Positions 1-45,492 of a DNA stretch of 45,492 bases are shown piece by piece. A program made the translations under genes and the position numbers. Below the pieces are notes generated by a model. The model was not told the DNA's origin, ran no database searches, and saw only the letters and a list, made by a program, of their open reading frames with translations. This DNA comes from a bacterium. Lineage in GTDB: Bacteria > Patescibacteriota > Patescibacteriia > UBA2591 > MWDC01. How positions within the stretch are numbered: position 1 is the first letter of the stretch; every line of letters begins with the position of its first letter. The stretch lies in assembly GCA_021158435.1 (NCBI GenBank), contig JAGGUQ010000010.1, positions 1 through 45,492 of the forward strand. Reading direction: 5' to 3'.

Positions 1-33
1 AAAAGTCTGTTCTTGACAGATTTTATTTTTTTG
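1..33 (+). terminator. possible rho-independent terminator of an upstream gene (truncated by window edge)
   Basis: AAAAgTCTGT-tcttg-ACAGATTTT inverted repeat followed by ATTTTTTT. Confidence 0.35.
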
Positions 34-78
34 TTTTGCTGATAGTGGAGCAATTATTTTTTATTTTATCGCAATTTT

Positions 79-1389
79 ATGTTAGACATTAAGTTTATTC
101 AAAAAAACAAAGAAGAAGTAAAAAAAGCAGTTAAAGTTAAGGACATTGATTTAGATGTTGATGAGCTTTTAGAAGTTTATAAAAAAAGGAATCAGTTGTT
201 AGTTCAAATTGAGCAGTTAAGAAAAAAGAGAAACGAATTAAGTAAAAAAGCAGGGCAAACTTCTTCTAAAGAAGATTTTTTGAAATATAGGGAGGAAAAC
301 AGGAGAATAAAAGAAGAATTAAAAAAATTAGAAGAAAAATACAGAAAAGTAGAAAAAGAATATCAGGAAAAGATGCTTTTGGTTCCAAATATTCCTTCTC
401 AAGATACTCCGATAGGTAAGGATCCTTCTGATAATAAAGTGGTCTCTTTTTGGGGAAAAGTTCCTCAATTTAAATTTTCTCCTAGAAGTCATATTGAATT
501 AGGCGAGAAATTAGATTTGATTGATTTTCAACGGGGAGTTAGGATTTCAGGATTTAGGGGTTATTATCTTAAGAATGAGGCTGTTTTGATGCAAATAGGT
601 TTAATGTGGTTTGCTTTAAAAAAATTAGAAAAAAAAGGATATAAATTATTTATTCCTCCTGTTTTAGTCAAAGAATTTGCTTTAATAGGCAGTGGGCATT
701 TCCCTTTTGGCAAAGAAGATATTTTCCAAATAGCTAATCCAGAAGAAATAAAAAGTGAACAAAACTTAGAGGAAAATTCATTGTTCTTAGCAGGAACATC
801 TGAACCTTCTTTATTAGCTTATTTTGCTAATGAAGTTTTAGATGAGAAAGATTTACCAGTAAAAGTTTGTGGTTTTTCCCCATGCTATCGTTCTGAAGTA
901 GGAAGTTATGGTAAAGATGCAAAAGGATTATATCGCTTACATGAGTTTATGAAAGTTGAACAGGTTGTTCTTTGCAAAAATGATCTTAAAGAATCAAATA
1001 AATATTTAGAGGAAATTCGTGAAAACGCAGAGGAAATTTTAAAAGATTTGAAACTCCCTTATCGAGTAGTTCAAGTTTGTACTGGTGATATGGGCGCAGG
1101 AAAGATTAAAATGTATGATATAGAAACATGGATGCCCTCAAGAAATGAATATAGTGAAACCCATTCAGCTTCTAATCTTGGTGATTGGCAGGCAAGGAGA
1201 TTAAATATAAAATATAAGACAAAAACAGGCGAGAAAAAATATGTTCATACTTTAAACAATACAGCTATTGCTTCACCAAGAATTTTAATCCCTATATTAG
1301 AGATTTATCAGCAAAAAAATGGGGAAGTTAAGGTGCCTAAGGTTTTAAGGCCATTTCTTAGAAAAAAAATTATTAAACCGAAAGAATAA
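79..1389 (+). CDS. serS: seryl-tRNA synthetase
   Basis: Full-length ORF, N-terminal coiled-coil arm, class II motifs (FLAGTSEPSLLAYF, CYRSEVGSYGKDAKGLYRLHEFMKVE, TASPRILIPILE-like motif 3). Confidence 0.97.
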   Translation: MLDIKFIQKNKEEVKKAVKVKDIDLDVDELLEVYKKRNQLLVQIEQLRKKRNELSKKAGQTSSKEDFLKYREENRRIKEELKKLEEKYRKVEKEYQEKMLLVPNIPSQDTPIGKDPSDNKVVSFWGKVPQFKFSPRSHIELGEKLDLIDFQRGVRISGFRGYYLKNEAVLMQIGLMWFALKKLEKKGYKLFIPPVLVKEFALIGSGHFPFGKEDIFQIANPEEIKSEQNLEENSLFLAGTSEPSLLAYFANEVLDEKDLPVKVCGFSPCYRSEVGSYGKDAKGLYRLHEFMKVEQVVLCKNDLKESNKYLEEIRENAEEILKDLKLPYRVVQVCTGDMGAGKIKMYDIETWMPSRNEYSETHSASNLGDWQARRLNIKYKTKTGEKKYVHTLNNTAIASPRILIPILEIYQQKNGEVKVPKVLRPFLRKKIIKPKE

Positions 1390-2069
1390 TGGAGAAATGT
1401 GGCTTTTTACTTATTAACAAACCTGCAGGTTTAACCTCGCATGATGTTATTGATGAGTTAAGGAAAATAACCGGAATTAAAAAAATAGGCCATAGTGGCA
1501 TTTTGGATCCTTTGGCTACTGGACTTTTAGTAGTTGGTGTTGGGAGGGAAGCAACAAAAAAATTATCTGACTTTTTGAAAATGGATAAAGAGTATGTGGC
1601 TAAAATAAGATTAGGCGCAGTTTCAGAAACATTGGATAAACAAGGGCCAATAAAAGAGGTAAAAGTAAAAAAAATTCCTTCACAAGAAGAAGTGAGGGAA
1701 TTTTTAAATAAATTTATTGGAGATATAGAGCAGGTTCCTCCAATATATTCAGCAAAACACTTTAAAGGAAAAAGACTTTATCAATTAGCCAGACAAGGAA
1801 TAAAAGTTACCCCAGAACCAATTAAGGTAAAAGTATATTATCTTAATTTACTGGATTACTCTTGGCCTTATCTTAAAATAAAAACAAAAGTAAGTTCTGG
1901 GACGTATTTAAGGTCTTTAGCTAGAGATATTGGAGATGCTTTAGGATGTAAAGGTTATTTAGAAAACCTAGTTAGAACTAAAGTTGGTTCTTTTGATTTG
2001 GAGCAGGCAGTAGATTTAAATAAGCTTAATTCTTCAAATTGGGAAAATTTTTTAAAGGAAGTAAATTAA
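1389..2069 (+). CDS. truB: tRNA pseudouridine(55) synthase
   Basis: GFLLINKPAGLTSHDVI and GHSGILDPLATGLLVVGVG motifs; overlaps serS stop by 1 nt. Confidence 0.96.
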   Translation: MEKCGFLLINKPAGLTSHDVIDELRKITGIKKIGHSGILDPLATGLLVVGVGREATKKLSDFLKMDKEYVAKIRLGAVSETLDKQGPIKEVKVKKIPSQEEVREFLNKFIGDIEQVPPIYSAKHFKGKRLYQLARQGIKVTPEPIKVKVYYLNLLDYSWPYLKIKTKVSSGTYLRSLARDIGDALGCKGYLENLVRTKVGSFDLEQAVDLNKLNSSNWENFLKEVN

Positions 2070-2073
2070 TGGA

Positions 2074-3396
2074 TCAATAAATCATTTCACCTGTTGGGTA
2101 GAATTTTACTTCTTCTGGGCTAAGTGTTATTATATCTTCCCATTTATATCCTTTTTGGATAAAAACCTCAGCTGAATAAATTGGATATTTCATTCCATGT
2201 TTAAGTGTGTAAACTGTTGTTTTAAGAGGTGATTTTATAAGAGTTACTTGGGGATATTTTAACATTTCAGAATAGTCAACTGGCTCTATATCTTCCCATT
2301 TAAATCCATAGCTTTTAAATATTTCTGGACTAGGAATCCAGTGTTTTTTATTATTGCTATAAATAGCATAGACCTGAGGTGTTTTTTTAACTTTAATTAG
2401 CTTTATTGGTTTTTCCCAGAAATCCGAATTATTATTTATTTGTTTTTTTGTTTTAAAGCTAAGAGGAGGGGATTCTATTTTGTCTCCAAAAATATCTTCA
2501 ACTACTACTTTATATACATACTCAGTTGCTGGTTTAAGATTAGTTAAAAATATAAGATGCTTTGTTTTTTTTGGAGAAGAGGAAATAATTTTTTTATTAA
2601 ATCGGTTTTCTCCATAAAGAATTGTAGCTGTGGTTAATCTGTTTGTTTCCACTTTAACAAGCGCACTGTTTGATTTAATGTCCACTTGATTGTCAGAGGT
2701 AGGCGAAAGATAATTGATTTTTAATTCAGAGCGTTGATTGTCATTAGTGTCAATGGTTTGAAAATTTAAAATGCCCGAGGAGCTGGAATTTTTTTCTTTG
2801 TCTTTAGATGTGAATTGGAAGTAATATTTAGTTGATGGAGATAAATTTGTAAGAGAAATTTCGTGAAAGGTTTGATATTGATAGGTTTTTTTATATTTTT
2901 TTAATTCCTTGGGACTGGTCCCATATCTAAAAACATCTTTTGCTGGTTCATTGGTTTCCCAGGTTATTATTGCTGTTGTTCCAGTAATAGAAAGTATTTT
3001 TATCTTGCTAATTTTAGGTGGATCAGCATCTTGATATTTTTCAGTTGTGAAATAAGTTTCATTTGAAATAATGCGGTTATTGAGAGAGTCTTGGCTGTAA
3101 ATTCTTAAATAATAAGTAGTTTGAGGGGAAAGATTAGAAAGAGTTGCTTTATGAGATGTTGACAAGGAATTTTCAGAATTTGCCCAGAATAAGTAATTGT
3201 TTTTTTCAAAGCCAAATTTTACAATTCCTTGGCTGGTTTTATTAGTAGTCCAAAGTATTTCAGCTGAATCATCAGTTATATTTTTGATTTTTATATTTGT
3301 GATTTCAAGGGTTTCAGCTTTTAATTGTTGGCTGTTAAAAGTAGCAATAAATGTTAAGAGTAGAATTAAAACAATTTTTTTAGTTTTGCTTGTCAT
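2074..3396 (-). CDS. secreted fibronectin type III-like repeat protein with two C-terminal ~50-aa repeats
   Basis: Signal peptide, three Fn3-like repeats (ITWETNEPAKDVFRYGTSP... LTNLSPSTKYYFQ), two related C-terminal WEDI repeats. Confidence 0.8.
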   Translation of the reverse strand: MTSKTKKIVLILLLTFIATFNSQQLKAETLEITNIKIKNITDDSAEILWTTNKTSQGIVKFGFEKNNYLFWANSENSLSTSHKATLSNLSPQTTYYLRIYSQDSLNNRIISNETYFTTEKYQDADPPKISKIKILSITGTTAIITWETNEPAKDVFRYGTSPKELKKYKKTYQYQTFHEISLTNLSPSTKYYFQFTSKDKEKNSSSSGILNFQTIDTNDNQRSELKINYLSPTSDNQVDIKSNSALVKVETNRLTTATILYGENRFNKKIISSSPKKTKHLIFLTNLKPATEYVYKVVVEDIFGDKIESPPLSFKTKKQINNNSDFWEKPIKLIKVKKTPQVYAIYSNNKKHWIPSPEIFKSYGFKWEDIEPVDYSEMLKYPQVTLIKSPLKTTVYTLKHGMKYPIYSAEVFIQKGYKWEDIITLSPEEVKFYPTGEMIY

Positions 3397-3458
3397 TTTA
3401 GATATGTTTATATGTAAACAACATAGCTATTTGCCTTGTTTTGTCAAGGAACAATAAA

Positions 3459-3486
3459 TTGACAGATTTTATATTTTCTTTATACT
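3459..3486 (+). promoter_or_regulatory. sigma70-type promoter for the 229-aa ORF
   Basis: TTGACA (3459-3464), 16-nt spacer, TATACT (3481-3486); strong SD AAAGGAGGG precedes ATG 3538. Confidence 0.65.
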
Positions 3487-3537
3487 ATTTCATATTTCTG
3501 GAACCTTAAAAGTAAAAATTGAAAGGAGGGAAAACTA

Positions 3538-4227
3538 ATGGGAGAGGCGAGAAAGCACCTTCATTATGTTCCGCGATCTATTAAGGAGCAAATGTGGATT
3601 TTAAAACAGCTTTTCCCCGGCCAAGTAAATCAAGCACCTTCTGGCCTTCAGTTAAAGCTTGCTTTGGCTTTTTCTAATATGTCTATTTTGGAAAGTGTTG
3701 CTTTAGAAGGCGTTTTTGTCGTTCCTCGGTGGGAAAGAATAGCCAGTTCTTATGCTAAAGCAACAGAAAAAGTTTTAGACCTACTGAAAAAAACCCGACA
3801 TTTAAGGAATTGTCGAGATGGGAAAATTTTAAATTATTTGAAAAGAAACAAGGACACAGAAAAGTTAATAGGAAAGATTATTGAAAAGAACGGAATGAGT
3901 GATTTTGATGTAGTTGTAATTCCAGCTCAAACAGGAATTTTGTATCAAGGAAAGAGCTTTTATCAGGCTAAGGAAAAATTTCTTCCGGACGAGTTTGGTT
4001 TGGGGATTTTTGAAGTAGCTTGTATTTTGCTTACTCATCCTGAAAGATTATGTGAAGAGAATCATTTGAGAATTCTTTGCGCAGATGATTATTCTGTGTC
4101 CCCAAAAGGAGGAAAGTGTAACCATATCATGTATTTTGGGATTCAAGATGGCCTGTTGCAATGTGGGAGGAAATCTAAGGATTTTGCTTCTGGTTTATAT
4201 GGCTTGGCTAGCGGCATCGCCTATTAA
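3538..4227 (+). CDS. hypothetical protein, 229 aa, Cys-containing, no recognised family
   Basis: ORF with strong SD, own promoter and terminator. Confidence 0.8.
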   Translation: MGEARKHLHYVPRSIKEQMWILKQLFPGQVNQAPSGLQLKLALAFSNMSILESVALEGVFVVPRWERIASSYAKATEKVLDLLKKTRHLRNCRDGKILNYLKRNKDTEKLIGKIIEKNGMSDFDVVVIPAQTGILYQGKSFYQAKEKFLPDEFGLGIFEVACILLTHPERLCEENHLRILCADDYSVSPKGGKCNHIMYFGIQDGLLQCGRKSKDFASGLYGLASGIAY

Positions 4228-4240
4228 CAAGATGAAATTT

Positions 4241-4272
4241 AAGGCTTCCTAATAAGGAAGCCTTTTCTTTTT
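4241..4272 (+). terminator. rho-independent terminator
   Basis: AAGGCTTCCT-aata-AGGAAGCCTT perfect 10-bp stem followed by TTCTTTTT. Confidence 0.9.
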
Positions 4273-4286
4273 CCTCAATTAATAGG

Positions 4287-4314
4287 TTGTCTTAATTTTT
4301 TAAATTGTTATAAT
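4287..4314 (+). promoter_or_regulatory. sigma70-type promoter
   Basis: TTGTCT, 16-nt spacer, TATAAT. Confidence 0.55.
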
Positions 4315-4365
4315 TACTTTAGAGGTGTCAAAGGTCGTTTGAATTGGATTTAAGAGTTCAATTTT

Positions 4366-4590
4366 ATGAAAACAGCTATTATTGCTATTGTTGTTGCAGT
4401 TATTTTAATTGTTGTTGTTCTTCTTTTATTAAAGAAAAGAAAAAAAGGAGCAACTGAGAGTGAATTTAAGCAGCCAAAAGTAGAGCAATCTGAAGGTGTT
4501 TCTTCTCAAGAACAAGGGCAAGAAGTTGTTTCTTCCCAGGGGCAAGTAGAGGAACCATCAGGAGAACAAAAAGAACAGTCAGAACAATAG
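4366..4590 (+). CDS. small single-TM protein with Glu/Gln-rich tail
   Basis: N-terminal hydrophobic helix IIAIVVAVILIVVVLLLLKKRKK followed by low-complexity tail. Confidence 0.65.
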   Translation: MKTAIIAIVVAVILIVVVLLLLKKRKKGATESEFKQPKVEQSEGVSSQEQGQEVVSSQGQVEEPSGEQKEQSEQ

Positions 4591-4639
4591 GTTGTAAAGG
4601 TGATTAGTTTGATTTAGAGTTTAAAAGAATAGACTGCTT

Positions 4640-6232
4640 ATGCTTAAATTAAAAACAAAAACAAGTCGAGTTATCTTTTGTTTATTTATCATTATTAGTT
4701 TGGTTGGAGGATTTAATTTGCCTGCTTTAGCTCAAGAACAAACAGATGAACCTGCTCTTATTGAGGAAGTTAATATCCAGCCAAAACAATTAGAACAGGA
4801 AGAAGTACAGGGAGGAGAAGCAGAAGAAGGATCTGTTTTAGATCAAATTCAACCAGAAGAACTTGAGGTATCTGAACCCAAACTTTTACCTTCAAGCCCT
4901 TTTTATTTCTTGAAGAATTTGAGAAGAAAGGTACAGATGGCTTTTACTTTTAATCGTTTGAAGAAAGCAGAGCTTCAGTTGAAAATTGCTAATGAAAAGC
5001 TTTTAGAGGCAAGGAAATTGTTAGAACAGGCAAGACAAAAACAAAGAGCTTTGGAAACTTTTGAAAAATATAAAAAAGAAATGCAAGAACTTAGACAGAA
5101 ATTAGAGAGACTTGAAGTTGAGGATCCTGAGAAAAAGCAGGAATTATTAAAGAAGGTTTTAGATCACAGTTTAAAGCATCAGCAAATTTTAGATAGGGTT
5201 GAGGAGGGAATTTTGGAAGAACAAGGTGAAGAGCAATACAAGAAGTTTTCTGAATTAAAGAAAAAGGCTTTAGAGCACAGCCTGGAAGGCATTTTAAAGA
5301 TTTCTAATAAAGAAGAATTAGAGGAAATAACTAGTCAAGTAATTGAAAGACAAAAACAAGAGCCCTTAAGAGGAATTAAGGTGTTAGAAGTTTTAGAAAG
5401 AGTAAAAGAACAGGTCCCTGAACAGGCTAAGCCAGTAATTGAAGGCGTAAGGGAAAAAATAAAGCAAAGAATAGCAGAAGCATTGAAAGATAGGATTGCT
5501 GAAGGGAAAGAAGACTTAAAGGTAGAGGCTTTGCCTGGAAATAAAGTGGAGCATTTAAGAGCTATTTCAGAGATTCAAGAGGTAGCCCCAGGTGAATTAG
5601 TCAAAGAAAAATTAGAAAGAATGAAGCAAGCCTTGCTCGAAAAAACAGAGCAAGAAGTTAAGAAATTTAACAGCCAAGAAGCGAAAGAGGAGTATCTTAA
5701 GCCATTAAGAGCAGGTGAAGTAGACAAGATTGAATTAATTAAGAGGTTAAAGGAAAGAATGCCTGGTGAGCAAGAAAAGCAAATATTAGAAAAAATAAGG
5801 GAACAATCTTTGTTAGAGTTAAAAAAGCGGATAGAACAAGAAGAAGATGAAACAAAAAGAGAGCAGATTTTAGAGAGAATGAAACAAAGACTTGAAATTA
5901 AAAAACCAGAAGAATTTTTGGAAAGGGTTCAAAAAGAGGTAGAAGAAAGGACAAGACAGAGATTAGAGCTTGAAAAACCTGAAGAATCTTCAGGGGGAAT
6001 TCAAAAAGAAGTAGAAGAAAAAATAAGGGAGAGATTAGAAATTGGAAAACCAGAATTAGAAAAACCCGTGGAGAAAGTACAGAAAAAAGAGCAAGAAAGA
6101 GTAGGACAAAAGTTAGAAATTAGAAAACAAAAGCCAGAAGAAGTTAAAAAATCAGAACCAGAAGAGAAAGTAGAAAAGCCAGAAGAAAAACAACAAGGCC
6201 CAACAAAAGAAGATAAAGGAAAACAAAAATAG
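4640..6232 (+). CDS. secreted coiled-coil protein, DUF5667-like domain
   Basis: Signal peptide; LLPSSPFYFLKNLRRKVQMAFTFNRLKKAELQLKIANEKLLEARKL matches the DUF5667-type signature; long charged coiled coil. Confidence 0.75.
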   Translation: MLKLKTKTSRVIFCLFIIISLVGGFNLPALAQEQTDEPALIEEVNIQPKQLEQEEVQGGEAEEGSVLDQIQPEELEVSEPKLLPSSPFYFLKNLRRKVQMAFTFNRLKKAELQLKIANEKLLEARKLLEQARQKQRALETFEKYKKEMQELRQKLERLEVEDPEKKQELLKKVLDHSLKHQQILDRVEEGILEEQGEEQYKKFSELKKKALEHSLEGILKISNKEELEEITSQVIERQKQEPLRGIKVLEVLERVKEQVPEQAKPVIEGVREKIKQRIAEALKDRIAEGKEDLKVEALPGNKVEHLRAISEIQEVAPGELVKEKLERMKQALLEKTEQEVKKFNSQEAKEEYLKPLRAGEVDKIELIKRLKERMPGEQEKQILEKIREQSLLELKKRIEQEEDETKREQILERMKQRLEIKKPEEFLERVQKEVEERTRQRLELEKPEESSGGIQKEVEEKIRERLEIGKPELEKPVEKVQKKEQERVGQKLEIRKQKPEEVKKSEPEEKVEKPEEKQQGPTKEDKGKQK

Positions 6233-6239
6233 GCTTAAT

Positions 6240-6587
6240 ATGATTCAGAGTTATTCTTTTGGGGAGATTAAAGTCGGAAATAAGTGCTTTAATCATGACG
6301 TTTATCTGAATTGCCAGGGACAGGCAATTCCCTGGCAAAGACAAACTTCCCATTGGATTGACTTGAATGATATTAAGGAATTTTTAGAAGAAAAGCCAGA
6401 TATTGTTATAATTGGAACAGGAAAGTGGGGTGTAGCAAAAGTTTCTGAGAAAGTTTTTGAATGGGCAAAGGAAGAAGGAATTAATTTGATTGTTGAGAAA
6501 ACTTCTTTGGCTGTTCAAAAATATAACGAGTTGATAAGCAAAGAATCAAAAGCTAAGATAGTTGGATTTTTCCATTTAACTTGTTAG
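6240..6587 (+). CDS. Mth938-like domain protein
   Basis: IVIIGTGKWGVAKVSEKV..., TSLAVQKYNELISKESKAKIVGFFHLTC. Confidence 0.75.
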   Translation: MIQSYSFGEIKVGNKCFNHDVYLNCQGQAIPWQRQTSHWIDLNDIKEFLEEKPDIVIIGTGKWGVAKVSEKVFEWAKEEGINLIVEKTSLAVQKYNELISKESKAKIVGFFHLTC

Positions 6588-6617
6588 TTAGATATTAAGA
6601 AAATTTAAATATTCATT

Positions 6618-6691
6618 AGCAAAAAGGAGCACTGCTCCTTTTTGCTATTTTAAGGCTAAACAAGACAAAAAGTTAGTCTTGTTTGTTTTTT
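6618..6691 (+). terminator. tandem terminator hairpins
   Basis: AGCAAAAAGGAGCA-c-TGCTCCTTTTTGCT (near-symmetric, could act bidirectionally) then AAACAAGAC-aaaaagtta-GTCTTGTTT followed by GTTTTTTT. Confidence 0.8.
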
Positions 6692-6700
6692 TATTTCTGT

Positions 6701-6706
6701 TATAAT
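6701..6706 (+). promoter_or_regulatory. -10 element (TATAAT) directly upstream of ATG 6714
   Basis: TATAAT ends 7 nt before the ATG; weak -35 TTGTTT 16 nt upstream. Confidence 0.5.
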
Positions 6707-6713
6707 TATCTTT

Positions 6714-7076
6714 ATGAGCAGGATTAAAAAACCAGTAATTTATTTTAATAATTTAGTTAAAGCACCTTTTACAGATCAATGTATCAAAAGAAGGGCTCGG
6801 CTGATTGCTAATGAGACACTTCCGTCAAAAAATAACCTTTCAGAAATTTCAATTGCTATAGTTGATGAAAAAACCATTCGTCAATTAAACAAAAAGTACC
6901 GGAAAAAGAATAAAGCAACTAGTGTTTTAACTTTTGGTAATATAACTGATGATTCAGCAGAAATTGTTCTTTGTTGGAATAAAATTCATCAGGAAGCAAA
7001 GATTAATGGTTTAAAGCAAAAAGATTATTTTTTCTATGCTTTAAAGCATGGATTTAAAAATTTATTAAAAAAATAA
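6714..7076 (+). CDS. ybeY: YbeY-like rRNA maturation factor, short form
   Basis: SEISIAIVDEKTIRQLNKKYRKKNKATSVLTF resembles YbeY; ends at YALKHGFKNLLKK, so the canonical HGxLHLxGxDH motif is incomplete. Confidence 0.7.
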   Translation: MSRIKKPVIYFNNLVKAPFTDQCIKRRARLIANETLPSKNNLSEISIAIVDEKTIRQLNKKYRKKNKATSVLTFGNITDDSAEIVLCWNKIHQEAKINGLKQKDYFFYALKHGFKNLLKK

Positions 7077-7077
7077 T

Positions 7078-8316
7078 ATGCATTCAGATTTTATTGTAGG
7101 TATAGACTTAGGCTCAAGAACAATCAGAATTGTAGCTGGTAGAGATAATCCAGAATTAAAAGGTATGGAGGTTGTTGCTGCAGTAGAGAGCGAATCTCGG
7201 GGAGTATCAAAAGGAGTGATTACAAATTTAGAAGAAGCAGTTTCAAGTATTTCAGAAGCAGTTGAAAAAATGGAAAAAAAGTTGGGGACAAGAATAGCTA
7301 AAGCAAAAATAGGAGTTGCTGGACCTCATATTAGCGCTATGCAGGCAAAAGAACTTGTAGTAGTTAATCGTCCAGGCGGAGAAATAACTAATTTAGAGAT
7401 TCAGCGGGCCAGGGAGAGTATTGAAAAAAAGTCTGTGCCTCCAAATTATGAAGTACTTCATGTTATTCCTACATCTTTTACAATTGATAATCAAGTAGGA
7501 GTTAAAAATCCAATAGGAATGATTGGGAGCAGGTTGGAAATGGAAGCTTATGTAATTTTAGGATTAAGCAATCAGTTAAAAAGTTTAGAAACAGCTTTTT
7601 CTTCCCGTTGTGGAATAGAAATAACTTCAATGATTTTTACAGCTTTAGCTAGTGCTGAGGCTGTTTTAAACAAAGAACAAAAAGAATTAGGAGTTGTTTT
7701 AGTTGATATTGGTGAAGCAACCACGAGTATAATTGTTTTTGAGGAAGAAGATATATTATTAGTTAAAGTTTTGCCTTTAGGAGCTAGATATGTAACCGCA
7801 GATATAGCTCTAGGCCTTAAAATTCCAATGGATTTAGCTGAGAAAATAAAGGTAAATTATGGTTATGCTTATGTCCCAGATGTGCCTAAGTTTGAGGAAA
7901 TAAATTTAAGTGAATTAGATCCTAAAGTTAAGGGCAATTTTTCAAAAAAAGAAATAGCAGAAATTATTAGTTCAAGATACGAAGAGATATTCAGTTTTGT
8001 TGATGAAGAATTACAACAGATAGACAGAAGCGCGAAGTTGCCAGCAGGGGTTGTTTTAGTTGGGGCAGGTTCTAGAATAGGAGGTTTAGAAAATCTAGCA
8101 AAGCAAGTTTTTAAACTCCCAGCAGGCATAGGAATACCTGTAAATATTGTCTCAGAAACCCGAGAAGAAAGAATTTTTGACCCTGCTTTTGCAGCTAGTG
8201 TAGGGTTGCTTCTAAGAGAGGAAGATGATTTCTTTTTTGGGCATAGAAGCACAAAAAATAGTTCTTATGTATCTAAATTTTTGAAAAAGGTTAGAAATTT
8301 ATTCATTCCAGATTAG
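7078..8316 (+). CDS. ftsA: cell division protein FtsA
   Basis: FIVGIDLGSRTIRIVAG, VVLVDIGEATTSIIVF, VVLVGAGSRIGGL; C-terminal amphipathic KFLKKVRNLFIPD; precedes ftsZ. Confidence 0.93.
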   Translation: MHSDFIVGIDLGSRTIRIVAGRDNPELKGMEVVAAVESESRGVSKGVITNLEEAVSSISEAVEKMEKKLGTRIAKAKIGVAGPHISAMQAKELVVVNRPGGEITNLEIQRARESIEKKSVPPNYEVLHVIPTSFTIDNQVGVKNPIGMIGSRLEMEAYVILGLSNQLKSLETAFSSRCGIEITSMIFTALASAEAVLNKEQKELGVVLVDIGEATTSIIVFEEEDILLVKVLPLGARYVTADIALGLKIPMDLAEKIKVNYGYAYVPDVPKFEEINLSELDPKVKGNFSKKEIAEIISSRYEEIFSFVDEELQQIDRSAKLPAGVVLVGAGSRIGGLENLAKQVFKLPAGIGIPVNIVSETREERIFDPAFAASVGLLLREEDDFFFGHRSTKNSSYVSKFLKKVRNLFIPD

Positions 8317-8328
8317 ATCTATTTTATT

Positions 8329-9642
8329 ATGAGTAGAAAAACTATCAAAATATCTTCAGACAATCCAAGAGTAGAAAAAAAAGTAAAAATTAAAGCCTCA
8401 AAAAGGACTAAAGCAAAAAATTTAAAAAGAACAAAAACAAGAAGTAAAAAAAAGGCATTAAAGGAAACAAAAAATACTAAAAGTGGCAAAGAAGTAAAGA
8501 ATTTTGGGTTGAAAATAAAGGTAATTGGTGTAGGTGGCGCTGGAGGAAATATCTTAACTCGTCTTAAGAAAAAAAGGACGAGTGGTTTGGAATACATAGC
8601 AGTTAATACTGATAAACAAGATTTAAAGTCTTTACCTCGTTCCATAAAAAAAATAGTAATTGGCAAGAGCGTAACAAAAGGATTAGGAGCAGGAATGAAT
8701 CCTGCTTTAGGGAGAGCTTCAGCTGAAACAGATAAAGATTTGTTGGCAGATGTAATAAAAGGGGCGGATATTCTTTTTCTTATTGCTGGTTTTGGAGGAG
8801 GGACTGGCACAGGAGCTACCCCAGTAATTGCTGAAATAGCTAGGCAATTAGGTATTTTAACAGTTGTTTTGCTAACTAAACCTTTTAGTTTTGAGGGTAA
8901 AGAAAGGAGTTTAATTGCTGAAAATGGGTTAAAAGAGGTAGTAAATTCAGCTGATACTGTTATAGCTATTTCTAATGATCAACTATTTAAAAACTTACCT
9001 GCTGGAGTTTCCTTAATTAAAGGATTTGAATTAGCTGATAGTGTTTTTACTAACGGTATTTTAGGTGTATTTGAATCGCTAATTCAACCTGGATTAATTA
9101 ATTTAGATTTTGCTGATTTAAGAGCAATTTTGGAAAAAGGAGGTCCAGGAATTTTAAGTGTTGGAATAGGAGAGGGAGATAATAGGAAGGAAAAGGCTTT
9201 GAAAAGTTTAATGAAAGGCATCCCTCCAGAATTTTCTCTTTCAAATAGCAAAAAGATATTTTATTTGATTAGTCATGGTCCTGATATTAGTTTTGATGAA
9301 ATTAAAGAAGTAATAGAAAAGATAAGCCAGGAGGTTAACCCTGAAGCAAAAGTTATTTTTGGACTTTGTGTTGATAATTCTTTATCTTCAAAAATTAAAG
9401 TTGTTTTAATTGCCACTTCATTTGAAGGAAGTAATAATTTCCAGTTCTCTTCAGCTAGGATCTCATCCTTTTCATTAACTAAGAATGAGAAACAAGAATT
9501 TTTAGATAGTAAAACTAAAGACAAAGAAAAACCAGTAGCTAATCAAGATAAAAGAAATAAAGAGGAGGAAAAAGAGTCTTTTTATAGCAGTGAATTAGAT
9601 ATTCCTGCTTTTATTCGTCGTCGTTTGCATAAACAAAGATAA
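8329..9642 (+). CDS. ftsZ: cell division protein FtsZ with basic N-terminal extension
   Basis: IKVIGVGGAGGN, tubulin signature FGGGTGTGA, C-terminal LDIPAFIRRR peptide. Confidence 0.94.
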   Translation: MSRKTIKISSDNPRVEKKVKIKASKRTKAKNLKRTKTRSKKKALKETKNTKSGKEVKNFGLKIKVIGVGGAGGNILTRLKKKRTSGLEYIAVNTDKQDLKSLPRSIKKIVIGKSVTKGLGAGMNPALGRASAETDKDLLADVIKGADILFLIAGFGGGTGTGATPVIAEIARQLGILTVVLLTKPFSFEGKERSLIAENGLKEVVNSADTVIAISNDQLFKNLPAGVSLIKGFELADSVFTNGILGVFESLIQPGLINLDFADLRAILEKGGPGILSVGIGEGDNRKEKALKSLMKGIPPEFSLSNSKKIFYLISHGPDISFDEIKEVIEKISQEVNPEAKVIFGLCVDNSLSSKIKVVLIATSFEGSNNFQFSSARISSFSLTKNEKQEFLDSKTKDKEKPVANQDKRNKEEEKESFYSSELDIPAFIRRRLHKQR

Positions 9643-11652
<2,010 letters not shown>

Positions 11653-11672
11653 AGTAATATAATTTTTAAATT

Positions 11673-12605
11673 ATGTTTGATGTTGCTTGTATTGGCGGAA
11701 TAGTTCAGGATATTATTTTATTTACAGACAAAGAAAAAATAGTTAATTCTCATGATGTTTTAGCCAAACAACTTTTTTGTTTAGAATCAGGAGCAAAGTT
11801 TTATCTAAAAGAATGTTATTTTACCCCAGGCGGAGGAGCAGCGAATATTGCTGTAGGTTTGTCTCGCTTAGGCTTAAAAGCAACAATTGTGGGTAGAGTA
11901 GGTAATGATGAATTTGCTAAGGATATTTTGAAACAATTAAAAAAACAAAAGGTTGACTTAAGTTTTGTTCAAAAGGATGAAACTCAAAAAACAGGATTTT
12001 CTTTTATTTTAAGCTCAAAACAAACAGGAGAACAGATTATTTTTTCTTTTCGCGGGGCAAATAACAATTTAAAAGTTCCTTCTAAAGGAATAAAAGCAAA
12101 ATGGTTTGTTGTTTCTTCTTTAAGTTTTTCCAATTGGCAAAAAATTTTTAACTTTGTCCTTAGGCAAAAGAAACCTATTTTATGGAATCCAGGATTTGTT
12201 CAATTTAGTAGTGATTTACCTATTTTTTTGAAATTTATAGATAAGGTTCAAATTTTTGTTGTTAATGAAGATGAAGCCAGAGAAATAGTTTTTAGAACTA
12301 CTAAAAGAAAGAATTTTTCTATTAAGGAGGTTTTAAAAATAATTAATTCATTAGGCCCAAATATAGTCGTGATAACTCAAGGATGTAAAGGAGCTCGAGC
12401 TTTTGATGGGAGAAATTTTTATCATTGTCCAGCTAAAAAGATAAAAGTTGTTCAAAGTACAGGAGCAGGGGATGCTTTTATTAGCGGTTTTCTTGCAGAA
12501 TATATTAAAAAGGCTTGTATTTATGGAGCTTTAGAAAAGGGGATTGTTAATAGTGGGGCTGTATTATCTAAAATAGGGGCTCAAAATGGCTTATTAAAAA
12601 AATAA
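11673..12605 (+). CDS. PfkB-family carbohydrate/nucleoside kinase
   Basis: PGGGAANIAVGLSRLG and STGAGDAFISGF signatures. Confidence 0.92.
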   Translation: MFDVACIGGIVQDIILFTDKEKIVNSHDVLAKQLFCLESGAKFYLKECYFTPGGGAANIAVGLSRLGLKATIVGRVGNDEFAKDILKQLKKQKVDLSFVQKDETQKTGFSFILSSKQTGEQIIFSFRGANNNLKVPSKGIKAKWFVVSSLSFSNWQKIFNFVLRQKKPILWNPGFVQFSSDLPIFLKFIDKVQIFVVNEDEAREIVFRTTKRKNFSIKEVLKIINSLGPNIVVITQGCKGARAFDGRNFYHCPAKKIKVVQSTGAGDAFISGFLAEYIKKACIYGALEKGIVNSGAVLSKIGAQNGLLKK

Positions 12606-12609
12606 TTTT

Positions 12610-13200
12610 ATGGCTAAACAAATCAAATTTCCTGTAATAGTTGAAGTTTCAGCTCGCCATGTTCATCTGAAAAAGAGAGATTTAGAAAAACTTTTTGGTA
12701 AAGGATACAAGCTAAGGAAATTTAAATTTCTTTCTCAGCCTGGAGAATTTGCATCTAAAGAAACAGTAACCATTTACGGTGAAAAGGGCTTTTTTGAAGA
12801 AGTGAGAGTTATTGGTCCTGTTAGGGATTATACCCAAGTAGAAATTTCACAAACAGATGCATATTTTTTAGGGATAAAAGCTCCTTTTAGGCTTTCTGGT
12901 GATTTAAAGAATGCAGGCAAATGTGTAATTAAGGGCCCTAAAGGAAGTATTAGGGTTTCATCAGGGGTTATTATCCCTTTAAGACATTTACATTGTCCAG
13001 AATCTTTTGCCAGGAGATATAATTTAAAAAGGAAAAAATTTGTTAGTTTAGAAATAAAAAATAGTTTAAGGCCAGTGGTTTTTTATAAGGTTTATTTGAG
13101 GATTAGCCCGAACTATAAATTAGCTGTTCATCTGGATACAGATGAAGGCAATGCAGCTGGAATTAATAAAGCATCCAAGGGAATAGTTTGTCTTAATTAG
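12610..13200 (+). CDS. pduL: PduL-type phosphate acyltransferase
   Basis: VIVEVSARHVHLKKRDLEKLFG, GPVRDYTQVEISQTDA, PLRHLHCP. Confidence 0.9.
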   Translation: MAKQIKFPVIVEVSARHVHLKKRDLEKLFGKGYKLRKFKFLSQPGEFASKETVTIYGEKGFFEEVRVIGPVRDYTQVEISQTDAYFLGIKAPFRLSGDLKNAGKCVIKGPKGSIRVSSGVIIPLRHLHCPESFARRYNLKRKKFVSLEIKNSLRPVVFYKVYLRISPNYKLAVHLDTDEGNAAGINKASKGIVCLN

Positions 13201-13211
13201 TTTGTTTTTAA

Positions 13212-13279
13212 AAACCAGGCATAATAAATTTTAGGGATTAAAAGCCAGGCAGTAAGTTTTAGAGCCTGGTTTATTTTAG
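13212..13279 (+). terminator. terminator-like inverted repeat with a duplicated 5' arm
   Basis: AAACCAGGC (13212-13220) and CCAGGC (13245-13250) can each pair with GCCTGGTTT (13264-13272), followed by TTATTTTAG. Confidence 0.55.
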
Positions 13280-13280
13280 T

Positions 13281-13336
13281 TGATCCCAGAGGTAGACTTC
13301 TTAATCCCGGAGGCAGTCTCCGGAGGCAGACTCCGG
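13281..13336 (+). repeat. short degenerate tandem/palindromic repeat
   Basis: CCCAGAGGTAGACT / CCCGGAGGCAGTCT / CCGGAGGCAGACT / CCGG; forms overlapping CCGGAG-n5-CTCCGG hairpins. Confidence 0.7.
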
Positions 13337-13358
13337 CAACTCTTTGGCAAAATTAATA

Positions 13359-13432
13359 TCGGGATGGTGGGATTTGCACCCACGATCTCCACGTCCCGAA
13401 CGTGGCGCATTAGGCTGCTATGCTACATCCCG
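13359..13432 (-). tRNA. tRNA-Pro (anticodon CGG), CCA not encoded
   Basis: Minus strand folds as CGGGATG TA GCAT AGCAGCCTA ATGC G CCACG TTCGGGA CGTGG AGATC GTGGG TGCAAAT CCCAC CATCCCG A; all stems perfect. Confidence 0.93.
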
Positions 13433-13547
13433 TTAATATTTATTATATTATTTCAATTCTTAAGGTCAATTTGTTTATTTTCATTTTGATTTTTTTGTGA
13501 TAGAATATTACTATAAAAATTTAACTACATTTCTAATTTTTTTTAAT

Positions 13548-14618
13548 ATGTCTGTCCGCATTGGGATTGTTGGTTTGCCTAATGTTGGTAAATCAACTTT
13601 GTTTCAACTAATTACCAAAAAGCAAGTGGATATAGCTAATTATCCTTTTTGTACAATTGATCCTAATGTTGGGGTTGTTGAGGTTATGGATGAGCGGGTT
13701 GATAAAATAGCTCAAATAGAAAATTCAAAAAGGAAGGTTTATTCAACAATAGAATTTTATGATATTGCTGGATTGGTTAAAGGAGCTAGCCAGGGGCAGG
13801 GATTAGGCAATCAATTCCTTTCTCATATTCGTGAAACTGACGCAATCTTATATGTATTAAGGGCTTTTTTGAGTGGTAGAATAGTTAACGTGCAATCAAG
13901 AGTAGACCCAATTGCTGAAAAAGAAATTCTTGAAACAGAACTAATCCTCAAAGATTTGGAGACAATAGAAAAAAGAGTAGAAAAATTAAAAAAAACAGTT
14001 CAGATAAAAGAAAACAAAGAAGAGAAAAAAGAGTTGAACATTCTTTTAAGGATTAGAGATTCTTTAGAAAAAGGAATAATTTTAAAACAAAGTGATTTTG
14101 ACGAACAAGAACAAAAAATAGTTAAGAGCTTTCAATTTTTGACAACTAAGCCAAGATTCTTTTTATTAAACGGTAAACAAGAGGAAATTTCTCCAGAGGT
14201 TATTGAGGAGTTTAAAAAAATGAAGGAGGACTTTTTAATTATGGATGTTTTAAGTGAATTTGAGTTAAGCAGTTTGAATTCTGAGGAACGCGAAGAGTTG
14301 TGTTTAAAAAGTGAAAGCAGCATAGATATTTTAATAAAAAAGGCTTTTAATGTTTTAGATTTGATAACTTTTCTTACTACTGGTCCAGATGAATCTAGAG
14401 CTTGGGCAATTAAAAGAGGAACGAAAATTCCTCAAGCAGGAGGGATTATTCATAGTGATTTTGAGAAGTATTTTATTAAGGCAGAGGTTATTAGTTTTGA
14501 AGATTTATTACAAGCAGGAGGGTATTCTGAGGCAAGAGAAAAGGGTTTAGTAAAAATAGTTGGTAAGGATTATGTAGTTCAGGATGGAGATGTTATTGAA
14601 ATAAAACACAGCGCTTAA
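13548..14618 (+). CDS. ychF: redox-regulated ATPase / Obg-like GTPase YchF
   Basis: RIGIVGLPNVGKSTLFQLIT, NYPFCTIDPNVG, AGLVKGASQGQGLGNQFL; ATG 13548 preferred over the GTG at 13497. Confidence 0.95.
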   Translation: MSVRIGIVGLPNVGKSTLFQLITKKQVDIANYPFCTIDPNVGVVEVMDERVDKIAQIENSKRKVYSTIEFYDIAGLVKGASQGQGLGNQFLSHIRETDAILYVLRAFLSGRIVNVQSRVDPIAEKEILETELILKDLETIEKRVEKLKKTVQIKENKEEKKELNILLRIRDSLEKGIILKQSDFDEQEQKIVKSFQFLTTKPRFFLLNGKQEEISPEVIEEFKKMKEDFLIMDVLSEFELSSLNSEEREELCLKSESSIDILIKKAFNVLDLITFLTTGPDESRAWAIKRGTKIPQAGGIIHSDFEKYFIKAEVISFEDLLQAGGYSEAREKGLVKIVGKDYVVQDGDVIEIKHSA

Positions 14619-14635
14619 TTAAAAGCTTATATTGT

Positions 14636-16831
14636 ATGAGGAAGGATTGGCAAAATTTATTATTAAAAATAATTTACTTTGGTAATATTTTAATTTTATT
14701 CCTGCCTCTTTTAGTCTTAAAAAAGACAATTTTCCCTTTTGTTTTTCCAAAAGTCATATTTTTTAGGATTATTGTAGAGATAATTTTTTTCCTTTGGTTG
14801 GGATTAGCTTTATTATATAATAAAGAATTCAGACCGAATTTAAGAAATCCTTTAGTTCTTAGTTTAAGTATTTTTATTTTTGCTCTTGTTCTTTCAGGAA
14901 TCTTTGGGTTAGATGTTTATCGCTCTTTTTTTTCCAATCAAGAAAGAATGACTGGAGTGATTACCTGGATTCATTTTTGGTTATGGTTCTTGGTTTTAAT
15001 TTCAGTAATTAAAACTCAGAAACAGATTAAATTTCTAATCTGGGCTAGTTTAGTAGTTTGTTTCTTAGTTGGGATTTATGGCTTGGGACAAAAATTAGGC
15101 CTTCAGTTTTTAATTAAGCAGGATCAGGCTCGCTTATGTTCTACTTTGGGAAATCCGATTTTTGTTGGGGCTTATGCCTTAATTAATTTTTTTCTTGCTT
15201 GTTTTATTTTTGTTGAAGAAAAAACTAAGTGGAGATTCTTGGCCTTATTTTTTGCGCTTTTTAGTTTTTTGATTATTCTTTTGTCTGCTTCACGGGGAGT
15301 AATCCTGTCTTTAATAATTGGTTTGATTTTGTGCTTAGGTTTATTGGTTTTTCAGATAAAAAACAGAAAAAAAAGAATTATTTTAGGATTGGTTTTTATT
15401 GGCGCAATTATTGTTTTAACTGCGGGAATTATTTTGATTCAAGGTAGGAATTTTGCCCATAGTCCTGTTTTTTTGCAGAGAATTTCTCATTTAATGGCTA
15501 GTGCCCAAGATAGATTAAATGCCTGGGAAATGGGTATTAATGGTTTTTTAGAAAGGCCTGTTTTAGGCTGGGGATGGGAGAATTACAATTTAATTTATAA
15601 TAAGTATTACAACCCTTCATATTTAAAAAAGGGCCTAGGTGCAACCTGGTTCGACCATTCTCACAATCAGTTAATAGATATTTTAAGCTTAAGTGGGATT
15701 ATTGGGTTTTTCTCTTATTTGCTTATTTTTCTTAGTGTTTTTTGGATTTGGAGGCAGAACAAAAATAAAAAAAGTATTAATTTCTTGCTTAGTTTAGTTG
15801 TTGCTTATTTTATTCAGAATATTTTTGTTTTTGATACACCAGCTCCTTTAATTGGCTTTTTCTTTAGTTTAGCTGTTTTTTATTTAGTCTCTGATAAAAA
15901 TAAAAGAGAGCAAGTAAGCAAAGTCCCTGTTGACAACAGAGAAACAAAGCAGATTAACCTTCCTTTACCTATTTTTGTTCTTTTTTCTTTAATTGTTTTA
16001 ATTTTCTGCTTGTGGAATTTTAACATTTTACCTTTGATAAAATCTTGTCAAGGCTATCAGGCAACGCAGATATCTAAAATTGATCTAGAAAGGGGATTGG
16101 CTTGGTTTTCTAAGTCATTAAATAGCACATCTTTTACTAATCCAGAAATAAGATGCCTTTTAAGCGAAGCTGTTTCTAAGAATATAAATCCGGAAAATAA
16201 AGATATTTATAATTCTGGTTTAAGTTTTGCTATTCAAGAAATGAAAAAGAATGTTGAAGAACATCCTTTAGATGCTCGTTATTGGCTTTATTTAGGAGAA
16301 CTATACGGATTGGCTGCATCTTTGGATAAAGAAAATCTCAGTTTAGCAGAAAGCAGTTTAAAAAAGGCATTAGAGCTTTCCCCACAAAGACAAGAAATAT
16401 ATTATGCTTTAAGCCGAATTAGCATTTTAAAAAAAGATTTTGATAAAGCATTAGATTTAGCAAGAAAAGCTGTAATTTTACAAGGAGATATTGGTATGTC
16501 TTGGTGGAATTTAGGAATTATTTATCTGCTTTCTGGAAAAGAAGAAGAATCTGGAAAAATTTTTGAAAAAGCTGTTTGGGGCAAGCATTATTATGAGCCA
16601 GGCTATGATAAATATATAGCTCAGATTTATCAAAAAGCAGGAGATTATGGAAAAGCCCTTTATTTCTGTGATAAATTGTTTAAAAATTCTCCTGATGACG
16701 TTCAGGGACAGGTTTTTTGTGTTTTTCTTGCTAAACAAGGAGGGAACAGCGAAAAATTAAGTTCTTATTTATCAAAAATACAGGAGAAGCATGAAGATTT
16801 AGCAAGGCAACTAAAAGCACAAATCCAATGA
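14636..16831 (+). CDS. O-antigen ligase (Wzy/WaaL-like) polytopic membrane protein with C-terminal TPRs
   Basis: About 12 hydrophobic helices, GRPVLGWGWENY-type motif (ERPVLGWGWENYN), DHSHNQLIDILSLSGIIG, TPR repeats. Confidence 0.85.
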   Translation: MRKDWQNLLLKIIYFGNILILFLPLLVLKKTIFPFVFPKVIFFRIIVEIIFFLWLGLALLYNKEFRPNLRNPLVLSLSIFIFALVLSGIFGLDVYRSFFSNQERMTGVITWIHFWLWFLVLISVIKTQKQIKFLIWASLVVCFLVGIYGLGQKLGLQFLIKQDQARLCSTLGNPIFVGAYALINFFLACFIFVEEKTKWRFLALFFALFSFLIILLSASRGVILSLIIGLILCLGLLVFQIKNRKKRIILGLVFIGAIIVLTAGIILIQGRNFAHSPVFLQRISHLMASAQDRLNAWEMGINGFLERPVLGWGWENYNLIYNKYYNPSYLKKGLGATWFDHSHNQLIDILSLSGIIGFFSYLLIFLSVFWIWRQNKNKKSINFLLSLVVAYFIQNIFVFDTPAPLIGFFFSLAVFYLVSDKNKREQVSKVPVDNRETKQINLPLPIFVLFSLIVLIFCLWNFNILPLIKSCQGYQATQISKIDLERGLAWFSKSLNSTSFTNPEIRCLLSEAVSKNINPENKDIYNSGLSFAIQEMKKNVEEHPLDARYWLYLGELYGLAASLDKENLSLAESSLKKALELSPQRQEIYYALSRISILKKDFDKALDLARKAVILQGDIGMSWWNLGIIYLLSGKEEESGKIFEKAVWGKHYYEPGYDKYIAQIYQKAGDYGKALYFCDKLFKNSPDDVQGQVFCVFLAKQGGNSEKLSSYLSKIQEKHEDLARQLKAQIQ

Positions 16832-18021
16832 TGAAATCTGTTAAAATATTAAAAAATTTAAAAAATAAAAGAGCTTTAGTTAGGGTAGATTTTAATTTTA
16901 CTTTAAGAAATGGCCTGCCTTTAGATAGTTTTCGTTTAAAAGCAAGTTTGCCTACTTTAAAGTTGCTTGCCCAGAAAAAAGCGAAGGTTATTTTAATTAG
17001 TCATTTAGGAAAACCCGAAAAAGAAGGGGAAAAGAAGAAATTAAGTTTTAAAAATTTAATTTCATGGCTTGCCCGTCAGGATAAAATTTTGAAGAGCCTA
17101 CAATTTATTGAAAATCCTTTTTCAGAAAGGGCAATTTCTCAAATTCATCAAGCTAAATCAGGGAGTTTTTTCCTTTTGGAAAACATTCGTTTTTGGCCTG
17201 AAGAAAAGCAAAATAATTTTGCTTTTTCTAAAAAACTATCTAAATTAGGAGACATTTATGTTAATGAAGCTTTCTCAGTTTGCCACAGGAAGCATTCTTC
17301 TATAGTTGGTTTGCCAAAATTTTTGCCAAGTTATGCTGGAATTCGTTTGCAAGAAGAAATAACAACTTTAAGGAATGTTTTAGAAAAACCAAAACACCCC
17401 TTTGTTTTAATCTCTGGAGGAGCTAAAATTTCTACAAAAATAGAGCTATTAAGAGGCTTTAAAAGAATAGCTGACTTCATTTTTATTGGCGGGGGTATTG
17501 CTAATACATTTCTTTTTAACAAAGGAATTAATGTTGGCTCTTCTTTTAAGGAAGAAATTAGCTTAGATTCCAGTTTATTAAAACAGAAAAATATTATCAT
17601 ACCTTTTGATGTGGTTATTTTGCAAAAAGATAAAGTAAGAAATATAAAAGTAAAAGATGTTAATTCTTTAAAAGGAGATTTTAAAATTTTAGATATCGGC
17701 AAAGAAAGTGTAGATTTTATTGTAGAAGCTATTAAAAAAGCAAAGATGATTATTTGGAATGGCCCCTTAGGTTATTTTGAGAAAAAGCCTTTTGATAAAG
17801 GAACCAAAAAAATAATTCAAGCACTTTTGCAAACTAAATCGAAGGTTATTCTTGGAGGAGGGGAGACAATTGTTTGTTTTAATCAAGTTAGGGATAATTT
17901 AGTTAAAAATTTAGTTAAAGCAAATCCCAATATTTTTATTTCAACAGGCGGGGGAGCAATGTTAGAATTTCTTTCAGGGAAACGACTTTGTGGAGTTAAG
18001 GCTTTAGAAAATTCAAGATAA
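16828..18021 (+). CDS. pgk: phosphoglycerate kinase
   Basis: RALVRVDFNFTL, LISHLGKP, NEAFSVCHRKHSSIVGLP, GGETI, STGGGAMLEFLSG. Confidence 0.96.
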   Translation: MMKSVKILKNLKNKRALVRVDFNFTLRNGLPLDSFRLKASLPTLKLLAQKKAKVILISHLGKPEKEGEKKKLSFKNLISWLARQDKILKSLQFIENPFSERAISQIHQAKSGSFFLLENIRFWPEEKQNNFAFSKKLSKLGDIYVNEAFSVCHRKHSSIVGLPKFLPSYAGIRLQEEITTLRNVLEKPKHPFVLISGGAKISTKIELLRGFKRIADFIFIGGGIANTFLFNKGINVGSSFKEEISLDSSLLKQKNIIIPFDVVILQKDKVRNIKVKDVNSLKGDFKILDIGKESVDFIVEAIKKAKMIIWNGPLGYFEKKPFDKGTKKIIQALLQTKSKVILGGGETIVCFNQVRDNLVKNLVKANPNIFISTGGGAMLEFLSGKRLCGVKALENSR

Positions 18022-18081
18022 AATTTTTTAAACATTATATCCCTCCCTTGACTTAAAAATTAGATTTATTAAATTTATTTC

Positions 18082-18093
18082 CAAAGGTCGTTT
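18082..18093 (+). promoter_or_regulatory. CAAAGGTCGTTT leader motif (also at 4329-4340)
   Basis: Exact 12-nt match upstream of two different genes, 39 and 37 nt before the ATG. Confidence 0.4.
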
Positions 18094-18120
18094 TGACATA
18101 TTTTAAAATTTAAATTGCTT

Positions 18121-18579
18121 ATGTTGCCTATTACAAAATGGGAACCTTTTAAAGAAATAGAGAGATTTTTTGATGAGGACTTTTGGCCATCTTTACCCAA
18201 AATTAGTTGGGATTTAGCTACAGACGTTTACAGAAAGGGCGGGAAAGTTTTTGTTGAGGTTAATTTGCCTGGGGTAGATCCAAATAAAATAGATATTTCA
18301 ATAGAAGATAATTACCTTAAAGTAAAAGGGTCAAGGGAAGAGAAAAAAGAAACAAAAAAAGGGGATTATTACAGAAAAGAAATAAAAAGAGGTAGTTTTG
18401 AAAGGGTTGTCTTATTGCCAGTAGAAGTGAAAAAAGATAAGGCAAAGGCAGAGTATAAAGGCGGAGTATTAAAGGTGGTAATTCCTGAAAAAGCGCCAAA
18501 AATGGGAAAAACAAAGAAAGTGAAAGTAGAAGTAAAGGACGAGAAAGCAAAAAGTGTTGGGAGAAAAAGCAAGAAATAA
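18121..18579 (+). CDS. Hsp20/alpha-crystallin small heat-shock protein
   Basis: DVYRKGGKVFVEVNLPGVDPNKIDISIEDNYLKVKGSREE...; GVLKVVIPEK; ATG at 18121 more likely than TTG 18115. Confidence 0.93.
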   Translation: MLPITKWEPFKEIERFFDEDFWPSLPKISWDLATDVYRKGGKVFVEVNLPGVDPNKIDISIEDNYLKVKGSREEKKETKKGDYYRKEIKRGSFERVVLLPVEVKKDKAKAEYKGGVLKVVIPEKAPKMGKTKKVKVEVKDEKAKSVGRKSKK

Positions 18580-18590
18580 TAGTTAGGGTA

Positions 18591-18619
18591 TTGACAAAAA
18601 AATTGATTTTTTGTATTTT
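18591..18619 (+). promoter_or_regulatory. promoter of rplJ-rplL
   Basis: TTGACA (18591-18596), 17-nt spacer, TATTTT (18614-18619). Confidence 0.6.
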
Positions 18620-18653
18620 AGAATAAATAAAGTAAAGTTCTTATAAATTAAAA

Positions 18654-18765
18654 CCAAAGAAAGCAGGGGGTTTAACCTTAAAAAACCTGCCGAGGTTATT
18701 TATGTATTTGTTTTAACTTTTTGTTTTAGTCAAATAAATATACCTGCTTTCTTTGGAAAGCAGGT
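18654..18765 (+). ncRNA. ribosomal protein L10 leader-like cis-regulatory RNA
   Basis: Position upstream of rplJ; CCAAAGAAAGCAGG (18654-18667) pairs perfectly with CCTGCTTTCTTTGG (18743-18756), which alternatively forms ACCTGCTTTC-tttg-GAAAGCAGGT (18742-18765). Confidence 0.75.
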
Positions 18766-18778
18766 AAAATTTATTATT

Positions 18779-19291
18779 ATGCCAAAAACACGCAAACAAA
18801 AAGAAAAAATTATAAAAGAATTAGAGGAAACCTTAACAAAGGCTAAGATTGTTTTATTTACAGACCATTATGGTTTATCAGCCAATGAATTGAATGAACT
18901 AAGGAGCAAGTTAAGGGAGAACAATTGTAAGTATCAAGTGATAAAAAAAACTCTTTTGTGTAAGGTTGTGAATGATAATTTAAAACAAAAAGTTGAGGAA
19001 TTACAAGGGGGCCTAGGTTTAGTTTTTGGACTTGAAGATGAAATTGTTCCAGTGAAAATAGCCAGTAAATTTGCTAAAGAAAAGCAGAATTTTAAGGTTC
19101 TTGGAGGGATTTGGGGGAACGAATATTTAGGAGAACAGGATGCAGCTGATCTAGCAAAATTACCCTCAAAACAAGAATTAACTGCTTTGCTTGTAGGAGG
19201 GTTAAAGGCTCCTTTAACTCGTTTTGTTGGAGATTTGAAGTCTAATTTAGTTAAATTGGTTTATATTTTAGATAGTTTAACAAAAAAGTAA
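18779..19291 (+). CDS. rplJ: 50S ribosomal protein L10
   Basis: L10 family sequence, followed by rplL. Confidence 0.95.
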   Translation: MPKTRKQKEKIIKELEETLTKAKIVLFTDHYGLSANELNELRSKLRENNCKYQVIKKTLLCKVVNDNLKQKVEELQGGLGLVFGLEDEIVPVKIASKFAKEKQNFKVLGGIWGNEYLGEQDAADLAKLPSKQELTALLVGGLKAPLTRFVGDLKSNLVKLVYILDSLTKK

Positions 19292-19293
19292 TT

Positions 19294-19734
19294 ATGAGCG
19301 AAGAAAAAAAACAAGAAAAAAAACAAGATGAAAAACAAGAGAAGGAGATTCCAGAAAAGTTTAAAAAAATTATTCAAGAAATAGAAAAGTTGAATATTCT
19401 GGAATTATCTCAGTTAGTAAAGGTCATGGAAGAAAAGTACGATATTTCTCCTGTAGCCATGGCTCCTACTGCTGGAGTTAGCGCAGGACAGGAAGGAGGA
19501 CAAGGGCAAGGCGAAAGTGAGCAGACAGTGTTTAATATAGAATTGACTGATGCAGGAGATAATAAAATAGGAGTGATAAAAGCACTGAGAGAAATTGTTC
19601 AGATTGGCTTAAAAGAGGCAAAGGACTTAGTAGATAATGCTCCTCAGATAGTTAAAGAAGGAGTTTCTCGTGAGGAAGCTGATGAAATTAAAAAGAAGTT
19701 AGAACAAGCTGGAGCAAAGGTTAGCTTGAAATAA
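19294..19734 (+). CDS. rplL: 50S ribosomal protein L7/L12
   Basis: C-terminal NKIGVIKALREIVQIGLKEAKDLVDNAPQIVKEGVSREEADEIKKKLEQAGAKVSLK. Confidence 0.97.
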   Translation: MSEEKKQEKKQDEKQEKEIPEKFKKIIQEIEKLNILELSQLVKVMEEKYDISPVAMAPTAGVSAGQEGGQGQGESEQTVFNIELTDAGDNKIGVIKALREIVQIGLKEAKDLVDNAPQIVKEGVSREEADEIKKKLEQAGAKVSLK

Positions 19735-19740
19735 CTTCTT

Positions 19741-21738
19741 TTATTTTTTCTCTAAAGGAAAAGAAAATATTCTTGTTCCATTAAGGACAAGAATATTTTC
19801 TTGTTTTTGTTTTATATCTTTTATATCATCCAAGACAGGACTAGAAATTTGTTTAATTAAATTCCCTTCCTTATCATAGATAATGACTCGGTTTGTTTTA
19901 TTTTCTGCTAAATAAAGATATTTTGTTTCAGGAGATGTACTAAAGAAATTAAGTTCAGTGATTAAAGGAAATATATTCTCAAAATTAAATGTTTGTTCTT
20001 CTCCTAGGTAAAATTTGGAAATTAAGCCATTGCTCTTAGCTAAATAAATAGAACCATCAATAGCAAAATTAACAACATTTGTAAAATTGCAGGCTTGATT
20101 TTCTTTTAACCATTTTGCGCCATTAGCAAAACCAGCAATTGTTTCAGGGTATCTAAAAATTTGATTTTGAGTTTTATCCAAGATGTAAATTCTTCCTCCA
20201 TAATAGGCAATGTTTGAAATCTCCTGATTTTCTTCTGATTTTTCAATTTTCAAAGGGGTTAAAGAATTGGTCTTAAGATTAAAGCGACTAATACCATTTT
20301 GTTTATCAACAAGGAGGATATTATCTTTGTCTAAAGAAATTATTTTTTTAATTTCAGGGATGTTTTTAAAGGAAGTAATAGCTTCACCTTGGTTAAGTTT
20401 CAAATTTATTTGATAAAGTGTATTGGTTTGTTTATTAACTAGATAAAAACTATTTTCATCTTTTGTGATTAAGTTTGTTGGGTTGAAAGGTGAGCCAAGG
20501 GTATTTAAATCAAATATAGCTGAAAGTTCAGGTAAATAATGGTATTGATAATTTTCTTCTAAGTAGGTAAGCCATTCTTGGTTTAAGTTATTAAAAACTT
20601 CTTCTGCTGTTTTGCTATTTTTTGGGAAAGATTCGAGGATATTTTTTAAGTCTTCTAAAAGAGATATTTTTTCTTTTTCTTGGGCTGAATCTAATTGTTG
20701 CTTTTTTGTCCTAAATTCAGCAGTGAAATCATCTATTAAAGCTTGTTCTTTTTGTAATTGAGCATTTTTTCTTGAGATAATGATGTTTTGAACAAGTAAA
20801 AGTAAAACAAGGACAACAGAAACAATAATGAATTTTTGCCATTTAGTTAAAGGAAAGAACTCCCTTAAATTTTTTGAAGATTTTTGAGATGACACATTTG
20901 CTTTTATTGAAGGTGATTTGCCTTGTTCAAATTCATAAGTTTGAGGACGAAAAATTTCCTCTATTCTTTCTTCTTCTGTTTTTTCTGATCCTTTTCGTTT
21001 TGCCCTTGTTTTGCTTTGTATTTTTTCTTCTTTTTCTTGTTTATTCTCCTCAATTTCTTGGTTAATTTCTTGTTTTTGGTCTTGTTCTTCTGACTTTAGA
21101 ATGAGGCCAACGAGATTAAAGTTTAACTTTCCCAATGAATCTTCATTTAGACTATTGTTTTTCAAAAGATTGGTTATTCTTTTTTCAGTAAAATAGTCAA
21201 AAAGGTAGCTAAGAGTGAAAAAAAGAATGTCACCTTTTTCAATTTTCCCACTAATAAGATTAACAAATTTATTTTCCTGTTTTTTCTCTGGCTCAATTAT
21301 TTCAACTTTATCTCCACTAATTGAAAGAAAAACAAAATTACCAAACCAAGAACAATATATTTCTTGTTCTTTAATTAAGACAAGATTCAGTTTAATTCGT
21401 TCCACCCAGTTATTTTCATCTCGTAGAGATTCTCTTTTTAGCCATTCATTGATCTGACCAATAAGATTTTCAAAATTATTTTGGATAGATTGGTTTGCTA
21501 AAAGAGGATTATAGTAGTTATCCTCTATATAGGAAGCTAATTTTTCAACAAACTTTTTACTGAATTCTTTTTGTTCTTTTTTAATGGGTTGATAAGAAGA
21601 GAAGTTGGCTAAAATATATATATCCCCAAATTTTTTAAATTTAGCTTGGGCTTTTATAGGGTAAATTAAAGGATAGTTTGTTGCTTTTTGTTGGTTGTTC
21701 CAACAAAAATGGGAAATTTTTATCTGAGTGGTTGCCAT
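19741..21738 (-). CDS. PP2C-like domain + TM + beta-propeller-like protein
   Basis: N-terminal region resembles a divergent PPM/PP2C fold, central TM WQKFIIVSVVLVLLLLVQNIII, C-terminal repeated propeller-like strands. Confidence 0.6.
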   Translation of the reverse strand: MATTQIKISHFCWNNQQKATNYPLIYPIKAQAKFKKFGDIYILANFSSYQPIKKEQKEFSKKFVEKLASYIEDNYYNPLLANQSIQNNFENLIGQINEWLKRESLRDENNWVERIKLNLVLIKEQEIYCSWFGNFVFLSISGDKVEIIEPEKKQENKFVNLISGKIEKGDILFFTLSYLFDYFTEKRITNLLKNNSLNEDSLGKLNFNLVGLILKSEEQDQKQEINQEIEENKQEKEEKIQSKTRAKRKGSEKTEEERIEEIFRPQTYEFEQGKSPSIKANVSSQKSSKNLREFFPLTKWQKFIIVSVVLVLLLLVQNIIISRKNAQLQKEQALIDDFTAEFRTKKQQLDSAQEKEKISLLEDLKNILESFPKNSKTAEEVFNNLNQEWLTYLEENYQYHYLPELSAIFDLNTLGSPFNPTNLITKDENSFYLVNKQTNTLYQINLKLNQGEAITSFKNIPEIKKIISLDKDNILLVDKQNGISRFNLKTNSLTPLKIEKSEENQEISNIAYYGGRIYILDKTQNQIFRYPETIAGFANGAKWLKENQACNFTNVVNFAIDGSIYLAKSNGLISKFYLGEEQTFNFENIFPLITELNFFSTSPETKYLYLAENKTNRVIIYDKEGNLIKQISSPVLDDIKDIKQKQENILVLNGTRIFSFPLEKK
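19761..19815 (+). terminator. terminator-like hairpin for rplJ-rplL within the 3' end of the convergent gene
   Basis: AAGAAAATATTCTTGT (19761-19776) / ACAAGAATATTTTCTT (19787-19802), perfect 16-bp stem, followed by TGTTTTTGTTTT. Confidence 0.6.
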
Positions 21739-21779
21739 AATTATAATTTGGAGATATATTGATATTATAAGAATATACT

Positions 21780-22214
21780 ATGCAAACAAAATCTGTAAAG
21801 ACATATATTTACTTTAATACCTTATTCCCCAGAAAAAAAATTTGGCTGATTAGAGAGAATAAAATTATTCAAAGGGTTTATTTTCGCTCAAAGAAAAACA
21901 GAGAAGAGCCGATTTTGTTTTGCTTAGATAAAATTTTAAAAAAATCAAATTTAAAAATTGAAAATATATCAGCTATTATTGTCAATAAAGGGCCAGGACA
22001 TTTTACTAGTGTTCGTAAAATTTTAATAGTTGTAAACATCTTAAGTTGGTATATAGACATCCCTGCTTTTGGTATTGTTTTGAAAGAGGAATTAGATGAG
22101 GAACAAGAAAAAAAATTGGTTAATAAAGCTATTAATCAAGTAAATAAATTAAAAACCAAGCAGATGATTTTGCCAGTTTATTTAAAAGGGGCAGATATAA
22201 AAAAATCTAATTAA
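21780..22214 (+). CDS. tsaB: TsaB-like tRNA threonylcarbamoyladenosine biosynthesis protein (short)
   Basis: IVNKGPGHFTSVRKILIVVNILSW resembles TsaB GPGSFTGLR motif; PVYLKGADI near C-terminus. Confidence 0.75.
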   Translation: MQTKSVKTYIYFNTLFPRKKIWLIRENKIIQRVYFRSKKNREEPILFCLDKILKKSNLKIENISAIIVNKGPGHFTSVRKILIVVNILSWYIDIPAFGIVLKEELDEEQEKKLVNKAINQVNKLKTKQMILPVYLKGADIKKSN

Positions 22215-22223
22215 CAAAGTATT

Positions 22224-23123
22224 ATGAGTGTAGTTTTTGATATAGGAGGGACAAACATCCGTTTAGGAGTTATTTCTTGCCAAAAGCAACTAAAATATTT
22301 CAAACAAGTTAAAACTCCAAAGACTTTAAAAAGGTTTAAAAAAGAAATATCAGAATTGCTTAAGCCGGCAAATATACAAAAAGAGTTAAAAGTGAAAAAG
22401 TATTTGGGGGTTAGTTTAGCCGGATGGATAGATGAGAAAAACAATAAAGTGATTTCTTCACCAAACATTCCTTATTTAAAAAATATTTATTTAAAAGAAA
22501 TTTTTCCCTGGGAAAAAGACGTAAATATTTACTTAGAAAATGACGCTAATGCTGCAGCTTTAGCTGAGAGTCAATTTGGCAAAGGTAAAAATTGTAACAA
22601 TTTTGTCTTTCTAACGATTGGTACAGGTATAGGAGCAGGAATTATTATTAATAGGAGATTGTATAAAGGCTTAGGTTTGGCAGGTGAAATAGGACACACT
22701 CAAATTGTTTTTAACGGAGAAAAGTGCAACTGTGGCAATTATGGCTGCCTTGAAACATTGTCTTCAGGTAGGGTATTAGATAAGTATTATATTAAGTTAT
22801 TAAAATCTAATCCAAAAGCAAAAGCAGAAGGAATATTTGACTTAGCTCAACAAGGGAATAAAAAAGCAATTGAAATTGTTTTCCGTTTTATTTCTGGATT
22901 AGGCGTTAGTATTTTTAATCTTATTTATCTTTTGCACCCAGATCTTATTGTTCTTGGTGGAGGGTTGTTTTTGTCTAACAAAAGATATATATTGCCAGTT
23001 TTGAAAAAATATGTTAATCTTAAACTTAGGTCGAGTTTATACAAAAAAACAAAGATAGTCCCGACAAGCTTGGGAGAAAGAGCTAGTTTAATTGGGGCAT
23101 CTTTACTTAAAGCTAAGAAATGA
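22224..23123 (+). CDS. ROK-family sugar kinase (glucokinase-like)
   Basis: VVFDIGGTNIRLGVI, ENDANAAALAE, GTGIGAGIIINRRLYKG, CNCGNYGCLE. Confidence 0.95.
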   Translation: MSVVFDIGGTNIRLGVISCQKQLKYFKQVKTPKTLKRFKKEISELLKPANIQKELKVKKYLGVSLAGWIDEKNNKVISSPNIPYLKNIYLKEIFPWEKDVNIYLENDANAAALAESQFGKGKNCNNFVFLTIGTGIGAGIIINRRLYKGLGLAGEIGHTQIVFNGEKCNCGNYGCLETLSSGRVLDKYYIKLLKSNPKAKAEGIFDLAQQGNKKAIEIVFRFISGLGVSIFNLIYLLHPDLIVLGGGLFLSNKRYILPVLKKYVNLKLRSSLYKKTKIVPTSLGERASLIGASLLKAKK

Positions 23124-23893
23124 ATATGAAAATTCCTAGTGTTGAAGAATTAGCAAAAAATGCTGTCCATATAGGACATAAAACAGGGAAAATTTGTCCT
23201 CAAATGCTTCCTTATATTAGCGGCATTCAAGCTACTTTGCATATTATTGACTTAGAAAAAACAAGAGAAAAGTTAAAGCAGGCACTAGACTTCTTAAAAA
23301 AGGTTGCTCAGGATAAGGGAATTATTCTTTTTGTTGGCACTAAACCAGTAGCTAAAAAATTAATTAGAGAAACAGCAGAAGCTGTAGATATGCCCTATGT
23401 TAATGAGAAGTGGATAGGAGGAACTTTAACAAATTTTTCAGTGATTTCTAAGTCAATTGAAGAGTTAAAAAAGATGAAAGAAGAAAAAGAGAAAAACGTT
23501 TGGAGCATTTATACAAAAAAAGAACAACTAAATTTATCTAGAAAATTAGAAAAATTAGAAAAACTTGTTGGCGGATTAAGTAACTTAGATAGATTGCCTG
23601 ACGCTTTATTTATTGTTGATTTAGTTGAGGAAAAAACTGCTTTAAAGGAAGCGCGAAAATTAGGCATACCAGTTGTTGCTTTAGTTGACACAAATGCTAA
23701 TCCTACTTTTGTTAAATATCCCATTCCAGCTAATGATGATGCCTTAAAATCAGTTCAGTTTTTATTGGATTTAGTTAAACAAGCAATAAGTTCTGTTAAA
23801 GAAAAGTCAGAAGAAAAAAACGAGGAGAAGAAAGAAGAAGATAAAGAGGATGGAAAAGAAAACAAAAAGAATAAAGATAAAGAGTCGAAATAA
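23120..23893 (+). CDS. rpsB: 30S ribosomal protein S2
   Basis: AVHIGHKTGKICPQMLPYI, ILFVGTKPVAKKLI, RLPDALFIVDLVEEKTALKEARKLGIPVVALVDTNANP. Confidence 0.96.
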   Translation: MNMKIPSVEELAKNAVHIGHKTGKICPQMLPYISGIQATLHIIDLEKTREKLKQALDFLKKVAQDKGIILFVGTKPVAKKLIRETAEAVDMPYVNEKWIGGTLTNFSVISKSIEELKKMKEEKEKNVWSIYTKKEQLNLSRKLEKLEKLVGGLSNLDRLPDALFIVDLVEEKTALKEARKLGIPVVALVDTNANPTFVKYPIPANDDALKSVQFLLDLVKQAISSVKEKSEEKNEEKKEEDKEDGKENKKNKDKESK

Positions 23894-23926
23894 ATAAAAT
23901 AAATTTATTAATAAAAATTTGAGATT

Positions 23927-24517
23927 ATGGATGTAAATGTAAAAGATATTAAAAAACTGAGGGAATTAACTGGCTTAGGTATAGCTGATTGTAAAAATGC
24001 CCTTTTAAAAGCTCAAGGGGATATAGAAAAAGCAATAAAAATTTTGTCTTCAAAAAGTAAAGATATTGCCCAAGCAAAACAAGGAAGAGAAGTCAGCCAA
24101 GGAGTGATTAGTGCTTATATCCATAGTAATAAAAAAATAGGGGTATTAGTTGAACTGCTTTGCGAGACAGATTTTGTTGCTCGTTTGCCGGAGTTTGAAG
24201 AATTAGCCCACGAAATTGCTCTTCAAGTAGCTGCTACTAACCCTTTGTGGCTTTCTAAAGATGACGTTCCAGAAGAAGTAAAACAAGAACAAAAAGCTTT
24301 CTTTCTTCAAGAGATTGATGCTAACAAACCACCAGAAATTAAGGAAAAAATTTTACAGGGTAAATTAGAACAATTCTATAAGCAAAACTGTTTGTTATCC
24401 CAACCTTATATTAAAGATGATAAAATAACAGTTGAAGATTTGATTAAGCAAAAAATAGGTGTTTTAAAAGAAAATATTAAAGTAGGCAAGTTTGTTAGAC
24501 TGACTTTAGGCGCCTAA
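23927..24517 (+). CDS. tsf: translation elongation factor Ts
   Basis: IKKLRELTGLGIADCKNALLKAQGDIEKAI; CETDFVAR; downstream of rpsB. Confidence 0.96.
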   Translation: MDVNVKDIKKLRELTGLGIADCKNALLKAQGDIEKAIKILSSKSKDIAQAKQGREVSQGVISAYIHSNKKIGVLVELLCETDFVARLPEFEELAHEIALQVAATNPLWLSKDDVPEEVKQEQKAFFLQEIDANKPPEIKEKILQGKLEQFYKQNCLLSQPYIKDDKITVEDLIKQKIGVLKENIKVGKFVRLTLGA

Positions 24518-24529
24518 CGTAAACTTATT

Positions 24530-25228
24530 ATGCTTTATGGATTAAAGATAACTGACTGGGACAAGATTTGTTTTGTGCCTTCACATAACCTGAAAGATGG
24601 TGGAGAAAAGACAGCTTCTACTTTGAAGGTAGGGGACAAAGTACTTTTAAAAACTAGTTTAGGGATTGATTTGGCTGAAGTTGTCAGTATAAATGGTGAA
24701 GAAAGTTTTTCTTGCGAAACTGGATCAAAGCAGGAAGCAGTAATTCTAAGAAAAGCAACAAAGGAAGATATAAGAAAAGATGAGTACCTTAATCAGAAAA
24801 AAAAGATAAAGCAGGCAATTAAGGAAAGCGCCCGATATGTTAAAGAGCTTAATTTACCAATGAAGATAATAGATGCTCATTTTTCTTTTGATGGAGGAAG
24901 GGTAACTATTTTTTTTACTGCCCCAGAAAGAATAGATTTTAGAGAGTTGGTTAAGGCTCTTTCCTCGCACTTTCATAAATCTATACGTTTGTATCAGGTT
25001 GGAGTAAGGCAGGTTTTTGAATTAGAAGGAGATATTGGTCCTTGTGGCTATCCTTTATGTTGTCGTTGTTTTTTAAGAGATTTTGATAAGGTTAGCATTA
25101 AAGCAGCTGTTGAACAAAATTTAGCTCATCGAGGAATGGAAAGATTAACTGGTGTTTGTGGCAGATTAAAATGTTGTTTACTTTTTGAACAAAATAAAAA
25201 AGGGAATCAAAATAAAGATGAAAATTAG
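24530..25228 (+). CDS. PSP1 domain (RicT/YaaT-like) protein
   Basis: GDIGPCGYPLCCRCFL...RLTGVCGRLKCCLLFE. Confidence 0.9.
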   Translation: MLYGLKITDWDKICFVPSHNLKDGGEKTASTLKVGDKVLLKTSLGIDLAEVVSINGEESFSCETGSKQEAVILRKATKEDIRKDEYLNQKKKIKQAIKESARYVKELNLPMKIIDAHFSFDGGRVTIFFTAPERIDFRELVKALSSHFHKSIRLYQVGVRQVFELEGDIGPCGYPLCCRCFLRDFDKVSIKAAVEQNLAHRGMERLTGVCGRLKCCLLFEQNKKGNQNKDEN

Positions 25229-25231
25229 TTT

Positions 25232-25882
25232 ATGACAAGAAAAAAGCTTTTTTATTGTATTTTAATACTATTACTTCTCATCTTAATTATTTTAATCGCA
25301 GTTAAATTTATTAATAAAAAGCCTATGGAAGGGTTAAAGGGAATTTTACAAGGCAAAAAGGTCGCTTTAGTTATTGCTCAGGAGGGCTTTCAGGACCAAG
25401 AATTTTCTGAGACAAAAAAAGGATTAGAACAGGCTGAAGCAGAGGTTTATGTTGTTTCAAAGAACACTTTATTCCCAGCAAAGGGTAAATTTGGCTTAGA
25501 AGTAGAACCAGATATTAAGTTAGAAAATTTGAGGGTAGATGAATTTGATGCTCTTGTTTTTATTGGAGGGCCAGGAGCAAGCTCTTACATTGAAGATGAT
25601 ACAGTTCATTCTTTAATTAGAAAAGCTAAAGAAAAAGATAAAGTTTTAGGGGCTATTTGTATTGCCCCAACAATTTTGGCAAAAGCTGGTGTTTTAAAAG
25701 ATGTTCAGGCAACAGTTTGGTCTAGTCCCTTAGATAAATCTCCTGTAGAACTCTTAAAAGAAACAGGAGCAATTTATTTAGATGAGCCAGTAGTTGTTTC
25801 TGGGAAAATTGTGACAGCAAATGGCCCGGAAGCAGCAAAGAAGTTTGCCCAAGCCTTGGTTGAAGTTATTTCTAAACAATAA
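25232..25882 (+). CDS. membrane-anchored DJ-1/PfpI family protein
   Basis: N-terminal TM; KVALVIAQEGFQDQEFSETKKGLEQA, FIGGPGASSYIED, GAICIAPTILAKAGVL. Confidence 0.9.
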   Translation: MTRKKLFYCILILLLLILIILIAVKFINKKPMEGLKGILQGKKVALVIAQEGFQDQEFSETKKGLEQAEAEVYVVSKNTLFPAKGKFGLEVEPDIKLENLRVDEFDALVFIGGPGASSYIEDDTVHSLIRKAKEKDKVLGAICIAPTILAKAGVLKDVQATVWSSPLDKSPVELLKETGAIYLDEPVVVSGKIVTANGPEAAKKFAQALVEVISKQ

Positions 25883-25885
25883 GGC

Positions 25886-26899
25886 ATGGAGAAAAAAATT
25901 AAAATCGCTATTAATGGTTTGGGAAGAATAGGTCGAGCAAGTTTTAAAATTGCTTTAGATAATCCCTTTCTCCAGATTGTTGCTGTTAATGATTTGGGTG
26001 ATTTGCCAACAATAGTTCATCTTCTAAAATATGATTCTATTTATGGTAAATGGGGTGAAGAAATTAAGATAAAAGGGAGTTATTTAGAAATTAGAGGTGA
26101 AAAAATATTGGTTTGTTCGGAAAAAGATCCTGGGAAATTACCCTGGAAGGAATTAGATGTTGATATTGTTTTAGAATCAACCGGCGTTTTTAGGGATGAT
26201 TCAGCAAAATTGCATCTTAAAGCTGGAGCAAAAAGAGTGATTATTTCAGCGCCACCAAAAAGTCCGGATATCCCCACTTATATTTTAGGGGTAAATGAAG
26301 ACAAAATAGATATTAAAAAAGATTTAGTTATTTCAAATTCTTCTTGTACAAGCAATTGCTTGGCTCCAGTAGTAAAAGTTTTAGACGATAATTTTGTTTT
26401 AGATAAAGGAGTTTTCACTACAATTCATGCTTATACTAATGACCAAAAAATATTAGATTTGCCTCATAAAGATTTAAGAAGAGCTCGGGCGGCTAACTTA
26501 AATATAATTCCAACAACAACTGGAGCAGCAACTTCAGTTATTGAAGTGCTTCCTCATCTTAAAAATAGATTAACTGGCATAGCAATTAGGGTTCCTGTGC
26601 CAATTGTTTCTTTAATTGATTTTGCTGGTGTGTTTAAGAAGCCAATTTCACGAGATGCAATTAATGATCAATTCAAAAAGGCAAGCTCTACTCAGTTAAA
26701 AGGTGTTTTGGATACAACCGAAGAGCCTTTAGTTTCTTCAGATTTTAAGCAAAACAGGTATTCATCTATTGTTGACTTATCCTTGACTTCTGTACAGGAT
26801 AATTTAGCTAAAGTTGTTGCTTGGTATGATAATGAGTGGGGTTATTCTTGCCGTTACATTGAAATGGCTGAATATATTGGTAAAAAATTAATTCTATGA
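25886..26899 (+). CDS. gap: glyceraldehyde-3-phosphate dehydrogenase
   Basis: IKIAINGLGRIGRASFK, SNSSCTSNCLAPVVKVL, WYDNEWGYSCRYIEMAEYI. Confidence 0.96.
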   Translation: MEKKIKIAINGLGRIGRASFKIALDNPFLQIVAVNDLGDLPTIVHLLKYDSIYGKWGEEIKIKGSYLEIRGEKILVCSEKDPGKLPWKELDVDIVLESTGVFRDDSAKLHLKAGAKRVIISAPPKSPDIPTYILGVNEDKIDIKKDLVISNSSCTSNCLAPVVKVLDDNFVLDKGVFTTIHAYTNDQKILDLPHKDLRRARAANLNIIPTTTGAATSVIEVLPHLKNRLTGIAIRVPVPIVSLIDFAGVFKKPISRDAINDQFKKASSTQLKGVLDTTEEPLVSSDFKQNRYSSIVDLSLTSVQDNLAKVVAWYDNEWGYSCRYIEMAEYIGKKLIL

Positions 26900-27273
26900 A
26901 ACAGTATAACCTACCAATTATTTTTGCTAGCATTGCTTTAGCTCTTTGTTTTATTCAAGGAATGTCTTTTTTGGTTTTTCATCAGTATGTAGTCAATTTT
27001 ATTTTGACAGACGCTCAATTTAAGGAATTTTTAAATAAAGGGTTAATTGAACCTCAATGGGTGGCAACTTCAGTTATTTTTATTGGTTGTTTGTCTTTAG
27101 CTTTATCTTGTTGGTATGCTTTAGCTTTATTTTCTTTAGGAACAAAAAAAGCTTTTTACCATTTTCTTATTCCTTCAATCCTTAGTTTGCTTTTAAATTC
27201 TTGGTTGGTGAGTTTTTTAGGGTTTTTAGCTTGCTATTTTTATTATAAAGAATTTAAAACATTGAATAAATAA
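26896..27273 (+). CDS. small multi-TM protein
   Basis: Four hydrophobic segments; ATGA overlap with gap stop. Confidence 0.65.
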   Translation: MKQYNLPIIFASIALALCFIQGMSFLVFHQYVVNFILTDAQFKEFLNKGLIEPQWVATSVIFIGCLSLALSCWYALALFSLGTKKAFYHFLIPSILSLLLNSWLVSFLGFLACYFYYKEFKTLNK

Positions 27274-27283
27274 TTTATCTAAA

Positions 27284-27303
27284 TTTTCCACAGTTTATTC
27301 ACA
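27284..27303 (+). promoter_or_regulatory. DnaA-box pair upstream of dnaA (candidate oriC or autoregulatory site)
   Basis: TTTTCCACA (27284-27292) and TTATTCACA (27295-27303), next to an AT-rich tract. Confidence 0.6.
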
Positions 27304-27321
27304 AGTTATCTTCTTTTTAAA

Positions 27322-27349
27322 TTGGCTTTTATTTTTTTTTGCTTATACT
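27322..27349 (+). promoter_or_regulatory. dnaA promoter
   Basis: TTGGCT, 16-nt spacer, TATACT. Confidence 0.5.
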
Positions 27350-27387
27350 AAAATAATATTTTATTTATACTCAGAGCAATTCAAAGT

Positions 27388-28779
27388 ATGGCCAAACAGG
27401 ATAAAAAGGAAAATTTAGATAAATATGAACTCTGGCAAAGCGTTCTTGGCGAGCTAGAGCTCCTAATTTCTCCAGCAAATTTTAAAACTTGGTTTTCCAA
27501 TACTTTTATTTCACGAATTGAAGATGATGGAAGGACAGCAGTTATAGCTGTCCCTAATATTTTTACTCAAAATTGGCTTAGTCAGAAGTACCATAAAGAC
27601 ATTTTAAGGGCTCTGGCAAACATTACAGACAACAAGATAGAAAGGATTGTTTATACTATTGAAAGCAATTTTCAGGCAGCTAAGCAAATGGAAGATATTT
27701 CTCGTTTAGAAAAGATGGTTGAAAAAAAGAGCAACAAAGAAGAAGAATTTAATAAATATGGCCTTAATTCTCGATATACTTTTGACACTTTTGTTGTTGG
27801 TAAAGGAAATGAATTGGCTTATGCAGCAAGCAAAGCAGTTGTTTCTCAGCCAGGAAGAAAATATAATCCTTTGTTTATTTATGGAGGAGTAGGACTTGGC
27901 AAAACTCATTTACTTCAAGCAATTGGTCATGCTTTTCTTTCTAAGAATAAAAAAGCAAAAATTCTTTATGTTAATGCTGAAGTTTTTACCAATGAATTTG
28001 TTGAAAGCATTCGTAATGGTAAAAGTAATCATTTTAAGGAAAAATACAGGAATTTAGATTTATTATTGGTAGATGATGTTCAGTTTATGGCTGGAAAAGA
28101 AAGAACAGAAGAGGAATTCTTTCATACTTTTGATAGCTTGCATCAAGAAAAAAAACAGATAGTTATTACTTCAGATAGGCCACCAAAATCTTTAGCAGCT
28201 TTAGAAAAAAGAATAGTTTCTCGTTTTGAGTGGGGTTTAATTTGTGATATTGCTCCACCAGATTTGGAGACACGTCAGGCAATCTTAAAAGCAAAAGCAA
28301 AAGAAAGAGGATATAAACTGGATGAAGAGGTGATTAATTATTTGGCTTCTCATATTCAAAGTAATGTTCGAGAATTAGAAGGCGCTTTGAATAAAATTTT
28401 TGCCTGGCATGAATTGTATAACGAACCAATTGATAGAAATGTGGCAGAAAAAATTATTAAAAGTATGGTTGCCCAGACCCCAAGAAAGTTTGTTCCTTGG
28501 GAAAAGGTACTAAAAGAAGTTGCTGACTTTTATAATATAAAACCAGAAGAAATACAAGGTATTTCTCGAAAAAGAGAATTAGTAGTTCCTCGTCAAGTTA
28601 TTATGTATTTACTAAGAGAGGATTTAGAAATGTCTTTTCCGGCAATAGGTAAAAAATTGGGGAACAGAGACCATTCTACAGCAATGCATGGTTGGGAAAA
28701 AGTCAAAAAAGAAGTAGAAAATGACGGGAGAATAAAACAAGAAATAGATTTAATTCGACAAAGAATTTATAATGATTAA
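27388..28779 (+). CDS. dnaA: chromosomal replication initiator DnaA
   Basis: NPLFIYGGVGLGKTHLLQAIGH, LLLVDDVQFMAGKERTEEEFFHTFD, GNRDHSTAMHGWEKV. Confidence 0.97.
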   Translation: MAKQDKKENLDKYELWQSVLGELELLISPANFKTWFSNTFISRIEDDGRTAVIAVPNIFTQNWLSQKYHKDILRALANITDNKIERIVYTIESNFQAAKQMEDISRLEKMVEKKSNKEEEFNKYGLNSRYTFDTFVVGKGNELAYAASKAVVSQPGRKYNPLFIYGGVGLGKTHLLQAIGHAFLSKNKKAKILYVNAEVFTNEFVESIRNGKSNHFKEKYRNLDLLLVDDVQFMAGKERTEEEFFHTFDSLHQEKKQIVITSDRPPKSLAALEKRIVSRFEWGLICDIAPPDLETRQAILKAKAKERGYKLDEEVINYLASHIQSNVRELEGALNKIFAWHELYNEPIDRNVAEKIIKSMVAQTPRKFVPWEKVLKEVADFYNIKPEEIQGISRKRELVVPRQVIMYLLREDLEMSFPAIGKKLGNRDHSTAMHGWEKVKKEVENDGRIKQEIDLIRQRIYND

Positions 28780-28791
28780 TTGATAGTTTTT

Positions 28792-29631
28792 ATGGGGACT
28801 AAAATAAAAGTAAGGAAGGCAAATGGCAAATGGGAATCTTTTGATTTGAATAGGATAAAAAAGACTTGTTATAAAGCAGGTGTAAATAAGAAAGTTGCTG
28901 ATTCAATAGCAAAAAAAGTTAGCCAACAGGTTTATAATGGCATTTCAACAAGGAAAATTCTTAAAAAAATTCAGAATTATCTCAAGGAATATAAGTCCAG
29001 CGCTGCTGCTATTTATTCTTTAAAATCAGCTCTAATGAGGTTAGGTCCATCAGGCTTTGTATTTGAGGATTACATTACTCGATTGTTTAGAGCCTGTGGC
29101 TGGCAAGCAACAAATCCTGAACCTATTTTAGGTTTTTGTATTTCTCATGAAGTTGATATTATCCTTAATAAAAAAGGGGATTATTATCCTGTAGAATGTA
29201 AATATCATAATAAAAGGGGTATTTATTCTGGATCTAAAGATGTATTATATACTTGGGGAAGATTTTTAGATTTAAAAAAGGGAGCTCAATTTAAGAAAAA
29301 TTTTTTTAATTTTAAAAAACCTTTATTGGTTACTAATACCAAGTTTTCAGAGCAGGCAAAACAATTTGCGTGTTGTCAGCAGATTGAACTTTTAGGGTGG
29401 AATTATCCAAGAAAAAGTTTAAATTTTTATATTCATAAAACTAAACTTTGGCCAATAACTATAATCCCTAATTTAAATTATAATCTTCGTTTTAAGCTTT
29501 TTAGAGAAAAAATTATTTGTTTAGAGGATTTATTTTCTTATGATTTTAAGTTAAAATATACTGGGATATCTTATCAAACAATTAAGAGCCTTCAAAGGCA
29601 AGCAAATGAAATTTTAACTGCTTATAAATAA
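28792..29631 (+). CDS. ATP-cone domain fused to a restriction endonuclease-like (Mrr-type PD-(D/E)XK) domain
   Basis: N-term IKVRKANGKWESFDLNRIKKTCYKAGV...ISTRKILKKIQNYL (ATP-cone); GFVFEDYITRLFRACGW...HEVDIILNKKGDYYPVECKYHNK (D-x(n)-ExK). Confidence 0.8.
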   Translation: MGTKIKVRKANGKWESFDLNRIKKTCYKAGVNKKVADSIAKKVSQQVYNGISTRKILKKIQNYLKEYKSSAAAIYSLKSALMRLGPSGFVFEDYITRLFRACGWQATNPEPILGFCISHEVDIILNKKGDYYPVECKYHNKRGIYSGSKDVLYTWGRFLDLKKGAQFKKNFFNFKKPLLVTNTKFSEQAKQFACCQQIELLGWNYPRKSLNFYIHKTKLWPITIIPNLNYNLRFKLFREKIICLEDLFSYDFKLKYTGISYQTIKSLQRQANEILTAYK

Positions 29632-29635
29632 AATT

Positions 29636-31306
29636 ATGGTTTTAAGCAACAACCCTTTAACCCCAGAAGAAGTAGAAGAAAAACTTAGAGAGAAGTTAAA
29701 GAACTTAAGTTTAGAGAAAATAGAAGAGAATACTAAAAAGCTAGCCCAAAGTTCAGGAATGCCTTATATTCGGCTTAAGGGTTTTCCCATTACCCCTGAG
29801 GCATTAAGATTAATTAAAGAAGATAAAGCAAGAGCAATTAAGGCAGTTTGTTTTTATCAAAGTGAAACAGAAATAAAAATTGGGACCAGTTTAGTTAATA
29901 ACCCTGAATTAGATGAGTTACTTAAACAAATAGAACAAGATACAGGAAAAAAAGTTCAGGTTTTTTTAATTTCAGAGAATAGTTTGAAATATGCTTTAGA
30001 TTTATATAAAACATTACCCCATCTTTATCAACCTTCTAAAAAAGTTGAAATTACCAGCCAGGATTTAGAAAAATTTGAGAAAAAAATTAAGACATTTCGC
30101 GATTTAAATGAAGAAGTTCAAAAAGCAAGTACTTCAGATTTCATTTCCTTAATTTTAGCTTCAGCAATTAAATCTAGAGCATCTGATATTCATATTGAAG
30201 CAGAAGAAAAAGATATAAAAGTTCGCTTCAGAATTGATGGGGTATTAGTAGATGTGGCTAGTATTGATAAGAAATTTTGGAAACAAATTATTTCGAGGTT
30301 AAAACTTTTATCCTCATTAAAATTGAATGTTAGTGACGTTCCTCAAGATGGAAGGTTTAGCATTAAGCTGCCTTCTGATAAGCTGGATATTAGAATTTCT
30401 TGTTTGCCAACAGCTTTTGGAGAAAGTGTAGTTATGAGGCTTTTACGCTCTTCAGCTGTTGGTTTGAAATTTGAAGATTTAGGATTTTTTGGTGAGGCTT
30501 TTGAAATTTTGTCTAAAGAAATACAAAGGCCAAATGGAATGATTATAACCACTGGGCCGACTGGAAGTGGTAAAACAACTACTTTGTATGCAATTCTTAA
30601 TAAAATTAACCGGCCAGAGGTAAAAATTTTAACATTAGAAGATCCTATTGAGTACCAATTGCCAGGAATAAATCAAAGCCAAATTGATAAAAGTAAAGAT
30701 TATACATTTGCTAAAGGTTTGAGATCTCTTTTAAGGCAGGATCCTGATGTAATTATGGTAGGCGAGATAAGGGATTCAGAAACAGCAAAAATTGCTGTTC
30801 AAGCAGCTTTAACTGGACACTTAGTAATTTCAACTTTACACACCAATGATGCAGCTGGGGCTATTCCTCGTTTTCTTTCTTTAGGAGTTGAGCCATATCT
30901 TTTAGCTCCAGCTTTAAATGTAATTATTGCTCAGAGATTAGTAAGAAGAATTTGCCCTGAGTGTAAAAAAGAGGCTAAATTAGATGAAGAACTGCTTCAA
31001 AGAGTAAAAAAAGACTTATCACCAGTAGCTGAAAAGCAAGGTATATCTTTAGACAATTTAACCTTTTATAAAGGGGAAGGGTGTAGTAATTGTCAAGGTT
31101 TAGGTTATCGTGGAAGAATAGGTATTTATGAGGTTTTAAAAGTAGATTCGGAAATTGAAAAGCTAATAAGCAAAGGAGATGTTTCTGAGTATGATATAAA
31201 ACAAGCAGCAGACAAACAAGGAATGGTAACTATGGTCCAGGATGGTTTGATTAAAGCAGTTAAAGGCATTACTACTGTTGAGGAAGTTTATAGAGTTATT
31301 GAATAA
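29636..31306 (+). CDS. pilB: type IV pilus/type II secretion assembly ATPase PilB/GspE
   Basis: ASDIHIEAEEKDIKVRFRIDGVL, TTGPTGSGKTTTLYAIL, LRSLLRQDPDVIMVGEIRDSETAKIAVQAALTGHLVISTLHTND, zinc CPEC/CSNC. Confidence 0.95.
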   Translation: MVLSNNPLTPEEVEEKLREKLKNLSLEKIEENTKKLAQSSGMPYIRLKGFPITPEALRLIKEDKARAIKAVCFYQSETEIKIGTSLVNNPELDELLKQIEQDTGKKVQVFLISENSLKYALDLYKTLPHLYQPSKKVEITSQDLEKFEKKIKTFRDLNEEVQKASTSDFISLILASAIKSRASDIHIEAEEKDIKVRFRIDGVLVDVASIDKKFWKQIISRLKLLSSLKLNVSDVPQDGRFSIKLPSDKLDIRISCLPTAFGESVVMRLLRSSAVGLKFEDLGFFGEAFEILSKEIQRPNGMIITTGPTGSGKTTTLYAILNKINRPEVKILTLEDPIEYQLPGINQSQIDKSKDYTFAKGLRSLLRQDPDVIMVGEIRDSETAKIAVQAALTGHLVISTLHTNDAAGAIPRFLSLGVEPYLLAPALNVIIAQRLVRRICPECKKEAKLDEELLQRVKKDLSPVAEKQGISLDNLTFYKGEGCSNCQGLGYRGRIGIYEVLKVDSEIEKLISKGDVSEYDIKQAADKQGMVTMVQDGLIKAVKGITTVEEVYRVIE

Positions 31307-31315
31307 AAAAGCGAT

Positions 31316-32362
31316 ATGGAAAAGAACAGCAAGAGGTTGGCAGTTGTTATCCCTTGTTATAATGGAAAGGAATATATAGAAAACTTGCTTTTATCATTAA
31401 AAAAGGGGAGCGTCCAACCTAATAAAATAATTTTGGTTGATAATGGTTCAACTGACGGAACTTATGTCTTTGTAAAAGAAAATTTTTCTGAAGTTGAACT
31501 GATTTTTTTTAAAGGAAAATTGGGCTATGCTAAAGCATCAAATATAGGAATTAAAAAGGCAATAGAACAAGGATATAAATATATCCTTCTCTTGAACCAG
31601 GATATAATTTGTAAGGAGAATACCATTGAGAAATTTCTTTATTATGCAGAAATATATAAAGATTTTTTTATTATTTTTCCTTTAATTCTTTTCTGGCCGC
31701 CAGGAGAAAATAAAATTATGAATGCAGGAACTTTAATGCACTTTCTTGGATTTGGCTATTCTGGCTCTTATAAATTACCTTTATCTCAGTTAAAAATAGG
31801 GAAATATTCCTATGCTCCAGGATGTTCTTTGCTGTTTAACTCAAAAAAACTAAAGAAAATTGGCCTGTTTGATGAAGATATTGTGATGTATCATGAAGAC
31901 TCAGATCTTTCTTTAAGGGGGCGATTTTTAAAGGAAAAGATTATTTTTATTCCAGAAATTCAAGTTTATCATTTATATAAAGAAAAAATTGACCATTTTC
32001 GTTGGTATTGGTCTGAGCGTAATCGTTTATTTATTCTTTTTAAGTTTTATAAGCTTCCTACTTTAATTTTAATGTTCCCGTTTTTTGTTTTTATGGAAAT
32101 AGGGATTATTTTTTTTAGCTTGCTTGGAGGATGGCTTGATCTAAAAATAAGGACATATTTTGATTTTTTGCGTCTTTTCAAAAAAATGCTTAAAAAAAGA
32201 AGAATGATCCAGCAAACCCGTCAAATAACTGATAAGGAATTTTTAGCATATCTTACGCCTGTTTTTAATTTCCCAGAGGTTAGCAGTCCTTTAATTAAAT
32301 ATATAGTTAATCCTATTTTTGGTTTAGGTTATAAAATTATATATTTTTTTGCTTTTTGGTAA
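31316..32362 (+). CDS. GT2-family glycosyltransferase (rhamnosyltransferase-like)
   Basis: RLAVVIPCYNGKEYIENLLLSL, ILVDNGSTDGTY, LLNQDI, DEDIVMYHEDSDLSLRGR. Confidence 0.92.
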   Translation: MEKNSKRLAVVIPCYNGKEYIENLLLSLKKGSVQPNKIILVDNGSTDGTYVFVKENFSEVELIFFKGKLGYAKASNIGIKKAIEQGYKYILLLNQDIICKENTIEKFLYYAEIYKDFFIIFPLILFWPPGENKIMNAGTLMHFLGFGYSGSYKLPLSQLKIGKYSYAPGCSLLFNSKKLKKIGLFDEDIVMYHEDSDLSLRGRFLKEKIIFIPEIQVYHLYKEKIDHFRWYWSERNRLFILFKFYKLPTLILMFPFFVFMEIGIIFFSLLGGWLDLKIRTYFDFLRLFKKMLKKRRMIQQTRQITDKEFLAYLTPVFNFPEVSSPLIKYIVNPIFGLGYKIIYFFAFW

Positions 32363-32377
32363 TTTTGAACAGCTTTT

Positions 32378-33532
32378 ATGAAAATTGCTCACTTTGTTTG
32401 TCGGTTCCCACCATATAAAGGAGGAATAGGCAATGTTTGTTATTATCAGGCAAAATATTTGTCCAAACTAGGCAATGAGGTTGTTGTTTTTACCCATTAT
32501 AATAGAAAAGAGCAGGGCCAGATTAATAGAACTAAAGAAAATTTTAAGGTTAAGGCTTTACCTTATTTATTTGCCTACGGCAATGCTTGTTTATGCCTTC
32601 CTGTTCAGATTAAACAGTGGAATCAATTTGACGTTATTCATCTTCATTTCCCCTTTATTGGTTTTGCTGAACAACTTTTATTTTTAAAAAAAATAGGCTT
32701 AATAAAACCCTATTTTGTTGTTCAGTATCATATGGATTTAGTTGGACAAGGAATAATAAAACATATCTTTAGTTTTTATAATAAATTTACTCTTCCTTTA
32801 CTCCTATCAGCTGATAAAATAATAACTAGTTCTCTAGACTATCTTATTCACTCTAAAATATCTAAATACTATCAAAAGAGAAAAAGCAAATTTGAAGTAA
32901 TTCCTTTAGGCATAGATGAAAATAAATTTTTTCCTTTAAAGAAAAAATTAGAAAATAAGAAAAATTTAGAGATTCTTTTTGTTGGAGGATTAGACAAAGC
33001 TCACTATTTTAAAGGAGTAGACATTTTAATTAGGGCATTTGCTAAAATTAATTTATTATTTCCTAATACAAAGTTGATTATCATAGGGCAGGGAGATTTA
33101 ATAGACTATTATAAAAATTTGGCCAAGCAATTAAAAATAGAAAAGAAAATATCTTTTTTATCAAAAGTTGAAAATAGGAATTTACCTTCTTACTACCAAA
33201 GAGCAGATATTTTTGTTTTACCTTCTATTAATCAGTCAGAAGCTTTTGGTATTGTTTCCTTAGAAGCAATGGCTTGCGGATGCCCAATTATTGTTTCAGA
33301 TTTACCAGGAGTAAGAACTTTAGTTAAAGGAAATGGATTTGTAGTTAAGCCAGCAAATGTTGAGGATTTAGTTAAAAAAATAAAAATATTGTTATCTAAC
33401 TCCCAAGTAAGAGAAAAAATGGGGGAGGAATCTTCTAAAATAGCCTTAAAAAATTTTACTTGGTCTAAAATAACAAAAAAATTATTATCTATTTATGAAA
33501 AAGGAGTTTTTTCAGATAATAAAAACAAATAA
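32378..33532 (+). CDS. GT4-family glycosyltransferase
   Basis: PPYKGGIGNVCYYQAKYLSKLGNEV, PLGIDENKF, LPSINQSEAFGIVSLEAMACGCPIIVSDLPGVR. Confidence 0.94.
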   Translation: MKIAHFVCRFPPYKGGIGNVCYYQAKYLSKLGNEVVVFTHYNRKEQGQINRTKENFKVKALPYLFAYGNACLCLPVQIKQWNQFDVIHLHFPFIGFAEQLLFLKKIGLIKPYFVVQYHMDLVGQGIIKHIFSFYNKFTLPLLLSADKIITSSLDYLIHSKISKYYQKRKSKFEVIPLGIDENKFFPLKKKLENKKNLEILFVGGLDKAHYFKGVDILIRAFAKINLLFPNTKLIIIGQGDLIDYYKNLAKQLKIEKKISFLSKVENRNLPSYYQRADIFVLPSINQSEAFGIVSLEAMACGCPIIVSDLPGVRTLVKGNGFVVKPANVEDLVKKIKILLSNSQVREKMGEESSKIALKNFTWSKITKKLLSIYEKGVFSDNKNK

Positions 33533-35765
33533 ATATTTTTCTGGAACTATACTTGGGGCATTTATTGCCCTTTTTTGGTTTTTAAATTTTCATTTTTTTG
33601 AAGTAAAAATTTTAAATTTTGTTTTATTTATTCTTTATTTTTGGCTTAATGGTTTTTATTTAGGAAAAATTCTAAGAAAATTTTTCAAAATAGAATTTAG
33701 TTTTATTCTTGGCTTGGTTTATCTTTTTTTCCTGATGAACTTTTTTCTTTCTGCATTTATTGTTTTCTATAAGATAGAGCCAATTTATTTATTTGTTATT
33801 CTAGGTGTAGTTTCTATTTTGCTTTCTTTAATTAATTCATTTTTAAAGGGAGAGGAAAAAGAGAAAAAAAGAATTTTTTCTATTGTCTTTAAAATTTTCA
33901 AGAAAAAAGAAGATTCTTCTATTCCTGTTTGGTGGAAGATTTGTTTTATAGTTTTATATTTTTCTTGTTTATTAACGCTTGCTTTTTCCAGAACTTCATC
34001 AGTTATTCGTTCTCCTTGGCAATTTATATCTTCCGTTTATATATACTTATATTTAGCTTTATTTTTCTTAGTCCTTTATGTTATAAAGTTTAAGCCTAAT
34101 TTGAAGTTTTTTATTTTAATAGTAGTGCTTTTTTCTCTACTTTGTCACAGCTACTTATTTTTCCCTTACCAAGCCGGCTTTGGAGGAGATAAGTGGAGAC
34201 ACCTAGGAGTTGAAAAGTGGTTAATGCAAGGGAATACTTATTTACCAGTTCTTTTTCCTTTAAGTAAAGCTAGTTTTTTGAAAATAGGGGGGATGAAAAT
34301 CCCTGAGGTTTTCTTAGTTGGGAATAAAACTTCTTATTCTAATTTTTGGGCTGGGGTAATTAGTTTGTCTTGGCTTTTATCAATAGACCCTTTTTGGGTG
34401 GATATTTTTTTGGGGATGATGCTATATAGTTTGTTTTTCCCTTTTTTGCTTTATGAATTAGCCGGAAAGATTTTTCAGGAAAAGATAAATACTTACGGTT
34501 ATTATTTTATCTTTGTTGTTCCTTTCTTGTTTTTCCCATTCCTTTTATATGGCTCTATTAGCATTCCTTTGTCCTATGGTTTATTCCCTTTTTGTTTGAG
34601 TTTAATTTTCCTTTTAAATTATTTAAATCAAAAAATTTCTTCTAAAGAGTTTCTAGCTTTTTTTATTCTTTTTGCTTTAGTCTTATATCTTAACTATATC
34701 CTTTATTTTATTCTTTATTTATCTATTACTGTTCTTGTTATTATTTATCGACAAAAAAGAAAGCTTGGACTTAGTCTAACACTTTTGTTGATTCTTTTGT
34801 TTATTGGTTTAGGAATTGTCTTTCCTTGTTTAGATACATTTAGAGGTTATTCTGCTTTAAAAGAAGGGGTAGATATAGAAAATTCACTAACTAATTTTAG
34901 TTTAGGATTTTTAGGCTTTAAAGCTATCTTTCCACGCTTGAACGGACTTGAGCAAGATAATTGGCTTTATAGCGGCATAGAAGAAAATTTAACCAACTCT
35001 ATTTTTGGAGAGTTTTCTCTTTATTTGCAACCTTTTTTTATTTTATTATTTTGGTTTCTTGTTTTTTTGGGATTTTTACATTTATATAAATTGTCTCCAA
35101 AGCATTTTGGGTTGATTTTTGGCCTTATTTTATCAATAGCTATAGCTCAATTTATTAGTTCCAATTTCCTTGAAGGAAGCAGGTTATTTTCTAAAAGGTT
35201 AGTTCTTTTCCATTCGTTTTTATTCTTTTTCCCGTTAAGCTTGGGAATATATTCACTTTTTTCTTATAAAAAAGAGCTTTTTATCCCTCTTGTTATTGTT
35301 CTAAGTTTTTTTGCTACAACAGTTTATATTTCTGGTCCTAAATTTGATGCTGTTACTGGTGATGAGTTAAGGGCAGCTAAATATGTCTGGTCGTATTTCA
35401 AAGAAAACAGCCAAGACAAAGAGAAAAACTATTGTGTTATTGGTAATACTTGGCCGCTTCTAGCTTTGGAAGGGGTAAGTGGTGAATACATTATAGCTGG
35501 GGGATTCCCTGTTTATCAAGAATATGCTCAGCCAGAAAGGGTTTCTCTTTTTGAAAATTTAAATAGAAGTCCTCATATTAATGATTTTAAAAAAGCCCTT
35601 AAAATTACTCAGGCGAATTCTTGCTTTTTTATGACTGAAGATAGGTGGATAACTCAAGGGAGAAAGCAAAAAGTAATAGAATCTCTTAATAAAATTGCTG
35701 GGCAGCCGACAATTATTGGCGATGTTTATATTTGGTACTATCAACCTAATTCAATTAATCTTTAG
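33495..35765 (+). CDS. large polytopic membrane protein, possible GT-C-like glycosyltransferase
   Basis: Multiple TM helices; extracytoplasmic GFGGDKWRHLGVEKWL motif; in glycan cluster. Confidence 0.7.
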   Translation: MKKEFFQIIKTNKYFSGTILGAFIALFWFLNFHFFEVKILNFVLFILYFWLNGFYLGKILRKFFKIEFSFILGLVYLFFLMNFFLSAFIVFYKIEPIYLFVILGVVSILLSLINSFLKGEEKEKKRIFSIVFKIFKKKEDSSIPVWWKICFIVLYFSCLLTLAFSRTSSVIRSPWQFISSVYIYLYLALFFLVLYVIKFKPNLKFFILIVVLFSLLCHSYLFFPYQAGFGGDKWRHLGVEKWLMQGNTYLPVLFPLSKASFLKIGGMKIPEVFLVGNKTSYSNFWAGVISLSWLLSIDPFWVDIFLGMMLYSLFFPFLLYELAGKIFQEKINTYGYYFIFVVPFLFFPFLLYGSISIPLSYGLFPFCLSLIFLLNYLNQKISSKEFLAFFILFALVLYLNYILYFILYLSITVLVIIYRQKRKLGLSLTLLLILLFIGLGIVFPCLDTFRGYSALKEGVDIENSLTNFSLGFLGFKAIFPRLNGLEQDNWLYSGIEENLTNSIFGEFSLYLQPFFILLFWFLVFLGFLHLYKLSPKHFGLIFGLILSIAIAQFISSNFLEGSRLFSKRLVLFHSFLFFFPLSLGIYSLFSYKKELFIPLVIVLSFFATTVYISGPKFDAVTGDELRAAKYVWSYFKENSQDKEKNYCVIGNTWPLLALEGVSGEYIIAGGFPVYQEYAQPERVSLFENLNRSPHINDFKKALKITQANSCFFMTEDRWITQGRKQKVIESLNKIAGQPTIIGDVYIWYYQPNSINL

Positions 35766-35767
35766 AT

Positions 35768-36343
35768 ATGTTTTATCGCTTTTATAGATTATTCTTTTGT
35801 TTAATCATTATTGGGTTTTTAATCTGGCTTATTTGCCAGAACTTTAGCCCAAGTAGTAAAGCGGTTGTTTGGCAGCCATCTGGAGAAGATAAACAGGTTA
35901 TTGAAACAACAAACTTTACTTCTCATTTTATCCAAAAAAAGCATATTTTAGGATTGTACCCTTCTTCAAGGTGGACGATTTTAAATGAGGGCGATTCTTA
36001 TTTAGCTGAAGTTTGGATGGAGCCTATTTATTTTTTTGTTCCTTTAATTAAAGATTCTAAAAAAGCAAAAGTAATTTTAACCTATCAAAGCAATTTGCCG
36101 GTTAGCTTAGGGTTAATGCATAAAAAGCTATTTCCTTTAGATTGGCGGTTTAAATTAGAATCTTTAAAGGATGAAGATGAAAAAAATGGCTGGAAAACAG
36201 GATCTGCTGATTTTTTTATTAGTCAAGATTTTATAAATAAAAAAGATAGGTTTAAAGGATTAGAGTTTATAATATCTTGCCCTAATTTGTATCAACAAGG
36301 TGAATATATTAAAATTAAGGAAATTCAGGTAATTTTAGAGTAA
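35768..36343 (+). CDS. TM-anchored extracytoplasmic protein, unknown
   Basis: N-terminal TM IIGFLIWLICQNF, then soluble beta-rich-looking region. Confidence 0.65.
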   Translation: MFYRFYRLFFCLIIIGFLIWLICQNFSPSSKAVVWQPSGEDKQVIETTNFTSHFIQKKHILGLYPSSRWTILNEGDSYLAEVWMEPIYFFVPLIKDSKKAKVILTYQSNLPVSLGLMHKKLFPLDWRFKLESLKDEDEKNGWKTGSADFFISQDFINKKDRFKGLEFIISCPNLYQQGEYIKIKEIQVILE

Positions 36344-36348
36344 ATTAA

Positions 36349-36579
36349 ATGTTTAGTAATTTTTTTCATAAAAAAAATAAAAAGAGTATTCCAGGTTTAA
36401 AGCGAGCCTTAACTATTCTTTTCAAGGATATATTTTTGTTTTCTTTATGCTTTTTCCTTTTACTCCTAATACTTGAAGATATAAAGCCTGGGTTTGTTGT
36501 TTTTTGGTTTAATCCTTTAAACACTTTTTATATTTTATTACCAAGTTTATTAATCTATTTAATTTTAATATTTCTCTAA
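36349..36579 (+). CDS. small two-TM protein
   Basis: 76-aa ORF packed between neighbours; two hydrophobic segments. Confidence 0.55.
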   Translation: MFSNFFHKKNKKSIPGLKRALTILFKDIFLFSLCFFLLLLILEDIKPGFVVFWFNPLNTFYILLPSLLIYLILIFL

Positions 36580-38721
36580 ATGACTCTAACTAAAGAAAAA
36601 CTAGCAAAGTTTTTTCAAGTGTCAGAGGAATCGATTTATTTATTGATTATATTTCTTGTTCCACTTACTTTTAGCCTGTCCATTTATAATCATTGGCAAA
36701 TGGCTAAAAATATTGTTTTCCAAAGTTTAGTTGAAATTTTGTTTTTTCTTTTTCTTTCACAGGTTATTATTTTTGGTTTGCCAAAAGAAAAAATAAAAAA
36801 ATCTTTAAAATTTATTCTTCCTGCTTTCATTTTTATTTTATCTTTACTAATTGCAACTATTTTTTCTCCAGTTAAATGGATGAGTTTCTGGGGTGAATGG
36901 CAAAGAAAAATGGGTTTGTTAACCTGGGTTCACTTTTTTGTCTTTTATTGTATCTTTGTTTTGCTTGATAAAAATAAAGCGCAACTAAAAAGAATTTTTT
37001 TAGTAGTTGTTTTTACCTTGTTTTTGGTTAATTTATATGGGTTTATTCAGTTTTTCCGTTACGATCCTTTTTCCTGGAATTTAGAATTGCCAGTACTAAA
37101 AGTGTTAGATTATAGGGTTTTTTCTACTTTAGGCCAGCCCAATTTTCTGGCTTCTTGGTTAATTTTAACGATTCCTTTTTTAATTATTTGTCTTGTTCAT
37201 TCTCACAAATTCTTGGTCCGCTATTTATTATTTATTCTTATTTTTAGTAGTTTAGTTATTCTTATTCTAACTCAAAGTAGGGGAGGGTTAATTGGCTTTT
37301 TTTCTAGTTTATTTTTTTGCCTTTTTTGTTTTGGTTTATTCAAACTAAAGAAAAAAATTATTCCCTTAATATTTATTATTGTTTTGCTTGTTGTTTTGTT
37401 CGTTCTAAGTACATCAAGTTTAAATTTTACTTTTAAAAATAGGTTGATTAGTTTAAGTGATATAAAATCTGCGGCAGGTTATCGTCTCCACTATTGGTTA
37501 GCAAGCTTAGAAGTAATAAAAAAACGACCATTAATAGGTTATGGTTTAGATAGTCAAAGATATTACTTAACCCCATATTACACAAAAGAGCTTGCTTTAT
37601 TGGATAAACCCAACCTTTTTTTAGACAGAGCTCATAACAACATTCTTGATGTACTTTTAACTAGTGGAATTATAGGGTTGCTTTGCTGGTGGGCTTTTGT
37701 GATTTCTATCTTTTACTGGGGGATAAAATTTATTGTAAACACTGGTAAATATAAAAAAGAAGTTATTTTTATTTTAAGCGGCATTTTTGGCTATTTAATT
37801 TCTATTTTGTTCTCTTTTCATACTCATTCACCTTTACTGTATTTCTGGCTTAGTTGTGGATTGATATCCCACCTGGTTGTTACTCAAAAAACTAAAAACA
37901 CTCATTATTTTAAAGAAAGAAAACCCCTTAACCCTCCTTTTGTTTATCTGTTTATTATTGCTTTATTTTTGATTTTAGGGATTTTTGTTGTCTGGTTGAT
38001 TAATAGCTACCAATATTTAGCTAGTCATTATCTTTTAAAATCAAAAACATCTTTAATTGAATTTCAATTAGACAAAACTTATGATTTTGCTCTTAAATCA
38101 GTAAAATACGGCAGAAAAGATCCTTATTTCAAACAAATGTTTGGAGAAACCATGTTCCAAGCAAGCCAGTTAGAACCCCAAACAAATAAAAGGATATTCT
38201 TTGTTTCTCAAGGCATAGAACAAATTCAGAGCATACCTAAAACTCTACGTCCTATAGAAGCTAAAATAAATCTTCCTCTTTTGTTAATGGAAAGAATAAG
38301 ATTAACTGGCAATGATAATGACAAACAATATGCTGAGAATCTTTATCAAGAACTAACAAGCTATGTACCTCAATGTTCCCTGGTCTGGTCTTTGTGGGCT
38401 GAATTAGAGTTGGTTTTGAAAAATTATGATCAAGCAATCCAAAAAGCTGAAAAAGCTATATCTTTACTACCTGATTACACTAAAAGTCTTTACCCTGATA
38501 TTGTAATTGAGGAAATCGTTTTTGCTAATGATAGATTGGCCAGAGCTTATTTTCAAAAAGGTAATGTAGAAAAAGCTTTAGATATTTATTCCAAAGCTTT
38601 AAAAATTGCTCCTCGGACGCCTTTTATCTGGCAAAGAATTGCTTTAATTTATCAATCTCAAGGACAAACCAAAAAAGCAGCCCAAGCTATTAAACAGAAA
38701 GAAAAATTTGAAAACTATTAA
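36580..38721 (+). CDS. O-antigen ligase/polymerase-like membrane protein with TPRs (paralog of 14636-16831)
   Basis: KKRPLIGYGLDSQRYYL, DRAHNNILDVLLTSGIIGLL, TPR at C-terminus. Confidence 0.85.
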   Translation: MTLTKEKLAKFFQVSEESIYLLIIFLVPLTFSLSIYNHWQMAKNIVFQSLVEILFFLFLSQVIIFGLPKEKIKKSLKFILPAFIFILSLLIATIFSPVKWMSFWGEWQRKMGLLTWVHFFVFYCIFVLLDKNKAQLKRIFLVVVFTLFLVNLYGFIQFFRYDPFSWNLELPVLKVLDYRVFSTLGQPNFLASWLILTIPFLIICLVHSHKFLVRYLLFILIFSSLVILILTQSRGGLIGFFSSLFFCLFCFGLFKLKKKIIPLIFIIVLLVVLFVLSTSSLNFTFKNRLISLSDIKSAAGYRLHYWLASLEVIKKRPLIGYGLDSQRYYLTPYYTKELALLDKPNLFLDRAHNNILDVLLTSGIIGLLCWWAFVISIFYWGIKFIVNTGKYKKEVIFILSGIFGYLISILFSFHTHSPLLYFWLSCGLISHLVVTQKTKNTHYFKERKPLNPPFVYLFIIALFLILGIFVVWLINSYQYLASHYLLKSKTSLIEFQLDKTYDFALKSVKYGRKDPYFKQMFGETMFQASQLEPQTNKRIFFVSQGIEQIQSIPKTLRPIEAKINLPLLLMERIRLTGNDNDKQYAENLYQELTSYVPQCSLVWSLWAELELVLKNYDQAIQKAEKAISLLPDYTKSLYPDIVIEEIVFANDRLARAYFQKGNVEKALDIYSKALKIAPRTPFIWQRIALIYQSQGQTKKAAQAIKQKEKFENY

Positions 38722-38743
38722 ATTTTATGATATTATAAAATAT

Positions 38744-39655
38744 ATGAATCAGGATCTGATTATAATTTCAGCAATATTCATTCTAGGAATTGGGGCTATT
38801 TTTATTTACCTCAAAAAGAGGTTGGATAAAATTCATTCCTCTTCTTTAGAGGAAAATTTAAACTTTCTTAACCAGAATATTCAGAATGTAGAACAAAATC
38901 TCAGCCTTCAGGTAAGCAGGCTTTATGAAAGTTTGGGCAATTTGGCAGAAATAGGAAGAGGCATTAAGTCGTTTTCGGAACTTTTAAGTGTTCCAAAATT
39001 TAGAGGAAATATTGGCGAAGAAGTGCTCCGAAATTTATTAGAACAATACTTTGCCAAAGATCTATATTCTCTTCAATACACTTTTAAAAGCGGAGAAAGA
39101 GTAGATGCTATTTTAAAAACTAAAGAAGGAATTATTCCGATAGATGCTAAATTCCCTTTAGAAAATTTTCAGAAATGGGTAAAAGCACAAACTGAAGAAG
39201 AAAAAAGCAAACATTTTAAAGTATTTATTAATGATGTGAAAAAACACATTTCAAAAATTTCAAAAAAATATATTCTTCCTGAAGAAGGAACAGTAGATTT
39301 TGCAATAATGTATATACCATCAGAAGCAATTTATTATGAAATAATCCAGAGCGGGGGGGATATTATTGAATATGCCCGTGAACAAAATGTTTATTTTACT
39401 TCTCCAAACAGTTTTTATTACTTTCTGAAAATAATAATGGCTTCAATGCAGGGGGCAAAAATACAGGAACAGGCAAAAGAAATACTAAAATTGTTGGAAG
39501 GTATAAGGAAAGACAGCCAAAAATTTGCTGATTATTTGCGTTTAGTTAATACTCATTTTAATAATGCAAGAAATGCTTTAGAGCAAGCAAATAATGAATA
39601 TAAAAGTCTGACTTTAAAGATTGAACAAACAAAAATGTTAAAAGGTAAGAAATAA
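38744..39655 (+). CDS. rmuC: RmuC-family DNA recombination protein
   Basis: N-terminal TM, coiled coil, RGNIGEEVLRNLLEQYF, VDAILKTKEGIIPIDAKFPLENF. Confidence 0.9.
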   Translation: MNQDLIIISAIFILGIGAIFIYLKKRLDKIHSSSLEENLNFLNQNIQNVEQNLSLQVSRLYESLGNLAEIGRGIKSFSELLSVPKFRGNIGEEVLRNLLEQYFAKDLYSLQYTFKSGERVDAILKTKEGIIPIDAKFPLENFQKWVKAQTEEEKSKHFKVFINDVKKHISKISKKYILPEEGTVDFAIMYIPSEAIYYEIIQSGGDIIEYAREQNVYFTSPNSFYYFLKIIMASMQGAKIQEQAKEILKLLEGIRKDSQKFADYLRLVNTHFNNARNALEQANNEYKSLTLKIEQTKMLKGKK

Positions 39656-40792
39656 ATGAAAAGAGAAAGATTAAACTTTTTATTAGCAACAAGTGTTTTT
39701 ATTGGAACTATTATTGGGGCGGGGATTTTTGCTTTGCCTTATGTTTTTGCTCAGTCAGGATTTGGCATAGGTTTATTCTGGCTTTTTTTAATTTGCTTTA
39801 TTTTAATTTTGACTACTTGTGCTTATGCTGAAGTGGTTCTTCGGACATCTAAAGATATGGAAATGCCCGGATATGTTAATCATTATTTAGGCAGAAAGGG
39901 GAAAGTTATTATTAGTTTATCTTTAATTTTAGGAATTTATGCAGCTTTAATAGGATATAGTATAGGTATTGGCAATTTTCTGGAAGGTGTCATCGGTCCA
40001 ATAGATCAAAATGGGCTTTTCTGGAAATTAATAACTTTATTTGGGTTGGGGGTTATCCTTTATTTGGAAATTAAAGCAATTAGTCGACTGGAACTTGCCA
40101 TGGCTGGTGGGATACTTATTTCTATAATCATAATTTTCTTTGATGGCTTTCACTTTATTAAACTTTCTAATTTAGGTTACTTAAACTACTCAAATTTCTT
40201 CGCTCCTTTTGGAGCAGTTCTTTTTGCTTTTGGGGGAGCAACGGCTGTCCCTACAATGAAACGAATTCTTTCAAAGAATGTTCGGAATCTAAAAAAGTCT
40301 ATTCTTACCGGCAATCTTATTGTGGCCTTAGTTTATACTATTTTTACTTTTACTATTTTAGGTATTAGTGGTCGCAACACACCTATGCAGGCAATTGATA
40401 ACTTAGGTAGTTTAATTTCAGATTTCTCTTGGAAATTAGGTATTATTTTAGGCATCTGCACTATGAGCACTTCTTTCTTATCTTTAGGATATATATTAAT
40501 GCAGGTTTACAAAAAAGATTATAATATGCCTAAATTTCCGTCCTGGACTTTAGTAATTCTTATTCCTTTACTTTTGATTGTTTTAGGTTTGAGGAATTTT
40601 ATTACGGTAATTAGCATAGGAGGGGGATTGTTATCAGGAGTCCAGGGGGTTATTTTGCTTTTAACCTGGCAAAAAGCTCGAAGTCAGGGAGATAGGATTC
40701 CTGAGTTTAAAATAAAAATTAGCCAACCACTATTTTACTTCATTATATTTATCTTTTGTTTAGGAATAATTTCACAAATATTTGTCCTATGA
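39656..40792 (+). CDS. aromatic/hydroxy amino-acid permease (APC superfamily)
   Basis: FIGTIIGAGIFALPYVFAQSGF and about 11 TMs. Confidence 0.88.
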   Translation: MKRERLNFLLATSVFIGTIIGAGIFALPYVFAQSGFGIGLFWLFLICFILILTTCAYAEVVLRTSKDMEMPGYVNHYLGRKGKVIISLSLILGIYAALIGYSIGIGNFLEGVIGPIDQNGLFWKLITLFGLGVILYLEIKAISRLELAMAGGILISIIIIFFDGFHFIKLSNLGYLNYSNFFAPFGAVLFAFGGATAVPTMKRILSKNVRNLKKSILTGNLIVALVYTIFTFTILGISGRNTPMQAIDNLGSLISDFSWKLGIILGICTMSTSFLSLGYILMQVYKKDYNMPKFPSWTLVILIPLLLIVLGLRNFITVISIGGGLLSGVQGVILLLTWQKARSQGDRIPEFKIKISQPLFYFIIFIFCLGIISQIFVL

Positions 40793-41838
40793 AAGTAATG
40801 GTTGTTTTTAATGGGGGAAGTACTTCTATAAAGTATAAAATTTTCTCTACTAATTTACGTTTAATCAAACAAGGGGCAGTAACAAATTTGCCAGCAGATA
40901 ATCTTTCTTTATATAAAAAGGGAATAAAAAAGGCTTTTAAGGAAATTTTCTGCTTTAAAAAAGATATTATTTTAATTGGCCACCGGGTTGTTCATGGCGG
41001 AGAAAAATTTACTCAGCCAATTTTAATAAAAAACAATAAAACTATTAAAGAATTAGCTAAATATAATCATCTTGCTCCACTACACAATCCTTTTAACATT
41101 GCTATTCTTAAACAAGCTTATAAGTATTTCCCAAAAGCTTTTCAAGTTGCTGTTTTTGATACAGGCTTTTTTGCTAATTTACCTGAAGAAGCGAAAATTT
41201 ATGGCTTGCCCCCATTATTTCTTAAGAAGTTTAAAATTCAAAGATTTGGATTTCATGGCCTTTCCCATGAATACGCTTTGAATCAAGCTTGCAAAAAACT
41301 TTCCAAAAATCCAAAAAAGATAAACTTGATCACTGCTCATTTAGGCGGTGGGACAAGTATTTGCGCTATAAAAAAAGGGAAAGCAATTGATATTAGTATG
41401 GGTTTTACTCCTTTAGAAGGCCCTCTTATGATGAGAAGGGCTGGGAGTTTGGATCCAGGGATAATTTTTTACCTTCTTAAAAGCGGATACAAAGCAAAAG
41501 AATTGGAAAAAATTGTTAATTTTGAAAGTGGATTTTTTGGGTATTTAAAAACAGATGATTTTCAAGAAGTCTTGAAAAAGGTAAAATCTAAAGATAAAAA
41601 AGCTACTTGTATTTTTAATGCTTATATTTATCAAATACAGAAATATATAGGTGCTTATTATGTACTTTTAAAACATATTGATGCTATTATTTTTACTGGG
41701 GCTATTGGATCTGGCGACCCTTATACTAGGAGAAAAATCTGTCAAAATATAGAATTTCTCAAAAAAATACCAGTTTTAAGCATTAAATCAAATGAAGAGC
41801 TTTTAATTGCTCAGAAAGCAATAAGGTTCTTAAAATAA
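40789..41838 (+). CDS. ackA: acetate kinase-family carboxylate kinase
   Basis: VVFNGGSTSIKYKIF, IGHRVVHGGEKF, FDTGFFANLPEEAKIYGLP, RFGFHGLSHEYA, TAHLGGGTSICAI, GFTPLEGPLMMRRAGSLDPG. Confidence 0.92.
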   Translation: MKVMVVFNGGSTSIKYKIFSTNLRLIKQGAVTNLPADNLSLYKKGIKKAFKEIFCFKKDIILIGHRVVHGGEKFTQPILIKNNKTIKELAKYNHLAPLHNPFNIAILKQAYKYFPKAFQVAVFDTGFFANLPEEAKIYGLPPLFLKKFKIQRFGFHGLSHEYALNQACKKLSKNPKKINLITAHLGGGTSICAIKKGKAIDISMGFTPLEGPLMMRRAGSLDPGIIFYLLKSGYKAKELEKIVNFESGFFGYLKTDDFQEVLKKVKSKDKKATCIFNAYIYQIQKYIGAYYVLLKHIDAIIFTGAIGSGDPYTRRKICQNIEFLKKIPVLSIKSNEELLIAQKAIRFLK

Positions 41839-41858
41839 AAAACGTTGTCCTTTTAAAA

Positions 41859-41886
41859 TTGACTTTTTTCGAAATTATGGTATTGT
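41859..41886 (+). promoter_or_regulatory. promoter for mutM-argS
   Basis: TTGACT, 16-nt spacer, TATTGT. Confidence 0.45.
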
Positions 41887-41909
41887 TATAGAAAATAAAG
41901 AAAGAATTT

Positions 41910-42734
41910 ATGCCTGAATTACCTGAAGTAGAAACGATTCGCCAACAATTACTTAAAGAAATTGTTGGTAAAAAAATAAAAGAGTTAACTATTAATGACT
42001 CCCAAATAATTAATCTTCCTCCAGAAAAATTCCAAGCTTTGTTAACTGGGGTAAAGATTAAAGATATCCGAAGAAGGGCAAAGCTTTTAATTTTCGATTT
42101 TGATAATGATTACTCTTTAATAGTTCACTTAAAATTAACTGGCAGATTTATTTATTTTAAAAACAATCAGAAAATTAAGGATAAGGCCCATCTTATTTTT
42201 ATTTTTCAAGATAAGACAAAGCTTTTGTATCAAGATGTTAGGAAGTTTGGTTACTTAAAATTAGTCCCAACTAACTTAGCTCAAGATATTATAAAGGCCC
42301 ATAATTTTGGGCCTGAAGTTTTAGATAAAGACTTTACTTTAGAGCGATTTGAGAAAGTCATTCGCCAAAAACCAAAAGCTAAAATAAAGCCCTTGCTTAT
42401 GGATCAGAGCATTCTAGCTGGCATAGGGAATGTTTATAGTCAAGAAGCCTGTTTCCGGGCGGGAATTAATCCCCAAAGAACTGTTAAATCATTAAGTAAA
42501 GAAGATGTAAAACGACTTTATCAAGCTCTTAAGAAAGTAGTTGTGCTAGCTCTTAAAAAAAGAGGCTCTTCTGTTGATACATATTTAGATATTTATGGGA
42601 AAAGGGGTGATTTTGAGCCATTATTAAAAGTTTATGGCAGAGAAAATAAACCTTGTTTTAACTGCGGAGCAAAAATAAAAAGAATAAAAATGAATGGCCG
42701 AAGCACCTATTTTTGTCCTAAATGTCAAAAATAA
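41910..42734 (+). CDS. mutM: formamidopyrimidine-DNA glycosylase
   Basis: MPELPEVETIRQQL; C-terminal zinc finger CFNCGAKIKRIKMNGRSTYFCPKCQK. Confidence 0.96.
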   Translation: MPELPEVETIRQQLLKEIVGKKIKELTINDSQIINLPPEKFQALLTGVKIKDIRRRAKLLIFDFDNDYSLIVHLKLTGRFIYFKNNQKIKDKAHLIFIFQDKTKLLYQDVRKFGYLKLVPTNLAQDIIKAHNFGPEVLDKDFTLERFEKVIRQKPKAKIKPLLMDQSILAGIGNVYSQEACFRAGINPQRTVKSLSKEDVKRLYQALKKVVVLALKKRGSSVDTYLDIYGKRGDFEPLLKVYGRENKPCFNCGAKIKRIKMNGRSTYFCPKCQK

Positions 42735-44449
42735 ACATTTTATCTATGGGAAAGTTTGAAAAAGAAATTCTTTCTTCTTTAAAAAAAGTTTTTCCTGAAA
42801 TAAAATCTTTGCCGGAATTAGAAATTCCCCCAGATCCAAAAATGGGGGATTTAGGTTTTGGATGCTTTTCTTTATCTAAAGAGCTTCAAAAGCCCCCTGA
42901 AAAAATAGCCGAAACATTAGCCTTGAAAATAAAACCTAGTGCTTTCATTGAAAAAGTAAAAAACTATGGACCTTATTTAAACTTTTTCTTTAAAAAACAA
43001 GTTTGTCTTCCCTTAATCCTAAAAACAATCTTTTTAGAAAAAGATTTATTTCTTAAAGAGTATAAGAATAGAAACATTTTAATAGAATTTTCTTCTCCTA
43101 ATACCAATAAACCTTTACATCTAGGCCATTTAAGAAACACTGTCCTTGGAAATGCTATAAGCAATCTTTTTGCTAAAGTTGGAGCAAGAGTTATTAGAAT
43201 TAACCTAATTAATGATAGGGGAATACCTATTATAAAAGCAATGATTGGTTGGGAAAAGTGGGGGAAAGGGAAAACTCCAGAAACAGAAAAAGTGAAATCT
43301 GACCATTTTGTTGGCTATTATTATGTACTTTTTGAAACTAAAGCTAAAGAACTGCCTGAAATTAAAAAATACCCCCAAGAATTACTAAAAAAATGGGAAA
43401 AAAAGCATCCAGGGACCCTACTTCTTTGGCAGAAAATAAATAATTGGGCTTTAAAAGGATTTTCCCAGACTTATAAAAAATTAGGGGTTAGTTTTGATAA
43501 AATAGAATTTGAAAGTGAAGTTTATGAATCAGGCAAAAAAATAATCAAAAGAGCTTTAAGAAAGAAAATAGTTCAAAAAAGGACAGATGGAGCTATAGAA
43601 ATTGATCTTGAGAATTTAGGTAAAAAGGTTTTGCTTAGACCAGATGGAACAAGCGTATATATCACTCAAGATATTGGTTTAGCGTATAAAAGAGTAAAGG
43701 AGTTTCAACTGGATAAATTAATTTATGTTGTTGCTTCAGAACAGGATTACTATTTTCAATGCCTTTTTAAAACATTAAAAAAATTAGGATTAAAAAATGT
43801 TAAAAATTTTTATCACCTTTCCTATGGATTAGTAAATTTACCAGAAGGAAAGATGAAATCTCGTGAAGGAAAAGTAGTTGACGCTGATGACTTAATTCAA
43901 CAAATGGAAGATATGGCGCAAAAAGAAGTTCAATCCCGCTGGCCTGATACTCCAATAGAAAAAATAAACCAAAGAGCAGAGAAAATAGCTTTAGCAGCAA
44001 TTAAGTTTTATTTACTTTATTTTACCCCTCCACGGAATATTCTTTTTGATCCTAAAAAATCTTTATCTATCGAAGAATTAGGGGGTCCATATCTTCTTTA
44101 CACTTATGCTCGAGCTAATAGTATTCTAGAAAAAAGTAAATATAACTTACAGATAAAAGATATTGGGAATATTGATTTTTCCAAGCTGGATACAGAAAAG
44201 GATTTAAATATTTTTAGAAATCTCTTTTTCTGGCCAGAAATAATAAAAAAGTCTGTTAAAGAATACAACCCTGCTCATTTAGCTAATTTCCTTATAAAAA
44301 TAGCTCAAAGTTTTAATGAATTTTACCATTCAGAAAAAGTTATTAATTCTTCACTAGAAAAGCAAAGGGTCTTTTTAGTGAAAGCAGTTGCTAAAGTAAT
44401 TAAGGATGGTTTGAATTTATTGGGGATTGATGTAATTAAAAAAATGTAA
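42722..44449 (+). CDS. argS: arginyl-tRNA synthetase
   Basis: EFSSPNTNKPLHLGHLRNTVLGNAISN, GKMKSREGKVVDADDLI, class I catalytic fold; overlaps mutM 3' end. Confidence 0.96.
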   Translation: MSKINILSMGKFEKEILSSLKKVFPEIKSLPELEIPPDPKMGDLGFGCFSLSKELQKPPEKIAETLALKIKPSAFIEKVKNYGPYLNFFFKKQVCLPLILKTIFLEKDLFLKEYKNRNILIEFSSPNTNKPLHLGHLRNTVLGNAISNLFAKVGARVIRINLINDRGIPIIKAMIGWEKWGKGKTPETEKVKSDHFVGYYYVLFETKAKELPEIKKYPQELLKKWEKKHPGTLLLWQKINNWALKGFSQTYKKLGVSFDKIEFESEVYESGKKIIKRALRKKIVQKRTDGAIEIDLENLGKKVLLRPDGTSVYITQDIGLAYKRVKEFQLDKLIYVVASEQDYYFQCLFKTLKKLGLKNVKNFYHLSYGLVNLPEGKMKSREGKVVDADDLIQQMEDMAQKEVQSRWPDTPIEKINQRAEKIALAAIKFYLLYFTPPRNILFDPKKSLSIEELGGPYLLYTYARANSILEKSKYNLQIKDIGNIDFSKLDTEKDLNIFRNLFFWPEIIKKSVKEYNPAHLANFLIKIAQSFNEFYHSEKVINSSLEKQRVFLVKAVAKVIKDGLNLLGIDVIKKM

Positions 44450-44459
44450 TTGGTTTGAT

Positions 44460-44723
44460 ATGTCTGAATTTGAAGATAAAGTGTTAAGGATTGTTAAGAA
44501 AATACCACCTGGTAAAACTATGTCTTACAAACAAGTAGCTGAGAAAGCAGGTTCGCCAAAAGCTTGGCGAGCTGTTGGCTCCTGTTTAAAGAAAAACAAT
44601 AATCCGGCTATACCTTGTCACCGGGTTATTAAATCAGATGGTAGTCCTGGTGGATATAATAAGGGGAGGAAGTTAAAAATTAAAAAATTAAAACAAGAAG
44701 GTGCACAAATTAAAGAACTTTAG
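44460..44723 (+). CDS. MGMT/Ogt-type methyltransferase DNA-binding domain protein
   Basis: IPPGKTMSYKQVAEKAGSPKAWRAVGSCLKKNNNPAIPCHRVIKSDGSPGGY with PCHRV active-site motif. Confidence 0.92.
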   Translation: MSEFEDKVLRIVKKIPPGKTMSYKQVAEKAGSPKAWRAVGSCLKKNNNPAIPCHRVIKSDGSPGGYNKGRKLKIKKLKQEGAQIKEL

Positions 44724-45395
44724 CTACTTCAGTTTGAATTCATAAATAAATAAAATTTTTATCATCTCCAATAAAGATAAGGACTGAGATTTGTTCTTTA
44801 TTTTTTTCTCTCTTATAGCTTTAAAAATTTCTTTAGCCTCCAATCTGTCTGCTTCAATTAAAGCATAACTTATATCAAGGTACTTTAAAATATGAGTGTC
44901 TGAAGTTGCCAGATAGGGTTTATTATACCTTTTAGCAATTTCTTTAGCTTTTTTATTAAAATTAAGTTTTGGATGCCAAAACCAAGAAAATTCTATAGCA
45001 TCAAATATATCAATGTTTTTTTCTAAACTTTTACCCAGTGTCTTGGTTGAAGGAAAATAAGGGTGAGGGGCAAGAACAAAAACATCAGGATTTTTTCTTT
45101 TATATTCCCTTAGTTGACTAAAGGTTTGGATGTTTTCTATATCTTTTTGACAATTTAGGATAACTACTTCTTTTCTGTTAATCTTTTTTTCAATACCTGG
45201 TATGAGAAGCATTCCTTTTTTCTTAGCATAAACACCCATTTTTTCTTGAAAAACAAATTTTTCGTGGCAAGTTAAAGCAAGAATGTTGAAATTAAATTTT
45301 TTAGCTTGGTCTATAGCTTGGTAAATATTATATTTTATTCCACTATCTTTAGGATCTTCGGATGTGTGTAGGTGGAGGTTTGCCTTGAAAATCAT
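44724..45395 (-). CDS. PHP-domain metal-dependent phosphoesterase
   Basis: FKANLHLHTSEDPKDSG...VLAPHPYF...ATSDTH. Confidence 0.85.
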   Translation of the reverse strand: MIFKANLHLHTSEDPKDSGIKYNIYQAIDQAKKFNFNILALTCHEKFVFQEKMGVYAKKKGMLLIPGIEKKINRKEVVILNCQKDIENIQTFSQLREYKRKNPDVFVLAPHPYFPSTKTLGKSLEKNIDIFDAIEFSWFWHPKLNFNKKAKEIAKRYNKPYLATSDTHILKYLDISYALIEADRLEAKEIFKAIREKKIKNKSQSLSLLEMIKILFIYEFKLK

Positions 45396-45476
45396 AATTT
45401 ATTCTGATAAAATAAAATAGATTTTATTTTATATTTTTTTTAAAAAATATCAAATAGCTTAGTGTCTAATTTTTGT

Positions 45477-45492
45477 TGCGGGGTCGTCTAAT
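45477..45492 (+). tRNA. probable 5' end of a tRNA (Gln/Glu-like), truncated by window edge
   Basis: TGCGGGG TC GTCT AAT resembles acceptor + D-arm start; the remainder is outside the window. Confidence 0.4.

Follow-up and report, generated by a model that had tools for sequence, protein, structure and literature searches.

A predicted ATP-cone/PD-(D/E)XK nuclease of the AF1548 family encoded in the dnaA-pilB interval of a bacterium with a tiny genome

Genes and features of the locus

The window analyzed here, i.e., the whole stretch of 45,492 nucleotides, belongs to a tiny-genome bacterium in which a gene encoding a protein with an ATP-cone and a nuclease domain is placed between dnaA and pilB (Table 1), with one copy of this gene in the genome. 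The position right after dnaA, reported in the preliminary description, was confirmed, with a gap of 12 nt between the dnaA stop and the start of the ORF; an in-frame TTG at 28780 could serve as an alternative start. The gene is probably co-transcribed with dnaA, and promoter and terminator scans of the locus gave nothing exceeding chance.

The exact sequence TTATNCACA occurs once in the window, at the DnaA-box-like site that precedes dnaA, and the same motif was found shortly upstream of dnaA in 7 of the 10 loci where the nuclease gene is linked to it. The GC skew is positive through the whole window, with no sign change at dnaA in the window scan. For this reason a replication origin at dnaA was rejected, and the box TTATTCACA would be better explained by dnaA autoregulation than by a visible origin.

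Table 1. Coordinates of the features at the dnaA-pilB locus of the window.
Feature	Position	Strand	Basis or remark
DnaA-box-like TTATTCACA	27295..27303	+	84 nt upstream of dnaA
dnaA	27388..28779	+	TIGR00362, 537 bits, cut-off 344
ATP-cone/AF1548-type nuclease protein, 279 aa + stop	28792..29631	+	ORF, Pfam, phmmer, AlphaFold2, Foldseek
ATP-cone domain, residues 5-75	28804..29016	+	PF03477; contact positions V7, K9, E15, F17, R21, T53
PD-(D/E)XK nuclease domain (Mrr_cat/AF1548 core), ~residues 87-206	29050..29409	+	PF04471; 1y88 by sequence and fold
Glu92 codon, first-helix glutamate	29065..29067	+	116/116
E120-x-D122, predicted catalytic Asp	29149..29157	+	both 116/116
E135-C-K137, predicted catalytic ExK	29194..29202	+	E and K 116/116
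C-terminal AF1548-like_C helical domain	29452..29616	+	PF22357 sub-threshold here
pilB-type T2SSE ATPase (MshEN + T2SSE), conserved downstream neighbor	29636..31306	+	domain matches, neighborhood comparison

Domain architecture and fold

The N-terminal part was matched by the ATP-cone model PF03477 (E 1.9e-7, 31.9 bits versus a cut-off of 25.8), and a genome search for ATP-cones recovered the same DNA span. Next to it lies a PD-(D/E)XK core recognized by Mrr_cat (PF04471, residues 87-201; E 1.1e-4, 22.8 bits versus a cut-off of 21.0), followed by a helical C-terminal domain in which the match to PF22357 (residues 221-275; E 6e-4, 20.3 bits) is below the cut-off of 23.9. The latter model passes its cut-off in archaeal and Bacteroidota relatives, reaching up to 78.5 bits, and matches 15/15 family members at E<=0.5; with HHH_5 matching weakly in 2/15 members, this C-terminal domain is probably helix-hairpin-helix-like.

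A phmmer search against the PDB gave 1y88 (AF1548) as top relative (E 3e-28, residues 90-274). AlphaFold2 produced a confident model of the protein, with a mean pLDDT of 91.9 and a pTM of 0.87, for which Foldseek placed the same PDB entry in first rank (E 1.1e-14), matching over the nuclease part. A second tier of Foldseek matches (probability near 1, E ~0.002-0.03) comprised the cones of NrdR and RNR for the N-terminal part, with an rmsd of ~2 Å over 84 columns, and the CARF nucleases Can2 and Cdn1 for the nuclease part. The preliminary description assigned an ATP-cone and an Mrr-like PD-(D/E)XK nuclease with a D...ExK motif; both assignments are upheld by Pfam matches above cut-off and by fold, and that of the nuclease also by its invariant residues.

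The Mrr_cat match and the published prediction of AF1548 as a restriction endonuclease (PMC1821046) may evoke an ordinary Mrr-like, modification-dependent restriction enzyme in which the N-terminal domain would be decorative. We give this reading little probability, as no Mrr N-terminal winged-helix domain was matched by Pfam at E<=1, the cone contact residues are kept, and the neighbors are of housekeeping type.

Conservation of catalytic and sensor residues

Residue conservation was counted in an alignment of 116 distinct full-length homologues, in all of which E120, D122, E135 and K137 are invariant. The predicted catalytic residues D122, E135 and K137 are equivalent to D38, E51 and K53 of AF1548, for which the same role was predicted (PMC1821046). 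A GP-G-FE stretch is likewise invariant; since the patterns used to retrieve 80 loci covered this stretch (LGPxGFxFE) or that of R157-D160, the invariance of E92 and GP-G-FE is partly by construction, whereas the catalytic D and ExK residues lie outside the search patterns. At the level of sequence, the PD-(D/E)XK domain is catalytically intact.

The nucleotide contacts of NrdR (V48, K50, E56, F58 and K62) were mapped onto the cone by their shared spacing, V-x-K-x-x-G-x-x-E-x-F-x-x-x-K. In NrdR, nucleotides are bound less well when V48, K50, E56 or K62 is mutated, and adenine is read by E56 and F58 (PMC9110341). All five NrdR-type contacts are present in the window protein (V7, K9, E15, F17 and R21), with R replacing the last K. 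Among the 116 homologues, V/I7 and T/S53 are found in 116, K/R21 in 114, G12 in 111, F/Y17 in 110 and K9 in 105, while E15 is kept in 75 and replaced by V in 27. Because both the nucleotide-binding and the catalytic residues are kept, we primarily infer a nuclease gated by ATP or dATP.

Distribution of the family

At least 503 related stretches were identified in species genomes, with Patescibacteria, archaea and Bacteroidota among their hosts; the best 80 of these came from Patescibacteria, Hadarchaea, Archaeoglobi, Altiarchaeota, DPANN archaea, Methanomassiliicoccales, Bacteroidota, Nitrospirota and others. Within the class of the window genome, a full-length copy, counted by bit score, was present in ~49 of 238 sampled members, many of the 86 matches in this sample being NrdR or RNR cones only. 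One copy (G091:C8:100498-101299) is in three pieces in different frames, likely a pseudogene or an assembly error. Plasmid records carry the gene in 2 of 72,556 cases, and a phage origin was rejected, as none of 50,697 phage records gave a match.

RefSeq names relatives 'ATP cone domain-containing protein'; hence the suspicion of the preliminary description that the fusion might already be catalogued proved right, and the protein belongs to a widespread family instead of being a one-off. Neither a report on the ATP-cone/nuclease fusion nor biochemistry of the family was found in the searchable literature.

The patchy presence of the gene, including losses inside the order of the window genome (hereafter, the order), indicates that it is dispensable. 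This patchiness is also what could be expected of a nucleotide-depletion alarm, in which ATP or dATP held by the cone would keep the nuclease off, and the drain of the pool by phage or stress would trigger DNA cutting and a growth stop; such a protein would resemble Gabija GajA or CARF nucleases in mode of action while belonging to neither. The fold kinship with the CARF-type Can2 and Cdn1 and the weak PADLOC matches to CARF_PDDEXK and the Zorya Mrr-like nuclease, in up to 5/15 members, point in the same direction. However, the window protein has no PADLOC match, defense models match very few of 106 neighboring proteins (one protein for each listed model, mostly helicase-type), and a stable dnaA-pilB block houses the gene in the order, and we regard an alarm nuclease as rather unlikely. 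A defense island was rejected, the PADLOC matches among 15 homologues and 106 neighbors being only scattered.

Linkage to dnaA inside and outside the order

The gene is carried by 15 of the 26 genomes of the order, and lies directly after dnaA in 10 of them (G000, G001, G005, G006, G009, G011, G012, G015, G019 and G021), which represent seven families. It is followed by pilB in nine of these, including G021, in which a contig break interrupts the gene and pilB was counted across it; in G011 the contig stops soon past the gene and no pilB is visible. The gaps between dnaA and the gene are mostly of 1-41 nt or a short overlap, with exceptions of 187 (G005) and 541 (G009). In the five remaining carriers (G002, G003, G013, G014 and G018) the gene is elsewhere and dnaA adjoins pilB, one small frame separating the two in G018.

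Recurring in so many genomes and families, the adjacency is not due to chance. The linked genomes are scattered on the DnaA tree (five changes), so the arrangement looks ancestral to the order, with several losses. In a quick gene tree nine linked rows formed one group (SH-aLRT 94), whereas in a careful tree the linked rows did not (two changes), 76% of the bootstrap trees joining them; a single origin of the dnaA-linked genes is likely.

Outside the order, the gene was adjacent to dnaA in 0 of 22 genomes with both positions listed, the two being on different contigs in 21 and 210 kb apart in one. Similarly, among the best 80 of at least 503 loci, examined with flanks of up to 5 kb, dnaA appeared only at two members of the order (L024 and L025). 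The dnaA linkage that the preliminary description proposed to look for in homologues therefore holds for two thirds of the carriers within the order and is not conserved across the family. Furthermore, in a large part of the order dnaA neighbors the pilB-type ATPase gene whether or not the nuclease gene lies between them (window 27388-31306 and L118-L139), and the adjacency may thus reflect a stable block instead of a shared task. With this pair holding without the gene, no skew switch, and differing neighbors elsewhere, the suggested involvement in replication initiation lacks support. A replication-coupled checkpoint within the order, by which a protein of the dnaA operon would read the dATP/ATP ratio and cut or nick DNA (e.g., stalled forks or over-initiated origins) in response to an unbalanced pool, has in our view only a slight chance of being correct; such a protein would constitute a DNA-level counterpart of the role that the missing NrdR plays at the level of RNR genes.

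NrdR and RNR context

No match to NrdR (TIGR00244, Zn-ribbon plus ATP-cone) was obtained in the window genome, whose sole other ATP-cone belongs to a class III RNR (class read from sequence). NrdR is absent from 17/17 sampled members of the order and present in 167/221 other class members, its absence in the order probably being one old loss. These observations would suit a non-cutting, DNA-binding regulator that replaces NrdR and tunes the RNR genes according to the dATP/ATP ratio. We consider such a stand-in very improbable, given that the catalytic residues are invariant, that 5/17 sampled order members are without both the gene and NrdR, and that both occur together in 26/37 genomes elsewhere in the class; on account of this coexistence, a general mutual exclusion was rejected.

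Gene neighborhoods in other lineages

In Bacteroidota, a beta-CASP/RMMBL metallo-nuclease is encoded directly downstream of the gene in 17 loci (L036, L045, L055-L058, L061, L065, L067, L068, L071, L075, L076, L083, L095, L096 and L099), and is a possible partner of the Bacteroidota protein. In Paceibacteria, the gene often comes after mnmA and mltG, and a RecB/Cas4-like PD-(D/E)XK nuclease is often encoded just downstream (L050, L051, L054, L074, L089, L092, L093 and L097), with a uracil-DNA glycosylase near it at four of these loci (L050, L051, L074 and L092). The gene has AlkD as a neighbor at L011/L013 and L062, and an 8-oxoguanine glycosylase at L034. Genes of RNA metabolism and translation are among the neighbors as well (mnmA, alaS, beta-CASP); AlkD, mnmA, mltG and alaS were recognized by eye alone. 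As a raw recurrence, the DNA-repair neighbors in separate lineages lean toward DNA maintenance.

The beta-CASP/RMMBL genes of Bacteroidota and the preceding mnmA and mltG of Paceibacteria would also be in line with an RNA-processing nuclease, in which the AF1548 domain cuts RNA alongside RNA enzymes and is tuned by ATP. Nevertheless, the fold and the nearest named families (Mrr, Hjc and 1y88) correspond to DNA enzymes or predicted ones, DNA-glycosylases are among the neighbors, and the tail is possibly of the HhH type, and we deem this function unlikely.

Proposed function

Our preferred reading, held tentatively although it may well be correct, is that of a housekeeping nuclease encoded on the chromosome and belonging to the AF1548 family, with an activity set by the adenine nucleotide pool and a role in DNA maintenance or repair. 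The domains and fold, the invariant catalytic and largely kept cone residues, the fold kinship with the ligand-switched nucleases Can2 and Cdn1, the lack of phage matches, the rarity on plasmids, the recurrence of repair genes as neighbors and the dnaA linkage across seven families are in favor of it; the RNA and translation neighbors, the E15 to V replacement and the patchy presence count against it. As judged from the kept contact residues, the N-terminal cone would bind ATP or dATP, and, by analogy with NrdR and RNR, binding would alter oligomerization or move the cone, which would in turn switch the C-terminal PD-(D/E)XK domain. The switch could run either way, with ATP turning it on and dATP off, or the reverse, while the small helical C-terminal domain would probably guide the nuclease to DNA. 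Its likeliest job would be to cut unusual DNA whenever the state of the nucleotide pools indicates trouble or rest. Through the probable co-transcription, the amount of nuclease may follow dnaA expression in the order, without action at the origin being required.

Comparison with known systems

AF1548 of Archaeoglobus fulgidus (1y88, PF22357) shares with the window protein the core and the C-terminal domain, aligned end to end, and the same D-ExK triad; unlike the window protein, its crystallized chain has neither the ATP-cone nor the first-helix Glu. The 1y88 chain starts with V-A-R-L-L, at the position of residue 91 in a full-length relative from Archaeoglobus. In a single-contig Archaeoglobus genome of 2,178,400 bases, which we take to be that of A. 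fulgidus, the first part of the cone is in another frame than the remainder (L169/L172; G250:C1, ~1,394,300-1,395,087), and in other Archaeoglobus genomes the encoded protein is full-length. Judging from these reading frames, the annotated and crystallized AF1548 is a C-terminal fragment of a gene frameshifted within the ATP-cone, by mutation or sequencing error, and the published structure is thereby without the sensor. The only solved structure of the family being a sensor-less fragment, its key property has gone unseen.

The RefSeq relatives encoded on plasmids of Pontibacter actiniarum and Criblamydia have the same architecture by alignment (33% identity across 92-98% of the query), and differ from the window protein in replicons and hosts. 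NrdR and RNR have the cone fold and the contact positions in common with it, but in the window protein neither the Zn-ribbon nor the RNR core is present, and its cone is joined to a nuclease. Mrr restriction enzymes have a winged-helix N-terminus where this protein has the ATP-cone. The CARF-PD-(D/E)XK nucleases Card1, Can2 and Cdn1 work alike in joining a ligand-sensing domain to the same nuclease class, Can2 and Cdn1 being switched by a bound nucleotide ligand; here, however, the sensor is an ATP-cone, with no CARF domain matched by Pfam or PADLOC and no CRISPR context seen. The switching of nucleases by a bound second messenger is well known, and a nuclease switched by the ordinary pool of ATP or dATP through an RNR-type sensor would, if true, join DNA cutting to dNTP supply.
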